Source: Polaribacter tangerinus (GTDB lineage Bacteria > Bacteroidota > Bacteroidia > Flavobacteriales > Flavobacteriaceae). From it: 64,000 nt of DNA. How positions within the stretch are numbered: position 1 is the first letter of the stretch; every line of letters starts with the position of its first letter. The notes below the pieces were generated by a model. It saw only the letters and a program-made list of their open reading frames with translations. It was not told the DNA's origin and ran no database searches. This document shows positions 1 to 64,000 of this stretch, piece by piece. The position numbers and the translations under genes were made by a program. The stretch covers positions 744,001 to 808,000 of the forward strand of contig NZ_CP150668.1 of assembly GCF_038024095.1 (NCBI RefSeq). Reading direction: 5' to 3'.

Positions 1-460
1 AAGAATCTCGCTGTTTTTTATAATCTGAAAGCAATTGATTGTATGTAATTTTAACAGGACTCGAAAACTGAAAATCTATTGAGTTACCGCCCTCTTCTAA
101 AAAAATACGTTTTTTCTCTGCCAACAACGCACCAAATTTTTTGTTAAAAGCACTCTTAATATTTTCTACCTGATTTTTTACTCTATGAACCGGATTGTTG
201 GATATAATTTTTTGAAGTAGTGCTACCAAATCTTCTAGAGACATGCTTGCATAATCTACTGAATTATCTTCAATTTCGGCCTCATTTTCTGCATCTTCTG
301 CCACAGATTGCTCCACCTCCTCTACTGCTTTATCTGCAGTAATTTCCGCTTCTTTTTCAGCTTCCTTTGTCGATTTATTACTTGCCTTGGCGTGGTCTAG
401 ATTTGTGTCTTCTGATTTGGGTACCGTTTTTTCAACGTTTTCTTCATTTGTATCTAACAT
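1..460 (-). CDS. DUF349 domain protein, N-terminal part (runs off the window)
   Basis: The open frame starts at the ATG at 460 and runs without a stop to base 1, giving 153 codons of the N-terminus. The first 70 residues are acidic and of low complexity (runs of E, D, A and K). They are followed by a helical segment with the pattern S-L-E-D-L-V-A-L-L and a later E-E-G-G-N-S-I-D-F-Q, which I recognise from the leading part of flavobacterial DUF349 proteins; the DUF349 repeats themselves lie outside the window. Function is unknown. A promoter-like sequence lies about 50 bases upstream. The family call rests on the N-terminus only. Confidence 0.75.
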   Translation of the reverse strand, partial: MLDTNEENVEKTVPKSEDTNLDHAKASNKSTKEAEKEAEITADKAVEEVEQSVAEDAENEAEIEDNSVDYASMSLEDLVALLQKIISNNPVHRVKNQVENIKSAFNKKFGALLAEKKRIFLEEGGNSIDFQFSSPVKITYNQLLSDYKKQRDS

Positions 461-508
461 ATCTACAATCTTTAAGTTCAATTTATAATAACTATTATTA
501 TAAGTCTA

Positions 509-539
509 TAAAGATACAGACAACTTACAAACCAAACAA
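509..539 (-). promoter_or_regulatory. Candidate promoter of the DUF349 gene
   Basis: On the minus strand there is TTG, a 20-nt spacer, then TATCTTTA, one base off the Bacteroidota -7 consensus TAnnTTTG. The start codon lies about 50 bases downstream. Confidence 0.4.
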
Positions 540-562
540 ATTGTTACCATAAAATTAGCATA

Positions 563-1315
563 CTATAGATTCCAAATACGCCAAGATTCTTCTGCTTGTA
601 GTTCCAACATTTCATATCCATTTTTTACAATGGCTCCTTGCGCTTTTCCTTTTGATAAAAAAGTAGAAAGAACAGGATTGTAAATTAAATCGTACAATAA
701 ATGTAAGTTCGTAAGATATTGATAAGGAATATCAGGATATTTTTCTATTTCTGGTGATGTACCTAAAGGAGTGCAGTTTACAATTAACTGATATTTTTTT
801 AATACTTGTTCAGACAAACTGCTATAGCTAATTTCATTTGCCTTAGACGGCTTTCTAGACACAAATTTATAGGAAATACCAAGCTTATGTAAACCATAAG
901 CAACTGCCTTAGAAGCCCCACCAGTTCCTAAAATAAGCGCAAATTTGTGATGCTCTTTAATTAAAGGAATAATAGATTTTGTAAACCCAACAACATCAGA
1001 ATTATATCCTTTTAATTGTCCGTTTTTTACTATTTTAATAGTATTTACTGCCCCAATATCTTTGGCTGTATCGTCTAACATTTCTAGGTAAGGCAAAACA
1101 GCTTCTTTGTATGGTATGGTCACATTAATACCTCCTAAAAAAGGTGTGCTTTTTAAAATTGATGGAAAATCTTCTATGGTTTGTAAATCGAAATTTACGT
1201 AATTATGATTTGTTAAATTTAGTTTTAAAAATTTCTCAGTAAAATATCCACGAGAAAAAGAATAGGAAATATTTTTTCCTAACAAACCAAAAGTTTTATT
1301 TTTTATTTCTTCCAT
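563..1315 (-). CDS. aroE: Shikimate dehydrogenase
   Basis: AroE reduces 3-dehydroshikimate to shikimate with NADPH in aromatic amino-acid synthesis. The 250-residue length fits. The N-terminal G-K-N-I-S-Y-S-F-S is the substrate-binding SxS motif, N-V-T-I-P-Y-K carries the catalytic Lys near residue 66, and G-A-V-N-T-I and L-G-T-G-G-A-S-K-A (dinucleotide loop) follow; the C-terminal G-Y-E-M-L-E-L-Q-A is also typical. Its start overlaps the end of the upstream DUF368 gene by 20 bp, so the two are probably co-transcribed and translationally coupled. The window also holds the trp branch of the same pathway. Confidence 0.95.
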   Translation of the reverse strand: MEEIKNKTFGLLGKNISYSFSRGYFTEKFLKLNLTNHNYVNFDLQTIEDFPSILKSTPFLGGINVTIPYKEAVLPYLEMLDDTAKDIGAVNTIKIVKNGQLKGYNSDVVGFTKSIIPLIKEHHKFALILGTGGASKAVAYGLHKLGISYKFVSRKPSKANEISYSSLSEQVLKKYQLIVNCTPLGTSPEIEKYPDIPYQYLTNLHLLYDLIYNPVLSTFLSKGKAQGAIVKNGYEMLELQAEESWRIWNL

Positions 1316-2303
1316 AAAAATCTATAATAACAATTAAACCAACACCAATAAATATATATAAAATAGCAAACCAAGTTTCTGAACTTAAAACATCTGGAAT
1401 AAAACGTTCGTAATTTGCCACTATTTTTTGTCCGGTTTTATCTAGCAAAAAAGTATCGTTTTGCTGTAAATAAATAGCCTTTTTCCAAGGCCAAACAATA
1501 CCTAAAGAACCTGTAATAAACCCAATAATAACAGCTGTTACAATAGCATTATATTTTTTTAAAACATAGCCCAAAATATGCGAAAAAGTAACCAAACCAA
1601 AAATAGAACCTGCTGTAAAAACACTTATTATTTTAAGGTACCTAATTTTTTCAGGATCCTCTAACACATCAAAATTACCCATTAGTATACTTGTTGTAAT
1701 AAAAAATAACTCATTTACAGCATCTACAAGAAGTAATACATAGTTTCCCATTAAAATAAGGATAAAAGAACCTGACAAACCAGGTAAAGTCATACCAGAA
1801 ACTCCTACAATACCACATAAAAACACAAACCACAAATTATCATTTTCCGAAGCAGGTTTTAAAAAACTAATTCCTAAACCAACAACAACACCTATAAGAA
1901 GTGAAGAAATATTTTTGGCATTCCATTCACCAAATCCTTTAGCGATATAAATTACCGAGCCAATAATCATTCCAAAAAACCAACTCCAAACATACAGCTC
2001 ATAATTCACCAAAAAATAATCTAATACTAACGAAATACTAAAATAGCTAAAAATGCTACCTCCCATTATTAGAAGTAAAAACTGAGCATTAGTATAGTAA
2101 AAAAAGCTCTTAAAACGACCGTTGATAAGTAGTTTTATAGCCGTTAGATTAATTTTTTTAAAAGAATAAATTAACTCTTCATAAAACCCAAATACAAAAG
2201 ATACTGTACCCCCAGAAACACCTGGTACTTTATTAGCTGCACCCATTGCTAAGCCTTTTAAAAAAAGGATTGTTTTTGCTGCTAAACTTCTTTGTGTAGG
2301 CAT
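1296..2303 (-). CDS. DUF368 membrane protein (polyprenyl-phosphate transporter family), copy 2
   Basis: A 335-residue integral membrane protein with about nine hydrophobic segments. It shows the DUF368 hallmark near residues 19-32 (G-A-A-N-K-V-P-G-V-S-G-G) and a related second motif, L-P-G-L-S-G-S-F, in the middle, as expected from an internally duplicated fold. DUF368 (PopT) proteins have been linked to recycling of undecaprenyl phosphate across the inner membrane; applying that here is by family. The start codon overlaps the stop of the upstream paralogue (TAATG), so the pair is translationally coupled. Confidence 0.85.
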   Translation of the reverse strand: MPTQRSLAAKTILFLKGLAMGAANKVPGVSGGTVSFVFGFYEELIYSFKKINLTAIKLLINGRFKSFFYYTNAQFLLLIMGGSIFSYFSISLVLDYFLVNYELYVWSWFFGMIIGSVIYIAKGFGEWNAKNISSLLIGVVVGLGISFLKPASENDNLWFVFLCGIVGVSGMTLPGLSGSFILILMGNYVLLLVDAVNELFFITTSILMGNFDVLEDPEKIRYLKIISVFTAGSIFGLVTFSHILGYVLKKYNAIVTAVIIGFITGSLGIVWPWKKAIYLQQNDTFLLDKTGQKIVANYERFIPDVLSSETWFAILYIFIGVGLIVIIDFYGRNKK

Positions 2304-3316
2304 TATTGTTTTTTTATGGCTAACTTTTCCATCAATAAAATAAGTACAAATCCTGCAATAGCCAAAAGTATAGCTGGCAATATTTGTGCGTCTAAAAAAT
2401 TATTTACTTCCGAAAAATGAGTGGGAAGCACACTTTTTTCTAATGCGATTTTATAACCTTCGAAATTAGAAGTTTGTTGCTGATACACAAAAAGACTACC
2501 AAGTTCTGAAACTTGAGAAAAAGGAATTGTTTCACCTGTTTCTTTCACAAAAACTGATGTAGTAATTTTCCATGGCCATATTTTATTAAGTGAGCCTATA
2601 ATAAAACCTGTTAATACAGATAAAGTAACATTTTTATAATTGGCAAAGAGCCATTTTAATATTTTAGAAAAAGATAATAAACCTACAATTGCCCCTAAAC
2701 CAACTACTGCAATAGTTTTTAAATCTCTATCGTTAACAGCAGCTAAAATAGGTTTATAAGCACCCAATAATACTAAAATAAAAGCACCAGAAATACCTGG
2801 TAAAATCATAGCGCAAATAGCAATAGCTCCAGCTAAAAACAAAAACAACAAAGAGGAATTCTCACTAACTAAGGGAGTTAATGTAGTAATATAATAGGCT
2901 ATAAAACCTGCCAAAATCAATCCTAAAACAGCATAAATTGTCCATTTTGTAATTTGTTTACCTATGTAAATAATACTTGCTAGCACCAATCCGAAGAAAA
3001 AAGACCATAGTAAAATAGGCTCGTTTTCTAACAACCATTTTATAGATTTTGCTAGTGTTAAGATGCTAATAAATATTCCGATACCTAATGCCAAAAGAAA
3101 GTTTCCATTTATAGTTTTCCAAGCAGCCTTAAAACCTTCTTTTTTTATTGTAATTAGTAATTGTAAGTTGATGTTGCTTATAGCACTGAGCAACTCTTCA
3201 TAAATTCCGGTGATAAATGCAATGGTACCACCAGATACACCTGGCACAACATCTGCGGCTCCCATAGCCATTCCTTTTAGAGCAATTACAATATAATTCT
3301 TGGTGTTTTTTGCCAT
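2303..3316 (-). CDS. DUF368 membrane protein (polyprenyl-phosphate transporter family), copy 1
   Basis: A 337-residue paralogue of the next gene, sharing the N-terminal G-A-A-D-V-V-P-G-V-S-G-G motif and the mid-protein I-L-P-G-I-S-G-A-F-I-L. Multiple hydrophobic helices place it in the inner membrane. It is first in a tight run DUF368-DUF368-aroE. The likely role, by family, is flipping or recycling of polyprenyl phosphate. The two copies clearly differ in sequence, so this is an old duplication rather than a recent repeat; they could act as a heteromer or have split roles. Confidence 0.85.
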   Translation of the reverse strand: MAKNTKNYIVIALKGMAMGAADVVPGVSGGTIAFITGIYEELLSAISNINLQLLITIKKEGFKAAWKTINGNFLLALGIGIFISILTLAKSIKWLLENEPILLWSFFFGLVLASIIYIGKQITKWTIYAVLGLILAGFIAYYITTLTPLVSENSSLLFLFLAGAIAICAMILPGISGAFILVLLGAYKPILAAVNDRDLKTIAVVGLGAIVGLLSFSKILKWLFANYKNVTLSVLTGFIIGSLNKIWPWKITTSVFVKETGETIPFSQVSELGSLFVYQQQTSNFEGYKIALEKSVLPTHFSEVNNFLDAQILPAILLAIAGFVLILLMEKLAIKKQ

Positions 3317-3406
3317 TTTATTTTTCCTATTTTTGTAAAACGAAGATAGTAGAAATTAGATAGAATAGAAAGGTTAGCAGGTTTTCTATTTCAATTTTAA
3401 AAAAAT

Positions 3407-3565
3407 ATGCCAAAAAAAGGAAAAGAAAAAAACACGCTAAACAAAGCGAAGCATACCAAGTTAATGAATAGAAAAATTAACAAAGTAAAGCTAGAAAAAA
3501 AACTACACAAAGAGCGGTTAAAGGAAATTGTGAAAAGAGTAAATGCTCAAAAAGCAATAACATAA
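3407..3565 (+). CDS. Small lysine-rich protein coupled to the SGNH hydrolase
   Basis: An open frame of 52 codons begins at ATG 3407. The product is strongly basic (Lys and Arg make up about two fifths of it, with few acidic residues) and has no membrane segment or recognisable domain. Its stop codon overlaps the ATG of the next gene (TAATG at 3563-3567), an arrangement that usually marks real translationally coupled genes. Function is unknown; the composition would suit nucleic-acid or ribosome binding, which is speculation. In A-rich DNA a lysine-rich frame could arise by chance, hence the moderate confidence. Confidence 0.55.
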   Translation: MPKKGKEKNTLNKAKHTKLMNRKINKVKLEKKLHKERLKEIVKRVNAQKAIT

Positions 3566-4341
3566 TGCAATTACTATACATTTTTGGGTTTCTTATAGCT
3601 TTACCTTTGTTTCCTATTGTATACTTTCAAGGAAAAAACATACGCAAAAATGTACCTAGGCTTCCTCCTGCAAAAAAACCAAAAGGCTTTGTTAATAATA
3701 GCTACAAAAACACATTACAAGTTTTATGTATTGGAGAAAGCACAATTGCTGGTGTTGGAGTAGATACTCATAAAAATGGATTTAGTGGTGCGTTTGCTAA
3801 AAGACTTTCTACCTTACTGCAGCACAATATTAAATGGGTAGTTTATGCCAAAAGTGGTTATACGGCATCAAAAATAGCCCAAAAAACTATGGTAAATTTA
3901 CCAACTATCTCTGTAGATGTTATTGTAATAGGACTTGGCGGAAACGATGCTTTTACACTAAATTCTCCAAAAAAATGGGCAAAAGATATCGATAATATTA
4001 TTCAAATATTGAGACATAAATATCCTAAAACACCCATTTATTTTACAAATATGCCACCAATTAAAGAGTTTCCTGCGTTTACAAAAACAATAAAATTTGT
4101 GATCGGAAACTTAGTAGAAATTCTTGGTAAGCAATTATATAAAGTAGTTACAAAACACCCGAAAGTATATTATAACAAAGAAGTGATTACTCTACAAAAA
4201 TGGACTCATAAGCATGGACTTAAAAATAAAGATACTTCCATTTATTTTAGTGATGGTATACACCCAAGTAAACAAACGTATACTATATGGGGACAAGAAA
4301 TGGCTGATTTTGTTGCCAAGAACTATTTGAATAATCTATAA
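3565..4341 (+). CDS. SGNH/GDSL-family hydrolase, membrane-anchored
   Basis: A 258-residue protein with an N-terminal hydrophobic helix (residues 1-20), probably an anchor or signal, then an SGNH esterase fold. Block I is G-E-S at 57-59 (GDS variant with nucleophile Ser59), block III is G-G-N-D with Asn127, and block V is S-D-G-I-H-P with Asp230 and His233. The family hydrolyses acyl esters on lipids or sugars; the substrate cannot be told from sequence. It is coupled to the small basic gene upstream and ends at a strong bidirectional terminator. Confidence 0.85.
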   Translation: MQLLYIFGFLIALPLFPIVYFQGKNIRKNVPRLPPAKKPKGFVNNSYKNTLQVLCIGESTIAGVGVDTHKNGFSGAFAKRLSTLLQHNIKWVVYAKSGYTASKIAQKTMVNLPTISVDVIVIGLGGNDAFTLNSPKKWAKDIDNIIQILRHKYPKTPIYFTNMPPIKEFPAFTKTIKFVIGNLVEILGKQLYKVVTKHPKVYYNKEVITLQKWTHKHGLKNKDTSIYFSDGIHPSKQTYTIWGQEMADFVAKNYLNNL

Positions 4342-4410
4342 GAATGTATTTTAGAGTTTTGTACTAATAATATGACCTTTATTTCTGCTCGAAATTATAC
4401 TTCAACTAAT

Positions 4411-4455
4411 TGAATAAAAAAATCTCAAATGAATCATTTGAGATTTTTTTATTCA
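4411..4455. terminator. Bidirectional rho-independent terminator
   Basis: A perfect inverted repeat has arms at 4411-4432 and 4434-4455, with an A-tract on one side and a T-tract on the other. It sits between two convergent genes and can end both transcripts. Confidence 0.9.
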
Positions 4456-4498
4456 AAGATAATTTAGAAAATTTAGTTCGAATTAAATAGAAACAATA

Positions 4499-4756
4499 TT
4501 AATTATCTATAGAACCTAGTACACGCTTCATAAAACTGTTTAAAGCTTCTTTTTTTGGCGTGCCTTCTTTTACCATTTTATCTACTTCTACAGCACCATA
4601 CATATTAGAAATTAACTCACCTATAACATCTAATTCTTCATCTTTTAAAGAAGGAACTTCTGTTAAAGCCTCTAAAGTTTCAATAGTTTCTAACACATAA
4701 TCTTGATCGTTCTCTTCGATAAAATTAGTTAAATGTTTAATTACTGGTAATTTCAT
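4499..4756 (-). CDS. DUF6952-type small protein
   Basis: An 85-residue, acidic, apparently all-helical protein with no signal or membrane segment. I recognise the pattern (M-K-L-P-V-I-K-H-L at the start, then E-L-I-S-N-M-Y-G-A-V-E-V) as a small Bacteroidota family, which I believe is catalogued as DUF6952; the number is from memory. It is last in a peroxiredoxin-thioredoxin cluster, 31 bp after the thioredoxin gene, which suggests a link to redox defence. The function is not known to me. Confidence 0.7.
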   Translation of the reverse strand: MKLPVIKHLTNFIEENDQDYVLETIETLEALTEVPSLKDEELDVIGELISNMYGAVEVDKMVKEGTPKKEALNSFMKRVLGSIDN

Positions 4757-4787
4757 ACTTTTTTGGTTGTATTATTTAAACAAACAC

Positions 4788-5096
4788 TTAGTTTACTTCG
4801 TTTACCAAGTCTTTTAAAACTTCGAACTTATTAGTTTGTACTTGATTTTTCTTAGCACCGTTTTCAAAAGTTGCAAAAGTTGGTAAATTACTAACATCTG
4901 CTAATTTTCTACTTTCTGGAAACTTTTCTGCATCGGCAATTACAAAAGTAACCCCTTCATTTTCAGTAGCTAATTTCTTAAATTTTGGTTTCATAATTCT
5001 ACAATTTCCACACCATGTTGCAGAATATTGCACAATTACTTTATTGTTAGATTTTACAATTTCTTGTAAATTGTCCGCGGATAATTCTTGTACCAT
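4788..5096 (-). CDS. Thioredoxin-family protein with a WCGNC active site
   Basis: A 102-residue single-domain thioredoxin fold. The active site is W-C-G-N-C (Cys29 and Cys32) instead of the usual W-C-G-P-C, and the cis-proline is Pro72 in N-L-P-T-F. Pro to Asn in the CXXC motif normally shifts the redox potential or specificity. It lies between a 2-Cys peroxiredoxin gene upstream and a DUF6952-type gene downstream, so it probably reduces that peroxiredoxin (inference). No signal peptide, so cytoplasmic. Confidence 0.9.
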   Translation of the reverse strand: MVQELSADNLQEIVKSNNKVIVQYSATWCGNCRIMKPKFKKLATENEGVTFVIADAEKFPESRKLADVSNLPTFATFENGAKKNQVQTNKFEVLKDLVNEVN

Positions 5097-5129
5097 TTTC
5101 TTAGATTTTTTTTTGTAAATTTATTGTAA

Positions 5130-5170
5130 TTTGAAGCAATCTAATTGATTTCAAAAAAGACTGCTTCAAA
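5130..5170 (-). terminator. Hairpin between peroxiredoxin and thioredoxin genes
   Basis: Arms at 5130-5141 and 5159-5170 pair over 12 bp with one G-U and a 17-nt loop. There is no clean T-tract on the minus strand, so this is more likely an attenuator or RNA-processing site that adjusts downstream expression than a full stop. Confidence 0.4.
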
Positions 5171-5189
5171 CCTGTATGAAGTATTTTGG

Positions 5190-5831
5190 CTAGTGCTTAG
5201 ATAAATACTCTGCAGTACCTTTTGCATTAGCAGCCATTGCTTCCTTACCTTCTTCCCAGTTTGCTGGACACACTTCTCCATTTTTTTGAACGTGTGCATA
5301 AGCATCAATTAAACGTAAAAACTCATTTACATTCCTACCTACTGGCATATGGTTTATTCCTTCATGAAAAACAGTACCTTCTTCATCAATTAAATAAGTT
5401 GCTCTGTACGTAACATTATCTCCCTCTACCTGAACTGTTTGCGTAGCCTCATCAAAAGTTTCGTTTGTAATGTCTAGAATTCCTAAAATAGATGATAAAT
5501 TTCTATTACTGTCTGCCAATATTGGGTAAGTTACTCCTTCTATACCACCATTGTCTTTAGAAGTACTTAACCATGCAAAATGAACTTCAGGTGTATCGCA
5601 AGAAGCACCTATAACAATAGTATTTCTTTTTTCGAATTCTGCTAATGCAGCTTGAAAAGCATGTAATTCTGTTGGGCAAACGAAAGTAAAATCTTTTGGA
5701 TACCAAAATAATAACACTTTCTTTTTGTTGTTAACGGCCTCTTCTAAGACGTTAATTTTGAACGTATCTCCCATATCGTTCATTGCATCTACATTTAAAT
5801 CTGGAAATTTTTTACCAACTGCTGTTGCCAT
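5190..5831 (-). CDS. Typical 2-Cys peroxiredoxin (AhpC/Prx1 type)
   Basis: A 213-residue cytoplasmic peroxidase that reduces hydrogen peroxide and organic hydroperoxides. The peroxidatic Cys52 lies in F-V-C-P-T-E, the resolving Cys188 in E-V-C-P-A-N-W, and the conserved catalytic Arg is in Y-R-A-T-Y. The extended C-terminus after the resolving Cys marks the typical two-cysteine, decameric class. It leads the cluster with the W-C-G-N-C thioredoxin, the likely reductant; no AhpF gene is present here. A consensus -7 element lies 45 bp upstream of the start. Confidence 0.95.
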   Translation of the reverse strand: MATAVGKKFPDLNVDAMNDMGDTFKINVLEEAVNNKKKVLLFWYPKDFTFVCPTELHAFQAALAEFEKRNTIVIGASCDTPEVHFAWLSTSKDNGGIEGVTYPILADSNRNLSSILGILDITNETFDEATQTVQVEGDNVTYRATYLIDEEGTVFHEGINHMPVGRNVNEFLRLIDAYAHVQKNGEVCPANWEEGKEAMAANAKGTAEYLSKH

Positions 5832-5875
5832 GTTTTTATAATTTTAATTGGGTTAAATATTATTTTTTTACACCA

Positions 5876-5883
5876 CAAAGATA
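5876..5883 (-). promoter_or_regulatory. Promoter -7 element of the peroxiredoxin gene
   Basis: TATCTTTG on the minus strand is a perfect match to the Bacteroidota -7 consensus TAnnTTTG, in the 148-bp gap upstream of the peroxiredoxin gene. No TTG is present at the usual 19-20 nt spacing. Confidence 0.55.
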
Positions 5884-5979
5884 CCAATCAACACTTGCAA
5901 AAAAGAGAAAAGTTAATGGGAAGTTTTTATATTTCAATCAACTTTATTTATAGCTTTTATGATTTTAAATAGTTTTATA

Positions 5980-7143
5980 CTATTTACTAGCAAAAAGTTT
6001 TACATCATTAGCAGATACCGTTTTTTCACCTAAAATAAGTAGGCGCTCCACAACATTTCTGAGTTCTCTAATATTACCTGTCCAATTATAGTCTTGCAAC
6101 AGAGATATAGCTTCCTCAGAAAATATTTTTTCAGGAATTCCTTGTTCTTCACAAATTTTACTTGCAAAAAAATTTACTAGTAAAGGAATATCATCTCTCC
6201 GATCATTTAATGCTGGTACTTTTATTAAAATTACTGCCAATCTGTGGTACAAGTCTTCTCGAAACCTTCCTTGCGTAATTTCTTCTTGTAGGTTTTTGTT
6301 AGTAGCAGCAATCACTCTTACATTTACCTTAATATCTTTATCACTTCCTACTCTGGCTATTTTATTTTCTTGTAATGCTCTTAAAACTTTTGCTTGTGCA
6401 GACAAACTCATATCGCCTATCTCATCTAAAAATATAGTTCCGTGATTTGCTGCTTCAAATTTTCCTGCTCTGTCTTTATTAGCTCCAGTAAAAGAGCCTT
6501 TTACATGTCCAAAAAGTTCACTTTCTATCAATTCAGATGGTATGGCTGCACAATTAACCTCAATTAATGCCGCTTTATGTCTGTCGGATTTTTCATGTAA
6601 CCAATGTGCCACTAACTCTTTTCCTGTTCCGTTTGGTCCGGTAATTAAAACTCTTGCATCAGTAGCCGCAACTTTTTCTATGATGTCTTTTATATGAGAA
6701 ATTGCTGCACTTTCTCCAATCATCTCATAATTTTTACTCACTTTTTTTTTGAGACGTTTATTTTCTAAAACAAGCGTTTTCTTTTCAAGTGCATTTCTAA
6801 CGGTATTTAAAAGACGATTTAAATCTGGTGGTTTCGATATGTAGTCAAAAGCACCCAAACGCATCGTGTTTACAGCTGTTTCTATATCGCCGTGACCAGA
6901 AATCATCACAATCGGAATTTCTGGTTTTATCTTTTTTGCTTTTTCTAATACTTCTACACCGTCCATTTTTGGCATTTTAATATCACAAAACACCAAATCA
7001 TACTCATTATTTTTTATTTTCTCTATCCCTTCCAAACCATCAGATGCTTCTTCTACATTATAGGTGTCATTTTCTTCGGATATAATTTTGATTAATACCC
7101 GTCTAATGGCAGCTTCGTCTTCAATAATTAGTATTCTACTCAT
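5980..7143 (-). CDS. NtrC-family sigma-54 response regulator lacking a DNA-binding domain
   Basis: Residues 1-120 are a receiver domain with acidic residues near position 9 and the phospho-acceptor Asp54 in F-C-D-I-K-M-P. Residues about 140-370 are a sigma-54 activator AAA+ ATPase: Walker A G-P-N-G-T-G-K-E, the sigma-54 contact loop G-S-F-T-G-A (GAFTGA variant), Walker B I-F-L-D-E-I, and R-E-D-L-Y-H-R-L. At 387 residues the protein ends just after the ATPase, so the usual Fis-type helix-turn-helix is missing. It may activate sigma-54 polymerase from solution or through a partner. No histidine kinase gene lies nearby. It follows the MscS gene by 59 bp. Confidence 0.9.
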   Translation of the reverse strand: MSRILIIEDEAAIRRVLIKIISEENDTYNVEEASDGLEGIEKIKNNEYDLVFCDIKMPKMDGVEVLEKAKKIKPEIPIVMISGHGDIETAVNTMRLGAFDYISKPPDLNRLLNTVRNALEKKTLVLENKRLKKKVSKNYEMIGESAAISHIKDIIEKVAATDARVLITGPNGTGKELVAHWLHEKSDRHKAALIEVNCAAIPSELIESELFGHVKGSFTGANKDRAGKFEAANHGTIFLDEIGDMSLSAQAKVLRALQENKIARVGSDKDIKVNVRVIAATNKNLQEEITQGRFREDLYHRLAVILIKVPALNDRRDDIPLLVNFFASKICEEQGIPEKIFSEEAISLLQDYNWTGNIRELRNVVERLLILGEKTVSANDVKLFASK

Positions 7144-7202
7144 CTGTTATATTTTTTAGGGTTGTTTTTTATTGATGTAAAAAAAGGACTTTCTCTTACT
7201 TA

Positions 7203-8066
7203 TTAAGATTTCTGAAATAAATGAACATCTCTTTGTGGAAAAGGAATTTGCACTTTATTTTCTCTAAATTTTTTATCTATTTCGAAACGTAAATCACTTT
7301 GTACAAATCTAGCTTCAAAACTATTATTTAAAGAGAAAACCAAAGAAAAATTAAGTGAACTATCTGCAAATTCTGTAAACAAAACATTGGGTGCAGGCTC
7401 CGATAAAATAGCATCATGCTCATTGGCAGCCTCTATTAGCAATTGCTTAACCAACGCAACATTACTACCATAAGCAACCCCTACATTTACATTTTCTCTT
7501 GTTTCTGTTCCGTTCTCTGTCCAATTATAAAGAATATTTGTTAGATACAAATGATTTGGAATTACCAATACTTTATTATCTATTGTAACCGCTCTAGTTG
7601 TTCTTAATCGAATTTCTAAAACACGCCCAACTTTACCTTCTAATTCAATAATATCCCCCACATGTACAGACTGATCTACTAAAATAAAAAGACCAGAAAT
7701 AATGTCTTGAAACAAGGTTTGCATTGCCAAACCAACACCTATTAGTAAAGCTGCAGAAGCTGCAAAAACTGCTGTAACATTTACTCCGGATGCATTCATA
7801 GCTACTAAAAAAATAACTAAATACACAAACCATCTTAAGTAGGTAAATACAGTTACAAATTTGGGTTTATCGTTTTCAGGTAATTTTTTTGTTACTATTC
7901 TACGAACTAATTTTAACACTACAGAAGTTATTACTAATGAAATAACAATAAATAAAAGTCCTCTTACACTAATACTTATTTTGTCTGATAAATGAAAAGT
8001 ATGATTTAAAATAGAGTTTGTTTCACCAACAATTGTATCTGTTACATTTGCTATACTATCTTGCAT
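7203..8066 (-). CDS. Small-conductance mechanosensitive channel (MscS family)
   Basis: A 287-residue inner-membrane protein. Hydrophobic helices lie at about 33-55, 70-90 and 95-125; the last is the glycine/alanine-rich pore helix A-S-A-A-L-L-I-G-V-G-L-A-M, followed by the family signature G-L-F-I-L-V-D-Q-S and a cytoplasmic beta domain. Members open on membrane tension to release solutes during hypo-osmotic shock. It starts 3 bp after the ABC permease gene, so it belongs to the same transcript; this may be simple co-regulation. Confidence 0.92.
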   Translation of the reverse strand: MQDSIANVTDTIVGETNSILNHTFHLSDKISISVRGLLFIVISLVITSVVLKLVRRIVTKKLPENDKPKFVTVFTYLRWFVYLVIFLVAMNASGVNVTAVFAASAALLIGVGLAMQTLFQDIISGLFILVDQSVHVGDIIELEGKVGRVLEIRLRTTRAVTIDNKVLVIPNHLYLTNILYNWTENGTETRENVNVGVAYGSNVALVKQLLIEAANEHDAILSEPAPNVLFTEFADSSLNFSLVFSLNNSFEARFVQSDLRFEIDKKFRENKVQIPFPQRDVHLFQKS

Positions 8067-8069
8067 TTC

Positions 8070-9389
8070 TTAATATTTTAACCATTTATATAAATCTTTG
8101 TATGTTGGTTTTTTGCCATACATTAAAATACCAACTCTGTAAATTTTTGATGCCAACCAAACCATAAAAACAAAAGTAGCGACTAATAAGCTCATAGAAA
8201 GTACTATTTCTAACCAAGAAACCCCAAAAGGAACTCTCATAAGCATTACAATAGGACTCGTAAACGGAATATGAGAAAACAACACCGCCATAGAACCATG
8301 TGGCTCATTAATAACCGTTGCAAAACCAACATAAACGCCTAAAATTAGTGGCAACATTATAGGTAGCATAAACTGTTGAGTATCTGTTTCGTTGTCTACT
8401 GCAGCACCAACTGCTGCAAATAAAGAACTATAAAGCATAAATCCTCCTAAAAAGTAAAATATAAATAGTATAAATAGTTTTAATAGAGGTAAACTTGCTA
8501 TTTCCTGAATTAACAATTGAACTTTATCTATACCCGCAGCATCTTTTACAACTTCCATTTGTGCATCTGGTATTCTTGCAGTTTGCATTTCTACAACATT
8601 TATACCAAAAATTGCAGACAGTACAGAAGAAATAACGAGTAGTAATATTCCCCAAATAAAAAATTGTACCAAACCAGCTGAGGCGTTTCCTATAATTTTT
8701 CCTAACATTAACTGAAATGGTTTTACAGACGAGACTATAATTTCTATAATTCTACTTGTTTTCTCTTCTATTACACTTCGCATTACCGAAGAACCATAAA
8801 TAATTACAAACATCATTAATAAATATCCTGCAATTGCTCCTACCCCAATTTTTAAGCCATTTATTAGCTTTGAGGACTCCTCTCCAGAAAAATTATACAT
8901 TTTTATATCGGTAGCAATTTTTGAAGCTTTAATCTGAGCTACATCAATACCTAAACTTGTTAACTTTTCATTCCTAATTTTATTCTCAATTTTACCTTCT
9001 AAAACACCAATTACAGAAAAACCAGGGGTGTCTTTAGAATAAAACTCTATAGATTTAGCTAATAATTCTAAGCTGTCTTTTTGTGGTATATACAAAACAC
9101 CATAATAATTACCATCGGCTACTTTTTTCTTAGTTTCTGTAATACCTAATGCAGTAAAATCTTGATAATGTATAGTTTTTGTATCTGTAAAATCATCTTT
9201 GGTAAATAGTTTAGAATTATCTACATACACTATTTCTTTAACTTTTTCGTCATTCTTTTTCATCAAAAAAAACACTAAGGCACCCATACCTATCATTAAC
9301 AACGGACTTAAGAAAGTCATCATTAAAAAAGATTTGTTACGAACCTTTGCAATAAACTCTCTCTGTATAATAAGTTTTAATTTGCTCAT
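8070..9389 (-). CDS. ABC-2 type transporter permease (NatB-like)
   Basis: A 439-residue membrane protein with one N-terminal helix (about 20-42), a large extracytoplasmic domain (about 45-180), then five or six C-terminal helices. This is the ABC-2 exporter layout seen in NatB-type permeases. The motif E-E-K-T-S-R-I-I-E-I-I at the start of the membrane block is characteristic. It starts 2 bp after its ATPase gene. The substrate is unknown; Na+ or small-molecule export is only a family-level guess. Confidence 0.9.
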   Translation of the reverse strand: MSKLKLIIQREFIAKVRNKSFLMMTFLSPLLMIGMGALVFFLMKKNDEKVKEIVYVDNSKLFTKDDFTDTKTIHYQDFTALGITETKKKVADGNYYGVLYIPQKDSLELLAKSIEFYSKDTPGFSVIGVLEGKIENKIRNEKLTSLGIDVAQIKASKIATDIKMYNFSGEESSKLINGLKIGVGAIAGYLLMMFVIIYGSSVMRSVIEEKTSRIIEIIVSSVKPFQLMLGKIIGNASAGLVQFFIWGILLLVISSVLSAIFGINVVEMQTARIPDAQMEVVKDAAGIDKVQLLIQEIASLPLLKLFILFIFYFLGGFMLYSSLFAAVGAAVDNETDTQQFMLPIMLPLILGVYVGFATVINEPHGSMAVLFSHIPFTSPIVMLMRVPFGVSWLEIVLSMSLLVATFVFMVWLASKIYRVGILMYGKKPTYKDLYKWLKY

Positions 9390-9391
9390 TG

Positions 9392-10321
9392 TTAGTTGTT
9401 TTTATGTATTGCTTGTATAAAAATATCGTTGGCACTTGGTACTACTTCAACAAAATGCTGTACCTCTCCTCTTGCTGATAAAAAAGAAAGTAAGTCATTA
9501 GAACTCGTTTCTTTGTTTAGCTGAACATTTAACGTTAACCCCTCATTTAACATGTTAAAATTGGCAGGAAAAATAGTGAAATGTTGTTTTAATTCCTCTT
9601 GTACTTTAGCAGGAACAGTTGTTTTTAATCCTACTTGAAAAGTATGAGTTCTAAAAGCTCTTTTAATATCTACTAATTTTCCTTCTAAAATTTTATTAGA
9701 GTTATCTATAAGAGCAATTTCATCACACAATTCTTCTACAGACTCCATTCTATGAGTAGAAAAAATAATAGTAGCCCCTTCATCTCTTAATTGTAAAATT
9801 TCTTTTGCAATTAATTGTGCATTAATAGGATCGAAACCAGAAAAAGGCTCATCAAAAATTAACAATTTAGGAGCATGCATTACGGTAACAATAAACTGTA
9901 CTTTTTGAGCCATTCCTTTAGATAATTCTTCTATTTTCTTGTTCCACCAAGCTGAAATATCAAATTTCTCAAACCAGTATTGTAATCTTTTTTTGGCCTC
10001 TGTTTTACTCAAACCTTTTAATTGTGCTAAGTACATGGCTTGCTCACCAACTTTCATAGATTTGTACAACCCTCTTTCTTCTGGTAAGTACCCAATATAA
10101 GCAGTGTGTTTTGGTGCCAACTTTTCGCCATCTAAAAAAACACTACCAGAATCTGGCATCGTAATTTGATTGATAATTCTTATTAAAGATGTTTTTCCAG
10201 CTCCATTGGGGCCTAACAACCCATACACACTTCCTTTAGGAACGTGAATAGAGACGTTATTTAACGCTGTAAAATCTCCATATTTTTTTACAACGTTATT
10301 TATTTCTAATACATTTTTCAT
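9392..10321 (-). CDS. ABC transporter ATP-binding protein (NatA-like)
   Basis: A 309-residue ATPase. Walker A is G-P-N-G-A-G-K-T (about 36-43), the signature is the variant L-S-K-G-M-A-Q-K, Walker B is L-L-I-F-D-E-P and the switch His lies in F-S-T-H-R. The C-terminal 80 residues form the extra domain (DUF4162 type) common in exporters paired with ABC-2 permeases. It is the first gene of the run ATPase, permease, mscS, regulator and is divergent from marR across a 179-bp region. Confidence 0.93.
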   Translation of the reverse strand: MKNVLEINNVVKKYGDFTALNNVSIHVPKGSVYGLLGPNGAGKTSLIRIINQITMPDSGSVFLDGEKLAPKHTAYIGYLPEERGLYKSMKVGEQAMYLAQLKGLSKTEAKKRLQYWFEKFDISAWWNKKIEELSKGMAQKVQFIVTVMHAPKLLIFDEPFSGFDPINAQLIAKEILQLRDEGATIIFSTHRMESVEELCDEIALIDNSNKILEGKLVDIKRAFRTHTFQVGLKTTVPAKVQEELKQHFTIFPANFNMLNEGLTLNVQLNKETSSNDLLSFLSARGEVQHFVEVVPSANDIFIQAIHKNN

Positions 10322-10358
10322 TTTATAAAGTCTCTTTTTTTTATCGAAGACAACACTA

Positions 10359-10366
10359 CAAAACTA
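10359..10366 (-). promoter_or_regulatory. Candidate -7 element for the ABC transporter operon
   Basis: TAGTTTTG on the minus strand matches TAnnTTTG, 38 bp upstream of the ATPase start. No TTG lies at the ideal spacing. Confidence 0.4.
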
Positions 10367-10435
10367 CATATTTTCAAATTATTAAAGTGCAAACTAAACA
10401 AAAGCTTATTTCTTATTTTTTATGTTAAAATTTAC

Positions 10436-10447
10436 TATGCACGCATA
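10436..10447. promoter_or_regulatory. MarR-type operator, site 1
   Basis: TATGC-AC-GCATA is a 12-bp dyad. The same half-sites recur 29 bp away (centre to centre) at site 2, beside the marR start. Two matching dyads in one autoregulatory region strongly suggest repressor sites; binding is inferred. Confidence 0.6.
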
Positions 10448-10458
10448 ACTTTTTTACT

Positions 10459-10482
10459 ATTTATTATGCATGCATAATAAAT
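10459..10482. promoter_or_regulatory. MarR-type operator, site 2 (24-bp perfect palindrome)
   Basis: A perfect palindrome over 24 bp, with the core TATGC-AT-GCATA at 10465-10476 flanked by AT-rich arms. It sits directly upstream of the -7 element of marR, where a bound dimer would block RNA polymerase. Confidence 0.7.
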
Positions 10483-10487
10483 TTTAT

Positions 10488-10495
10488 TATATTTG
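10488..10495 (+). promoter_or_regulatory. Promoter -7 element of the marR-fad operon, near-leaderless
   Basis: TATATTTG is a perfect -7 match, only 5 bp before the marR ATG at 10501. Transcription would begin at or within a few bases of the start codon, so the mRNA may be leaderless. The -33 region falls inside operator site 2. Confidence 0.5.
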
Positions 10496-10500
10496 ATGCA

Positions 10501-10959
10501 ATGGATAAAGATAAAACAATAGATCATCAGTTAAGAGCAACGTGGCAAGCGGTTGCAAAGATGTATAATGAGCAAGCGGCACAGCACGATAGCACTATGG
10601 CAACAGCTTTTGTGCTATTAAATATAGACAAAGAGAAAGGAACACCTTCTACTGCTTTAGGGCCCTTAATGGGCATGGAGCCCACTAGTTTGTCCCGAAT
10701 TTTAAAGAATATGGAAGATAAAGGCGCTATATCTAGAGAAAAAAATCCGGAAGATGGCAGAAGTGTTATTATAAAACTAACTCCTTATGGAAAAGAAATG
10801 AGAGCAATTTCTAAAGGACATGTTATTCAATTTAACGAAACGATTGTACAGCAAGTGTCTGCTAAAGATTTAGAAGGTTTTTTTAAAGTAACCTCTGTAA
10901 TCAACAAACTTATAGCAAATAAAGAAATTTTTACAACAGTTGCCGAAAAAGCACTATAA
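10501..10959 (+). CDS. MarR-family repressor of the fatty-acid oxidation operon
   Basis: A 152-residue winged-helix regulator. The recognition region is L-G-P-L-M-G-M-E-P-T-S-L-S-R-I-L-K (about 57-73) and the wing is K-N-P-E-D-G-R-S-V. The M-D-K-D-K-T-I-D start agrees with my memory of flavobacterial homologues, which supports this ATG despite the promoter being so close. It is followed by fadN, fadA and fadE on the same strand and preceded by two identical half-site dyads, so it probably represses this operon and itself, with an acyl-CoA as the likely ligand (inference). Confidence 0.88.
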   Translation: MDKDKTIDHQLRATWQAVAKMYNEQAAQHDSTMATAFVLLNIDKEKGTPSTALGPLMGMEPTSLSRILKNMEDKGAISREKNPEDGRSVIIKLTPYGKEMRAISKGHVIQFNETIVQQVSAKDLEGFFKVTSVINKLIANKEIFTTVAEKAL

Positions 10960-10970
10960 GAGATTAAACC

Positions 10971-11013
10971 CCAACAGCAAAGTATCATCCTAAGAATTTT
11001 CTTTAACTGTTGG
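10971..11013 (+). other. Inverted repeat between marR and fadN
   Basis: CCAACAG at 10971-10977 pairs with CTGTTGG at 11007-11013, with CAAAG/CTTT adding inner pairs. There is no T-tract, so it is probably an mRNA hairpin that separates expression of the repressor from that of the enzymes. Confidence 0.35.
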
Positions 11014-11038
11014 AAAACTAATAAAAAATTAAAAAATA

Positions 11039-13444
11039 ATGACTAGAAGAATTAATAAAATAGCAATTATTGGATCTGGTATAATGGGAAGCGGAATTGC
11101 CTGTCATTTTGCTAATATTGGTGTAGAAGTACTTTTATTAGATATTGTACCCAAAGAATTAAACGACAAAGAAATTGCAAAAGGACTCACATTGCAAGAT
11201 AAAATTGTAAGAAATAGGTTAGTGAATGATGCATTATCAGCCTCGTTAAAATCGAAGCCATCGCCTATTTACAGCCAAAAGTTTGCTCATAGAATAACAA
11301 CTGGTAACTTAGAAGATGATATAGCAAAAGTGGCAACGGCAGATTGGATTATGGAAGTTGTTGTAGAACGGTTAGATATTAAAAAAAGTGTTTTTGAAAA
11401 GCTAGAAAAGCACAGAACACCAGGTACTCTAATTACTTCTAACACCTCTGGTATACCTATACATTTTATGAATGAAGGAAGAAGTGATGATTTTCAAAAA
11501 CACTTTGCTGTTACACATTTTTTTAACCCTCCAAGATACCTTAAACTTTTCGAGGTTGTACCTGGGCCAAATTGTAAGCAAGAAGTAACCGATTTTTTAA
11601 TGATGTATGGTGAAAAGTTTTTGGGAAAAACAGCTGTGCTAGCTAAAGATACCCCTGCATTTATTGGAAATAGAATCGGTATATTTGGTATTCAATCTTT
11701 GTTTCATCAAGTAAAAGAAATAGGCTTAACAGTTGAAGAAGTAGACAAATTAACGGGCCCAGTTATTGGACGACCAAAATCTGCTACTTTTAGAACTGTT
11801 GATGTTGTTGGTTTAGATACCCTGGTACACGTTGCCAATGGTATTTATGAAAATTGCCCAAATGATGAAGCTCATGAACTTTTTAAGCTACCCAATTTTA
11901 TCAATAAAATGATGGAAAACAATTGGTTTGGTAGTAAAACAGGTCAGGGTTTTTATAAAAAATCTGTAGATAAAAACGGTAAAAAAGAAATACTAGCATT
12001 AGATTTAGAAACGTTAGAGTATCGTCCTTCTAAAAAGGCAAAATTTGCCACTTTAGAGCTTACAAAAACAATAGATAAACCCATAGACAGATTTAAAATA
12101 TTAGTAAACGGTAAAGATAAAGCAGGTGAGTTTTACAGAAAAAACTTTGCTGCAATGTTTGCTTATGTCCAAAACAGAATACCAGAAATTTCGGACGAAA
12201 TTTACAAAATTGATGATGCCATGAAGGCTGGTTTTGGCTGGGAAAACGGACCCTTTGAAATTTGGGATGCAATCGGTGTAGAAAATGGAGTAAACCTAAT
12301 GAAAGCCGAAGGAAAAGAACCGGCTGTCTGGGTTACAGAAATGATAAATTCTGGAACTTCAACTTTTTATAGCGTAAAAGAAGGAGCTACATACTTTTAC
12401 AACATACCAAGCAAATCTCAAATAAAAAAACCTGGTCAGGATGGATTTATTATTCTCGATAATATTAGAAAATCAAACGAAGTTTTTAAAAATTCTGGTG
12501 TAGTAATTGAAGATCTTGGAGACGGAATTTTAAATGTAGAATTCCAATCTAAAATGAATACCATTGGAGGTGATGTTTTAGCCGGAATAAATAAAGGGAT
12601 AGATTTAGCCGAAAAAGATTTTCAGGGTTTAATTATAGGAAATCAAGCTGCAAATTTCTCTGTTGGCGCAAATATCGGTATGATATTTATGATGGCAGTA
12701 GAACAAGAATATGACGAACTTAACTATGCCATAAAATACTTTCAAGATACTATGATGCGCATGAGATACTCATCTATTCCAACCATATCTGCACCACACG
12801 GAATGGCATTAGGTGGTGGGTGTGAAATTTCTTTACATGCAGATAAAGTAGTTGCTGCAGCAGAAACCTATATGGGACTTGTAGAATTTGGTGTTGGTGT
12901 AATTCCTGGTGGTGGTGGCTCCAAAGAAATGGCACTAAGAGCGTCAGATTCTTTTAGAAAAGGCGATGTTGAATTAAATATTTTACAAGAAAACTTCCTT
13001 ACCATAGGAATGGCAAAAGTTTCCACTTCTGGCTATGAAGCCTTTGATTTAGGTTTATTACAAAAAGGAAAAGATGTTATTGTTGTAAATAAAGACAGGC
13101 AAATTGCCACTGCAAAAGCACATGCAAAATTAATGGCTGAAAGTGGTTATACGAAACCTGTTACAAGAAAAGATGTAAAAGTACTTGGAAAACAAGCATT
13201 AGGTATGTTTCTAGTGGGTACTGATGCAATGGAGCATTCTAAATACATTTCTGAACACGACCAAAAAATAGCGAATAAACTAGCTTATGTAATGGCCGGC
13301 GGAGATTTATCTGAACCAACATTGGTAACAGAACAATATTTGTTAGACATAGAAAGAGAAGCTTTTTTATCGTTATGTACAGAACGTAAAACATTAGAAA
13401 GAATTCAGCATATGCTAAAAACAGGGAAACCTTTAAGAAATTAA
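11039..13444 (+). CDS. fadN: Bifunctional 3-hydroxyacyl-CoA dehydrogenase / enoyl-CoA hydratase
   Basis: Catalyses the hydration and NAD-dependent oxidation steps of beta-oxidation. The 801-residue protein has the dehydrogenase first: the dinucleotide motif G-S-G-I-M-G-S-G at 12-19, the NAD domain to about 190, and two C-terminal dehydrogenase domains to about 420. The crotonase domain follows (about 480-690; A-L-G-G-G-C-E-I and G-V-I-P-G-G-G-G). This order is the reverse of E. coli FadB and matches Bacillus FadN. Gene order fadN, fadA, fadE also equals the B. subtilis fadNAE operon, here with a MarR gene in front. Confidence 0.93.
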   Translation: MTRRINKIAIIGSGIMGSGIACHFANIGVEVLLLDIVPKELNDKEIAKGLTLQDKIVRNRLVNDALSASLKSKPSPIYSQKFAHRITTGNLEDDIAKVATADWIMEVVVERLDIKKSVFEKLEKHRTPGTLITSNTSGIPIHFMNEGRSDDFQKHFAVTHFFNPPRYLKLFEVVPGPNCKQEVTDFLMMYGEKFLGKTAVLAKDTPAFIGNRIGIFGIQSLFHQVKEIGLTVEEVDKLTGPVIGRPKSATFRTVDVVGLDTLVHVANGIYENCPNDEAHELFKLPNFINKMMENNWFGSKTGQGFYKKSVDKNGKKEILALDLETLEYRPSKKAKFATLELTKTIDKPIDRFKILVNGKDKAGEFYRKNFAAMFAYVQNRIPEISDEIYKIDDAMKAGFGWENGPFEIWDAIGVENGVNLMKAEGKEPAVWVTEMINSGTSTFYSVKEGATYFYNIPSKSQIKKPGQDGFIILDNIRKSNEVFKNSGVVIEDLGDGILNVEFQSKMNTIGGDVLAGINKGIDLAEKDFQGLIIGNQAANFSVGANIGMIFMMAVEQEYDELNYAIKYFQDTMMRMRYSSIPTISAPHGMALGGGCEISLHADKVVAAAETYMGLVEFGVGVIPGGGGSKEMALRASDSFRKGDVELNILQENFLTIGMAKVSTSGYEAFDLGLLQKGKDVIVVNKDRQIATAKAHAKLMAESGYTKPVTRKDVKVLGKQALGMFLVGTDAMEHSKYISEHDQKIANKLAYVMAGGDLSEPTLVTEQYLLDIEREAFLSLCTERKTLERIQHMLKTGKPLRN

Positions 13445-13454
13445 TTGAATTGTT

Positions 13455-13871
13455 ATGAAATCATACACTTTCATTTTAATACTATTTATGAGCATACACT
13501 TTTCTTGTACAAAAAAGAAAATAGCTACTGGTAGTCATTATATGATTAATGAAACGTCAACTACAGAAAATAATCTAAAAGATAATTATAAAATAATTTC
13601 TCAATGGAAAGGAGATGGCTATTACATATCTAAACTAGTACTAATCAAAAGAAATGATAAGAATATTTTAATTACAGAATATGTGGATCATACACCAGTT
13701 CCTCTAAATTATTCTGATGAAACTATTGGCTCGGAAATGGGAACCGAAAACAATAAAGAATTTTGGGACTTAGAAGACCCTTCTCATGGCTTTAAAATTC
13801 TTGATAACGGAAACTTTAAAAATACCAATGCCAATGACAATCAAACGATTTATATAAAAATTGCACATTAA
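13455..13871 (+). CDS. Predicted lipoprotein of unknown function
   Basis: A 138-residue product with a lipoprotein signal: a hydrophobic stretch and then H-F-S-C, giving lipid-modified Cys18. The mature part is hydrophilic, rich in Asn, Lys, Asp and Thr, without a domain I recognise. It lies 10 bp after fadN and 31 bp before fadA on the same strand, so it is co-transcribed with the beta-oxidation genes, although they act in the cytoplasm. Whether it helps fatty-acid uptake or is a chance insertion cannot be told from sequence. Confidence 0.7.
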   Translation: MKSYTFILILFMSIHFSCTKKKIATGSHYMINETSTTENNLKDNYKIISQWKGDGYYISKLVLIKRNDKNILITEYVDHTPVPLNYSDETIGSEMGTENNKEFWDLEDPSHGFKILDNGNFKNTNANDNQTIYIKIAH

Positions 13872-13902
13872 TGCATTTTAAACATTATACAAACTTGTAA
13901 AT

Positions 13903-15093
13903 ATGAAAACAGCATATATAGTAAAAGCATACAGAACAGCAGTTGCGAAAGCACCAAAAGGGGTTTTTCGCTTTAAAAGAGCCGATGAATTAGGTGCAGA
14001 AACCATTCAGCATATGATGAAGGAATTACCAACTTTAGATACAAAACGTATAGATGATGTAATAGTTGGTAACGCCATGCCAGAAGGTTCTCAAGGACTA
14101 AATATGGCACGTTTTATCTCTTTAATTGGTTTAAATTCTGTGGATGTGCCTGGTGTTACTGTCAATAGATTTTGTTCTTCTGGCCTAGAAACAATTGCCA
14201 TGGCAGCTGCAAAAATACAAGCAGGTATGGCCAATTGTATCATTGCAGGTGGCTCAGAAAGTATGAGTGCTGTTCCAATGACAGGGTTTAAACCAGAACT
14301 AAATTATGAGACTATAAAAAACGGACATGCAGATTATTATTGGGGAATGGGAAATACTGCAGAAGCAGTTGCTAATCAATTTAAAATTTCTAGAGAAGAC
14401 CAAGATGAATTTGCTTTAAACTCTCACATAAAAGCTCTTAAAGCACAATCCGAAAATAGGTTTCGAGACCAAATAGTACCAATAGAGGTATCTGAAACAT
14501 ACTTAAAAGAAGATGGAAAAAAAGAGACCCGAAAATATACTGTTTCTAAAGATGAAGGTCCTAGAAAAGGAACTTCTTTAGAAGCACTAGCAAAATTAAG
14601 ACCTGTATTTGCTGCTGGTGGAAGCGTTACTGCAGGAAATTCATCGCAAATGAGTGATGGTGCAGCTTTTGTGATGGTAATGAGTGAAGAAATGGTAAAA
14701 GAATTAAATTTAGAACCTATTGCAAGGGTTGTAAATTATGCAGCTGCAGGAGTTGAACCAAGAATTATGGGAATCGGACCTGTTGCTGCCATTCCAAAAG
14801 TTTTAAAACAAGCCGGACTTCAACAAAAAGATATTTCTCTTATAGAGTTAAATGAAGCTTTTGCCTCACAATCATTGGCAGTTATTCGTGAATTAGACTT
14901 AAATAAAGAAATTATAAATGTAAATGGAGGTGCTATTGCACTTGGGCATCCACTTGGATGTACAGGAGCAAAATTATCAGTTCAATTATTTGATGAAATG
15001 AGAAAACAACGGATGAACAATAAATACGGAATGGTAACAATGTGCGTTGGAACAGGGCAAGGTGCTGCCGGAATTTTTGAATTTCTCTCTTAA
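13903..15093 (+). CDS. fadA: Acetyl-CoA C-acyltransferase (3-ketoacyl-CoA thiolase)
   Basis: Cleaves 3-ketoacyl-CoA with CoA to give acetyl-CoA, the last beta-oxidation step. The 396-residue length is standard for a thiolase. Nucleophile Cys91 lies in N-R-F-C-S-S-G-L, the catalytic His in [10 protein letters not shown], and the second Cys in [11 protein letters not shown] near the C-terminus. It follows fadN and the lipoprotein gene on the same strand and precedes fadE, in line with a complete beta-oxidation operon. Confidence 0.95.
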
Positions 15094-15233
15094 ACAAACA
15101 AAGAAAATTAATATTAAAAAACATTTAAAGACATCGTAGAAATATTCTCAGGAATCTCAATAAAACAATTAGATAGCGTCTAAAAAACTATTTATAAACT
15201 ATTTCTACTCTAAAATGTATAAAAACAAAAAAT

Positions 15234-17042
15234 ATGGAAACTAGTAAAAAAGAACTACTAAGAGGCGGTCAATTCTTAGTAAAAGAAACAAAATGTGAAG
15301 ACGTTTTTACCCCAGAAGACTTTACCGAAGAACAACAAATGATGAAAGAGGCGGTTAAAGAGTTTAACGACCGTGAAATTATACCACATAAAGCTCGCTT
15401 TGAAGCAAAAGATTATGCATTAACAGAAGAAGTAATGCGTAAAGCAGGTGAGTTAGGCTTTTTAGGGGTTGCAGTTCCAGAAGAATTTGGTGGACTCGGA
15501 ATGGGTTTTATTTCTACTATGCTTACCTGCGACTACATATCTTCAGGAACAGGTTCTTTTAGCACCGCTTTTGGTGCACATACAGGTATAGGAACAATGC
15601 CTATAACATTATATGGTACACAAGAGCAGAAAGAAAAGTATGTTCCTAAACTTGCTACTGGAGAGTGGTTTGGAGCTTACTGTTTAACTGAACCTGGTGC
15701 AGGATCTGACGCTAATTCTGGAAAAACAACTGCTACACTTTCCGAAGATGGTAAAACCTACAAAATAAACGGGCAAAAAATGTGGATTTCAAATGCTGGC
15801 TTCTGTAGTTTGATGATTGTTTTTGCTCGAATAGAGGATGATAAAAATATTACTGGTTTTATTGTTGAATTTGATAAAGACAACCCGAATGGAATTACAC
15901 TAGGAGAAGAAGAGCATAAACTAGGTATTAGAGCATCATCTACAAGGCAAGTATTTTTTAATGACACTATTGTACCAGTAGAAAACATGTTAGCTGGAAG
16001 AGGAGAAGGTTTTAAAATTGCCATGAATGCTTTAAATGTAGGCCGAATTAAATTGGCTGCTGCTTGTTTAGATTCTCAAAGAAGAATTGTAAACTATGCT
16101 GTACAATATGCTACAGAACGTAAACAATTTAAAACTCCTATTGCAAATTTTGGAGCCATTAAAGTAAAATTAGCAGAAATGGCAACAAATACCTATGTTG
16201 GCGAATCTGCTTCGTACAGAGCAGCAAAAGATATCGAAGACAGAATAGCTTTAAGAGTAGCTGCAGGAAACTCTCATCAAGAAGCAGAATTAAAAGGAGT
16301 AGAAGAATATGCTATAGAATGCTCAATTTTAAAAGTTGCTGTTTCTGAAGATGTTCAAAATTGTGCCGATGAAGGAATCCAAATTTTTGGTGGAATGGGC
16401 TTTTCGGAAGAAACTCCTATGGAATCTGCCTGGAGAGATGCAAGAATAGCTCGTATTTACGAGGGAACTAATGAAATAAATAGAATGCTTTCGGTAGGAA
16501 TGTTAGTTAAAAAAGCCATGAAAGGTCATGTAGACTTATTAGGTCCTGCTACAGAAGTTGCAAATGAATTAATGGGTATTCCTTCTTTTGAAACTCCAGA
16601 TTATTCTGAATTATTTTCTGAAGAAAAAGTACTCTTATCAAAATTAAAGAAAACATTTTTGATGGTTGCAGGGGCAGCTATTCAAAAATATGGTACGGAA
16701 TTAGAAGAACACCAACAATTACTAATTGCTGCTGCAGACATTTTAATAGAAATTTATATGGCAGAGTCTGCTATTCTGAGAACAGAGAAAAACGCAAAAC
16801 GTTTCGGAGAAGAATCTCAGTCTGCTCAGATAGCAATGTCTAAATTATATCTATATCATGCGGTAGATAAAATTGAAGAAAAAGGAAAAGAAAGTATTAT
16901 TTCTTTTGCAGAGGGAGACGAACAAAGAATGTTACTAATGGGATTAAAGAGGTTTACAAAATATACAAACTATCCCGATATTGTAGACTTAAGAAATGAG
17001 ATTGCAGAAAAAGTAAAATCAGAAAATAAGTATTGCTTTTAA
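15234..17042 (+). CDS. fadE: Acyl-CoA dehydrogenase, long (FadE-like)
   Basis: FAD-dependent first step of beta-oxidation. At 602 residues it is longer than the usual 380-residue enzymes; the acyl-CoA dehydrogenase fold fills residues 30-430 and a helical C-terminal extension follows, as in Bacillus FadE. Motifs include Y-C-L-T-E-P-G-A-G-S-D, W-I-S-N-A-G and R-I-Y-E-G-T-N-E-I-N-R, the last carrying the usual catalytic Glu. The 140 bp before it hold no gene or clear promoter, so it is probably read from the upstream operon. It ends at a strong terminator. Confidence 0.93.
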   Translation: METSKKELLRGGQFLVKETKCEDVFTPEDFTEEQQMMKEAVKEFNDREIIPHKARFEAKDYALTEEVMRKAGELGFLGVAVPEEFGGLGMGFISTMLTCDYISSGTGSFSTAFGAHTGIGTMPITLYGTQEQKEKYVPKLATGEWFGAYCLTEPGAGSDANSGKTTATLSEDGKTYKINGQKMWISNAGFCSLMIVFARIEDDKNITGFIVEFDKDNPNGITLGEEEHKLGIRASSTRQVFFNDTIVPVENMLAGRGEGFKIAMNALNVGRIKLAAACLDSQRRIVNYAVQYATERKQFKTPIANFGAIKVKLAEMATNTYVGESASYRAAKDIEDRIALRVAAGNSHQEAELKGVEEYAIECSILKVAVSEDVQNCADEGIQIFGGMGFSEETPMESAWRDARIARIYEGTNEINRMLSVGMLVKKAMKGHVDLLGPATEVANELMGIPSFETPDYSELFSEEKVLLSKLKKTFLMVAGAAIQKYGTELEEHQQLLIAAADILIEIYMAESAILRTEKNAKRFGEESQSAQIAMSKLYLYHAVDKIEEKGKESIISFAEGDEQRMLLMGLKRFTKYTNYPDIVDLRNEIAEKVKSENKYCF

Positions 17043-17069
17043 TGATTGATGAAATATGATTTTTTTTCT

Positions 17070-17103
17070 AAAGAGCACCTTCGATGGAAGGTGCTCTTTT
17101 TTT
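17070..17103 (+). terminator. Rho-independent terminator of the fad operon
   Basis: A 13-bp stem (arms 17070-17082 and 17087-17099) with loop GATG, followed by a T-tract. It lies 28 bp after the fadE stop. Confidence 0.93.
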
Positions 17104-17140
17104 ATCATAAAATTTAATGCTTTAATTCATATAATAACAA

Positions 17141-17148
17141 TACTTTTG
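17141..17148 (+). promoter_or_regulatory. Promoter -7 element of the J-domain/KTSC gene
   Basis: TACTTTTG matches the TAnnTTTG consensus and lies 22 bp before the start codon. No clear TTG at -33. Confidence 0.45.
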
Positions 17149-17170
17149 CACGCAATTCGAAAACATTACA

Positions 17171-17617
17171 ATGAAACGTATAAAGGAATATAAAAAACTT
17201 TTTGAAATAGAGGGAAATATTGAATTAAAGACATTAAAAACTAAATACAGAAATTTAGTAAAAGAATGGCACCCAGATAAATTTCAGGATGAAGATAAAA
17301 AGTTAGAAGCAGAAGAAGTTAGCACAAAAGTTATTGATGGATACCATTTTTTAGTGAGTATTGCTCCAGAAACGAAAGAGGCAAACTTAGAGGCGTATAA
17401 AACCACCATTTCTGAATTTCAAGTAGCAGATTGGCATCACAAAAGTATGCTTTTGGAGGTTACTTTTACCGACGGAAATACCTATGAATATTTTGGTGTT
17501 AACAAAATACTTTTTGGAAAGTTTGTAAATGCTAAATCCATGAATAATTTTGGCAGAAGAAACATTTTTAACAAGTTTTTATATCGCAAATCTAAAAAAG
17601 CAACAGTTAGCGCATAG
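17171..17617 (+). CDS. J-domain-like protein with C-terminal KTSC domain
   Basis: 148 residues. The first 65 resemble a DnaJ J-domain, with the key H-P-D-K at 34-37 and helices before and after. Residues about 90-135 fit a KTSC domain (H-K-S-M-L-L-E-V-T-F then Y-E-Y-F-G-V), a small lysyl-tRNA-synthetase-associated module of unclear role. The HPD motif would allow stimulation of a DnaK partner (inference). The gene stands alone, with its own promoter element and a terminator behind it. Confidence 0.8.
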   Translation: MKRIKEYKKLFEIEGNIELKTLKTKYRNLVKEWHPDKFQDEDKKLEAEEVSTKVIDGYHFLVSIAPETKEANLEAYKTTISEFQVADWHHKSMLLEVTFTDGNTYEYFGVNKILFGKFVNAKSMNNFGRRNIFNKFLYRKSKKATVSA

Positions 17618-17660
17618 TTATTTTAAGTAAAATACCTTTTAAATCTACTAAAATGTAAAC

Positions 17661-17704
17661 AAAAAAAAGGAGCATCTGATATCAGATGCTCCTCTTTCTT
17701 TTTA
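17661..17704. terminator. Bidirectional terminator between the KTSC gene and trxB
   Basis: A perfect palindrome at 17669-17692 (12-bp arms) is flanked by an A-tract on the left and a T-rich tract on the right, between convergent genes. Confidence 0.92.
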
Positions 17705-17717
17705 AAATTATATAAAG

Positions 17718-18665
17718 TTACTCTAAAGAGCCCAAATATCTTTCTGCATCTAAAGCAGCCATACAACCAGTACCTGCTGCTGTTACAGCTTGCCTATACT
17801 CTTTATCTTGTATGTCTCCAGCAGCAAAAACACCTGGTAAATTAGTTTTAGTAGTTTTGCCCTTCGTAATTAAATAACCTGTTTCATCCATATCTAAAAC
17901 TCCCTTAAACAAATCTGAATTTGGTGTATGTCCAATAGCTATAAATACACCGGTTACAGGTATATCATGGGTTTCTTTCGTTTTATTGTTAATAGCCCTA
18001 ACACCCTCAACCACATTTGCACCTAGTACCTCCTCTATCTCTGTGTTGTAAAGTACTTCTATATTTTCAGTTTTGTTCACACGATGCTGCATTGCTTTAG
18101 AAGCTCTCATAAAATCTTTACGAACTAACATGGTTACTTTTCTACAAATATTAGCTAAGTAAGTAGCTTCTTCTGCAGCAGTATCTCCTGCGCCTACGAC
18201 AACTACATCCTGACCTTTATAAAAAAATCCGTCGCAAGTTGCACATGCCGAAACACCTCCACCCATTAAACGTTTTTCACTTTCTAAACCTAAATATTTT
18301 GCTGTTGCTCCCGTAGAAATAATAATAGTTTCTGCTTCGATATGTTTATTATCATCAACAACAACTTTATGAATTCCTCCTACTTTATCACTTAAATCGA
18401 CTTTAGTTACTACTCCAAAGCGTACATCAGTCCCAAAACGCTCCGCTTGCTTTTTTAAATCTTCCATCATTGCAGTACCATCAGTTCCATTTGCATATCC
18501 TGGAAAATTATCTACCTCTGTTGTAGTGGTTAACTGCCCACCCATTTGCATTCCTGTGTACATAATTGGCTTCATATCTGCTCTAGCAGCATAAATAGCT
18601 GCTGTATAACCTGCAGGACCAGAACCAATAATCAAACATTTAATTTTTTCTATGTTTTCAGACAT
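17718..18665 (-). CDS. trxB: Thioredoxin-disulfide reductase
   Basis: An NADPH- and FAD-dependent enzyme that reduces thioredoxin. The 315-residue length fits. The FAD loop is G-S-G-P-A-G at about 14-19, the redox pair is C-A-T-C (Cys141 and Cys144), the NADPH loop is V-V-G-A-G-D-T-A, and the C-terminal F-A-A-G-D-I-Q-D binds FAD. It is likely to serve the W-C-G-N-C thioredoxin and peroxiredoxin earlier in the window, though it is not in their cluster. No convincing promoter is visible in the gap to tRNA-Pro. Confidence 0.96.
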   Translation of the reverse strand: MSENIEKIKCLIIGSGPAGYTAAIYAARADMKPIMYTGMQMGGQLTTTTEVDNFPGYANGTDGTAMMEDLKKQAERFGTDVRFGVVTKVDLSDKVGGIHKVVVDDNKHIEAETIIISTGATAKYLGLESEKRLMGGGVSACATCDGFFYKGQDVVVVGAGDTAAEEATYLANICRKVTMLVRKDFMRASKAMQHRVNKTENIEVLYNTEIEEVLGANVVEGVRAINNKTKETHDIPVTGVFIAIGHTPNSDLFKGVLDMDETGYLITKGKTTKTNLPGVFAAGDIQDKEYRQAVTAAGTGCMAALDAERYLGSLE

Positions 18666-18796
18666 TTTGTTGTATTTAATTTGAAGTGTAAATGTATCAT
18701 TTTTTAGAAATTATAAAAACCAATGTTTATAAGTTTTAATAATGAAAACATAAGAATATGTAATAAAAATAACGTAAGATAAATTGGCTTTTGAAG

Positions 18797-18825
18797 TTGA
18801 TTTTTAAAAAAAGAATGTATATTTG
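18797..18825 (+). promoter_or_regulatory. Promoter of tRNA-Pro
   Basis: TTG at 18797-18799, an 18-nt spacer, then TATATTTG at 18818-18825 (perfect -7 element), 52 bp before the tRNA. Confidence 0.7.
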
Positions 18826-18877
18826 CCGACCATTATAAGAGTATATTATAAATATAACTTATTTTATACAATTATAT

Positions 18878-18952
18878 CGGGGTGTAGCGTAGCCCGGTCA
18901 TCGCGCCTCGTTTGGGACGAGGAGGTCGCAGGTTCGAATCCTGCCACCCCGA
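18878..18952 (+). tRNA. tRNA-Pro (anticodon TGG)
   Basis: A full cloverleaf: acceptor CGGGGTG/CACCCCG, anticodon stem CCTCG/CGAGG around the loop TTTGGGA (anticodon TGG), and T-arm GCAGG/CCTGC around TTCGAAT. The discriminator is A18952 and CCA is not encoded. Its last 30 nt are the left edge of the tandem repeat that follows. Confidence 0.96.
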
Positions 18953-18957
18953 CTAAG

Positions 18958-18987
18958 AATCCAGTAAGTTTGTTACTGGATTTTTTT
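18958..18987 (+). terminator. Terminator of tRNA-Pro
   Basis: Arms 18958-18967 and 18973-18982 around the loop GTTTG, ending in a T-tract. The same hairpin is copied in the two later repeat units (period 331). It separates the tRNA from the first GIY-YIG gene, 14 bp before that start codon. Confidence 0.9.
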
Positions 18988-19000
18988 ATTTCGACACACT

Positions 19001-19246
19001 ATGTTTTCAGTATATATTTTATTCTCTGAACAAATTCATAAATTTTATGTAGGACATACCAGTTTAACTATTCATGAAAGATTGAAACAACACCTTTATA
19101 ATCACAAAGGGTTTACTTCTAAAGCTAGAGACTGGAAGATAATACATAGTATAAAAGTAGAAGATAAAACAAAAGCCATTTTGCTCGAAATAAAAATAAA
19201 AAAAAGAGGAGCGAAAAGATTCTTGAACGATATAGCGTCACGCTGA
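19001..19246 (+). CDS. GIY-YIG nuclease, copy 1 (intact)
   Basis: 81 residues, a minimal stand-alone GIY-YIG nuclease domain. The GIY motif is V4-Y5-I6, the YIG motif Y16-V17-G18, the catalytic Arg is Arg27 in H-E-R-L and the metal-binding Glu is Glu63 in L-L-E-I-K-I-K-K. All expected residues are present only in this copy. The last codons and the stop lie inside the terminal hairpin of the cassette. It follows the tRNA-Pro terminator, so expression would need read-through or an unseen promoter. Likely role: DNA nicking or cleavage that maintains or spreads the cassette (inference). Confidence 0.8.
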   Translation: MFSVYILFSEQIHKFYVGHTSLTIHERLKQHLYNHKGFTSKARDWKIIHSIKVEDKTKAILLEIKIKKRGAKRFLNDIASR

Positions 19247-19253
19247 AGCGTGA

Positions 19254-19283
19254 AGGTCGCAGGCTCGAATCCTGCCACCCCGA
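19254..19283 (+). pseudogene. tRNA-Pro 3' fragment, second copy
   Basis: A 30-nt copy of the variable loop, T-arm and acceptor 3' side of tRNA-Pro. One T in the T-loop is C (GGCTCG for GGTTCG), so it has drifted. No 5' half precedes it, so no tRNA can form. Confidence 0.85.
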
Positions 19284-19331
19284 CTAAGAATCCAGTAAGT
19301 TTGTTACTGGATTTTTTTATTTCGACACACT

Positions 19332-19577
19332 ATGTTTTCAGTATATATTTTATTCTCTGAACAAATTCATAAATTTTATGTAAGACATACCAGTTTAACT
19401 GTTCATGAAAGATTGAAACAACACCTTTATAATCACAAAGGGTTTACTTCAAAAGCTAAAGACTGGAAGATAATACATAGTATAAAAGTAGAAGATAAAA
19501 CAAAAGCCATTTTGCTCGAAATAAAAATAAAAAAAAGAGGAGCGAAAAGATTCTTGAACGATATAGCGTCACGCTGA
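19332..19577 (+). CDS. GIY-YIG nuclease, copy 2 (motif glycine replaced)
   Basis: 81 residues, nearly identical to copy 1 but with Gly18 of the Y-V-G motif changed to Arg (GTAGGA to GTAAGA), plus I24V and R43K. The conserved glycine packs against the active site in this fold, so this copy is probably weak or inactive although its frame is open. The flanking cassette (tRNA fragment, terminator, terminal hairpin) is complete. Confidence 0.7.
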   Translation: MFSVYILFSEQIHKFYVRHTSLTVHERLKQHLYNHKGFTSKAKDWKIIHSIKVEDKTKAILLEIKIKKRGAKRFLNDIASR

Positions 19578-19584
19578 AGCGTGA

Positions 19585-19614
19585 AGGTCGCAGGTTCGAA
19601 TCCTGCCACCCCGA
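19585..19614 (+). pseudogene. tRNA-Pro 3' fragment, third copy
   Basis: A 30-nt copy identical to the 3' end of the functional tRNA-Pro, following directly on the terminal hairpin of unit 2. There is no 5' half. Confidence 0.85.
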
Positions 19615-19662
19615 CTAAGAATCCAGTAAGTTTGTTACTGGATTTTTTTATTTCGACACACT

Positions 19663-19845
19663 ATGTTTTCAGTATATATTTTATTCTCTGAACAAATTCA
19701 TAAATTTTATGTAGGAAATACCAGTTTAACTGTTCATGAAAGATTGAAACAACACCTTTATAATCACAAAGGGTTTACTTCAAAAGCTAAAGACTGGAAG
19801 ATAATACATAGTATAAAAGTAGAAGATAAAACAAAAGCCATTTTG
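19663..19845 (+). pseudogene. GIY-YIG nuclease, copy 3 (truncated)
   Basis: The first 61 codons match copies 1 and 2 (His19 is Asn), but the homology stops at 19845, before the codon for catalytic Glu63. The open frame continues to 19947 only through unrelated DNA, including the antisense of the tRNA-Val 3' end, so the tail is not a real domain. The catalytic Glu, the C-terminal helix and the cassette hairpin are all lost. Confidence 0.85.
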
Positions 19846-19871
19846 GGGATCAATACCAAAAGTTGTGGAAC

Positions 19872-19904
19872 AAAAAAATCCTTCACTTTTCGTGAAGGAT
19901 TTTT
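19872..19904 (-). terminator. Terminator of tRNA-Val
   Basis: Read on the minus strand: a GC-containing stem (ATCCTTCAC/GTGAAGGAT) with a 5-nt loop, followed by a run of T, just past the tRNA 3' end. Confidence 0.9.
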
Positions 19905-19906
19905 GG

Positions 19907-19981
19907 TGGGCAATGAGGGATTCGAACCCCCGACCCCCTCGGTGTAAACGAGGTGCTCTGAACCAACTGAGCTAATTGCCC
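19907..19981 (-). tRNA. tRNA-Val (anticodon TAC)
   Basis: A full cloverleaf on the minus strand: acceptor GGGCAAT/ATTGCCC with discriminator A, anticodon loop TTTACAC (anticodon TAC at 19944-19946), T-arm around TTCGAAT. CCA is not encoded. Confidence 0.96.
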
Positions 19982-19991
19982 TTAGCGGGTG

Positions 19992-20021
19992 CAAATATAA
20001 CACACATTTTTACATTACCAA
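19992..20021 (-). promoter_or_regulatory. Promoter of tRNA-Val
   Basis: On the minus strand: TTG, an exact 19-nt spacer, then TATATTTG, with the -7 element 10 bp before the tRNA 5' end. This is one of the best consensus promoters in the window. Confidence 0.8.
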
Positions 20022-20040
20022 ATAAAAAATAAACTTTTAT

Positions 20041-21249
20041 TTAAATTATTTCTGCCACTACAAAAGTACTTCCTCCTATATAAATTATATCTTCTTGATT
20101 TGCATTATTTAAGGCATCAGAAAGTGCTTTTCTAACAGAGTTATATTTTTTCCCATTTAAATTATACTCCATGGCTTTTTCTCCCAAAACTTCCTCTGAT
20201 AAACCTCTAGGAATATTTGGTTTACAAAAGTAATAATTAGCTTTAATAGGAAATAATGGCAAGATAGTTTCTAATTTTTTATCAGAAACAACACCCAATA
20301 CAATATGTAGCTTCCTAAAAGATTCCCTTTTTAGCTGTTCTAGAACTATAATTAAACCCTCTCTATTATGTGCCGTATCACAAATTACTTTTGGATTGTT
20401 CTGCAAAATTTGCCACCTTCCCTTTAAATTTGTGTTTTTAACAACATTAAGTAATCCTGATTCTATATGATTTTTTAAAACTCTAAAACCCTTTAACTGT
20501 TGTATTGCTGCAACTGCTGTTCTTGCGTTTTGTACTTGATATGATCCTAATAAATCAGTTGCATAAACTTTTTCATCGTCTGACGCAAAAGATATAATTG
20601 CCTCTTGAAAAACTGCTTTATTTTTAAATATCGAAACAACCTCCGTTTGCTTTTCTCCTATTACTACAGGAATATTTTGTTTAATAATACCTGCTTTTTC
20701 TTGTGCTATTTCGGGTAACGTTTCTCCTAAAAAATCAGTGTGATCTAATCCAATATTAGTTATAACACTTACCTCTGGTATTAAAATATTGGTAGAGTCT
20801 AATCGACCTCCTAGTCCGACTTCAATAATTGCAATATCTACGTTTTCAGAAGAAAAATGATCGAATGCTAAGCCTACCGTCATTTCAAAAAAAGATAATT
20901 GTTGCTTTTCTAAAAACAACCTATTTCTTGCTATAAAATCTACTACCTTTTGTTTAGAAATTTCTTCGCCATTAATTCTTATTCTTTCTGTAAAGTTCTT
21001 TAAATGCGGAGATGTGTATAATCCAACTTTATAGCCAGCCTCTTGTAAAATTGATGCCAACATATGACTTGTAGAGCCTTTTCCATTGGTGCCTCCAACA
21101 TGAATAGTTTTTATTTTTTGATGAGGGTTTCCCAAAACTTTAACAAAAGCAAAAATATTGGTTAAATCTTTTTTAAAAGCGGTATTGCCATCTCTTTGAT
21201 ACATTGGCAACTGTAAAAACATCCAATCTAGCGTTTCTTTGTATGTCAT
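20041..21249 (-). CDS. folC: Bifunctional folylpolyglutamate/dihydrofolate synthase
   Basis: An ATP-dependent Mur-ligase-type enzyme that adds glutamate to dihydropteroate and folates. 402 residues. The P-loop is G-G-T-N-G-K-G-S-T at about 52-60, followed by Y-T-S-P-H-L, L-E-V-G-L-G-G-R-L-D-S-T-N and I-G-L-D-H-T-D-F-L-G, all typical of FolC. The C-terminal domain carries C-D-T-A-H-N. It lies 64 bp downstream of tonB on the same strand, probably co-transcribed; the link is positional rather than functional. Confidence 0.95.
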   Translation of the reverse strand: MTYKETLDWMFLQLPMYQRDGNTAFKKDLTNIFAFVKVLGNPHQKIKTIHVGGTNGKGSTSHMLASILQEAGYKVGLYTSPHLKNFTERIRINGEEISKQKVVDFIARNRLFLEKQQLSFFEMTVGLAFDHFSSENVDIAIIEVGLGGRLDSTNILIPEVSVITNIGLDHTDFLGETLPEIAQEKAGIIKQNIPVVIGEKQTEVVSIFKNKAVFQEAIISFASDDEKVYATDLLGSYQVQNARTAVAAIQQLKGFRVLKNHIESGLLNVVKNTNLKGRWQILQNNPKVICDTAHNREGLIIVLEQLKRESFRKLHIVLGVVSDKKLETILPLFPIKANYYFCKPNIPRGLSEEVLGEKAMEYNLNGKKYNSVRKALSDALNNANQEDIIYIGGSTFVVAEII

Positions 21250-21313
21250 TTATATAAAAAAATTAGAAACTCTTTAAATATATTTCTTCATTACTAAATA
21301 GAAATATAATTGA

Positions 21314-22144
21314 TTAATTTGAAAGTGAAAACTTATAAATGATAGTCCCAATTTGAATGTTTGGCGCACTTTTGTCTGGGTTCCATTTTGTACTTAAAGC
21401 AGCCTGTTTAGCTGGTTTTGCTAAACATGGTGCTGTATTTGTTGTCCCTTTGGCTCCTGGTACTGCTCTTATAACTTTACCTTCTCTATCTACAGTTATT
21501 TGAACTACAACTGTCCCTTCTTCCTGACAATCGGGCTGTCTTTTAGGAGTAGATAAAGCTACTCTTCCTGATAAGTTATAGTTCCCTTTAGTACCTGATT
21601 TTGAATTTCCGTAATACTTGTTAGAATTTAAATTTCCTTCTTTCTTGCCTTGTACTCCATCTCTATTTGTTACTCCTTCACTTAATGATTTCTCGGAATT
21701 TGATGTTCCTTTTAATAAACTATTAAGTGCATCTTGTGTTTCTTTTGAAGGCTTCGGAATAGTGCTTGACTTTGAAGGAATTTCAGGAGCAACTTCTGTT
21801 TTCTTTTCTATTTCTTTGGGCTCATTTTTTTGAGCAACAGGTAGTTCTTTACTAGTAGTGTTGGTAATTATTTTTTCATTAATTAAAGGTTTCTCATTAT
21901 CAAATGACTCCTTTTGTACTACTTCTTTTGTATTATTTTTGGAGCTCTTTTTTTTGATATTTTCAACTGGATTTCCATAACCTTCAGAAGTCGTCCCAAA
22001 ATTTATTGCAACACCATACTCTTCTGGAGGGTCTACATACGACAAACCAAAATTAAAGACCAAGAACAGTAAAAATACAATTAATGCCGTGGTTATTATA
22101 GCCGATTTTCGTTGGTGATTTGTTGTTAAAAAAGACATTTTCAT
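21314..22144 (-). CDS. tonB: Energy transducer TonB
   Basis: 276 residues: a short cytoplasmic N-terminus, one membrane helix at about 15-35, then a long periplasmic linker rich in Lys, Glu, Ser and Pro (about 40-190), and a C-terminal TonB domain (about 205-276) of the form G-T-V-V-V-Q-I-T-V-D then W-N-P-D. It carries proton-motive energy from ExbB/ExbD to outer-membrane receptors. The order exbB, exbD, tonB on one strand is complete here. Confidence 0.9.
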   Translation of the reverse strand: MKMSFLTTNHQRKSAIITTALIVFLLFLVFNFGLSYVDPPEEYGVAINFGTTSEGYGNPVENIKKKSSKNNTKEVVQKESFDNEKPLINEKIITNTTSKELPVAQKNEPKEIEKKTEVAPEIPSKSSTIPKPSKETQDALNSLLKGTSNSEKSLSEGVTNRDGVQGKKEGNLNSNKYYGNSKSGTKGNYNLSGRVALSTPKRQPDCQEEGTVVVQITVDREGKVIRAVPGAKGTTNTAPCLAKPAKQAALSTKWNPDKSAPNIQIGTIIYKFSLSN

Positions 22145-22165
22145 AAAAGATTATAGTATCAAAAA

Positions 22166-22558
22166 TTAATTGCCTTTTACAGCAAGTATCATTTTTAATT
22201 TATTCTTATTAGCTATATCTATTACTTTCATTATGTTTCGGTATGGCGCATCTTTATCTCCTCTAATTACTATCGTTATTTTTTTGTCTGCTCCCACACT
22301 TTTTAAAATTTCACTTTCTAAATTAGCTGCAGCTACCATCGTTTTATCAATGTAATATTTTGAATTATTGGTAATAGAAACAGCAACCGATTTATTATTT
22401 TCAGTTTTACCACCAGCCTTAGGTAATAATACATCAATAGCACTAACAGTTACCAAAGTAGAGGTTAGCATAAAAAAAATTAATAACAGAAATACAATAT
22501 CTGTCATTGAAGACATGTTAAAAGTCGGATCTACTTTATTTCTTCCTCTTAAATTCAT
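22166..22558 (-). CDS. exbD: Biopolymer transporter ExbD
   Basis: 130 residues with a single N-terminal helix at about 19-42 in which the conserved Asp (M-T-D-I-V-F-L-L-L-I-F-F) couples proton flow. The remainder is a small periplasmic domain. It sits between exbB and tonB and forms the proton channel with ExbB. No odd features. Confidence 0.94.
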   Translation of the reverse strand: MNLRGRNKVDPTFNMSSMTDIVFLLLIFFMLTSTLVTVSAIDVLLPKAGGKTENNKSVAVSITNNSKYYIDKTMVAAANLESEILKSVGADKKITIVIRGDKDAPYRNIMKVIDIANKNKLKMILAVKGN

Positions 22559-22603
22559 ACACTTAATTATAGGTTAAAATATTTATTAAAAATAGCCATA
22601 ATT

Positions 22604-23293
22604 TTAAACAGGCTCATTTAGTAAATCTAAAAACTCAACAGACTTTGCTTCCATTTGATAAACTACTTTATTTGTTTTAACTACCAAATGATTGTAAGTA
22701 ATATACGCTATAATACCAACTATTAAACCAGCCACAGTAGTTGTCATAGCAGTGTATAAACCATCGGATAGCATTTTTATGTCTATTTGGCCACCCGCAT
22801 TTGCAATTTCATGAATTGCTACAATCATACCAATTACTGTACCTAAAAAGCCAATCATTGGTGCAGCACCTGCTATAGTTGCTAAAACACTAACATTCTT
22901 TTCTAGTTGATAGACCTCTAGTTTACCTGCAGTTTCAATTGCTGTATTAATATCTTCTAGAGGTTTACCTATTCTATTGATTCCTTTAGAAATTAAACGA
23001 GAGGTTGGAGTGTTTTTACTTTTACAAAGTGTGTCTGCAGCTTCTAGTTTTCCGTTTGATACAAAATCGCGAATCTGATTCATAAAATTTTCGTCAATTT
23101 TTGTAGCTGATTTAATCGCTAAAAATCGCTCAAAATAAATATACAATCCTACTGTTAGTAAAATAAAAAGGAGTCCTATAATTATTTGACCTCCCAAACC
23201 GCCCTCTACAATTAAATTGTAAATTGAAAGCGTTTTTTCTTCTGATACCAATTTTTCTGTAATAACTTTACTTTCTTGAGGGAATAAAAACAT
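22604..23293 (-). CDS. exbB: MotA/TolQ/ExbB proton channel protein
   Basis: 229 residues with helices near 30-50, 130-155 and 170-195. The signature runs through A-A-P-M-I-G-F-L-G-T-V-I-G-M and the later T-T-V-A-G-L-I-V-G-I. It forms the pentameric part of the ExbB/ExbD motor that energises TonB. It is the first gene of the exbB-exbD-tonB-folC run. A weak -7-like TACTTTTC lies upstream; no strong promoter is seen. Confidence 0.93.
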   Translation of the reverse strand: MFLFPQESKVITEKLVSEEKTLSIYNLIVEGGLGGQIIIGLLFILLTVGLYIYFERFLAIKSATKIDENFMNQIRDFVSNGKLEAADTLCKSKNTPTSRLISKGINRIGKPLEDINTAIETAGKLEVYQLEKNVSVLATIAGAAPMIGFLGTVIGMIVAIHEIANAGGQIDIKMLSDGLYTAMTTTVAGLIVGIIAYITYNHLVVKTNKVVYQMEAKSVEFLDLLNEPV

Positions 23294-23369
23294 GTGTAGT
23301 TGCTTTAAGATTTCTTGTTTATAACGAAAAGTATTCGTTTAAATTGTTAAAATACTTTATTTGAAATAA

Positions 23370-23403
23370 AAATGTCATTTTAACTATTGTTAAAATGACA
23401 TTT
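23370..23403 (-). terminator. Terminator after nhaD
   Basis: A perfect 15-bp stem (23370-23384 and 23389-23403) with a 4-nt loop; on the minus strand it is followed by a T-rich stretch. It separates nhaD from exbB. Confidence 0.88.
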
Positions 23404-23432
23404 CTTATGTAATACTATTATATTCATAATTA

Positions 23433-24836
23433 TTAAAATAGTGTTCTAATAACCATAAACGCTCCAGAACCTACTAAAAAGCCAACAAGTGCTAACCAAG
23501 AAATCTTTTTCAAGTACCAAAAGAAATCTATTTTTTCCATTCCCATGGCAACAACACCTGCAGCGGATCCAATAATTAGCATAGAACCTCCTGTACCTGC
23601 AGAAAAAGCAATAAAATGCCATAAAGGATTATCTACTGCTTGAGAAAACATTCCCAAACTTGCTGCTACCAAAGGTACATTATCTATTACCGCAGATCCA
23701 ACTCCTAATAACAGAACAACCAAATCGGAAACTCCAACAGCACCTGGCACCTGAAACTCTGTACCCATCATTGGTACACTTTCTTGTAATGTAGATGCAA
23801 AGTTAAATAATATTCCTAGAGACTCTAATGCTGCAACAGCCATTAATATTCCTAAGAAAAATAAAATACTAGGCATTTCAATTTTAGATAATGAGGCATG
23901 AACCGGACTGTGATGTGCAGCTCTATCAGACTCGGTTGAATTATAGTCTGTTAACGATATTTTTGAACGACTGTAAATTTCTGCAAAAGTTGCTACTACT
24001 GCCAAAGAAAGCATCATTCCCACATAAGGAGGCAAATGTGTTACTGTTTTAAATACAGGTACAAAAACAATGGCAGTTAAACCTAAATACAACATTCTTG
24101 CGCTATGCGGACTTTTAGGCTTATCTTCTACATCTTCTTCAAAATCTATTTCTCCTTTAAACGCTGGTAAAAAAGATGCAATAAAACTCGGAATTATCAT
24201 ACAAAGTAGAGATGGAATAAATAAATATAAGAACAACATTTCAGTAGTTACTTTTTTACCTATCCACAACATTGTTGTAGTTACGTCTCCAATAGGAGAC
24301 CATGCTCCACCTGCGTTAGCTGCAATAATAATTAAACCTGCAAACCAAATTCTTTCGTTTCTATTTTTTACAATTTTCTGTAAAATGGATATTAAAACTA
24401 TAGTAGCAGTTAAGTTATCAATAATTGCAGATAAAATGAACGCTAGTGCAGAAAAGATCCATAAAATAGTTTTTTTCTTTTTGGTGTGAATGAAGCTTTT
24501 TATGGTAGAAAAACCATCAAAATAATCGATAATTTCTACAATAGTCATTGCTCCTAATAGAAACACAAGAATTTCTGCAGTTTTACCAAGATGATGAAGT
24601 AATGTTTCTTCTACAAGGTGCATTTTATCCTCATGGACTAAACCTGTAAAACCTTCTACCAAAGAATGCTGACTAGAGTCGAACCAATTTGTAAAATTAT
24701 CTACACCCAATGCTACTAAAGCCCAACAAACTGCCATCATAACCAAAGCTGGTATAAGTTTATCTAACTTAATATTGTGTTCTAAGGTAATGGCCAAATA
24801 TCCCATTACAAATACTATAATAATTGCTGATTCCAT
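23433..24836 (-). CDS. nhaD: Na+/H+ antiporter NhaD
   Basis: A 467-residue inner-membrane protein with about eleven helices. The H-N-I-K-L-D-K near the start, A-I-I-D-N-L-T-A-T-I-V-L in the middle and V-I-D-N-V-P-L-V-A-A-S-L near the C-terminus (paired N-containing motifs of the ion-transporter superfamily) identify NhaD. It exports sodium in exchange for protons, fitting a marine organism. It begins 14 bp after the amino-acid dehydrogenase gene and probably shares its transcript. Confidence 0.92.
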   Translation of the reverse strand: MESAIIIVFVMGYLAITLEHNIKLDKLIPALVMMAVCWALVALGVDNFTNWFDSSQHSLVEGFTGLVHEDKMHLVEETLLHHLGKTAEILVFLLGAMTIVEIIDYFDGFSTIKSFIHTKKKKTILWIFSALAFILSAIIDNLTATIVLISILQKIVKNRNERIWFAGLIIIAANAGGAWSPIGDVTTTMLWIGKKVTTEMLFLYLFIPSLLCMIIPSFIASFLPAFKGEIDFEEDVEDKPKSPHSARMLYLGLTAIVFVPVFKTVTHLPPYVGMMLSLAVVATFAEIYSRSKISLTDYNSTESDRAAHHSPVHASLSKIEMPSILFFLGILMAVAALESLGILFNFASTLQESVPMMGTEFQVPGAVGVSDLVVLLLGVGSAVIDNVPLVAASLGMFSQAVDNPLWHFIAFSAGTGGSMLIIGSAAGVVAMGMEKIDFFWYLKKISWLALVGFLVGSGAFMVIRTLF

Positions 24837-24850
24837 ATTGTATATTTAAA

Positions 24851-26083
24851 TTAAATCAATTGATTGAGCGCTATTTCAAACGCTGTTGAACATATTTTTG
24901 TTTTTGATGCACTCTTTTTAAATGTTTTTTGCAAGGCTTTTTTAATGATATTTGAGGTATCATCAAAAATAGCTTTATCTTGCATAGGCAATGATACTTT
25001 TGCTTCCATTAAATAAGCAAAAACTCTTGCTATCCCACAATTTGAGATAAAGTCTGGCAATAGACTTAAATGATTATCTGTATACTCCATAATTGGCCCA
25101 AAGAAAATTTCTTTGTCTGCAAAAGGTACATTAGCACCAGGAGAAATTACCTCTAATCCGGTATCTATCATTTGCTGAACTTGCTCTTTAGACACCAACC
25201 TAGAAGCAGCTGCAGGTATGAATATTTCTGCAGGTAGGCTCCATATTTTAGCATTAATTTCGTCAAACGGAATCATATGCTTAGAAACCAATTTATTACC
25301 ATCTTTAGATAAAAATAATTGTCTCATTTCATCCATAGAAAAACCAACTTCGTTAATTAGGCCTCCTTCTCTATCAATAATTCCGACAACCTTTGCACCT
25401 AACTGAGTGAGATAGTAAGCAGCTGCAGAACCAACATTTCCAAAACCTTGTACAATAGCTCTTTTTCCTTTTATGTTTCCTCCATAAATATCATAATAGT
25501 GCTTTACTGCCTCTGCAACACCGTAACCTGTTAGCATATCTGCCACCGTATACTTTCTAGATACATCAGGAGAGAAATGCTTATTTTCTATTACTTTGAT
25601 AACCCCTAAACGTAACTGCCCAATTCTGTTAATTTTATCAGCTTCTGAAGGCTTAAAATGTCCATTAAAAATACCCTCTTGCGGGTGCCAAACACCACAA
25701 TCTTCTGTAATTGGAATTACATCTTTATCTGCATCTACATTTAAATCTCCTCCGGTACCATAGTAGTGTTTTAATAATGGAGTTACTGCTTTGTACCAAC
25801 GTTCTAAAACTTGCCTTTTTCTAGGATCATTAGGGTCGAAATTAATACCAGATTTAGCACCACCAATTGCGGGTCCTGAAACAGTAAACTTTACCTCCAT
25901 TGTTTTTGCTAAAGAAAGTACCTCATTCATATCTAATCCTTTACGCATTCTTGTACCACCTCCAGCAGCACCACCTCGTAAAGAATTGATAACCGTCCAA
26001 CCTTCTGCATCTGTTTCTTGATCTTTCCAATGAAACACAATTTCTGGTTGTTTTTCTTCATATCTTTTTAATAATTCTTTCAT
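24851..26083 (-). CDS. Glu/Leu/Phe/Val dehydrogenase family protein
   Basis: 410 residues. The N-terminal dimerisation domain carries G-P-A-I-G-G-A-K-S-G-I (catalytic Lys region) and the G-T-G-G-D-L-N-V-D segment; the Rossmann half carries V-Q-G-F-G-N-V-G-S-A-A. These enzymes oxidatively deaminate an amino acid with NAD(P). The specificity (Glu, Leu or other) cannot be assigned by eye; the architecture is closer to the Leu/Val side than to classical GdhA. A near-perfect promoter lies 138 bp upstream. Confidence 0.88.
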   Translation of the reverse strand: MKELLKRYEEKQPEIVFHWKDQETDAEGWTVINSLRGGAAGGGTRMRKGLDMNEVLSLAKTMEVKFTVSGPAIGGAKSGINFDPNDPRKRQVLERWYKAVTPLLKHYYGTGGDLNVDADKDVIPITEDCGVWHPQEGIFNGHFKPSEADKINRIGQLRLGVIKVIENKHFSPDVSRKYTVADMLTGYGVAEAVKHYYDIYGGNIKGKRAIVQGFGNVGSAAAYYLTQLGAKVVGIIDREGGLINEVGFSMDEMRQLFLSKDGNKLVSKHMIPFDEINAKIWSLPAEIFIPAAASRLVSKEQVQQMIDTGLEVISPGANVPFADKEIFFGPIMEYTDNHLSLLPDFISNCGIARVFAYLMEAKVSLPMQDKAIFDDTSNIIKKALQKTFKKSASKTKICSTAFEIALNQLI

Positions 26084-26220
26084 CTTATTTTAATAAATTT
26101 TTCAGCTTAATATCTTTAATTTTCAATTTAATTCTTATCCAGGTATTCTTTTTAAAAAAAGCTAAAGCTGATTCATATTTATTGATATTTTTTTTTGAAT
26201 TATTACCACAAACGGTTTAA

Positions 26221-26250
26221 CAAATTTAATTTAAAAAAGCGATTAGCCAA
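26221..26250 (-). promoter_or_regulatory. Promoter of the amino-acid dehydrogenase-nhaD operon
   Basis: On the minus strand: TTG, an exact 19-nt spacer, then TAAATTTG. The rest of the 183-bp gap (26084-26266) has a possible long-range pairing of TCAGCTT with AAGCTGA but no gene. Confidence 0.7.
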
Positions 26251-26266
26251 ATTATTAGATTAAAAT

Positions 26267-27325
26267 CTACGGATAAAAAATAACGCCAGATGAATGGTCT
26301 TTTATTGCTCCTGTTACAGATTTTAAACAATTTACCTGATTATCAATTCGTAACAACCCTAAAAAGGCAAAAATCAAGGCTTCTTTAAAGTCGATAATTT
26401 TTGGTGATTGTTGCTTTATTGTTATTTTAGAACAAGTAGATATTTGAGACATCAAAAAAGAATTAAAAGCTCCTCCTCCAGTTACTAAAACTTTATCTGA
26501 ACCTTTTATTATGGCTGCTATTTGCATCGCCGCATGCAAAGAAAAAGTAGCTAAAACATTCGCGATATCTTTTTCAAACGAATCTATAAGAGGAAAAATT
26601 TCTTTTTGAACCCATTCTAAACCAAGTGATTTTGGAGGCAATTTTTTATAAAAATCTAATGCATTCAATTTTTCTAACAACAAGGTATTTACAACACCTT
26701 TGGAAGCTATTTTACCAGACTCATCAAAAGCAAAACCCAACTTACTTACATAATGGTTTAAAACAATATTTACTGGACAAATATCAAATGCTATTCTACA
26801 ATTACCTTTTGTAAAAGATACATTAGAAAACCCACCTAGATTAAGACAATAGTCATATTCAGAAAACAATAATTCGTCTCCAATAGGTACTAGCGGAGCT
26901 CCTTGACCTCCTAATTTTACATCTTGGGTTCTAAAATCACACACCACTTTTTTATTGGTAATCGCTGCAATTTTTTTTCCAGAGCCAACCTGAAGGGTAA
27001 CTCCATTTTCTGGCTCGTGCAAAATAGTGTGTCCGTGAGAAGCTATAAAATCAATATGATTAATCTTGTAATTTGCAATAAAATTAGCAATTAAATTACC
27101 TAAGTAACTTCCGTACAAGACATCTAAACTTTCCAACTCATCGGAAGTAGAAAATAGTGCATTTTGTAATAACTGTTTCCATTCTTTATTGTAAGGAATC
27201 GTGGTTGCATGTATAATATCAAAATTATAAACATCATCTTTTGTGAATTTAACATACACTAAATCGACTCCATCAAGAGAGGTTCCAGACATAACCCCAA
27301 TAGCAAAAGTTGTTTTTGTATTCAT
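26267..27325 (-). CDS. anmK: Anhydro-N-acetylmuramic acid kinase
   Basis: Phosphorylates and hydrolyses anhydro-MurNAc during peptidoglycan recycling. 352 residues. The N-terminal G-V-M-S-G-T-S-L-D-G-V-D is the family signature, with Asp at the catalytic site; S-H-G-H-T-I, Q-V-G-S-G and C-D-F-R-T-Q-D-V-K-L-G-G-Q-G-A-P-L follow, and V-T-G-G-G-A-F-N closes the ATP site. The gene is divergent from the acyl-CoA dehydrogenase and shares a 90-bp promoter region with it. Confidence 0.95.
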   Translation of the reverse strand: MNTKTTFAIGVMSGTSLDGVDLVYVKFTKDDVYNFDIIHATTIPYNKEWKQLLQNALFSTSDELESLDVLYGSYLGNLIANFIANYKINHIDFIASHGHTILHEPENGVTLQVGSGKKIAAITNKKVVCDFRTQDVKLGGQGAPLVPIGDELLFSEYDYCLNLGGFSNVSFTKGNCRIAFDICPVNIVLNHYVSKLGFAFDESGKIASKGVVNTLLLEKLNALDFYKKLPPKSLGLEWVQKEIFPLIDSFEKDIANVLATFSLHAAMQIAAIIKGSDKVLVTGGGAFNSFLMSQISTCSKITIKQQSPKIIDFKEALIFAFLGLLRIDNQVNCLKSVTGAIKDHSSGVIFYP

Positions 27326-27349
27326 ATTTGTAAAAATAATAAATGTCTA

Positions 27350-27380
27350 TTGATAATATGTTACGAAATCGATATCTTTG
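27350..27380 (+). promoter_or_regulatory. Promoter of the short acyl-CoA dehydrogenase gene
   Basis: TTG at 27350-27352, a 20-nt spacer, then a perfect TATCTTTG at 27373-27380, 35 bp before the start. No MarR-type dyad like that of the fad operon is present. Confidence 0.8.
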
Positions 27381-27415
27381 AACACGAATTTTAAGAATTT
27401 AATAAAAATATACAT

Positions 27416-28558
27416 ATGGATTTTAGTTTAACAGAAGAACATGTAATGATTCGTGATGCTGCAAGAGACTTTGCTCAAAACGAATTACTACCAGGAGTTA
27501 TAGAAAGAGACCATAAACAAGAGTTCCCTCAAGAATTGGTAAAAAAAATGGGCGACTTAGGTTTTATGGGAATTATGGTAGACCCCAAGTACGGTGGTAG
27601 CGGTATGGATACAACTTCTTATGTTTTAATTATGGAAGAATTATCTAAAATTGATGCCTCTGCTTCTGTAATTGTATCCGTTAACAACTCTCTTGTTTGT
27701 TATGGTTTAGAGGCTTACGGAAACGAAAATCAAAAGCAAAAATATTTAACAAAATTAGCTACTGGTCAATTTGTTGGTGCTTTTTGCCTAAGTGAACCAG
27801 AAGCAGGATCAGATGCTACTTCTCAAGCAACCACTGCAATAGACAAAGGAGATCATTATCTAATTAACGGAACCAAAAACTGGATAACAAGCGGTGGCCG
27901 CGCCGATGTGTATTTGGTAATTGCACAAACCGATAGAGCAAAAGGGCACCGAGGAATTAATGCTTTTATTGTAGAAAAAGGAATGGAAGGTTTTCATATT
28001 GGCCCTAAAGAAGATAAACTAGGTATTCGAGGCTCAGACACACATACATTACAGTTTAACGATGTAAAAGTACCAAAAGAAAACAGAATTGGCGAAGATG
28101 GTTTTGGTTTTAAATTTGCCATGAAAACACTTTCTGGCGGTAGAATTGGTATTGCTGCTCAAGCTTTAGGTATTGCCTCTGGCGCTTACGAATTGGCTTT
28201 AAAATACTCAAAAGAACGAAAAGCTTTTGGTACCGAAATTTGCAATCATCAAGCAATTGCCTTTAAATTAGCAGACATGTACACCGAAATTGAAGCAGCT
28301 AGAATGCTTGTTATGAAAGCTGCATGGGACAAAGATAACGGCAATAATTACGACATGTCGTCGGCAATGGCAAAGCTATACGCCTCTAAAGTTGCTATGG
28401 AGCAAACTGTAGAAGCTGTTCAAATTCATGGAGGAAATGGATTTGTTAAAGAATACCATGTGGAACGCTTAATGCGTGATGCAAAAATTACTCAAATATA
28501 CGAAGGCACCTCCGAAATTCAAAAAATAGTTATCTCTAGAGGTGTCATAAAAGGGTAA
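27416..28558 (+). CDS. Acyl-CoA dehydrogenase (short form)
   Basis: 380 residues, the standard length. Motifs: F-C-L-S-E-P-E-A-G-S-D (flavin contact), N-W-I-T-S-G, R-I-G-I-A-A-Q-A-L-G-I, and Q-I-Y-E-G-T-S-E-I-Q near the C-terminus, with the usual catalytic Glu. It resembles short/branched-chain and butyryl-CoA dehydrogenases; the exact chain length is not readable. It is a single gene with its own promoter and terminator, not controlled by the two operators at the fad operon as far as seen. Confidence 0.92.
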   Translation: MDFSLTEEHVMIRDAARDFAQNELLPGVIERDHKQEFPQELVKKMGDLGFMGIMVDPKYGGSGMDTTSYVLIMEELSKIDASASVIVSVNNSLVCYGLEAYGNENQKQKYLTKLATGQFVGAFCLSEPEAGSDATSQATTAIDKGDHYLINGTKNWITSGGRADVYLVIAQTDRAKGHRGINAFIVEKGMEGFHIGPKEDKLGIRGSDTHTLQFNDVKVPKENRIGEDGFGFKFAMKTLSGGRIGIAAQALGIASGAYELALKYSKERKAFGTEICNHQAIAFKLADMYTEIEAARMLVMKAAWDKDNGNNYDMSSAMAKLYASKVAMEQTVEAVQIHGGNGFVKEYHVERLMRDAKITQIYEGTSEIQKIVISRGVIKG

Positions 28559-28579
28559 TCAACACTTTATTACAACTAT

Positions 28580-28610
28580 AAAATCCATCTTTCTTAGATG
28601 GATTTTTTTT
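28580..28610 (+). terminator. Terminator of the acyl-CoA dehydrogenase gene
   Basis: Arms 28580-28590 and 28596-28606 around TTCTT, with a T-run at the end. Confidence 0.92.
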
Positions 28611-28611
28611 T

Positions 28612-28703
28612 GAGCACAACCTTTCAGGTCAGGCTTTTCGCACTCGCTTTACGCAAAAAAGCGTAAGAGCTCAAACAACTGCTACAATCCTTTGTGCAAA
28701 CTC
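28612..28703. other. Structured, relatively GC-rich intergenic element
   Basis: A block between convergent genes whose base composition is richer in G+C than the DNA around it. The outer arms GAGCACAA (28612-28619) and TTGTGC-AAA-CTC (28692-28703) pair, and an inner hairpin TTACGC/GCGTAA (28649-28666) has a 6-A loop. I have a general memory of similar intergenic blocks scattered in flavobacterial genomes, unverified. It could be a repeat family, a structured RNA or an extended terminator for truA. Confidence 0.5.
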
Positions 28704-28715
28704 CATAATAAAAAC

Positions 28716-29501
28716 CTACTCGGTAATTAATGTAACATCATATAACTGTAACCCAGACGATGGTGCTATATTTCTCAAATGTCTTCTATCATTATTCTCT
28801 TTTAGAGAGTCTTCTATAAAAGATACATCTACATTTCCTTTGCCAAGCTCAAAAAGTGTTGCCATAATTAATCGAATTTGATAACGTAAAAAACCTTTTC
28901 CTCTTACCTTTAAAATATAAGATTTTTTTGGAAAAAAACTTGCTGTTAAAATTGTGTTCTCTACAATTTCACAGCTTTCAATTTGCCTTTTAAAAATGGT
29001 GTTTTCTGATGGTTTTGTGCAATACTTATGAAAAAAATGAGTTCCTTCAAACAACTTAGCTCCTTGCTTCATTTTTTCGATATTTAAATTATCTAGAATA
29101 GCAACAATAAAAGGCGCTGCAAATGGATGATTTTTTTCACAAAAAGAAAAATAATAATGATATTCTTTAATCTTTGGAGCGTTAATTATGTTAAATTTAT
29201 TAGAAACCTCTCGTATAGTTAATGCTCTAAAATCCGCAGAAAGATTATCATTTAGCAATTTTAAAAATTGAGTAATTTCAATTTTCTCATCCCTAAACAA
29301 CTGCACATAATATTTACCCGCCGAAACCTTTGCATCTGTTCTACCAACTCCAATAGTTTTAAAATTAAAATCTCCAAATGCATACGAAAGAGACTTATCC
29401 AGCATATCATGAATGGTTTTAACATTTGGTTGCTTTTGCCATCCCGAAAACCTAAAACCTAAAAATTGAATGCTAATAAGATAAGAAAATGAGTATTTCA
29501 T
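28716..29501 (-). CDS. truA: tRNA pseudouridine synthase A
   Basis: Isomerises uridines 38-40 of tRNAs. 261 residues. The catalytic Asp is in G-V-G-R-T-D-A-K-V-S-A (about residue 54) and F-S-G-W-Q lies near the start; the C-terminal F-L-R-Y-Q-I-R-L is typical of TruA. The sequence around the active site is slightly divergent (K-V-S-A where G-V-H-A is common). The start codon lies just after a possible -7 element (29506-29513). Confidence 0.9.
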   Translation of the reverse strand: MKYSFSYLISIQFLGFRFSGWQKQPNVKTIHDMLDKSLSYAFGDFNFKTIGVGRTDAKVSAGKYYVQLFRDEKIEITQFLKLLNDNLSADFRALTIREVSNKFNIINAPKIKEYHYYFSFCEKNHPFAAPFIVAILDNLNIEKMKQGAKLFEGTHFFHKYCTKPSENTIFKRQIESCEIVENTILTASFFPKKSYILKVRGKGFLRYQIRLIMATLFELGKGNVDVSFIEDSLKENNDRRHLRNIAPSSGLQLYDVTLITE

Positions 29502-29505
29502 GCAT

Positions 29506-29513
29506 CAAAAATA
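29506..29513 (-). promoter_or_regulatory. Possible -7 element of truA
   Basis: TATTTTTG on the minus strand, four bases before the truA ATG, which would give a leaderless mRNA. No TTG at -33, and such strings are frequent in AT-rich DNA. Confidence 0.3.
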
Positions 29514-29717
29514 CACATTTTAATTTTTTTTTTAGAAAAATGCATTTTTGTGAATATAAAAATAAATAACATATATTTTTAAACACACCCTCAAAAAACA
29601 CACATTGTAAAACTATAATTTATATTATAAACAAAATTACCCCTATTTTTTTAAGGGTTATAATTTAAAAAACTTAGTTTTTAAAATAATAACCCCTAAA
29701 AATTAAATTTAAAACTA

Positions 29718-29725
29718 TACATTTG
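29718..29725 (+). promoter_or_regulatory. Candidate -7 element of the nitrogen-assimilation operon
   Basis: TACATTTG, 40 bp before the outer-membrane protein gene. The 264-bp gap before it (29502-29765) is very AT-rich and holds a 14-bp palindrome (29536-29549) and two copies of an ACCCCTA string, but no gene or clear -33 box. Confidence 0.45.
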
Positions 29726-29765
29726 ACTCGTTCAATAAAACTAACCATAACAAAAAAGAACAATC

Positions 29766-30491
29766 ATGAAAAAAATTTCAACTTTATTAGTGCTTTTTTT
29801 AGCAATTAACATGTCTGCACAAAAAGACTCAGAAGAAAATCTAAACATCGGCTTATCTTTAAACCATGATGCATTTTTTGGTTTTAACCCAATGATGACA
29901 CTTAGCTTCCCAACAGATAAGTCAGGCGCTATTACAGCATACGGTATTCAATGGGGTGCAGGAACAGGAAGTGAATGGGGACAATGGACCGAAGTAGGTA
30001 TTGGTTACAACTTTACCGTTGGTAATTTTAACATCAATCCACAATTAGGTTTCACAATGGGAAACTTACTTTCCAGCGGAGCTGCTCAAGAAGGGATTAT
30101 TGGAGACGGTATAGTACCTAACTTAACAGTAAACTATAGCTCAAAAAAATGGGAAAGTCAATTCTACTTTGGGTATTACGGAGCATTGATAAACAACACA
30201 GATTCGGGAGAATCTACAAATAACTATGTACATTATTGGGCAAATCTGGGCTACAAAGTAGGCAACCATATATCTTTAGGCTTACATTTTGAAGAATTGT
30301 ACTTGTCAGGTGGAGAAACAAATGGAGGCAAAAACCTAGAAAGAGCAGATGGCTACGTATGGCTTGGACCATACATACAACTACAAAAGAAAAATGCAGG
30401 ACTGCGTTTTTCTCTCGGAAACAATATTGGAAAAACAGCAAGTTTTGCCAATAACGAATTTTACAAACTGACATTTTTCTTATCTATATAA
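29766..30491 (+). CDS. Secreted beta-barrel outer-membrane protein (DUF6733-like)
   Basis: 241 residues with a signal peptide (residues 1-19, cut after M-S-A-Q) and then alternating hydrophobic/aromatic beta-strands to a C-terminal L-T-F-F-L-S-I, the profile of a small outer-membrane barrel. I believe it matches a Bacteroidota family catalogued as DUF6733, from memory. Its position, first in a run with P-II, ammonium transporter and glutamate synthase genes, suggests a role in nitrogen uptake, for example a pore for small nitrogen compounds (inference). Confidence 0.72.
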   Translation: MKKISTLLVLFLAINMSAQKDSEENLNIGLSLNHDAFFGFNPMMTLSFPTDKSGAITAYGIQWGAGTGSEWGQWTEVGIGYNFTVGNFNINPQLGFTMGNLLSSGAAQEGIIGDGIVPNLTVNYSSKKWESQFYFGYYGALINNTDSGESTNNYVHYWANLGYKVGNHISLGLHFEELYLSGGETNGGKNLERADGYVWLGPYIQLQKKNAGLRFSLGNNIGKTASFANNEFYKLTFFLSI

Positions 30492-30507
30492 GAAAAATAA
30501 TCAAGAC

Positions 30508-30535
30508 AAATTACCTCAAATATTTGAGGTAATTT
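30508..30535. promoter_or_regulatory. 28-bp perfect palindrome before the P-II gene
   Basis: Two 14-base arms (30508-30521 and 30522-30535) with no spacer, 22 bp before the P-II ATG and 16 bp after the previous stop. It could be an operator, or an mRNA hairpin that stabilises or limits the upstream message. Confidence 0.6.
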
Positions 30536-30557
30536 GTGGTTTACGAAACACAATATC

Positions 30558-30908
30558 ATGAAAAAAATAGAAGCAATAATTAGAAAATCTAAATTTAGTG
30601 CAGTAAAACAAGCACTGCATGAAGTAGATGTGAACTTTTTCTCCTACTGGGACGTAACAGGCCTAGGTAACGAAAAAGAAGCACACGTATATAGAGGTGT
30701 TAGTTACAGCACTAGCGATATTCAAAGAAGATACTTATCTATAGTAGTTAATGATGATTTTGAACATATTACCATCAATGCATTACTAAAATCTGCTGCC
30801 ACAGGAGATGTTGGAGACGGAAAAATATTCGTATCAGACATTTCTGAGGTTTACAGAATTAGAACAGGGGAAAAAGGTGGTGAAACATTAAAAAAAGATT
30901 CAAAATAA
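30558..30908 (+). CDS. P-II family nitrogen regulator
   Basis: 116 residues. M-K-K-I-E-A-I-I-R opens as in GlnB/GlnK, so the ATG at 30558 is preferred over an in-frame TTG 24 bases upstream. The T-loop holds V-Y-R-G-V-S-Y with Tyr45 and Tyr50 at the places of Tyr46 and Tyr51; the C-terminal T-G-D-V-G-D-G-K-I-F-V binds ATP. P-II proteins sense ATP/ADP and 2-oxoglutarate and block AmtB; the transporter gene follows after 6 bp. The rest of the T-loop (S-T-S-D-I-Q-R-R) differs from the enteric form. Confidence 0.93.
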   Translation: MKKIEAIIRKSKFSAVKQALHEVDVNFFSYWDVTGLGNEKEAHVYRGVSYSTSDIQRRYLSIVVNDDFEHITINALLKSAATGDVGDGKIFVSDISEVYRIRTGEKGGETLKKDSK

Positions 30909-30914
30909 CAAAAC

Positions 30915-32153
30915 ATGGAATTACTTACAACAAATAATGTATGGATGATGATCTGTACAGCACTAGTTTTCTTTATGCATACTGGCTTTGCTTTTTTAGA
31001 AATTGGCTTAACAAGACAAAAAAACACAATTAACATCTTATTTAAAAATATTTTTATAATAACTGTAGGCCTACTTTTATACACCTTTATCGGTTTCAAC
31101 CTAATGTACCCAAATTGGTCTACAAACTCAATAGGTTTTATGGGCGATTTTATATTCGGCCTCTCAGCACCATTAAAAAATGGCACACTAGATTTAGATT
31201 ACAATACCGGCTACACTTTCTGGACCGAATTTCTATTCCAAGGAATGTTTGCTGCTACAGCAGCAACTATCGTTTCGGGTGCTGTTGCAGAAAGAATGAA
31301 AATTGGTCCATTTATGACATTTACCATCCTATACGTAGGGCTCGTGTACCCAATTGTAGGGTCTTGGAAATGGGGTGGCGGATTTCTAGACAAACTATCT
31401 ACCCCTTTTTATGATTTTGCAGGCTCTACACTCGTTCACTCGGTTGGTGGATGGGCTGCTCTAGTAGCAGTTTGTTTATTAGGCGCGAGAATTGGTAAGT
31501 TTAAAAACGGAAAAATACAAGCAATACCAGGTCATAATCTTCCGATTGCTACTGCCGGAGTTCTTATTTTATGGCTAGGATGGTTTGGCTTTAACGGTGG
31601 CTCTGTTTTATCTGCAGACCCAGAATTAACCTCTTTAACTCTAGTTACAACATGTTTAGCTGCAGCCGCAGGTGGTGTTTTTGCAGCAATTACCTCTACC
31701 ATACTTTTTAAAAATCTAGATTTAACCATGTTTTTAAACGGAATTTTAGGTGGATTAGTAGGCATTACGGCCGGAGCAGATCAAATGTCTCCAACAGATG
31801 CAATTTTAATAGGCGGAATTGCAGGGATACTAATTGTATTTGCCGTTAGTTTAATAGATAAATTAAAACTTGATGATCCTGTGGGAGCAATCGCGGTGCA
31901 TTTAGTATGTGGTGTCTGGGGAACTTTAGCTGTTGGAATTTTTGGAAATCTTGCAGGTTGGTCTCAATTTTTGAGTCAACTACTAGGCATAGCTTGTTAC
32001 GCAGCATTTTGCTTAATTTCTTCGTTTTTAATAATTTTCACACTCAAAAAAACAATCGGAATAAGAGTTGATGAAAAAGAAGAGCTAGAAGGTTTAGATG
32101 CTCACGAACATGGCATGGATGCCTATCCTGATTTTCGATTAAACGAACACTAA
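30915..32153 (+). CDS. amtB: Ammonium transporter
   Basis: 412 residues with about eleven membrane helices. The twin pore histidines lie in L-V-H-S-V-G-G-W-A and in V-H-L-V-C-G-V-W-G, and G-F-N-G-G-S is the Amt signature. The C-terminal cytoplasmic tail (about 35 residues, His-rich) is where P-II docks. It conducts ammonium into the cell for the glutamate synthase route encoded next. It follows the P-II gene as in most glnK-amtB pairs. Confidence 0.95.
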   Translation: MELLTTNNVWMMICTALVFFMHTGFAFLEIGLTRQKNTINILFKNIFIITVGLLLYTFIGFNLMYPNWSTNSIGFMGDFIFGLSAPLKNGTLDLDYNTGYTFWTEFLFQGMFAATAATIVSGAVAERMKIGPFMTFTILYVGLVYPIVGSWKWGGGFLDKLSTPFYDFAGSTLVHSVGGWAALVAVCLLGARIGKFKNGKIQAIPGHNLPIATAGVLILWLGWFGFNGGSVLSADPELTSLTLVTTCLAAAAGGVFAAITSTILFKNLDLTMFLNGILGGLVGITAGADQMSPTDAILIGGIAGILIVFAVSLIDKLKLDDPVGAIAVHLVCGVWGTLAVGIFGNLAGWSQFLSQLLGIACYAAFCLISSFLIIFTLKKTIGIRVDEKEELEGLDAHEHGMDAYPDFRLNEH

Positions 32154-32179
32154 ATATAATTACAAACAACTTTAAATAT

Positions 32180-32204
32180 CTGCATTATTTTACTAATAAT
32201 GCAG
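32180..32204 (+). terminator. Weak terminator after amtB
   Basis: A 10-bp stem (32180-32189 and 32195-32204) around TTACT, with only a short T-rich run behind. Partial read-through into gltB is possible. The rest of the gap to 32369 is AT-rich, with a TTG and TAAATTAG that could be a weak gltB promoter. Confidence 0.5.
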
Positions 32205-32369
32205 GTTTCTGTGCAGATTATCATTTTCTTAAAATAAAAAGCTAAAATTATCATTATTAAATTATTATTAGCATTATTTTATTTTCATGATAAAAATTAT
32301 ATTAAAAGTTAAAAATCATTGAATTTATCCTAATAAAAAATATAAATTAGCGGATATAATTCAATAAAA

Positions 32370-35300
32370 ATGAAAAAACAAGGCTTATATTTACCAGAAT
32401 TCGAACATGAAAATTGTGGCGCAGGATTTATCTGTAATCTAAATGGAGAAAAAACAAACCAAATTATACATGACGCACTAGAAATACTAGTAAAACTAGC
32501 ACACAGAGGTGGTGTTAGTTCCGATGGAAAAACTGGAGATGGAGCTGGATTACTAATAGACATTCCTCACAAATATTTTAAAAGAGTTTGTGATTTTGAA
32601 ATCCCTGAACCTAGAGAATATGCTGTTGCTATGGTTTTCTTGCCTAAAAACAAGAATCAATACTCTTATTGTAAAAATATTTTTGAAAAAGAATTAAAAG
32701 AACAGGGGCTATCTGTTTTAGGCTGGAGAAAAGTTCCTGTAGACGCCTCTCACCTTGGTGAAATTGCCTTAGCCTCAGAGCCTAACATTGAACAACTTTT
32801 TATCGGAAAAAAAGAACCAATTGACGAGGCTATTTTTAAGGCCAAATTATATGCTGCAAGAAAAATTGCAGAACATGAAATAAGAAACTCTAAAACATCC
32901 GAAAGCAACTATTTTTACGTTTCTAGTGCCTCACTAACAACTATAATTTATAAGGGTATTATAAAGCCCGAAGATATTGGTCCTTATTTTAAAGATTTAC
33001 AAGAAAAAGACCTGGTTACTAGATTAGCACTTGTACACCAACGTTTTTCTACCAACACAATGCCAACCTGGGAACTTGCACAACCATTTAGGTTTATGTG
33101 CCAAAACGGAGAAATAAACACTCTTAGAGGAAACGTAAGCAGAATGCGTGTTCGAGAAGAAATTATGAAAAGTGATGTTTTTGGTCCACAAATAGAAAAA
33201 TTATTTCCGATTATTTTACCCGGAAAATCTGATTCTGCCTCTATGGATATGGTAGTTGAACTCCTAACACATACCGGACGATCGTTACCAGAAATTATGA
33301 TGATGATGATACCTGAAGCATGGGAAAAACACGCTACAATGTCTAATGAACGAAAAGCATTCTACGAATACAACAGTTGCATTATGGAGCCTTGGGATGG
33401 CCCGGCATCTGTTCCTTTTACAGACGGTGATTATATTGGAGCTTTACTAGACAGAAACGGATTAAGACCTTCTAGATACACTGTTACCAAAAGCGGAAAA
33501 CTGATAATGTCTTCTGAAATTGGGGTGGTTGATGTAGCTCCTGAAGACGTAAAAAGACACGGTAGGCTAGAACCCGGAAAAATGTTTTTAGTAAACATGA
33601 ATGAAGGCCGAATAATTGAAGATGAAGAAATTAAGAGTAAAATTGTTTTGGAAAGACCCTATTTAGAATGGTTAAATAAAACTCGTTTACACCTTAAAGA
33701 TGTACCATACACCGGAGATACTTGTCCTATTGAAACGATAGATATTAAAACCAGACAGCGCTTATTTAATTACACTTTCGAAGACATACAAGAAGTTATT
33801 ACACCAATGGCGCAAGTTGGAAAAGAAGCATTAGGCTCAATGGGAATCGATACACCTTTAGCAGTCTTATCGGACAGACCTCAATTAATTTCCAACTACT
33901 TTAAACAATTATTTGCCCAAGTTACCAATCCTCCTCTAGATGGTATTCGAGAAGAAATTGTAACCGATATTAGTTTAAACCTAGGAAAAGACAGAAATAT
34001 ATTTAGCATAACCGAAAGGCAGTGTAGAAAACTAAAAATACAAAATCCTGTAATTTCTAACGCCGATTTAGAAAAAATTAGAAGTATTAATATCGAAAGT
34101 TTTAAAGCTAAAACGATCGAAATTTTATATCCAAAAAATAAGGGTTTAAATGGCTTAGAAGATGCTTTAGAAAATATTATTACGCAAGTAGAAAAAGCAA
34201 TAGAAAACAAACACAATATAATTATTCTATCTGATAGGGGCGTAAATCAAGAATTTGCTCCTATACCAGCATTATTAGCATGTTCTTATGTTAACCATCA
34301 ACTAAACCGCTTAAGAAAACGTTCTTATTTTGATATTATCATAGAGTCTGCAGAACCTAGAGAGCCTCATCATTTTGCTACTTTGTTTGGCTATGGAGCC
34401 AGCGCTGTAAACCCTTACATGGTAAATGAAATTATAAGAGCTCAAGTGAAAGAAGGGTTTATTACCGACATGAACGAACAACAAGCGGTAGACAATTTCA
34501 ACAAAGCTATTGGAAAAGGTCTTTTAAAAGTGATGAATAAAATCGGAATTTCTACATTACACTCTTATAGAGGTTCTCAGATATTTGAAATCGTTGGCTT
34601 TAACTCGCAATTCGTAGAAAAATACTTTCCCTACACAGCTTCTAGAATTGAAGGTATTGGATTGTATGAAATTGAAAAAGAAATAGATCAAAGGTACAAG
34701 CAAGCCTACCCAGACAATCAAATTGATAAAAATTTAGGGCTGAATATTGGAGGAGATTATCGATGGAGAAGAAATGGCGAGCGCCACTTATTTAATCCTA
34801 CAACAGTAGCAAAACTCCAGCAAGCTGTAAGACTGAGCGACCAAAAAAGTTATGATGTTTATGCCAAAGCTATAAACGAACAAGCCGAAAACTTAATGAC
34901 TATTAGAGGCTTATTTCAGTTTGACAACCTAGATCCTATTCCGTTAGAAGAAGTAGAACCATGGACTGATATTGTAAAGCGATTTAAAACCGGCGCCATG
35001 TCTTATGGATCAATTTCAAGAGAAGCACACGAAAATTTAGCAATTGCCATGAACAGAATTGGTGGAAAATCTAACTCTGGCGAAGGTGGTGAAGACAGAA
35101 ATAGATTTCAGAAAGATGCTAATGGAGACAGTAGAAACTCTGCTATAAAACAAGTTGCTTCTGGTAGATTTGGCGTTACCTCTCACTACCTGAGCAATGC
35201 TAAAGAAATTCAAATTAAAATGGCTCAAGGTGCTAAACCTGGTGAAGGCGGTCAATTACCAGGCTACAAAGTTTTACCTTGGATTGCCAATGCTAGAAAC

Positions 35301-36881
35301 TCAACTCCTTTTGTAGGATTGATTTCTCCGCCACCCCATCATGACATATACTCGATTGAAGATTTAGCGCAGCTAATCTATGATTTAAAAAATGCCAATA
35401 GAGAAGCTAGAATAAATGTAAAACTAGTATCTGAAGTTGGTGTTGGAACAATTGCTGCCGGTGTTGCAAAAGCAAAAGCAGATGTAGTATTAATATCTGG
35501 ATATGATGGTGGTACAGGTGCCTCTCCATTAACTTCGTTAAAGCACGCTGGTTTACCTTGGGAACTAGGTCTTGCCGAAGCGCAACAAACACTTGTTTTA
35601 AATAATTTAAGAAGTAGAATCGTTGTAGAATGCGACGGACAGCTAAAAACGGGTAGAGATGTAGCAATAGCTGCACTTCTAGGTGCCGAAGAATTTGGCT
35701 TTGCTACAGCCCCTCTTGTAGCGTCTGGCTGTATAATGATGCGTAAATGCCACTTAAATACCTGCCCTGTCGGTATTGCTACACAAGACAAAGAATTAAG
35801 AAAAAACTTTAAAGGAACTCCTGAACATGTAATTAATTTCTTTTACTACATAGCAGAAGAATTAAGAAAAATAATGGCACAACTTGGTTTTAGAACTGTT
35901 GCAGAAATGGTCGGTCAAACTCATAAAATTAATGCCAATAAAGCAATTAAACATTACAAAGCAAAAGGTCTCGATTTATCTACCATACTTCACAGACCAG
36001 AGGTTTACAAAAAAATGACCGTTAGAAATACCAAGGCTCAGGAGCATGAACTTAAAAATGTATTGGACTTTACCATTCTAAAAGATTCGCATAGAGCAAT
36101 GTATCGTAAAGAAAAAATGACCTTGCACTACCCTATTAAAAATACAAATAGAACTGTTGGCGCAATTGTTAGCAACGAAATTTCTAAAATATATGGTCAT
36201 CTTGGTTTACCCGAAGACACTATTACCATGAAGTTTTCTGGCGCTGCTGGGCAAAGTTTTGGCGCATTTGGTGCACACGGACTTACCTTTATTTTAGAAG
36301 GTAGCACCAACGATTATTTAGGAAAAGGACTTTCGGGAGCAAAACTAATCGTTAAAAAACCTGAAAAAGCGGACTTTGTTGCCGAAGACAATATTATTGT
36401 TGGTAATGTTTGCATGTTTGGAGCTGTTGAAGGAGAAGCGTTTATTAATGGAATTGCTGGCGAACGCTTTGCAGTAAGAAACTCTGGAGCAACAGCAGTA
36501 GTTGAAGGTGTTGGAGACCACTGTTGCGAATATATGACAGGAGGAAAAGTGATTGTACTAGGTAAAACAGGTAGAAACTTTGCTGCCGGAATGAGTGGAG
36601 GAATCGCTTATGTATATGACCCAAAAAACACTTTTACAAACGGACTCTGTAACACCGAAACAATCGATTTTGAAGAAATAACAACAGAGGATTCTGTTGA
36701 GTTAAAGGAAACTATACAAAAACATGTGCTTTATACAGGAAGTAAAAAAGGAACTACTCTGTTAAATGATTGGGATATGAATGTTAAAGACTTTGTAAAA
36801 ATAATGCCTACAGAGTATAAGATTGCTCTACACAGAATAGCTACAGAAGCACCGATGTTTGAAGAACTAACTAAAGCATAA
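32370..36881 (+). CDS. gltB: Glutamate synthase large subunit
   Basis: 1503 residues; makes two glutamates from glutamine and 2-oxoglutarate. The N-terminal glutaminase domain (about 16-420) begins with Cys16 in H-E-N-C-G-A-G-F, which becomes the mature N-terminal nucleophile after a 15-residue propeptide is removed. The central and FMN-binding synthase domains (about 450-1200) include S-G-E-G-G-E-D and the 3Fe-4S cysteines C-x5-C-x4-C in the segment ending C-P-V-G-I-A. The C-terminal Gly-rich beta-helix completes it. gltD follows after 4 bp. Confidence 0.96.
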
Positions 36882-36885
36882 TGTC

Positions 36886-38349
36886 ATGGGAAAAATAACA
36901 GGATTTAAAGAAATTAAAAGAAAAGATGAAACCTACACTTCTGTAAAAGACCGTGTAAAAAACTATAAAGAATTTACAGTTTCATTAACAGAAAAAGAAA
37001 TTTCTAAACAAGGCTCCCGATGCATGGATTGCGGTATTCCTTTTTGCCACAGTGGTTGTCCGTTAGGAAATTTAATTCCTGATTTTAACCACATGGTGCA
37101 TCAAGGAGAATGGAAAAAAGCTTCTTGGATTTTGCATGCCACTAATAACTTTCCAGAATTTACAGGAAGACTTTGTCCTGCACCTTGTGAACAAGCTTGT
37201 GTTTTAGGAATTATTGAAGACCCAATATCTATAGAAAATATAGAGAAAAATATTGTAGAAAGAGCTTTCAAAGAAGGTTGGATAAAACCACAACTTCCCA
37301 AAAAGAGAACCGAAAAGAAAGTTGCAATTGTTGGTTCCGGACCTGCAGGATTAGCCGCCGCTCAGCAACTAAATAGAGCCGGCCATTGGGTAACTGTTTT
37401 TGAAAGAGATGATGAAATTGGTGGCTTATTACGATATGGAATTCCAAACTTTAAAATGGAAAAGGAAATTATAGACCGAAGAGTTGAAATTTTAAAAGCA
37501 GAGGGTATTGTTTTTAAAACCAATGTAAATGTTGGTGTAAATTACGATACAAAGGATTTAAAAACTTTTGATGCTATTGTTTTGTGTGGTGGAGCATCTG
37601 AAAAAAGAACATTACCAACCCCAGGAATTGATGCTAATGGTGTGGTACAAGCAATGGACTTTTTAACACAACAAACAAAAGTATTATTTGGTAAAAAAGT
37701 AGAGAATCAAATTACAGCGACCAACAAAAATGTAATTGTAATTGGTGGCGGAGATACAGGCTCCGATTGTATAGGAACCTCTAACAGACAAGGCGCAAAA
37801 TCTGTTGTAAATTTCGAAATTATGCCAAAACCACCCGGACACAGAGCACCAAGTACTCCATGGCCATACTGGCCTTTAAAATTAAAAACTTCGAGTTCTC
37901 ATGAAGAAGGTGTAGAGAGAAACTGGCTTATAAATACCAAAGAGTTTATAAAAGATAATAACGGAAAATTAATAGCCCTTAAAACAGTTAATGTTACTTG
38001 GAAAATGAATCCTGGAGAAAAACCAGTTTTAGAGGAAATTGCAGGAACAGAAAAAATTTGGCCTTGTGATTTAGCATTATTGGCACTTGGTTTTACAGGG
38101 CCTGAAAAAACGCTAGCAGAAAAACTAGGTGTTGAAACCGACATTAGAACTAATTACAAAGCAGACTACGGCAAATACCAAACAAATATTTCAAACATAT
38201 TTACTGCAGGAGACATGCGAAGAGGACAATCTTTAATTGTATGGGCTATTTCTGAAGGAAGAGAAGCTGCTAGACAAGTAGATTTATTTTTAATGGGAAA
38301 ATCTGAACTTCCGTCGAAAGATATAGCTGGAGACTTGGTTGCAATGTAG
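36886..38349 (+). CDS. gltD: Glutamate synthase small subunit
   Basis: 487 residues; passes electrons from NADPH through FAD and 4Fe-4S clusters to GltB. Two Cys clusters lie in the first 105 residues (C-M-D-C-G-I-P-F-C-H-S-G-C-P and C-P-A-P-C-E-Q-A-C), then FAD loop G-S-G-P-A-G-L-A-A and NADPH loop I-G-G-G-D-T-G-S-D. The C-terminal F-T-A-G-D-M-R-R-G-Q-S-L binds FAD. It is translationally close to gltB and ends before a terminator. Confidence 0.96.
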   Translation: MGKITGFKEIKRKDETYTSVKDRVKNYKEFTVSLTEKEISKQGSRCMDCGIPFCHSGCPLGNLIPDFNHMVHQGEWKKASWILHATNNFPEFTGRLCPAPCEQACVLGIIEDPISIENIEKNIVERAFKEGWIKPQLPKKRTEKKVAIVGSGPAGLAAAQQLNRAGHWVTVFERDDEIGGLLRYGIPNFKMEKEIIDRRVEILKAEGIVFKTNVNVGVNYDTKDLKTFDAIVLCGGASEKRTLPTPGIDANGVVQAMDFLTQQTKVLFGKKVENQITATNKNVIVIGGGDTGSDCIGTSNRQGAKSVVNFEIMPKPPGHRAPSTPWPYWPLKLKTSSSHEEGVERNWLINTKEFIKDNNGKLIALKTVNVTWKMNPGEKPVLEEIAGTEKIWPCDLALLALGFTGPEKTLAEKLGVETDIRTNYKADYGKYQTNISNIFTAGDMRRGQSLIVWAISEGREAARQVDLFLMGKSELPSKDIAGDLVAM

Positions 38350-38388
38350 ATTTATTTTTGTGTGATATTTTATTTTTCTAACATATAT

Positions 38389-38423
38389 AAACTCCGACAG
38401 TATATATTGCAGTCGGAGTTTTG
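38389..38423 (+). terminator. Terminator of gltBD
   Basis: A 10-bp stem (38389-38398 and 38412-38421) with a 13-nt loop ending in T residues. Confidence 0.82.
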
Positions 38424-38501
38424 ATTAAGAATTCTAAACTAGAGATTAAAAACCTAACATCTAATAAATTGTTTTTATATTGCAGTAAAAATCAATAAAA
38501 A

Positions 38502-39587
38502 TTGAGAAAAATAATTGTATCGGTAACTACAGATTTAACTACTGACCAACGCGTAGAAAAAGTTTGTAATACACTTTATAAAAACGGTTTTAATGTAACT
38601 TTGGTTGGTAGAAAATTAGCCAATAGTTCGCCTTTAAAAAGAGACTATAAGGTTAAAAGATTTCAGTTATTTTTCAATAAAACGATTCTCTTTTTTGCCG
38701 AATATAATATTCGCCTTTTTTTTTACTTAATGTTTTCAAAAAAAGAACTACTTCTTGCCAACGACATAGATACCTTAATACCTAATTACTTAATTCACAA
38801 ACTACAACGTAAAAAATTAATATTTGACAGTCACGAGCTTTTTTCTGAAATACCTGAATTAGTTCATAGAAAAAAGGTTAAAAAATTTTGGCTTAGTATA
38901 GAAAACTGGATACTTCCAAATCTAAAAAACAACTACACTGTTAGTAACAGTATTGCAAATTATTATTTTAATAAATACAAGGTTTCTTTTACCACAATTG
39001 CCAATTATCCTCAGAAAAAAAAATACGAAAAAACACTAGTTTCTTCATTAAGAAAAGATGAAAAAATAATTATTTACCAAGGAGCTGTAAATATTGGAAG
39101 AGGTCTAGAATTAATGATAGAAACAATGAGTCTTTTAAATAATTATAGGTTGATAATTATTGGAGAGGGAGACGTTTTGAAGTCATTAAAAAAGCTAGTT
39201 GCTCTAAAAAATCTCAAAAATAAAGTCGTTTTTATGAATAAGGTAAGTCCTATAGAACTCTCTAAAATTACACCAAATGCACATGTAGGAATAAGTCTCG
39301 AGGAAGATTTAGGCTTGAGCTACAAATATGCTTTACCAAATAAAATTTTCGACTATATACAAGCAAAAGTTCCTATTTTAGTTTCAGACTTACCAGAAAT
39401 GAGAAAAATTGTTGAAGAGTATGGAGTGGGAGAAATTCTAACGTCTAGAGAACCAGAAATACTAGCCAACAAAATTGAAACAATTACAACAAGCGATTAT
39501 CAAAAAAAATTAAAATTAGCAAAGCAAGAATTAGTTTGGGAAGTTCAAGAAAAAAAGTTGGTAGCAATTTTTAAAAATGCTCAGTAA
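38502..39587 (+). CDS. Glycosyltransferase (GT-B type, family 4-like)
   Basis: 361 residues. The N-terminal V-T-T-D-L-T-T-D-Q-R-V-E-K-V is the usual start of this flavobacterial family, so a TTG start at 38502 is chosen; the first in-frame Met is far inside. The second half has I-I-Y-Q-G-A-V-N-I-G-R-G and A-L-P-N-K-I-F-D-Y-I-Q-A (GT4 nucleotide-sugar site with the E/D region). The sugar and acceptor are unknown. It ends directly against the stop of the convergent oxygenase gene (no spacer). Confidence 0.85.
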   Translation: MRKIIVSVTTDLTTDQRVEKVCNTLYKNGFNVTLVGRKLANSSPLKRDYKVKRFQLFFNKTILFFAEYNIRLFFYLMFSKKELLLANDIDTLIPNYLIHKLQRKKLIFDSHELFSEIPELVHRKKVKKFWLSIENWILPNLKNNYTVSNSIANYYFNKYKVSFTTIANYPQKKKYEKTLVSSLRKDEKIIIYQGAVNIGRGLELMIETMSLLNNYRLIIIGEGDVLKSLKKLVALKNLKNKVVFMNKVSPIELSKITPNAHVGISLEEDLGLSYKYALPNKIFDYIQAKVPILVSDLPEMRKIVEEYGVGEILTSREPEILANKIETITTSDYQKKLKLAKQELVWEVQEKKLVAIFKNAQ

Positions 39588-40400
39588 CTATTTTTTGTAT
39601 TGATGAGGATTTTCGCGAATCCCTTTTTTAAAAATTTTTCGAATACTCGTTCTCAAAAAGTTGTCTAATTGTAAAAACACGTCTTTTACCAATTCCGATT
39701 TTCTACCTCTAAAGGTTGTTACATGAAACTTGTCTGACGAATTTAAAGGAGTATTAGAAAAATAATAATTAGACACACAACACCTAACCAAATTTTTTTG
39801 AACCTTACTAACTGAGTGCCAAGAATTCTGATGTGTAGCCATAACCACTAATCTATTATATTTACTAACAATAGTAACCGGTTTCTTTCTAATACCTTCT
39901 GGCCATAACTCTAAGTTACCTCCGTTTTGTAACTTCCAATTTGGTGTAACATAATACAACAAATTTAATATTCGCCAACGATTTCTATCTTTATCATGAG
40001 AATTGTCTAAATGCGGATTTAAAAAATTGTTTTTTCCCATTAAAGAAAGTCCGCCAGCATACAAATTCTCATCTGCGAAAACCTCTTCAACTCCACAAAT
40101 ATCTGCTACAAGATTCACAACTTTTTTGTCTTGAAAAGCATAAGTTACCTCCTCTAAAATAGCCCCATACTTATTTAGTTGATAAGCTGTATATTTTTTT
40201 TCTCTTAAACTTTTACGCGCCACAGTATTGTGTACCGATGGAAAATTATCATAAATATTTTTAGTAATGTTAACCGGAAGTAAATCATCGACGTAGAAAT
40301 ACCCTATTTTATCTTTTGTTTCTTTAAACTGAGCTTTTAACTGCTCTTTTTCTTCTGTTAATTTTAGGTAAATTAAGTTTGCAATTTCTTTTCTATCCAT
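39588..40400 (-). CDS. 2-oxoglutarate/Fe(II)-dependent oxygenase (prolyl-4-hydroxylase type)
   Basis: 270 residues with a jelly-roll core. The iron ligands are His130 and Asp132 in N-P-H-L-D-N and His195 in S-W-H-S-V, and Arg206 is a likely 2-oxoglutarate contact. Family members hydroxylate proteins, lipids or small molecules; the substrate here is unknown. Its start overlaps the end of the family-2 glycosyltransferase gene by 8 bp, so both are made together and may modify the same surface glycan or glycolipid (inference). Confidence 0.85.
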   Translation of the reverse strand: MDRKEIANLIYLKLTEEKEQLKAQFKETKDKIGYFYVDDLLPVNITKNIYDNFPSVHNTVARKSLREKKYTAYQLNKYGAILEEVTYAFQDKKVVNLVADICGVEEVFADENLYAGGLSLMGKNNFLNPHLDNSHDKDRNRWRILNLLYYVTPNWKLQNGGNLELWPEGIRKKPVTIVSKYNRLVVMATHQNSWHSVSKVQKNLVRCCVSNYYFSNTPLNSSDKFHVTTFRGRKSELVKDVFLQLDNFLRTSIRKIFKKGIRENPHQYKK

Positions 40401-41271
40401 CGTTTCTATCTAATTTACATAAATATGATATTTTTAAACAATTTAAGAAAAAAACTGATGTTTTTCTAATTGCCAACTGTTCGAAAAAATTAGATTTTTT
40501 GGCTAAATAATTTGAAAACCGTACTTTTTTAAAGTAGCTTAAAAGTTGTAACAAAGGTACTTTGTGTTTAATAAAATGATAATTTTTATTTAAAAAAAGT
40601 AAATTTCGCATAGCTTTTTTAGTTTTCTCAACAAACAAAACATCATCTTCAACACCCAAATGAAAAACCTCATTTTCTATATGACATATTGGGTGTCTGT
40701 TTTTTTGTAGCATTAGTGAAAACAACAAATCTTCTCGCCCATAATCTTTTAAACGCTCATCGAAAAGCATAGAGGAAAAAACATTTTTACTTATTAAAAA
40801 ATTAGAAGTGAAAAAATATTTCTCAGGATTCTTTTGCCTATTTTTTAAACTAATTTCTTCATGCTTTTTTCCGTATTTATACCTCAATAATTGTAATATT
40901 TCTGGATTATTATCATATCGTAATCCACCACAAAAAACCTTACATCCTTTTTGTAATGAATTTAAATAATTCTTTATAAAACTTTTAGAAGTTGGATACA
41001 CATCTGCATCTAAAAATAAAAGCCACGAAAACTGCGCTTTTTGAGATAGTAAGTTTCGTATTGCACTTCTGCCAATATTATCTTTAAGAGCGGTAAAACT
41101 GACATGAGAAAAACTTACTATTTTTTGATTCTCTATATTCAAATCTGAGAGAGAACCATCATCAATACATATAATTTCGAAAGGTATATTTTCTATTAAA
41201 AGCTGACTATGCAGTTCTTTTACTAAAGAAAAAACAGAAAAATTATATGTAGGTATTAAAACTGATAACAT
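40393..41271 (-). CDS. Family 2 glycosyltransferase
   Basis: 292 residues with a GT-A fold at the N-terminus: V-L-I-P-T-Y-N, I-C-I-D-D-G-S and the metal-binding L-F-L-D-A-D-V. The later Y-G-R-E-D-L-L-F is the catalytic acidic segment. The C-terminal 60 residues are basic with a hydrophobic patch and may lie on the membrane. The start overlaps the ftsE stop (TAATG), and the oxygenase gene overlaps its end. The target is unknown, probably a cell-surface polysaccharide. Confidence 0.9.
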   Translation of the reverse strand: MLSVLIPTYNFSVFSLVKELHSQLLIENIPFEIICIDDGSLSDLNIENQKIVSFSHVSFTALKDNIGRSAIRNLLSQKAQFSWLLFLDADVYPTSKSFIKNYLNSLQKGCKVFCGGLRYDNNPEILQLLRYKYGKKHEEISLKNRQKNPEKYFFTSNFLISKNVFSSMLFDERLKDYGREDLLFSLMLQKNRHPICHIENEVFHLGVEDDVLFVEKTKKAMRNLLFLNKNYHFIKHKVPLLQLLSYFKKVRFSNYLAKKSNFFEQLAIRKTSVFFLNCLKISYLCKLDRNDG

Positions 41272-41957
41272 TAAACGGATGCTTGTTGTGCAACTTCGAA
41301 TAATTTTCCTCCTTCACACTTTATTGTTTTTTGTTTAAACCTAACAATTAATTGATAATCGTGTGTTGCCATTAAAATAGTTTTGCCACTTTTATGAATT
41401 TCGGTAAGAAGTTCCATCACTTCCATAGAGGTTTTTGGGTCTAAATTTCCGGTAGGCTCATCTGCCAAAATAAGTTCTGGATCATTTAATAATGCCCTTG
41501 CAATTGCCACTCTTTGTTGTTCACCACCAGAAAGTTCGTAGGTATTTTTGTAGTATTGACTTTTCATACCTACTTTTTCTAAAACCTCATGAATTTTATT
41601 TTTTATGGCTTCTTTATCTTTCCAACCTGTTGCTTTTAGTACAAATTTTAGGTTATCAAAAACATTGCGATCGCTTAAAAGTTTAAAATCTTGAAAAACG
41701 ATTCCTATTTTTCTTCTTAAAAAAGGGATTTCCTTTTCTTTTAACTTTTTTAAATTAAAATCTACAATACTTCCCTCACCTTGTTTTAAAGATAAATCTC
41801 CATAAAGTGTTTTCATTAAACTACTTTTTCCACTTCCTGTTTTTCCTATAAGATAGTAAAAATCTCCTTTATCAATTGTTAAATTAACATCCGAAAGCAC
41901 TAAATTATCTCTTTGATAAATAGCTGCGTTTTCTAAATGTAAGACGGCATTTTTCAT
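41271..41957 (-). CDS. ftsE: Cell-division ATP-binding protein FtsE
   Basis: A 228-residue ABC ATPase: Walker A G-K-T-G-S-G-K-S at 38-45, signature L-S-G-G-E-Q-Q-R, Walker B L-I-L-A-D-E-P, switch His in M-A-T-H-D. F-L-R-R-K-I-G-I-V-F-Q-D-F-K-L-L is the FtsE-specific stretch. With FtsX it controls peptidoglycan hydrolases at the division site; no ftsX is present here. It leads the ftsE, glycosyltransferase, oxygenase transcript. Confidence 0.93.
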   Translation of the reverse strand: MKNAVLHLENAAIYQRDNLVLSDVNLTIDKGDFYYLIGKTGSGKSSLMKTLYGDLSLKQGEGSIVDFNLKKLKEKEIPFLRRKIGIVFQDFKLLSDRNVFDNLKFVLKATGWKDKEAIKNKIHEVLEKVGMKSQYYKNTYELSGGEQQRVAIARALLNDPELILADEPTGNLDPKTSMEVMELLTEIHKSGKTILMATHDYQLIVRFKQKTIKCEGGKLFEVAQQASV

Positions 41958-41974
41958 AAAAATTGTAGTTTCTA

Positions 41975-41982
41975 CAAACTTA
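41975..41982 (-). promoter_or_regulatory. Candidate -7 element of ftsE
   Basis: TAAGTTTG on the minus strand, 18 bp before the ftsE start; matches TAnnTTTG but with no TTG at -33. Confidence 0.35.
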
Positions 41983-42025
41983 AAAGTTTCTGTTGATTTT
42001 TTTACTATAAATTAACAACTATTCT

Positions 42026-42033
42026 TATTTTTG
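42026..42033 (+). promoter_or_regulatory. Candidate -7 element of the TPR protein gene
   Basis: TATTTTTG, 83 bp before the ATG at 42116. No TTG at the usual distance. Confidence 0.35.
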
Positions 42034-42115
42034 AATTAAAAATAAAAAAAATCTTAGCTCAAGCCAACAAACTAACTATTTGTGCGTTGTATGTTTTGAA
42101 AGTAAAATTAACGAC

Positions 42116-45100
42116 ATGAAATTTAAATTTTTTAAAAAATATTTTTTCTTACTTAGTATTTCTTTCAGCACATATAGCCTAATTTCTCAAGAGTCAATAG
42201 TAAATACAACTGCTTTAAAGGAATATAACAATGCTGTTATTTTGTTTCAAAATAAAGCATATGCTGCCGCTAAAACAAGTTTAAAAAAAGTTGCTAAAAA
42301 TTTACCAAGTACCTCCAGTTTAAAAGCTGATGCAACTTTTTTGGAGGCCATGTGTGCCATAAAATTGAACGAACCACAAGCAGATAAAAAAATTCTTTCT
42401 TTTATTGAACAAAACCCTAATAGTTCTAAAAAAGATATCGCTTTTTTTGCAATTGGAAATCATTATTTTGCACAAAAAAAAGCTGCTCATGCATTAAAAT
42501 GGTACAATAAAATAAATAACTTTTCATTATCAAAAGAAGAAATAAAAGAATTAAACTTTAAAAAAGGCTACTGCTACATTGAGTCTAACAACCTAACGCT
42601 TGCTCAAAAAACTCTTTTACCTCTTTTAAATGATGCTAAATATGGCAACGACTCTAGGTATTATTATGGTTTTGCCTCCTACAAATTAGAGGATTATGGT
42701 ATTGCAGAGTCTACTTTAAAAGAAATTGCAGATAACGATTCTTACAAAGCAGAAATATCTTATTATTTGTTAGACATTAGTTTTAAATCTGGCAAATTTG
42801 ATAGAGCTATACATGTTGGCCTAAAACTATTACCAACTATTGATAAAAAACTAAAATCAGACGTTTCTAAAATTATTGGTGAAAGCTATTTTAATCAAAA
42901 AAAATATACTGAAGCTATTCCTTACCTAAAAAAGTACAAAGGTAAAAATGGAAAATGGAACACTACCGATTTCTATTTATTAGGATATGCTTATTACAGA
43001 CAGAAAGAGTATGAAAATGCTATAAACAATTTTAATAAAATTATAAATAGTAATAATAGTATTGCTCAAAATGCCTACTCACATTTGGGAGAATGCTATA
43101 TGAAATTAGGAAAAAAAAATGAAGCTTTAAATGCTTTTAAATCAGCCTCTGAAATGGATTTCGATAAAATAATTCAAGAGGATGCTGCGTTAAATTATGC
43201 AAAATTAAGTTACGATGCAGGAAACCCATTCGAAACGGTAGCTAATGTTTTACAGAATTACTTAAAAAAATACCCAAACTCAAAAAACTTCAACGAAATA
43301 AGTAGCTTGGTAATCTCTTCTTACATAAATGAGAAAAATTTTAAAGGTGCATTAGCTTTTTTATCCAAAAATGAATCGATATCAGAAACAGAAAAAATTT
43401 TAGAAGTATCTCTTTACAGAGCTATTCAATTGTATAATGAAAATAAGTTTTCTCGAGCTTTGCCTTTTTTTACAAAAGCCAAAGCTGCTAAAAACACAAA
43501 AGTAAAATTGAAAGCTAACTATTGGGAAGCACAAACATTTTATGATCTTAAACAATACAAAGAAGCTTTAAACAGTTTTTTAAACTTAAAAAATATTGGC
43601 GGTAAAGCAGTAGTAAATATGTATAAAGATATAGATTACGCAATTGGATATTGCTATTTTAATTTGAACAATTATAAGATGGCCATAAATGCTTTCGAAA
43701 ATTTCATTGATCAGAATGCAAGTTCAGAACCGCTTATATTAGATGGTTATTTGCGTTTAGGAGATGCTTATTTTGCAGAAAGTAACTACAAAAAAGCAAT
43801 AGATAAATACACAAAAATCACTACCAAAAATGCTGTAGATAGTGATTATGCTTTGTATCAAACCTCTTTAAGTTATGGTTTTTTAAACAATAACAAAACT
43901 AAAATAACATCACTAAAAAAACTGGTAAACAACTATACAGATTCTAACTTACATGATGATGCTCTTTATCAACTGGCAAATACTTACACAAAGTTAAAAG
44001 ACACAAAAAATGCTCTGATTGCCTACAATAAATTATCTGAAAAACACCCTAATAGTATTTTTCTTCCTAGAGCATTATTAAGACAAGGACTACTCTACTT
44101 TAATGAAAACTCTTTAGAAAAAGCACTACAAAATTTTAAGAGAGTAACACTAGAATTTCCAAACACATCTGAAGCTATGGAAGCGGTTTCTAATGCCAGA
44201 AATGTGTATATAAACCAAAATAAGTTAGACGAATATATTCAATGGACAACCACATTAGATTTTATAAACATAAGTGATGCTGAAATAGACAATGCAGCCT
44301 TTGAAATTGCAGAAAACGAATATTTAAACGGAAGTGATACTGAACAAAAGTTATTTGAGTTATATGCTTATATTAAAAGGTTTCCTAATGGAATTCACAA
44401 AATAAAAAGCAACTTATACTTAGCAAGCCTACATTATAGTTTACGGGACTTTGACAAAGCATTAATATCATACATAAACATTATTAATGAAGGAGTTTCG
44501 GAGTACTCAGAGGAGTCGCTAAACAAGGCAGCAAATATCTACCTTAATAAAGGAAATTATACAGATGTAATTCCGATACTAGACCAATTAGAACAAGAGG
44601 CATATAGCACAGATAATATTCTTTTTGCACAAAGTAATTTAATGCAAGGTTACTACAAAATAGGTAATTATGAGCTTGCTATTGCGTACGCTAAAAAATT
44701 ATTGGGTAAAACTAAAATTACCGATGAGTTAAAAAATGATGCTAAAATAATAATTGCGAGAGCGTCTTTTGAAAACAATGATTTTGAAACATCAGAAGAG
44801 TACTACTCCTCTCTAAAAGAAGAATTAACGGGTATCTTAAAAGCAGAGACATTGTATTATTTAGCCTACTTTAAAAACATAAAAAAAGAATACAATGCCT
44901 CTAATAAAATTGTTCAAAACCTTATTGCTAATTTTTCTAATTACAAATATTGGGGAGTGAAAAGCTATGTGGTTATGGGAAAAAACTACTATGGCTTAAA
45001 GGATGTTTATCAGGCAACTTTTGTCTTAGAAAATATAATTACAAATTTTCCTCAATATAAAGATATTGTAAAGGAAGCAACCGAAGAATTAAATGCAATT

Positions 45101-45154
45101 AAAAAAAGAGAAGCAAAAAATAATAACTCTATAAATACAGAAAAAATCAAATGA
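42116..45154 (+). CDS. Large secreted TPR-repeat protein
   Basis: 1012 residues. The start at the ATG of M-K-F-K-F-F is preferred over a TTG 36 bases upstream because it gives a clean signal peptide ending about S-L-I-S-Q. The rest is a long chain of 34-residue tetratricopeptide repeats (repeated A-x-x-x-Y/F-x-x-x-I/L with acidic ends), so it is a periplasmic or outer-membrane scaffold. It overlaps the next gene by 4 bp (ATGA), which encodes a barrel protein, so the two probably form one envelope complex. Confidence 0.85.
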   Translation: MKFKFFKKYFFLLSISFSTYSLISQESIVNTTALKEYNNAVILFQNKAYAAAKTSLKKVAKNLPSTSSLKADATFLEAMCAIKLNEPQADKKILSFIEQNPNSSKKDIAFFAIGNHYFAQKKAAHALKWYNKINNFSLSKEEIKELNFKKGYCYIESNNLTLAQKTLLPLLNDAKYGNDSRYYYGFASYKLEDYGIAESTLKEIADNDSYKAEISYYLLDISFKSGKFDRAIHVGLKLLPTIDKKLKSDVSKIIGESYFNQKKYTEAIPYLKKYKGKNGKWNTTDFYLLGYAYYRQKEYENAINNFNKIINSNNSIAQNAYSHLGECYMKLGKKNEALNAFKSASEMDFDKIIQEDAALNYAKLSYDAGNPFETVANVLQNYLKKYPNSKNFNEISSLVISSYINEKNFKGALAFLSKNESISETEKILEVSLYRAIQLYNENKFSRALPFFTKAKAAKNTKVKLKANYWEAQTFYDLKQYKEALNSFLNLKNIGGKAVVNMYKDIDYAIGYCYFNLNNYKMAINAFENFIDQNASSEPLILDGYLRLGDAYFAESNYKKAIDKYTKITTKNAVDSDYALYQTSLSYGFLNNNKTKITSLKKLVNNYTDSNLHDDALYQLANTYTKLKDTKNALIAYNKLSEKHPNSIFLPRALLRQGLLYFNENSLEKALQNFKRVTLEFPNTSEAMEAVSNARNVYINQNKLDEYIQWTTTLDFINISDAEIDNAAFEIAENEYLNGSDTEQKLFELYAYIKRFPNGIHKIKSNLYLASLHYSLRDFDKALISYINIINEGVSEYSEESLNKAANIYLNKGNYTDVIPILDQLEQEAYSTDNILFAQSNLMQGYYKIGNYELAIAYAKKLLGKTKITDELKNDAKIIIARASFENNDFETSEEYYSSLKEELTGILKAETLYYLAYFKNIKKEYNASNKIVQNLIANFSNYKYWGVKSYVVMGKNYYGLKDVYQATFVLENIITNFPQYKDIVKEATEELNAIKKREAKNNNSINTEKIK

Positions 45155-46914
45155 TAAAAAAAAGCATTCTTCCTGTATTATTTTTAGTATACTTTTTTTC
45201 TGGGATGGCTCAGGAAAAAAGAAAAGATACTCTTGTAAAAACAGCTATTGTATCTATTACCACAAAATACAATCCTGAAATTTCTGGTGCCCAAAAAATT
45301 ACTAAAAAACCAACACTAAATCTACTTAAAAATAGTTTAAAAAAGAAAGTAAATTACAGCATTTATTCAGCCCCAGTAGCCTCAACATTTATCCCAAAAA
45401 CAGGTGTCGTAAAAGGAATTAACTTAGGCATTAAAGAAACCATATATTCTAATTATTTAGCACTAGGCTACGGCAATTACAGCACTACTTTTTTAAATGC
45501 AAACCTATATAAAATGAATCGGTTTGATAATGAAATTGGTATTTCTTTAAACTACAATGCAGCCAACCAAAACATAAGAAATTCTCTTTTAAACAGTACT
45601 TTTTCTAATTTCGACGCTAGTGCATTCTTTAAAAAAGAGGCACGATATTTTGATTGGAAAGTTGCCCTAGAAACACAAAACAATAAATACAATTGGTTTG
45701 GTTTGCCTACACAAAATTCATCATTAATAAATCCTTCTACAATTGATGAATTGCAAACATACAGTTATTTTAAAGGCATAGGAAACCTTCAATTTCATGA
45801 CTCATATATTAAAAACATCTTATTAAAAACCTCTTTCTTTACAGATAGATTTGATAGTAATGAAATAATGATAAACTTTGACTATGATTTATTATTTCCC
45901 TTAGATTTTCTTTTTAGAAATGCTAATGATATAGCAATTATAGGTGGTGTAGAATTTTTAACAGGAAAATTTAATAATAACTACCAAAATTCGGCAACTA
46001 TCAATTACAAGATAATGACCGCAAACTTAAAGCCAAATTATACTTTTTTAAAAGATAATTTTATTTTAAAAATAGGTTTTAATTCCTTTGCAACTGTAGA
46101 TTATGAAAACAAAAAAAGCAAATTTTTAATTTTTCCAGAAATCTTTACAGAAACCAATATTTACAGCAGTTATATTTCTGGATTTGCAGGAATAACAGGA
46201 AATTTACACACAAATACCTACCAAAAATTTAGTGAAATTAACCCATATGTCTCACCAACATTATCAATAAACCAAACTATAGAAAACTCTAATGTTTATG
46301 TTGGCTTTAAAGGAAATTTAAATACAAAATTAAATTACAACATCCGTGGCTCATTAATATCAGAAGACAATAAACCCCTATTTGTAAGAAATAATGCTAA
46401 ATCAAATACTAATTTAATAATAACTAATGGCCCTGTTTTAAAGAGTTATGAATACGGTAATTCTTTTAATGTAATTTATGACGCTGTTAAAACTACTTCT
46501 ATATTTGCTGAGTTTAATTACAAATACAACAAAAGTTTACTATTAAATGCCCAAGTAGATTTTAATAGTTATACTGCAAAAAATGCTACAGAAATATGGA
46601 ATTTACCTACACTTCAAACAACTATAACAGGTAAATTCACTACAAAAAAATGGTTTGCTAACACTGCACTTTTTCATGTAAGCGAGCGTAAAGACGCATT
46701 ATACAGTAGTACATTTCCATCAAATATTAACGCCGTACAGAAATTAAAGGGTTTTGTAGACGTAAATATATATGGTGGCTACCATTTTAATGATAAATTC
46801 ACAGGCTTTATTAGACTTAACAACCTTTTAAACACAAAGTACCAACGCTTTGCAAATTTCGAAACTCAAGGTTTTCAGGTATTAGGAGGTATTTCCTACA
46901 AATTTGATTTCTAA
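45151..46914 (+). CDS. TonB-dependent-receptor-like outer-membrane barrel protein
   Basis: 587 residues with a signal peptide (cut after G-M-A-Q, about residue 21) and then amphipathic beta-strands to the aromatic C-terminus Y-K-F-D-F, as in outer-membrane barrels. No clear plug domain (no carboxypeptidase-like or N-terminal plug motif) is seen, so it is a receptor-like barrel rather than a complete TonB receptor. R-L-N-N-L-L-N-T-K-Y-Q near the end is typical of the family. It is translationally coupled to the TPR gene. Confidence 0.75.
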   Translation: MIKKSILPVLFLVYFFSGMAQEKRKDTLVKTAIVSITTKYNPEISGAQKITKKPTLNLLKNSLKKKVNYSIYSAPVASTFIPKTGVVKGINLGIKETIYSNYLALGYGNYSTTFLNANLYKMNRFDNEIGISLNYNAANQNIRNSLLNSTFSNFDASAFFKKEARYFDWKVALETQNNKYNWFGLPTQNSSLINPSTIDELQTYSYFKGIGNLQFHDSYIKNILLKTSFFTDRFDSNEIMINFDYDLLFPLDFLFRNANDIAIIGGVEFLTGKFNNNYQNSATINYKIMTANLKPNYTFLKDNFILKIGFNSFATVDYENKKSKFLIFPEIFTETNIYSSYISGFAGITGNLHTNTYQKFSEINPYVSPTLSINQTIENSNVYVGFKGNLNTKLNYNIRGSLISEDNKPLFVRNNAKSNTNLIITNGPVLKSYEYGNSFNVIYDAVKTTSIFAEFNYKYNKSLLLNAQVDFNSYTAKNATEIWNLPTLQTTITGKFTTKKWFANTALFHVSERKDALYSSTFPSNINAVQKLKGFVDVNIYGGYHFNDKFTGFIRLNNLLNTKYQRFANFETQGFQVLGGISYKFDF

Positions 46915-46991
46915 ATAAATAAGTACCTAAAAAAGCAATGCTATTTTATCAATTCATTTTTGTAATTTTAACAAAATTAAATTACACTAAA

Positions 46992-48422
46992 ATGAAAAAC
47001 ATATTCTCATTTTTATTTGCTATCATATTACTATTTTCTTGTAATTCTGGTAAAGAAAAAACGCAGCTAGAACAATTAACAATAGAAGAAAAAATAGACT
47101 CTACAAATATTAAATCTATTTTTAATACTGCTTTAACAGAGGGAAAGTCATACGAATGGCTAAGAGACTTAACACAAAATATTGGAGCTAGGTTGTCTGG
47201 TTCTGCAGCTGCAGAAAAAGCAGTACTTTGGGGTGAAAAATTAATGAAAAACACAGGTTTAGATTCTGTATGGTTGCAGCCAGTAATGGTACCGCATTGG
47301 GTTCGTGGAGAAAAAGAAGTAGCAAACTATACTGTTAACAATAAAAAGAAAAATGTACCAGTGTGTGCTCTTGGCTTTTCTGTAGCAACCCCTGAAGAAG
47401 GAATATTAGCCGAAGTAATAGAAGTTAAAAGTATACAAGAAGCACGAGAGTTAGGTGAAAAAATGAAAGGTAAAATTATCTTTTTTAATAGACCTTTCGA
47501 CAATACATTAATAAATACCTTTAGCGCCTACGGCGGATGTGTAGACCAGAGAGTTCAAGGAGCAATAGTTGCTGGAGAGTATGATGCAAAAGGAGTAATT
47601 GTTCGATCTATGACAAATTCTATTGACGATTTTCCTCATACAGGAACCATGTCATACGGAAACCTACCTAAAGAAAAACACATTCCGGCTGCGGCGATAA
47701 GCTCTCGTGCTGCCAATATTTTAAGTCGTGATTTAAAAGAAAATCCTACTTTAAAGTTCTTTCTAAAGCAACACTGCAAAACATTGCCAGATGCTCCATC
47801 TTTTAATGTAATTGGAGAAATTAAAGGAACTGAAACTCCAGAAAACATTATTGTGGTTGGAGGTCATTTAGATTCTTGGGATTTAGGCGAAGGTGCTCAT
47901 GATGATGGAACAGGAATTGTACAATCTTTAGAAGTTGCCTATTTATTTAAAAAATTACAAATAAAACCAAAAAACACCCTTAGGGTTGTTTTCTTTATGA
48001 ATGAAGAGAATGGTACAAGAGGAGCAAAAAAATACGCAGAATTAGCAAAATTAAATAAAGAAAATCATATTGGTGGGTTAGAATCTGACTCTGGCGGTCA
48101 CACGCCGAGAGGTTTTTCTATTGATGCAAATTCTGTAAATACACAACTATTACAGAGTTGGAAAAAACTACTCTCTCCCTACGGATTGCATGATTTAATT
48201 AAAGGAGGATCTGGTGCAGATATTTATCCGCTAAAATCGGACAATGTAACTTTAGTAGGCTATAAACCAGATAGTCAAAGATATTTCGACTACCATCACA
48301 CAAGTAATGATACTTTTGATAAAGTAAACAAAAGAGAACTAGAATTAGGAAGTGCCTCTATGGCAAGTCTTATTTATCTTATGGATAAATACCTTTACAG
48401 TAACACGGTAATAAAACCATAA
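46992..48422 (+). CDS. M28 family zinc metallopeptidase, lipoprotein
   Basis: 476 residues. The start at 46992 gives a lipoprotein signal with L-F-S-C (Cys17), better than an upstream in-frame Met. Metal ligands appear in V-G-G-H-L-D-S-W-D, H-D-D-G-T-G, F-F-M-N-E-E-N-G-T-R-G and L-E-S-D-S-G, with the final His in Y-H-H-T-S-N-D. It is an aminopeptidase/carboxypeptidase type (with an inserted PA-like part at about 125-260) acting at the periphery of the cell. No partner gene is obvious. Confidence 0.9.
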   Translation: MKNIFSFLFAIILLFSCNSGKEKTQLEQLTIEEKIDSTNIKSIFNTALTEGKSYEWLRDLTQNIGARLSGSAAAEKAVLWGEKLMKNTGLDSVWLQPVMVPHWVRGEKEVANYTVNNKKKNVPVCALGFSVATPEEGILAEVIEVKSIQEARELGEKMKGKIIFFNRPFDNTLINTFSAYGGCVDQRVQGAIVAGEYDAKGVIVRSMTNSIDDFPHTGTMSYGNLPKEKHIPAAAISSRAANILSRDLKENPTLKFFLKQHCKTLPDAPSFNVIGEIKGTETPENIIVVGGHLDSWDLGEGAHDDGTGIVQSLEVAYLFKKLQIKPKNTLRVVFFMNEENGTRGAKKYAELAKLNKENHIGGLESDSGGHTPRGFSIDANSVNTQLLQSWKKLLSPYGLHDLIKGGSGADIYPLKSDNVTLVGYKPDSQRYFDYHHTSNDTFDKVNKRELELGSASMASLIYLMDKYLYSNTVIKP

Positions 48423-48436
48423 ATAAATTTAAAACC

Positions 48437-48799
48437 ATGGATAATTACACTTTTATTCTTCGTGTTTTTTTTAGTATTCTATTTTGTTTTGCAGGAATAA
48501 TGCACCTCATAAAACCAAAAATATTTAATAATTTTATACCAAATTTTTTACCCAAAACAGCTGTTAACTATGTTTTTGGAACCTTAGAATTTGTATTTGG
48601 TGTAGCTTTATTAATTTCTAATTTATATAAAAATGCTTCGTTAGGTATATTAATACTATTAGTTATTTTTCTGCCAATACATATTTGGGATGCTACTAAA
48701 ATTAGACCTGCTATTAGAAAAAAGTGGATTGCTAATATTAGAATTCCAATTCAATTTTTACTCATCTATCTAGTTTACAACATTTACATATCATCATAA
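48437..48799 (+). CDS. DoxX-family membrane protein
   Basis: 120 residues with four hydrophobic helices (about 7-25, 45-63, 70-86, 98-117). The early R-V-F-F-S-I-L-F-C-F-A-G-I-M-H pattern is typical of DoxX-like membrane proteins. It lies 14 bp after the peptidase gene and 12 bp before the amidohydrolase gene, so all three are co-transcribed. The function is not known; some relatives associate with quinone or redox proteins. Confidence 0.7.
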   Translation: MDNYTFILRVFFSILFCFAGIMHLIKPKIFNNFIPNFLPKTAVNYVFGTLEFVFGVALLISNLYKNASLGILILLVIFLPIHIWDATKIRPAIRKKWIANIRIPIQFLLIYLVYNIYISS

Positions 48800-48811
48800 A
48801 CATTACAAAAA

Positions 48812-50425
48812 ATGAAAAAAAATATTCTAACTTTATTAATAATTACAATCCTTTTTTCCTGTTCTAAAAAAGACGTGGATACCATTATTATTAATGCCAA
48901 TATTTACACAGTAAATGAAGATTTTGAAAAATCGGAGGCATTTGCTATTAAAAACGGAAAATTTATTGCTGTTGGAGCCAACGAGGAAGTTTTAGGAAAG
49001 TTTACTTCAAAAGAAATAATTGATGTAAACAATAAAACAATAATTCCAGGAATAATAGATGCACATTGTCACTTTTATAGAATGGGCTTACAGCAACAAA
49101 AGGTTTCTTTAGAGGGCACAAAAAGTTACGAAGAAGTTTTACAGAAACTTGTAGAGTTTCAAAAAGAAAAGAACACCCAATTTATAACTGGTCGCGGATG
49201 GGACCAAAACGATTGGGACGTTAAAGATTTTCCGACAAAAGAAAAATTAGACAAACTTTTTCCAACAATACCAGTGGCAATTACAAGAGTAGATGGGCAT
49301 GCCTTATTAGTAAACCAAGCAGCAATAAATTTGTCTGGCATTAATGCAAACACAAAAGTGAGTGGAGGTGAAATAATTACCGAAAATGGTAAAATGACAG
49401 GCGTTTTAATTGATGCTGCTATGGATTTCATTAAAATACCGGAACCTTCTAGGCAAGAAGCGATTCAAGGACTTTTAGATGCACAAAAAATTGCTTTTTC
49501 CTACGGACTTACCACTGTAGATGACGCAGGACTAAATAGAGAAACCATTGAACTTATTGATAGTTTGCAACAATCTAATGTTTTAAAAATGAAAGTGTAT
49601 GCCATGGTTTCAGGCGACAACCAAGCTCAGATTGATTATTATATTAACAAAGGAATTATAAAAACAGACAGGCTAAATGTAAGATCTTTTAAAGTTTACG
49701 GGGATGGCGCTTTAGGTTCTCGAGGAGCAGCCATGCGAGAATCTTATTCAGATAGAAGCAACCACTTTGGTGCATTAATTTATAGCCCGAAAAGATACCA
49801 AGAAATAGCAACCCAAATAGCAGCATCCAACTATCAAATGAATACCCACGCTATTGGAGACTCTGCAAATACATGGATGCTAAAAACCTATAAAGAAGTC
49901 TTAAAAAATGCAAAAGACAGGCGCTGGAGAATAGAACATGCTCAAATAATTTCTGAAGATGATTTTACTCTTTTTAACAATATACTGCCATCTGTTCAAC
50001 CAACACATGCAACTTCGGATATGTATTGGGCAGTTGATAGAATTGGGCAAAAAAGAATAAAAGGAGCTTATGCTTTTAAAGATTTATTAAACACATATGG
50101 TAAAATAGCATTGGGAACCGATTTCCCTGTAGAACAAGTAAATCCTTTTTTAACTTTTTATGCAGCAACCACAAGAAAAGATCTGAACAATTATCCAGAA
50201 AATGGGTTTCAAATGGAAAATGCACTTAGTCGTGAAGAAACTTTGAAAGGAATGACAATTTGGGCAGCATTTTCTAATTTTGAAGAAGAAGAAAAAGGAA
50301 GTATTGAAGCAGGAAAATTTGCTGATTTTGTAATCTTAAATCAAGATATTATGACTGTTAAAGCAAAAAATATCCCTAAAACTAATGCAGAAGCAACTTA
50401 TATTAACGGCGAGAAAGTATTTTAA
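48812..50425 (+). CDS. Amidohydrolase family 3 lipoprotein (YtcJ-like)
   Basis: 537 residues with the lipoprotein signal L-F-S-C (Cys17). The catalytic domain begins with D-A-H-C-H-F (metal-binding H-x-H), continues with G-D-G-A-L-G-S-R-G-A, M-N-T-H-A-I-G-D, R-I-E-H-A-Q and ends with L-G-T-D-F-P-V (final metal Asp), the layout of YtcJ-type amidohydrolases. The substrate is unknown. Envelope attachment suggests the hydrolysis of an external amide or ester. Confidence 0.88.
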   Translation: MKKNILTLLIITILFSCSKKDVDTIIINANIYTVNEDFEKSEAFAIKNGKFIAVGANEEVLGKFTSKEIIDVNNKTIIPGIIDAHCHFYRMGLQQQKVSLEGTKSYEEVLQKLVEFQKEKNTQFITGRGWDQNDWDVKDFPTKEKLDKLFPTIPVAITRVDGHALLVNQAAINLSGINANTKVSGGEIITENGKMTGVLIDAAMDFIKIPEPSRQEAIQGLLDAQKIAFSYGLTTVDDAGLNRETIELIDSLQQSNVLKMKVYAMVSGDNQAQIDYYINKGIIKTDRLNVRSFKVYGDGALGSRGAAMRESYSDRSNHFGALIYSPKRYQEIATQIAASNYQMNTHAIGDSANTWMLKTYKEVLKNAKDRRWRIEHAQIISEDDFTLFNNILPSVQPTHATSDMYWAVDRIGQKRIKGAYAFKDLLNTYGKIALGTDFPVEQVNPFLTFYAATTRKDLNNYPENGFQMENALSREETLKGMTIWAAFSNFEEEEKGSIEAGKFADFVILNQDIMTVKAKNIPKTNAEATYINGEKVF

Positions 50426-50615
50426 TTTTTATATGATATTATTTTTTTAGTAGTACGATGTATTAATGAATATAACTGAATTATTTTAACTTCTTACTTC
50501 AATCTTTTTATGTAAATTAGTATGTAATTATAAAAAATAAATTTTGCTTGTAAAAGAAAGTAATTCATAGACTAATTCTATTAATTTCAAATTACTCATT
50601 ACTAACAACAACAAT
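50426..50615. other. 190-bp intergenic region without a gene
   Basis: AT-rich with no open frame of note. I see no consensus promoter or clear hairpin here. Confidence 0.5.
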
Positions 50616-51233
50616 ATGAAAAATTTTAAAATAGTACTTTTTTTATTATTAATTAGCTTAAGTCCAAATATTTTTTCTCAAGAAAACATTAAACTTTTTA
50701 TAAAAGTTAAAGACGAAAAGAACAAACCTGTACCTGGTGCAGTTATTCTTATTGATGATGTAAAACAAAATAGAGTTGCAAATTTACAAGGTGTTTTTAA
50801 AATCAGGCTTCAAAAAGCTCCGAAAACAATTACCGCTTTTTCTCCCGTAATTGGAGTAAATAAAATAGATTATCAAAACGGACAAAACAACATTACCATT
50901 AAAATTTCTAAAGGAGAAAACCTACTATACAAAGAAAAGAATTTAAAAGAGCAATCTGTAAATCCACAACAATTTGCAACCATTTATGATTATTTAAGAG
51001 GCAATGTTCCTGGATTAAATGTAAGTGGCACAAATATAACCATTAGAGGCTTTAACACAGTTAATGGAAATACAGAACCACTATTTATAGTAAATGGAAC
51101 TCCGGTAGAAAAGTCTACTTTTAGCTTAATAATACCTTTAGAAATTGAAAAAATAACAGTTTTAAAAGGTGCAGAAACAGCAAGATATGGTGTAAGAGGT
51201 GCAAATGGAGTAATTGTAGTTGACACAAAATAA
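50616..51233 (+). CDS. Plug-only SusC-like protein
   Basis: 205 residues: signal peptide (about 1-21, ending F-S-Q), a carboxypeptidase-regulatory-like domain (about 22-95; K-D-E-K-N-K-P-V-P-G-A-V-I-L-I-D-D), and a TonB-receptor plug domain (about 105-205; Y-D-Y-L-R-G-N-V-P-G-L, I-R-G-F, V-L-K-G-A-E-T-A-R-Y-G-V-R-G-A-N-G-V-I-V-V). The frame then stops, so no barrel follows; SusC proteins normally exceed 900 residues. A remnant, a soluble plug or a partner of a separate barrel are possible. An FKBP lipoprotein gene follows. Confidence 0.8.
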   Translation: MKNFKIVLFLLLISLSPNIFSQENIKLFIKVKDEKNKPVPGAVILIDDVKQNRVANLQGVFKIRLQKAPKTITAFSPVIGVNKIDYQNGQNNITIKISKGENLLYKEKNLKEQSVNPQQFATIYDYLRGNVPGLNVSGTNITIRGFNTVNGNTEPLFIVNGTPVEKSTFSLIIPLEIEKITVLKGAETARYGVRGANGVIVVDTK

Positions 51234-51254
51234 TTGCGAATTAAAACGTATCTA

Positions 51255-51701
51255 ATGAAAAAAATAATATTTCTACTTTCACTAATTTTTATATTGTGCG
51301 CTTGTAGCAGCGATAGTGATTTCGAGCCACAAACAGCAGCAGATATTACTACCTATTTATCTGAAAATAATTTACAAGCAAAGAAAACAAATAATGGACT
51401 TTACTATATTATAGAGCAAGAAGGTTCTGGCAAACGACCAACAAGTAATTCTACTGTTACTGTAGCTTACAAAGGCTATTTGTTAGATGGTACAGTTTTT
51501 GACGAAAGTAGCGCTTCTGGTGTTACGTTTCCCTTAAACGCTGTAATACCTGGCTGGACTCTTGGAATTCCATTATTTAAAGAAGGAGGTTTTGGTACGT
51601 TAATAATCCCCTCTAATTTAGGATATGGTAATAATGGAACTCGAGGTATTCCTGGTGGTGCTGTGTTAGTCTTTGAAGTGAAACTTTTAAAAGTAAACTA
51701 G
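51255..51701 (+). CDS. FKBP-type peptidyl-prolyl isomerase, lipoprotein
   Basis: 148 residues. The ATG at 51255 gives a lipoprotein signal with L-C-A-C (Cys17); an in-frame TTG 21 bases upstream is less likely. The FKBP domain spans about 40-148 (V-A-Y-K-G-Y-L-L-D-G-T-V-F-D, I-P-G-W-T-L-G-I, G-Y-G-N-N-G-T and the closing F-E-V-K-L-L). It helps fold proteins in the periplasm or at the outer membrane. It follows the plug-only protein by 21 bp. Confidence 0.92.
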   Translation: MKKIIFLLSLIFILCACSSDSDFEPQTAADITTYLSENNLQAKKTNNGLYYIIEQEGSGKRPTSNSTVTVAYKGYLLDGTVFDESSASGVTFPLNAVIPGWTLGIPLFKEGGFGTLIIPSNLGYGNNGTRGIPGGAVLVFEVKLLKVN

Positions 51702-51717
51702 GTAATTTAGACTGTAT

Positions 51718-51751
51718 AAAAAAAGCGAAACTTTAAAGTTTCGCTTTTTTT
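51718..51751. terminator. Bidirectional terminator
   Basis: A perfect 34-bp palindrome (arms 51718-51734 and 51735-51751) with an A-tract and a T-tract at the ends, between the convergent FKBP and S41 protease genes. Confidence 0.93.
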
Positions 51752-51757
51752 ATGTAA

Positions 51758-54700
51758 CTATTTTAATTCATTTAATAATACCTCTACTGCCTTTTTTAGT
51801 TGATCATCTTCTCCTCTCTCCTTCCATCCTGGTTTATTTTCAACTAAATAATCTGGTACTGCTGGGCCATGTTCCATATTTAAACCAGACTCTTTCACAT
51901 ACCATGCTCTATAAGGCATTCTTATAGAACCATCTTGAAGTCTGTAAGAACCTGTAGAAATTACTGCTCCGAAAGTTGGTTGCCCAACCAATTTACCCAA
52001 CTTAAAACTTTTAAATGCATGCGCAAAAATCTCTGCATTTGAATAACTACTCTGATTTGCTAAAGCTACTAATGGTTTTGTATTTACAGATAAAATAGCT
52101 CGTTCGTTGAACGGATAATTTTCTGAAAAACTTTTATTATTTTTCTCTAAATTATTAGTAGCACCTCTAGGAACTGTGTATGCATGTTGTTGTACCGTTA
52201 AAACTGCCATTAAACGATCGGTAGTCCAACCTCCTCCATTATTTCTAACATCAATAACAATTCCTTTTTTTCCGTATCCACTTGCTTTCAACTCTCTTTC
52301 AAAACGTTCAAAACTCGGCAAATTCATTCCTTGTATATGAATGTAACCTAGTTGACCGTTAGAAAATTTATCTACTAATTTTTTACGAGAATTAATCCAT
52401 TCTTCATATCGTAAACTCGAAATAGTTCTGGTGCTTTGTGTTCTTACCACTACATCGGTATTATCAGACAATGTAAGTAACACTTCTTTTTCTGAAGTAT
52501 TTCTTAAAAGACTGTAAAAATTAGTATTTCTATTGATTTTATTACCGTTTACCTGTTTTATAACTGCACCAACTTTTAGAGAAACATTTGTTTTTGTTGC
52601 TGCTGAGTTTGGTAAAATGTAATTAATTTTTACACCACTTTTTACATTAGAAACATCCAAACCTAAAAGCCCCACATTATCACTAAATGTTTTTTCTGGT
52701 GTGCTTCCTCTATATCCCATATGACTCGCATTTAACTGACCTAACATATTGTTAAACATAAAAGAATAATCTTGTTTTGTTTTTGCCGACAAAACCCAAG
52801 GTCTGTATCTTTTTACAATTTTTTCCCACTCATATCCATGATACTGAGGGTCGTAAAAACCTGCGGTAATAGCTCTAACACCCTCTTCAAAAACTTGTTC
52901 ATTTAACTTTGAAAAATCTGTAGTATAGGTGGCTGAATGACCATAAGAAATAACCTTATCATTTTTTAAATTTAACGATTTTAATTTTCCCCTCGATGAA
53001 AAGTATAGGTTTTGATTGTGTAAACTTTTGGAACCGATATTAGACACATCTTTTACAATTTTTGGTGTACCTCCCAAAATTGCTACTTTATATAAACCAT
53101 TTTTGTTTGTTACGGGATCTGTTGCAGAAATATAAACACTCTTACTATCTGGACTAAACATTGCTCCGAATTCATTACCAGCCCAACTTGTTAATTGCAC
53201 TAAACGGTCGTAAATATTTTCTTCATGAATTCTTACAATAACTTCTTTAGAAGCTGATTTCTCTTTGGAAGCTTCACTAATATCGTAATAGTTTCCTTCT
53301 TTAAAGTCTACCTTAGTTTTTTCCCAATCAGATTTTTGTAACCAAACCATCCATGTATCATAATTGATTCCTCCTCGATCTCCTGCTCTATTAGATACAA
53401 AAGATAGCTTTTTTCCGTCGGGACTCCATACTGGCGATGAATCTGATCTAGGATGCATAGATACATTCATTCTTTTAGATGGGTTCTCTATAGAATGAAT
53501 ATAAATTTCGCTATCGAAATTTAAATCTTGCTGAGAGTATGCAATATACTTACTATCTGGGCTCCAAGATACATCTCTAGCAGCTGCCCAAGTATCTGAA
53601 AAAGTTGTTTGTTTTACAATTTTACCATCTACAACATTTGCAATTACTAGTTTTCCTCTGCCAACTCGGTAAGCAATTTTCTTTCTATTAGGAGATAATA
53701 ATGGTTCAAAAACATCAATGTTACTTGATGTCAATTTGGTGATTTTTGTTTTTAAACTTCTACTTAAATTTACATTTTCATCAACAGAAACTACTTTATA
53801 AAGTTCATTTTGACCGCTTCTATCTGATACAAACCCTAGAGTAGTATCGTCTATCCAAAAAGGTTCGTCGTCTTTAAAAGGATGATTGCTTACATTATTT
53901 GTTGTTGATATATCTTTGTTATTTTCCTTTACAAAAATTTCACCATTAATACTTAAGGCAATTAATTTTCCGTTTGGAGACACATCTATAGCACCAACAT
54001 TTGAAGTAGTTGTTTCTGTTTCAATTATTTCGAAACGATTGTCTGTAGCTAAATTTAAATTGAGTTTTGTAGTACGGCCATTATGTAATTTAAATACTTC
54101 TAAACCGCTGTTATAAACAACAGTTCCGTTATTACTCACAGAAAAAGACAATACGCCGTTAACTTTTAAGTCTGTTAACTGTTTTGCTGCTTGTTTTGCA
54201 CTACCATCGGCTTGGATAGAAGTTTTGTAAATATTATATCTTCCGCTTTCCGAACCTATAAAATATAAGCTTCCTTGGCTATCCCAAAGAGGTGTATGGT
54301 CGTTTTTTTTACTAGTAGTTATTTGATGATATTCTTGCGTATTTTTGTTGTAAATCCAAATATCTCGTTGAGCTGGTCCGTTATAATCTTCTCTCGAAAT
54401 TCTACAAGTTCCTTTAACAAAAGCTACCAAATTTCCATCTGGTGATACTGTTGCTTGACTACCTAAAGCAGTCATATAGCGATTTGGAGTTTCGCCTTTT
54501 TCGTTTACACTATATATAGAAGTTTCTCTTTCTGTACCTTTAAAGATTCGATTGCTAGAAAAAATAATATCTCCATTCTCCGACCAAAAACTTGGAGTAT
54601 CTGTAGTTGGGTAAAAAGTTAATTGTGTAGGTATACCTCCATTAAGGCCTATTTTAAAAATATTGGAATACCCTTTTCTATTAGAATTAAAGATTAATTG

Positions 54701-54925
54701 AGAACTTGTGCTATTCCAAATGGGGTTACTTTCATAGGCTTGATGAATGGTTAATCTTTTTTGCTGATTGGTAGCAAACTCTAAAACCCAAATATCACCA
54801 TCAAAACCAAATGCCATTTTCGTTGCATCTGGGCTAATTGTTGGAGTTCTAACGAATGTTTCTTGCGCAGAAACCACAAATAAATTACCCAAAAAGGCAA
54901 GTATAAATAATATTTTTTTAGTCAT
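51758..54925 (-). CDS. S41 peptidase, tricorn-protease-like, secreted
   Basis: 1055 residues with a signal peptide ending V-S-A-Q. Residues about 25-650 hold WD40-like beta-propeller repeats (S-P-D-G/S-K-x-I/L-x-F motifs; W-S-P-D-G-K-K-L-S-F-V-S-N-R is the clearest). A PDZ-like part lies at about 755-830, then the S41 protease domain with the Ser nucleophile in N-Q-S-S-Y-S-N-A-E and the upstream I-D-V-R-N-N-G-G-G. Tricorn-type enzymes degrade peptides. No sign of truncation. Confidence 0.9.
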   Translation of the reverse strand: MTKKILFILAFLGNLFVVSAQETFVRTPTISPDATKMAFGFDGDIWVLEFATNQQKRLTIHQAYESNPIWNSTSSQLIFNSNRKGYSNIFKIGLNGGIPTQLTFYPTTDTPSFWSENGDIIFSSNRIFKGTERETSIYSVNEKGETPNRYMTALGSQATVSPDGNLVAFVKGTCRISREDYNGPAQRDIWIYNKNTQEYHQITTSKKNDHTPLWDSQGSLYFIGSESGRYNIYKTSIQADGSAKQAAKQLTDLKVNGVLSFSVSNNGTVVYNSGLEVFKLHNGRTTKLNLNLATDNRFEIIETETTTSNVGAIDVSPNGKLIALSINGEIFVKENNKDISTTNNVSNHPFKDDEPFWIDDTTLGFVSDRSGQNELYKVVSVDENVNLSRSLKTKITKLTSSNIDVFEPLLSPNRKKIAYRVGRGKLVIANVVDGKIVKQTTFSDTWAAARDVSWSPDSKYIAYSQQDLNFDSEIYIHSIENPSKRMNVSMHPRSDSSPVWSPDGKKLSFVSNRAGDRGGINYDTWMVWLQKSDWEKTKVDFKEGNYYDISEASKEKSASKEVIVRIHEENIYDRLVQLTSWAGNEFGAMFSPDSKSVYISATDPVTNKNGLYKVAILGGTPKIVKDVSNIGSKSLHNQNLYFSSRGKLKSLNLKNDKVISYGHSATYTTDFSKLNEQVFEEGVRAITAGFYDPQYHGYEWEKIVKRYRPWVLSAKTKQDYSFMFNNMLGQLNASHMGYRGSTPEKTFSDNVGLLGLDVSNVKSGVKINYILPNSAATKTNVSLKVGAVIKQVNGNKINRNTNFYSLLRNTSEKEVLLTLSDNTDVVVRTQSTRTISSLRYEEWINSRKKLVDKFSNGQLGYIHIQGMNLPSFERFERELKASGYGKKGIVIDVRNNGGGWTTDRLMAVLTVQQHAYTVPRGATNNLEKNNKSFSENYPFNERAILSVNTKPLVALANQSSYSNAEIFAHAFKSFKLGKLVGQPTFGAVISTGSYRLQDGSIRMPYRAWYVKESGLNMEHGPAVPDYLVENKPGWKERGEDDQLKKAVEVLLNELK

Positions 54926-55011
54926 TTTGTTGATTTTTAAGCAACTAAAATAAACTATAAAACAAGAAACAAGATGAGAACAAGTCCCTTTAAGAAACTT
55001 TTAAGAATTGT

Positions 55012-55776
55012 TTAACTAATAATTGGTTTTATAAAAGCCTCGATTCCTTCCACTCCATTTTTTTCTAGGTTTTTAATAAATGCTGAACCAATAATTGCAC
55101 CATCAGCGTATTTACAGGCAGTTGTAAAGGTTTTTTTATCAGAAATTCCAAAACCTATAATCAGTTTACTCTTCAAGTTCATAGCTTTAATTCTTTTGAA
55201 ATATGCAATTTGCTCGTCAGAAATTTCTCCTTTAGCACCAGTTATAGAAGATGAGGCAACTACGTAAATGAATGCTTTTGTATAAGAATCTATTTTCTTA
55301 ATCCTCTCTACTTCTGTATTCGGAGTAATTAAAAAAACATTTGTTAAACCATATGTATCAAACAGTTTTTTGTAATGATTTTCGTACTCTACCATTGGCA
55401 AATCGGGTAAAATTAGTGTATCAATACCACAATCAACTACTTTTTTACAAAATCTGTCTTCACCATATTTAAGCATTTGATTTAAATATCCCATTAGAAC
55501 CAATGGTGTTTTATTCGTAGATTTTATTGCCATTAATTGTTCGAAAACAACATCTAAATTTACACCATTTTCTAAAGCTTTTTGACTACTTTCTTGTATA
55601 GTTGGGCCATCTGCTAAAGGATCTGAATACGGCAAACCTACCTCTATAAAATCTACTTTACTTTTTTCTAAAGCAGCAATTACTCTTGTTGTATCTTGTA
55701 GTTCTGGAAAGCCACATGTAAAATATATAGATAATAAATTGTTAGTATTGGCAAATAGGGAGTTTAGTGTTTTCAT
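55012..55776 (-). CDS. trpA: Tryptophan synthase alpha subunit
   Basis: 254 residues; cleaves indole-3-glycerol phosphate to indole and glyceraldehyde 3-phosphate. F-I-E-V-G-L-P-Y-S-D-P-L-A-D-G-P-T-I-Q holds the catalytic Glu and the Asp, and V-G-F-G-I-S closes the phosphate site (here I-G-F-G-I-S). It is last in the trp operon, 14 bp after the DUF3050 gene, with no clear terminator in the 86 bp up to the S41 gene start. Confidence 0.95.
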   Translation of the reverse strand: MKTLNSLFANTNNLLSIYFTCGFPELQDTTRVIAALEKSKVDFIEVGLPYSDPLADGPTIQESSQKALENGVNLDVVFEQLMAIKSTNKTPLVLMGYLNQMLKYGEDRFCKKVVDCGIDTLILPDLPMVEYENHYKKLFDTYGLTNVFLITPNTEVERIKKIDSYTKAFIYVVASSSITGAKGEISDEQIAYFKRIKAMNLKSKLIIGFGISDKKTFTTACKYADGAIIGSAFIKNLEKNGVEGIEAFIKPIIS

Positions 55777-55790
55777 AAACTAGATAATAT

Positions 55791-56564
55791 TTACTGTTTT
55801 AATAATTGGTGTATACCAGACCATAGGTTAATTCTTACTTGTAAAGAGTGTTTGGCAACATCCAAAACCTCTTGCCATTTTTTTGAGTCAACTCCGCATA
55901 ATTCTTCAATCATTTGAAGTGACAAAGGTCCGTGTTCATCTCCATCTAACTCAATATGTCTTTTTAGGTAATAGGTAAAGCTATCATATTTTTTATCATT
56001 GTTAGAAGATGATTCATCTACAATTTTTAAAAACATGTCTGGTATAATGTCTTCTCTACCAAAGGTAAATGCAGCAGCAATTTTATGTGTTTCATTTGTA
56101 TCTATAACCTTAAATGTATAGGATACAAACTCTTTTACTTCTTTAATAATCGGAAGGCTTTCTAAAGAATCATGTACCGATTTTCCAGCAATTATTTCTG
56201 CAATAAAAATATCTATAATATTTGTATTTGCTCCCATTTCTTGCATGGCATCTAAATACATTTCAAAATGACTTTTTACAACACCATCTTTATCAAAATC
56301 ACTTTCCTCTGCCAAGGTTATTTCATTTATAAACCTTACTAAATTTGAATTCTTTTTTGGAACCCATGGTAATGAAACAGTGGTTAAAGCGATTTGAATT
56401 CCTTTTAAAAGCGACATAAAATCCCATACAGCAAAAACATGATTTTCCATAAAAACTTTAATATCTTTTATAGATGTTAAGCTCTTATATAGTGCATGGT
56501 TATTTAACTCTTCTCTTAAACTAGCAATTTGATTTTCTATAACTATTATTTGGGGGTTCATCAT
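55791..56564 (-). CDS. DUF3050 protein (haem-oxygenase-like diiron fold) in the trp operon
   Basis: 257 residues, all-helical. Candidate metal ligands follow the haem-oxygenase-like diiron pattern: His42, Glu86, His99, Glu171, and the C-terminal trio His203, Asp207, His211 in R-H-I-E-L-D-G-D-E-H-G. It starts 2 bp after trpB and ends 14 bp before trpA, so it is certainly in the operon. Members of this fold can oxidise small molecules; oxidation of tryptophan or an intermediate is one possibility (inference). Alternatives are a non-oxidative scaffold, or a gene placed here for co-regulation. Confidence 0.8.
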   Translation of the reverse strand: MMNPQIIVIENQIASLREELNNHALYKSLTSIKDIKVFMENHVFAVWDFMSLLKGIQIALTTVSLPWVPKKNSNLVRFINEITLAEESDFDKDGVVKSHFEMYLDAMQEMGANTNIIDIFIAEIIAGKSVHDSLESLPIIKEVKEFVSYTFKVIDTNETHKIAAAFTFGREDIIPDMFLKIVDESSSNNDKKYDSFTYYLKRHIELDGDEHGPLSLQMIEELCGVDSKKWQEVLDVAKHSLQVRINLWSGIHQLLKQ

Positions 56565-56566
56565 TT

Positions 56567-57751
56567 TTATGCGTCTAAATGTTTAATAAATGTTTCTAAA
56601 TCTTTGTCTCCTCTTCCAGACAGATTAATTACAACAACCTGGTTTTTTTTAAATGTTATTTTCGGCAATACTGCAAGTGCATGAGCCGTTTCTAGAGCAG
56701 GTATAATACCTTCGGTTTTAGTTAATTCATATGCTGCTGTTAAGGCTTCTTTATCTGTAGCGTTCATAAACTTAGCCCTTTTACTTTCATATAAAAACGC
56801 ATGTAAAGGTCCAACACCAGGATAATCTAAACCAGCAGAAATTGAATATGGTTCTACTATTTGACCATATTCATCTTGCATTAAAATTGTTTTACTTCCA
56901 TGAATAATTCCCACCTCTCCTAATTGAGAAGTCGCTGCACTTTCTCCAGAATTTACACCCAATCCTGCTGCTTCTACAGCAATTAATTCTACAGATTCAT
57001 CATCTAAATAATGATAAAAAGCACCAGCTGCATTTGAGCCGCCACCAACACAAGCTATAATAGTATCTGGATTTTCTTTTCCTGTTTTTTCTTTTAATTG
57101 CCATTTCATTTCTTTCGAAATAATGGCTTGTAGTCTTGCAACCATATCTGGGTGTGGAGCTGGACCAACAACAGAGCCAATTAAATAAAATGAATCTGGG
57201 TTTTGTATCCAATACCTTATTGCTTCATTAGTAGCATCTTTTAATGTTTTAGAACCACTTGTTGCAGGTACAATTTTAGCTCCCAACATCTTCATTCTTG
57301 CTACATTTGGCGCTTGCCTAACAATGTCTTTTTCACCCATAAAGACGGTACAATTTAACCCCATTAAAGCACAAACTGTTGCTGTAGCTACTCCGTGTTG
57401 CCCTGCTCCTGTTTCTGCTAAAATTTTGGTTTTTCCTAATTTTTTAGCTATCAATATTTGACCGATGGTATTATTTACCTTATGAGCTCCTGTGTGATTT
57501 AAATCTTCTCTTTTTAAATAAATGGTTGCTCCATACTTTTCTGATAGTCTTTTTGCAAAATATAAAGGCGTTGGTCTGCCTACAAAATCTTTTAGCAACG
57601 ATTTATATTCTGCTTGAAATTCTTCAGATTCGATAATTTGTATATAGTTGTCTGCCAACTCCTTTACATTCGGATATAGTAATTCTGGAATAAATGCGCC
57701 CCCGAATTGTCCGAAATAACCGTTTTTGTCTGGGTGAAATTTTGATTTCAT
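56567..57751 (-). CDS. trpB: Tryptophan synthase beta subunit
   Basis: 394 residues; condenses indole and serine on PLP. The Lys Schiff base is in L-N-H-T-G-A-H-K-V-N-N, E-T-G-A-G-Q-H-G-V follows it, and G-G-G-S-N-A-A-G binds the PLP phosphate. It follows trpF by 14 bp and precedes the DUF3050 gene by 2 bp. It is normally paired with trpA, here separated only by the DUF3050 gene. Confidence 0.97.
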   Translation of the reverse strand: MKSKFHPDKNGYFGQFGGAFIPELLYPNVKELADNYIQIIESEEFQAEYKSLLKDFVGRPTPLYFAKRLSEKYGATIYLKREDLNHTGAHKVNNTIGQILIAKKLGKTKILAETGAGQHGVATATVCALMGLNCTVFMGEKDIVRQAPNVARMKMLGAKIVPATSGSKTLKDATNEAIRYWIQNPDSFYLIGSVVGPAPHPDMVARLQAIISKEMKWQLKEKTGKENPDTIIACVGGGSNAAGAFYHYLDDESVELIAVEAAGLGVNSGESAATSQLGEVGIIHGSKTILMQDEYGQIVEPYSISAGLDYPGVGPLHAFLYESKRAKFMNATDKEALTAAYELTKTEGIIPALETAHALAVLPKITFKKNQVVVINLSGRGDKDLETFIKHLDA

Positions 57752-57765
57752 ATGTTTATTATCTA

Positions 57766-58443
57766 CTAAATAACGTTACTTTTAAACTTCTTTAAGTCTT
57801 CTAACTTTTTAACTCCTGGACTTTCTTCAAACTTACTATTAACATCTAATGCATAAATAGGCAAGGTGGTATTTAATAATTCTTTTACTGCCAGAACTGA
57901 TTCTAAACCAATACCTCCACTTAAAAAAAATGGTTTCTCAAAAGGATAGTCTTCTAAAACCGACCAATTAAATGTGGTACCATTTCCGCCTCTTTCTTTT
58001 CCTTTTGTATCAAATAAAAAATAATCTACAAATGGTAAATAAGTTTCTAACCCACTAAAATCAAACTCATCTTTTATAGAAAAAACCTTAATTATTTCTA
58101 CTTCTTTTAATGGTTTCCAGTGCTTACTTTTCTTTTTCTGATTGTTAGTTTCAAAAATAGCATCCGCTATATATTTCTTCAAATTAATAATGTATTCTAC
58201 CGTTTCATCTCCATGCAACTGAATAGCTTCTAAATGATATTCTTCTATAAATGAAACTACAATTTCTGGCAATTCATTTACAAATACACCCGTTTTTTTT
58301 ATTGACTTAGGTAATTCTGGTATGATACCCTCAAAATTTCGTTGAGACTTTTCATAAAAAATAAAGCCTAAATAATCTGGCTGCAAGTTGGCAACTTGCT
58401 TAATATTTTCTACATATTTCATTCCACATACTTTTAGCTTCAT
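57766..58443 (-). CDS. trpF: Phosphoribosylanthranilate isomerase
   Basis: 225 residues. The M-K-L-K-V-C-G-M-K start at 58443 (general base Cys in the C-G-M motif) is chosen over an in-frame Met 66 bases upstream that lies inside trpC. The catalytic Asp is in L-F-D-T-K-G, and F-L-S-G-G-I-G binds phosphate. It follows trpC by 28 bp and precedes trpB. A standalone gene, not fused to trpC as in E. coli. Confidence 0.95.
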   Translation of the reverse strand: MKLKVCGMKYVENIKQVANLQPDYLGFIFYEKSQRNFEGIIPELPKSIKKTGVFVNELPEIVVSFIEEYHLEAIQLHGDETVEYIINLKKYIADAIFETNNQKKKSKHWKPLKEVEIIKVFSIKDEFDFSGLETYLPFVDYFLFDTKGKERGGNGTTFNWSVLEDYPFEKPFFLSGGIGLESVLAVKELLNTTLPIYALDVNSKFEESPGVKKLEDLKKFKSNVI

Positions 58444-58471
58444 TATATTGATGTTTTTATAAATGAATAAG

Positions 58472-59260
58472 TTACCTAATCTGACTAATAAACTCCATGC
58501 AAGCCTCACCCGGATTTTCTGATTTCATAAAATTCTCTCCAATTAAAAAACCTTGAAAACCATATTCTTTTAAACCCGTAATGATTCTTGGGTCTGAGAT
58601 ACCACTTTCTGATACTTTTAATGAGGAGTCTGGAATTTGATTTGCTAATTTTATAGAATGCTCTAAATCGACCTCGAATGTTTTTAAGTTTCTATTATTA
58701 ATTCCAATAATTTTTTCGTCAAGGTCATTTATTTTATCTAAATCTTCTTGAGTATGTACCTCATACAACACCTCTAAACCCAAATCTTCAGCCAAATTCC
58801 CATAATTTTTCAACTCTTTTTCAGTTAAGCATGAAGCAATTAGTAAAATAACGTCTGCTCCTATGGCTTTTGCTTCTACAATTTGAAACCCATCTACAAT
58901 AAAATCTTTTCGTAATATTGGTTTTTGTTGATTGATAACTCTAGCTTCCATTAAATCTGCCATGCTTCCTCCAAAAAAAGAAGTATCTGTTAATATAGAC
59001 TGTGCTGCTACATTTGCATCTAAATAGCCATTGGTAACCGCTGCGATGGTTGCAGTGTCATTTATAACTCCCTTAGAAGGAGATTGCCTTTTAAACTCTG
59101 CAATAATACCTGTAGACCCCACTTCTAACAAAGATTTTTTTAAAGAAAATACGGTTCTATTAAAATTCGGACTTTCTACTAATTTCTTAACAGGAACTTC
59201 TGCCTTAATTTTAGCTATCTCTGTTTTCTTAAAAGCTACTATTTTATCTAAAATTGTCAT
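58472..59260 (-). CDS. trpC: Indole-3-glycerol phosphate synthase
   Basis: 262 residues. I-A-E-F-K-R-Q-S-P-S-K-G holds the catalytic Lys and phosphate contacts; L-R-K-D-F-I-V-D, G-I-N-N-R-N-L-K-T-F and S-E-S-G-I follow, in the family order. It lies 29 bp after the 55-residue membrane-protein gene. Standalone domain, normal length. Confidence 0.96.
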   Translation of the reverse strand: MTILDKIVAFKKTEIAKIKAEVPVKKLVESPNFNRTVFSLKKSLLEVGSTGIIAEFKRQSPSKGVINDTATIAAVTNGYLDANVAAQSILTDTSFFGGSMADLMEARVINQQKPILRKDFIVDGFQIVEAKAIGADVILLIASCLTEKELKNYGNLAEDLGLEVLYEVHTQEDLDKINDLDEKIIGINNRNLKTFEVDLEHSIKLANQIPDSSLKVSESGISDPRIITGLKEYGFQGFLIGENFMKSENPGEACMEFISQIR

Positions 59261-59289
59261 TATTTACTATATTTTCTGTTCTTAGTTAT

Positions 59290-59457
59290 TTAGAGTTTTT
59301 TTTTATTCCTTATCGATAAAACAACATAAACTATTATTCCTACTAACAACCCTGTAAGTGTATGCTTTAATAAACTACCAGTTTGAACTCCAATGGCAGT
59401 TCCTACCAATAAAAATGCCGGAATAATTAAAATTAAATTGTTTTTCTTATGTACCAT
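59290..59457 (-). CDS. 55-residue two-helix membrane protein between trpD and trpC
   Basis: An ATG at 59457, one base after the trpD stop codon, opens a frame of 55 codons ending TAA at 59290. The product has a short basic N-terminus, a hydrophobic stretch at about 7-25, a second at about 33-50 and a basic C-terminus (R-N-K-K-K-L). The one-base spacing from trpD and 29-bp spacing to trpC place it firmly in the operon. No known function or family comes to mind; Trp and Cys are absent. It could be a chance frame, but the position and composition argue for a real gene. Confidence 0.65.
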   Translation of the reverse strand: MVHKKNNLILIIPAFLLVGTAIGVQTGSLLKHTLTGLLVGIIVYVVLSIRNKKKL

Positions 59458-59458
59458 A

Positions 59459-60448
59459 CTACGCACTTATTAATTTATCTAAAGATTGTTTTGCCTTTAA
59501 TCCAAAAAGCGATTCTTTTGCCACATCAAATGCATCTTCAAAACTACTATTTTTATTGGCAATAGTAATAGCAAAAGCAGCATTTGTTAGCACCACATTG
59601 TTTTGTGCTTCTGTACCTTTTCCTTCTATAATATTTTTAAATATTTTTGCTGCATCGGAGACAGAGTTTCCTCCAAAAATTTCTGATTGCTCAATTCTTT
59701 TCATTCCTAAATCTTCCGGATTTATTATTTGTTCTCCGTTTCTTGTAAACAACTTAAACCCGCTAGTTAACGAAATTTCGTCGTAACCATCTAAGGCGTG
59801 AATAATACCATAATTGCACGCTTCTTCTTGTAAAATATAATGATACAACCTAGCAGTTTCTAAATTAAAGGTTCCTAATAGATGATTTTTTGGTGAACTA
59901 GGGTTTACCAAAGGCCCAAGCATATTAAAAAATGTTTTTAAAGCCAGTGCTTTTCTAGTAGCGCCAACAGCTTTCATTGCCGGATGAAACATGGGCGCAT
60001 GTAAAAAACAAATATTCGACTTCTCTAGATGCTTTTTTAAGATACTTTCATCATTAGTAAAACGATATCCAAAACTTTCTAACATATCAGAAGAACCAGA
60101 TTGTGAAGACACCGAATAATTACCGTGTTTTGCTACTTTTTGCCCTGTTCCTGCTACCACAAAAGAAGTTAGTGTAGAAATATTAAAAGTATCTTTACCA
60201 TCGCCGCCTGTACCTACAATATCTATCGTATTATAATCGGAAAAATCTACCTTTATAGCCAACTCATTTAATGCGTCTCTAAAACCAGCTAATTCATCTG
60301 CGGTAATAGATCGCATCATAAAAACAGTCATAAAAGATGCTAAATGAGCATCATTATACTTTTCTGCAGCTATATTTATCAATACTTTTTTTGCTGTTTC
60401 TTTTGATAATCTCTCGTGATTATAGAGTTTATTTAATATTGATTTCAT
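59459..60448 (-). CDS. trpD: Anthranilate phosphoribosyltransferase
   Basis: 329 residues; joins anthranilate and PRPP. The PRPP loop is G-T-G-G-D-G-K-D-T-F-N-I-S-T, and K-H-G-N-Y-S-V-S-S follows, with H-P-A-M-K-A-V-G-A-T-R-K-A-L. It overlaps trpG by 4 bp (ATGA) and is separate from the glutaminase, unlike the fused E. coli TrpGD. The new small membrane gene follows it after one base. Confidence 0.96.
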   Translation of the reverse strand: MKSILNKLYNHERLSKETAKKVLINIAAEKYNDAHLASFMTVFMMRSITADELAGFRDALNELAIKVDFSDYNTIDIVGTGGDGKDTFNISTLTSFVVAGTGQKVAKHGNYSVSSQSGSSDMLESFGYRFTNDESILKKHLEKSNICFLHAPMFHPAMKAVGATRKALALKTFFNMLGPLVNPSSPKNHLLGTFNLETARLYHYILQEEACNYGIIHALDGYDEISLTSGFKLFTRNGEQIINPEDLGMKRIEQSEIFGGNSVSDAAKIFKNIIEGKGTEAQNNVVLTNAAFAITIANKNSSFEDAFDVAKESLFGLKAKQSLDKLISA

Positions 60449-61023
60449 TTTGAATATTCATTAATAAAATTAGCAACCAACTGTTCTCCAACATCTGTTA
60501 AAATAGACTCAGGGTGAAATTGCACCGCAGAAATTGGATATACTTTATGAGCAATTGCTTGTATTAACCCGTCTTCATCTCTTGCTGTTACTTTTAATAC
60601 TTCTGGAAAACCATCGTCAGTTGCCGCCCAAGAATGATATCTTGCCGCTAAAAAGGTTTTTGGAACATCTTTAAAAATTGTAGCAGATGAATCTACAACA
60701 CTCATTTCGGTGGCTACTCCATGAAAAACTTGTTCTAAATTTGTAATTCTTCCTCCAAAAACTTCGGTAATTGCTTGTAAACCTAAACAAACACCAAAAA
60801 TTGGCTTTATTCCTGCATATGTTTTAATTACCTCTTTTAAAATACCAGCTTCATCAGGAATTCCAGGTCCTGGAGACAACATTATAAGATCGTAATTTGC
60901 TACCTCAGCCACGCTTATTTCATCATTTCTAAAAACTGCAGGGTAATTGCCTGTAATTTTTTCTACCATGTGAACCAAATTGTAGGTAAAAGAATCGTAA
61001 TTATCTAAAATTAATATCTTCAT
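60445..61023 (-). CDS. trpG: Anthranilate synthase component II (glutamine amidotransferase)
   Basis: 192 residues; releases ammonia from glutamine for TrpE. The nucleophile Cys is in F-G-V-C-L-G-L-Q, and the His-Glu pair in V-Q-F-H-P-E-S. N-Y-D-S-F-T-Y-N-L-V is the family start. It lies 10 bp after trpE and overlaps trpD. In some genomes the same protein also serves PabB; no pab gene is here to test this. Confidence 0.96.
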   Translation of the reverse strand: MKILILDNYDSFTYNLVHMVEKITGNYPAVFRNDEISVAEVANYDLIMLSPGPGIPDEAGILKEVIKTYAGIKPIFGVCLGLQAITEVFGGRITNLEQVFHGVATEMSVVDSSATIFKDVPKTFLAARYHSWAATDDGFPEVLKVTARDEDGLIQAIAHKVYPISAVQFHPESILTDVGEQLVANFINEYSK

Positions 61024-61033
61024 TTGAAAAGCT

Positions 61034-62425
61034 TTATATTTTTTCTGCTAGAATTAACGCTTTTTTTAACGCTGCTAACTTATTATTTACCTCTTGTAAC
61101 TCTTTTTGTTCATCGGAATGAATTACAATACCTGCACCCGCTTGAGAGTATAAAACATTGTTCTTACTAACAAAAGAACGAATAGCTATTGCTAAATTTA
61201 CAGACCCATTTAAACCAATAATACCAACAGCACCACCATAAAAACCTCTAGTTTGGTTTTCATACCTATCTATCAACTCCATTGCTTTGTACTTTGGTGC
61301 ACCACTTAGCGTTCCTGCAGGAAAAGTATCTCCAACAATTTCGATTGGATTTCCTTTAATTTTACCTCTAACCGTAGACACCAAATGAATTACATGGCTA
61401 AAATATTGTACTTCTTTAAAAACCTCTACTGTTACATTATCGGCATGTTTGCTCAAATCATTTCTAGCTAAATCTACCAACATTACATGCTCGGCAGTTT
61501 CTTTTTTATCTTCAGAAAGTTTTTTACCTAATTTCAAATCTTCTGCCATATCTCCAGTTCTTCTAAAAGTACCAGCAATAGGATTTATAGTTGCTTTACC
61601 CGAAACAATTTTTATTTGTGCTTCTGGTGATGAACCCATCAATTTAAAACTGCCATAATCGAAATAAAACAAATATGGCGACGGATTTATAGAGCGTAAT
61701 GCTCTGTAAACATTAAACTCATCTCCTTTAAATTTTTGTTGAAACTGGCGCGATAAAACCAACTGAAAAACATCTCCTCTTTTACAATGAGATTTTGCAT
61801 TTCTTACATATTCTACAAACTCTTTTCCACTAACATTTGATGTTTCCTCTCCTACAACTGCAAATTTTTGGGTATTAAAAGCCTGAGCATCTATAATTGT
61901 TTGAATTTCATTAATTCGAGAAGAACTTCCTTCTTCTACATTTTCTATCAATGTCATTTCATCATTAAAATGATTGATAGCAATAATAAAACGATAAAAA
62001 CTATATTGCATTTCTGGAATAGCAGAAGGTGCTTTTTTATTCGAAAACTGAATGGTTTCAAAATACTGAACCGCATCGAAAGTTGAATAGCCATACAAAC
62101 CATTAAAAGATTTTAAATTTTCAGGGCAATCTAAAGCTACACTATTTGAAAACTGATCAAATAATTCGTAAAAATTTCTGCTAATTTTATGAGATTCTAT
62201 CTGTGTTCCTTTGTGGGATACCGTAAATAAATTGGCATCTACCTTCATAGAAACAATAGGGTCAATTGCTAGAAAAGAATAACTTTCTTCTTTACTATGG
62301 TAGTCTGAACTTTCTAACAAAAGTGTGTTGGCAAAACGATCTCTAAATCGCAAATACAAGCCTACCGGCGTTACTGTATCTGCCATTTTAGTTTTATAAA
62401 TTGTTTTAAAATTTATTTTTTTCAT
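61034..62425 (-). CDS. trpE: Anthranilate synthase component I
   Basis: 463 residues; makes anthranilate from chorismate. The start at the ATG 62425 (M-K-K-I-N-F) is used; an in-frame Met 75 bases upstream adds a hydrophobic run not typical of TrpE. L-L-E-S-S near residue 40 is the tryptophan feedback site, and G-T-F-R-R-T-G and the C-terminal T-L-S-G-A-P-K are chorismate-site motifs. It is preceded by the attenuator at 62518-62629, so it is controlled by both feedback and attenuation. Confidence 0.96.
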   Translation of the reverse strand: MKKINFKTIYKTKMADTVTPVGLYLRFRDRFANTLLLESSDYHSKEESYSFLAIDPIVSMKVDANLFTVSHKGTQIESHKISRNFYELFDQFSNSVALDCPENLKSFNGLYGYSTFDAVQYFETIQFSNKKAPSAIPEMQYSFYRFIIAINHFNDEMTLIENVEEGSSSRINEIQTIIDAQAFNTQKFAVVGEETSNVSGKEFVEYVRNAKSHCKRGDVFQLVLSRQFQQKFKGDEFNVYRALRSINPSPYLFYFDYGSFKLMGSSPEAQIKIVSGKATINPIAGTFRRTGDMAEDLKLGKKLSEDKKETAEHVMLVDLARNDLSKHADNVTVEVFKEVQYFSHVIHLVSTVRGKIKGNPIEIVGDTFPAGTLSGAPKYKAMELIDRYENQTRGFYGGAVGIIGLNGSVNLAIAIRSFVSKNNVLYSQAGAGIVIHSDEQKELQEVNNKLAALKKALILAEKI

Positions 62426-62517
62426 ACTGATTATTCTCCATTTGAAATGTTTATAAATAGTATATATCAAACTAAAAACAAGTGCTACAATAAAGTACAC
62501 ACTTATATTTTAATAAG

Positions 62518-62594
62518 AAAAGGCTTATCGTGAGATAAGCCTTTTGTATATATATTATATGATAGGTTTTATGCTCACTTATGAATTAAGAGAG
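62518..62594 (-). promoter_or_regulatory. Tryptophan attenuator (protector, antiterminator, terminator)
   Basis: On the minus strand, four segments compete. Segment 1 (62587-62594) lies just after the Trp codons and pairs 7 of 8 with segment 2 (62574-62581). Segment 2, extended to 62565, pairs with segment 3 (62530-62541) as antiterminator: GTGAG/CTCAC, AUAA/UUAU and CC/GG. Segment 3 (to 62545) otherwise pairs perfectly over 12 bp with segment 4 (62518-62529) as terminator, followed by a T-rich run. A ribosome stalled on the Trp codons covers segment 1 and favours the antiterminator. trpE starts 92 bases downstream. Confidence 0.85.
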
Positions 62595-62629
62595 TTCCAC
62601 CACCAAATATTTTGTACATTGTTTTTCAT
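62579..62629 (-). CDS. trpL: trp leader peptide with three tandem Trp codons
   Basis: ATG at 62629 begins a 16-codon frame, M-K-N-N-V-Q-N-I-W-W-W-N-S-L-N-S, ending TAA at 62579. The three consecutive TGG codons at 62597-62605 sit just before segment 1 of the attenuator. TGG is rare in this AT-rich DNA, so three in a row is very unlikely by chance. The promoter -7 element lies 7 bp upstream, so the leader is nearly leaderless. Charged tRNA-Trp lets the ribosome reach the stop, forming the terminator; starvation stalls it. The peptide itself probably has no other role. Confidence 0.9.
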   Translation of the reverse strand: MKNNVQNIWWWNSLNS

Positions 62630-62636
62630 TGTTCAA

Positions 62637-62667
62637 CAAAAATAAGGCAGATTTTTAAATTGAGCAA
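62637..62667 (-). promoter_or_regulatory. Promoter of the trp operon
   Basis: On the minus strand: TTG, a 20-nt spacer, then a perfect TATTTTTG at 62637-62644. It begins 28 bp after the aspS stop codon and ends 7 bp before the leader-peptide ATG. No separate terminator for aspS is seen between. Confidence 0.8.
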
Positions 62668-62694
62668 CCTTTACAACAGAAAATAATAAAAAAA

Positions 62695-64000
62695 CTATTT
62701 TCTTAAAATTCGTACATTCATCTCTTCTACTTTTTTATCAGACAATGGCGAAGGTGCATGAAATAATAAGTCTTCTGAGGCACCTGTTTTTGGAAATGCC
62801 ATTACTTCTCTTATAGATGATTTTTTCTCTAAAATCATCATTAACCTGTCTACACCCCAAGCAATTCCTCCATGCGGCGGCGCTCCATACTGAAAAGCTT
62901 TGTACATCGTTCCCACACTTTTTAACATTTCTTCTTTAGAGTATCCCATGTTTTTGTATGTGGCCTCTAAAATTTCTGCTTTATGGGCACGAACTGAACC
63001 TCCGCCAATTTCATAACCATTTAAAATTAAATCGTATTGTTGTGCAATTATAGTTCCGATTTCCTCCTCATTCCCATTCATGTGCTTTTCTAAATCGTAT
63101 ACTGCTGGCATCGAAAATGGATTATGGGTAAACGTCCATTTTCCTTCATCTGTTTTTTCAAACATTGGAAAGTCTACAACCCAAGCTGGCCTTAATTCTT
63201 TTGGATTTATCAAATTTAAAACACGAGCCATTTCTTGTCTCACAGCATCTAACGCTTTATTTGCAGTTGCGTAGTCTGCAGCTGAGAAAAACACAATATC
63301 TCCCACTTTTGCTTCGGTTACTTTGATGATATTTGCGGCAATTTCTTCTCCTAAAAACTTAATAATTGGCGATTGTAAATCGGATTCGTTAACAATAATA
63401 TACGCCAATCCGCCCAAACCGTTTTGTTGTGCAATATCTGTAAGGCTTTCAATCTGTCCTTTAGACATTCTTTTATTTCCTTGTTCTTGAGCAGATACTT
63501 TAATACATTTTACTACACCGCCTGCAGCAATTGGTTTGCTAAAAACCTGAAAAGTGGTATCCTTAACAATCGCTGTAATATCTTGCATTTGCAACCCATA
63601 GCGCAAATCTGGTCTATCACAACCATATTTATCCATAGCCTCTTTGTAAGTTAACACCTTAAAAGGATGCAAAATCCATTTTTTACCATAAATTTTACGA
63701 ACAACTTCATTAAACATTTTGGTATTTAAACCTATAATTTGTTGCATACTTGCGTAGGCCATTTCGATATCTAATTGTGTAAATTCGGGCTGCCTGTCTC
63801 CTCGAGAATCTTCATCTCTAAAACAGCGTGCAATTTGAAAGTATTTTTCAAATCCGCCCACCATTAGCATCTGCTTAAATTGCTGCGGAGCTTGTGGTAG
63901 TGTATAAAAAGAACCCGACTGTTTTCTTGTTGGAACTATAAATTCTCTAGCTCCCTCATCTGTTCCTGCAGTTAAAATTGGAGTTTCAATTTCTAAAAAC
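62695..64000 (-). CDS. aspS: Aspartate-tRNA ligase (C-terminal part; runs off the window)
   Basis: 435 codons of the class II synthetase; the frame continues past base 64000, so the N-terminal anticodon-binding domain is cut off. Motif 2 is F-R-D-E-D-S-R-G-D-R-Q-P-E-F-T-Q-L-D and motif 3 G-G-I-A-W-G-V-D-R-L-M-M-I-L. The bacterial insertion domain (GAD) lies between. The visible part has T-A-G-T-D-E-G-A-R-E-F and P-Q-A-P-Q-Q-F-K-Q, typical for AspS. Coding stops 65 bp before the trp leader. Confidence 0.96.
   Translation of the reverse strand, partial: FLEIETPILTAGTDEGAREFIVPTRKQSGSFYTLPQAPQQFKQMLMVGGFEKYFQIARCFRDEDSRGDRQPEFTQLDIEMAYASMQQIIGLNTKMFNEVVRKIYGKKWILHPFKVLTYKEAMDKYGCDRPDLRYGLQMQDITAIVKDTTFQVFSKPIAAGGVVKCIKVSAQEQGNKRMSKGQIESLTDIAQQNGLGGLAYIIVNESDLQSPIIKFLGEEIAANIIKVTEAKVGDIVFFSAADYATANKALDAVRQEMARVLNLINPKELRPAWVVDFPMFEKTDEGKWTFTHNPFSMPAVYDLEKHMNGNEEEIGTIIAQQYDLILNGYEIGGGSVRAHKAEILEATYKNMGYSKEEMLKSVGTMYKAFQYGAPPHGGIAWGVDRLMMILEKKSSIREVMAFPKTGASEDLLFHAPSPLSDKKVEEMNVRILRK

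Follow-up and report, generated by a model that had tools for sequence, protein, structure and literature searches.

Tandem GIY-YIG nuclease cassettes behind tRNA genes of Polaribacter tangerinus and other Bacteroidota: a possible minimal homing-like element

tRNA genes are classic landing sites of mobile DNA, and they are normally entered by integrases. Integrative elements at tRNA 3' ends restore the 3' end of the gene and leave a 3' fragment at their far side. RAYT-REP systems and the IS200/IS605 elements combine an HUH transposase with a hairpin partner. The GIY-YIG nucleases of the Ssn family, in Neisseria, are site-specific and cleave single-stranded DNA only; their palindromic targets are dispersed in the genome and bracket the gene. 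In the parts of PMC13096335 used here, SegB is described as a free-standing GIY-YIG homing endonuclease of T-even phages, with segB genes near tRNAs, and in phage T6 its cleavage followed by homologous recombination gives tandem repeats of tRNA plus truncated segB.

Here we describe a cassette from a window of the Polaribacter tangerinus chromosome, the window being the whole stretch of 64,000 nucleotides that was analysed (NZ_CP150668.1, positions 744,001 to 808,000). Like the Ssn systems it pairs a small single-domain GIY-YIG protein with a conserved palindrome; unlike theirs, its palindrome is part of a tRNA copy and shows little dispersal in the window genome, and the flanking tRNA copies are direct repeats. 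As with the tRNA integrative elements, the tRNA 3' end is restored and a 3' fragment is found on the far side, but there is no integrase, only a nuclease, the units span 315-493 bp, and some cassettes have a mirror-image layout in which the fragment comes from the tRNA 5' end. RAYT-REP and IS200/IS605 resemble it in joining a small enzyme to a hairpin partner, the enzyme of the cassette being a GIY-YIG nuclease. With SegB, as described in the parts of PMC13096335 used here, it has in common a stand-alone GIY-YIG gene near tRNAs and a tandem segment of tRNA plus nuclease. SegB is phage-borne, and no hairpin-bearing tRNA copy is mentioned in those parts, whereas the cassette is chromosomal, encodes a single domain of ~75-80 aa, lies mostly beside a second tRNA copy and occurs phylum-wide. 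We provisionally rate it among the free-standing homing-type elements.

The features of the window locus are as follows.

18818..18825, forward strand: TATATTTG, a match to TAnnTTTG 5' of tRNA-Pro (from the sequence; putative promoter)
18878..18953, forward strand: intact tRNA-Pro(TGG), host gene of the cassette (ARAGORN)
18923..19253, forward strand: unit 1, consisting of tRNA 3' end, terminator, GIY-YIG copy 1 and hairpin (TRF, repeats, sequence)
18958..18987, forward strand: terminator-like hairpin and T run between tRNA-Pro and GIY-YIG copy 1 (from the sequence; function putative)
19001..19246, forward strand: GIY-YIG copy 1, 81 aa, catalytic residues present (ORF, Pfam, alignment, AlphaFold model)
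19238..19253, forward strand: hairpin TCACGC-TGAA-GCGTGA, which replaces the anticodon arm of the tRNA copy (alignment, sequence)
19254..19284, forward strand: tRNA-Pro 3' fragment of 31 nt with one mismatch, opening unit 2 (sequence)
19254..19584, forward strand: unit 2 (TRF, sequence)
19332..19577, forward strand: GIY-YIG copy 2, 81 aa, catalytic Gly18 changed to Arg (ORF, alignment)
19569..19584, forward strand: second hairpin, same sequence as the first (sequence)
19585..19615, forward strand: tRNA-Pro 3' fragment of 31 nt, opening unit 3 (sequence)
19585..19845, forward strand: unit 3, truncated (TRF, sequence)
19663..19845, forward strand: GIY-YIG copy 3 up to the break, without catalytic Glu63; the open frame extends to 19947 (ORF, alignment)
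19904..19981, reverse strand: tRNA-Val(TAC), adjoining folC, here without a cassette (ARAGORN, ORFs)

We take TAnnTTTG to be the -7 promoter motif of Bacteroidota; a further match to it lies in the terminator between tRNA-Pro and copy 1. In several other genomes the tRNA-Val next to folC does have Val-type cassettes.

The initial annotation had proposed three units with an exact 331-bp period behind tRNA-Pro, and TRF places this array at 18923-19845 with a period of 331, 98% matches and 0% indels. Mismatches are found at 5 of 331 positions between units 1 and 2, and at 3 of 261 between units 2 and 3. A 3' portion of the tRNA was correctly assigned to all three units, but its length is 31 nt and not 30: the last 31 nt of tRNA-Pro form the start of every unit, with one mismatch in unit 2. 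The 16-nt hairpin thought to close units 1 and 2, its last base abutting the next tRNA fragment, is indeed located at 19238-19253 and 19569-19584. The 331-bp array is a single local amplification by tandem duplication. In the window genome (2.69 Mb) a second, identical tRNA-Pro has no cassette, and the window-type hairpin TCACGC is found at three places only, two of them inside the array, for which reason it was rejected as a dispersed repeat of this genome.

Apart from the GIY-YIG frame, the 331-bp unit has two open reading frames of at least 50 aa: one of 58 aa in antisense, and one of 68 aa that runs through the tRNA and of which only the end falls in the unit. No integrase is among them, in agreement with the initial annotation, and an integrase-borne island was therefore rejected for the window unit. 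The GIY-YIG gene is a separate frame outside any intron or intein. A group I intron was rejected as well, since the tRNA-Pro is contiguous and uninterrupted, and what lies next to it is a second, incomplete copy.

A GIY-YIG gene had been assigned to each unit, and all three copies score above the PF01541 cut-off of 22.6 (43.7, 33.4 and 32.7 bits for copies 1, 2 and 3), but copy 2 carries the change G18R and copy 3 is truncated. No family other than GIY-YIG scores above cut-off for the encoded protein, and a RAYT reading of the window unit was rejected on this ground. In an alignment of 18 proteins, Y5, Y16, G18, R27, H31 and E63 are invariant; these are the catalytic Tyr, Tyr-x-Gly, Arg, His and Glu of the GIY-YIG domain. 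In copy 2, YVG has become YVR at the glycine that is invariant across the 18 aligned relatives, and copy 3 ends at 19845, directly before the catalytic Glu63. Judged from these sequences, copy 1 is probably active and copies 2 and 3 are probably inactive.

The AlphaFold model of copy 1 has a mean pLDDT of 92.8. The best matches among solved structures, found by sequence, are the UPF0213 GIY-YIG proteins 1zg2 (E 2.2e-10) and 1ywl (E 5.1e-9); these entries are named hypothetical proteins. Elsewhere in the window genome, PF01541 matches only in frames of 602 and 456 aa, which from their length are probably UvrC and a fused exonuclease. Purifying selection on the protein is seen in 11 of 12 pairs (dN/dS 0.04-0.15; one pair saturated), dN being 0.05-0.20 with dS 0.5-2.1 in 10 of the 12 and 0.37 with 3.16 in one. 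The invariant glycine has been lost by one copy in each of five arrays (window copy 2, L025, L082, L270 and L273), and in L270 this is the sole amino-acid change within the domain. Several variable columns show equal or higher counts, and a meaning of the recurrent loss is suggestive only.

A profile built from the 18 aligned proteins was searched against 395 order genomes at E 1e-14 and against 395 phylum genomes at E 1e-12, matching 92 and 197 of them, respectively. For the order set, 90 loci (30 plus 60 further regions) were taken from the longer match list in listed order with some skips. Following removal of 12 loci whose first GIY sequence repeated one already counted, 78 distinct loci remained, including the window. 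A further 30 loci were hand-picked as tRNA-class and counted apart from these 78. The phylum set consisted of L293-L316, less six loci already numbered elsewhere, together with 20 hand-picked regions, L312 and L329 being the same locus. A gene was counted as near a tRNA when the latter lay within 400 nt on the 5' side or 150 nt on the 3' side.

By this measure, 70 of the 78 order-set loci are near a tRNA. An intact tRNA lies 5' of the gene in 61 (within 100 nt in 54 of these) and 3' of it in 9 (within 30 nt in 8), while 8 loci have no tRNA in reach; of these 8, L223 and L250 have fewer than 100 bases before the gene, and L225 has a tRNA-Arg 560 nt upstream. The gap from tRNA to domain has a median of 52 nt, and a simple test finds a terminator-like hairpin between tRNA and gene at 43 of 73 loci. 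The phylum set gives 33 of 38 loci near a tRNA, one locus being counted twice. Altogether, 128 distinct tRNA-linked loci represent 18 isoacceptor kinds and 12 amino acids. tRNA-linked GIY-YIG cassettes are thus a widespread class. That stand-alone GIY-YIG genes near tRNAs are common in this phylum, as the initial annotation supposed, holds for this type (33/38, 70/78) but not for GIY-YIG genes of the genus taken by Pfam rank, where 6 of 90 loci (L043-L132) are near a tRNA.

The flanks of the non-tRNA GIY-YIG loci match each other in inverted orientation in 56 of 77 cases and in direct orientation in 49 of 77, against 6-17 of 77 for random partners in five draws; the direct matches arise because the repeats are palindromes. 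Many of the non-tRNA genes of the genus thus have matching inverted flanks, and as a group they look like Ssn.

Among the titles and abstract openings listed from the open-licence literature, none describes a tRNA-linked GIY-YIG cassette other than phage SegB, which is a weak negative. Equally weak negatives are the phage records, without a match to the L037 protein as sole query, and two viral-contig scans with one protein each, without a relative. A defence system was rejected, the PADLOC matches being weak only (E 0.0018 and 0.017).

In most aligned loci a second copy of the host tRNA is found behind the gene; the exceptions, L017, L040 and L015, are not clear. The initial annotation had suggested looking for matching cassettes at other tRNA genes, bounded by the 3' ends of those tRNAs, and these loci have them. 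The tRNA copies on either side of the cassette are direct repeats. At Val and Arg loci the copy retains much of the D arm, the T arm, the acceptor 3' end and often the terminator, its anticodon arm being swapped for TCCCGA...TCGGGA. In the Pro class of the window the 5' part of the copy is almost gone and the arm reads TCACGC...GCGTGA, and at Asn and Asp loci the hairpin is closer to the T arm. Extra hairpins are inserted in the T arm of the copy in L114, L125, L027 and L015. Mirrored cassettes, with the order tRNA 5' part, hairpin, GIY-YIG gene and intact tRNA, occur at Arg(TCG), Leu, Pro and Ser loci. In L010, L011, L014, L015 and L114 the real tRNA and the spoiled one are followed by different terminators, which means that the duplication there stops at the tRNA 3' end.

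Counts against controls were made for both parts of the spoiled copy. The last 18 nt of the tRNA recur across the gene in 41 of 61 order-set loci at up to 2 mismatches, a clean copy being missing in the other 20, and in 49 of 61 at up to 5 mismatches; the reverse-complement control gave 0 at either threshold. The TCCCGA/TCGGGA hairpin is present in 51 of the 128 tRNA-linked loci, compared with 1 of 128 for a reversed-letter control and 2 of 83 non-tRNA records. In the genome G037 this pattern is commoner than the window-type hairpin is in the window genome, with 20 forward and 22 reverse matches (control 0), some of which may be terminators. The hairpin is conserved in sequence, beyond pairing, which suggests a recognised site. 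L205 differs in that its array has intact tRNA copies, with no hairpin detected.

Such a conserved hairpin behind a gene under purifying selection could also belong to a device useful to the host, in which the hairpin-bearing copy, at the mRNA 3' end of the nuclease gene, signals processing or has a regulatory role, or in which arrays vary tRNA dosage. The intact copies in the L205 array agree with the latter, as does the increase of tRNA expression by SegB amplification, in phage T6, given in the parts of PMC13096335 used here. We consider this distinctly improbable: the hairpin-bearing copies are mostly broken and several have extra T-arm insertions, the hairpin precedes the gene in the mirrored cassettes, and the cassette is missing from 27 of 31 trxB-linked tRNA-Pro sites.

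Tandem arrays are not peculiar to the window. Two or more GIY-YIG units, with truncated ones counted, occur at 25 of the 78 order-set loci and at 4 of the 30 hand-picked loci, with periods of 331-493 bases. The largest arrays have 8 (L287), 7 (L274) and 5 units (L288), and L317 of the phylum set has 5 units of 315 bases each, so that unit size ranges from 315 to 493 bp across loci. Neighbouring copies are mostly 90-100% alike, low values belonging mainly to truncated or diverged copies (L021, L041, L217, L251, L289); arrays thus form locally and often recently. A relative of the window genome, G016, has its own three-unit array at the same tRNA, with periods of 332 and 331. Unequal crossing-over, offered in the initial annotation as the plainer explanation, is therefore adequate for the array, whose copies are near-identical within the window and different between species, but not for the unit, which is not local.

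The same observations bear on whether the cassettes move at all. They could be an old tRNA-linked host GIY-YIG gene, inherited vertically and often lost, with arrays arising by unequal crossing-over at the tRNA/terminator repeats. The near-identical copies inside many arrays speak for this, and so does the upstream flank, which is common to most examined loci of each class (Val 9 of 12, with folC; Ala 9 of 9; Asn 7 of 7; Arg set 11 of 16); orthologous flanks fit vertical descent with many losses as well. Furthermore, the divergence of flank and GIY-YIG is correlated in the Arg class (r = 0.76; Val 0.48, Ala 0.34; 36 pairs each), and Arg-class cassettes look largely vertical. We nevertheless find it unlikely that nothing has moved, since several cassettes are more alike than their flanks. 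L114 (in G073) and L082 (in G108) have GIY-YIG DNA that is 97% identical next to a folC-bearing flank of 76%, the identity profile being 93-98% over +109 to +409 and lower on either side. For L253 and L254 the values are 88% for the cassette and 70% for the flank. One block is common to two tRNA-Val loci of a single genome (L018 and L026), starting at the first tRNA base and reaching ~+480 with 95-100% identity, against at most 68% outside. The many kinds of tRNA used and the patchy occupancy with empty sites likewise argue against it.

Some cassettes thus appear to have been transferred as blocks, either from one genome to another (L114/L082) or from one tRNA copy to another within a genome (L018/L026), and the mobility proposed in the initial annotation is supported for these units. 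Free transposition as the main mode was rejected because most examined loci are orthologous within their tRNA class. Loci that are mostly faithful to their place and sometimes exchanged are expected of homing, not of transposition.

A protein tree (73 columns, 16 of 109 branches starred) shows clades that track tRNA identity. It has 28 label changes when unlabelled rows are treated as a group, against a shuffled mean of 72.0, and 0 of 200 shuffles were as low; among labelled rows only, the changes number 19. The Pro pair L039 and L207 joins the Arg clade, which means that switches of tRNA occur, but are few.

Clades of this kind would also follow from homing in its classical form, the idea of the initial annotation (which placed the cut near the tRNA variable loop), where the nuclease cuts the intact tRNA of cassette-free alleles, repair copies the cassette in, and the occupied allele is spared, e.g. 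by low expression or by the context of the downstream DNA. The mostly locus-faithful and partly exchanged cassettes are what is expected of homing endonuclease genes, and SegB is described, in the parts of PMC13096335 used here, as adjoining tRNAs and cutting tRNA-containing DNA. The occupied locus, however, has a complete tRNA next to the nuclease gene, so that a target within the tRNA would expose the carrier to cutting as well. Furthermore, the recurrence of hairpins of the same sequence in different tRNAs is left unexplained, and we regard this scheme as improbable.

The history of one site was followed in the genus, where genomes usually have two tRNA-Pro loci. From the tRNA-Pro loci found, a subset of 70 was examined: 31 linked to trxB, 28 in a Ser/Pro/Arg cluster and 11 in neither setting. 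The cassette is present at 4 of the 31 trxB-linked loci and absent from the other 27; a GIY-YIG gene was found at none of the 28 tRNA-Pro loci of the cluster, and at 2 of the 11 remaining loci (L150 and the displaced array L165, which is not headed by an intact tRNA). Two cassette-free, trxB-linked loci, L141 and L146, are relics, which retain a decayed hairpin at the expected place and have the same downstream gene as the occupied L036 and L140. The comparison of empty and occupied tRNA-Pro loci in relatives suggested by the initial annotation therefore shows empty, occupied and relic states, all at the same locus.

In a trxB tree of 25 loci, the occupied or relic status requires 3 changes. 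Three gains and one gain with several losses both fit, and it is not hard to see how recombination between the tRNA repeats would remove a cassette cleanly. So small a number of changes, with one gain and losses possible, is in keeping with the purely vertical history discussed above. The initial annotation had counted a single non-mobile ancestral copy at one place, with simple duplication, as evidence against a selfish unit, and this is seen in part: all four window-type Pro cassettes of the genus with trxB in reach lie at the one orthologous, trxB-linked tRNA-Pro.

The explanation that we judge best, at about even chances of being right, is that the units are a minimal mobile, homing-like GIY-YIG cassette parasitic on tRNA genes, made of a nuclease gene and a damaged copy of the host tRNA with a conserved hairpin. 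The gap between tRNA and domain leaves little room for a promoter of its own, so the gene is likely to be transcribed by read-through from the tRNA promoter, although the TAnnTTTG match in the terminator of the window locus and the finding of a terminator-like hairpin in only 43 of 73 gaps qualify this. The hairpin of the spoiled tRNA copy would be the target that the nuclease recognises and cuts, probably in single-stranded DNA; as an intact tRNA adjoins the nuclease gene, a cut at this hairpin is more likely than one in the tRNA. With direct repeats of the tRNA end on both sides of the hairpin, homologous recombination would repair such a cut with gain or loss of units, in parallel with the SegB case. 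A broken end or an excised circle could then enter another copy of the same tRNA through tRNA homology. Every product would have an intact tRNA, and the spread of the cassette would thus cost the host little.

More tentatively, and at somewhat less than even chances, we propose that the cassettes, occurring across the phylum, are as a class the smallest autonomous mobile elements, each of ~315-493 bp with a single hairpin and a nuclease of ~75-80 residues. Such elements would be parasites of tRNA genes for at least 12 amino acids, residing in a decoy copy of the tRNA and relying on its promoter. Cutting of their own hairpin would amplify them into tandem arrays, and tRNA homology would suffice for their spread, with neither integrase nor transposase.

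A lone nuclease of ~80 residues thus seems to enter tRNA genes of many kinds across the phylum, as a chromosomal counterpart to the phage SegB amplification. The existence of natural empty, occupied, relic, single and tandem sites makes the minimal needs of a selfish element directly testable. Furthermore, such cassettes may account for part of the 'GIY-YIG nuclease family protein' annotations, and for some of the odd tRNA calls, in Bacteroidota genomes.

The third GIY-YIG unit of the window breaks off 58 bases before tRNA-Val/folC (19845-19904). Relatives keep the two neighbourhoods apart: the coordinates in G016 are 955563-956768 for folC and 1118849-1118924 for the array tRNA, and those in G020 are 1508003-1509208 and 1609182-1609257, respectively. 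A GIY-YIG copy thus interrupted appears to hold a rearrangement breakpoint within it. The tRNA adjoining this putative breakpoint, tRNA-Val, is the bearer of Val-type cassettes in other genomes.

The three-unit array of G016 is present twice in that genome (loci L165 and L166), the two copies being placed approximately 27.7 kb apart and 98.2% identical across 5054 bases, downstream DNA included. The second array starts within the tRNA at AATCCTGCCACCCCGAC, and the remainder of the tRNA is absent.

The invariant catalytic glycine of the nuclease was lost from one copy in each of five arrays (L025, L082, L204, L270, L273). In most of these arrays the glycine-less copy is otherwise little altered, and the loss may be a chance event or may result from relaxed selection or from selection favouring inactive copies.

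In an array of genome G473 (loci L205/L233), tRNA-Val(GAC) is complete in every unit, and two identical nuclease copies are spaced at a period of 471 bases. A hairpin was looked for in the units of this array and not found. The array is perhaps an early stage, or perhaps a tRNA amplification.

At one GIY-YIG locus of the genus, L104, the 5' tRNA-Arg copy contains three separate CTGCCTGC-type hairpins, as if hairpins of this type had been inserted repeatedly.

Among the GIY-YIG loci of the genus (L043-L132), many of the stand-alone genes at loci without a tRNA are bracketed by palindromic repeats. The repeat types, among 34 records listed, include GTCATTCCTGCG..CGCAGGAATC and CTCGAGCGCAGTCGAG. 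An inverted flank match was obtained for 56 of the 77 scored tRNA-free loci, as compared to 6-17 of 77 with random partners. These palindrome-bracketed genes resemble RAYT-REP or Ssn-type systems, of which they would be the GIY-YIG equivalent.
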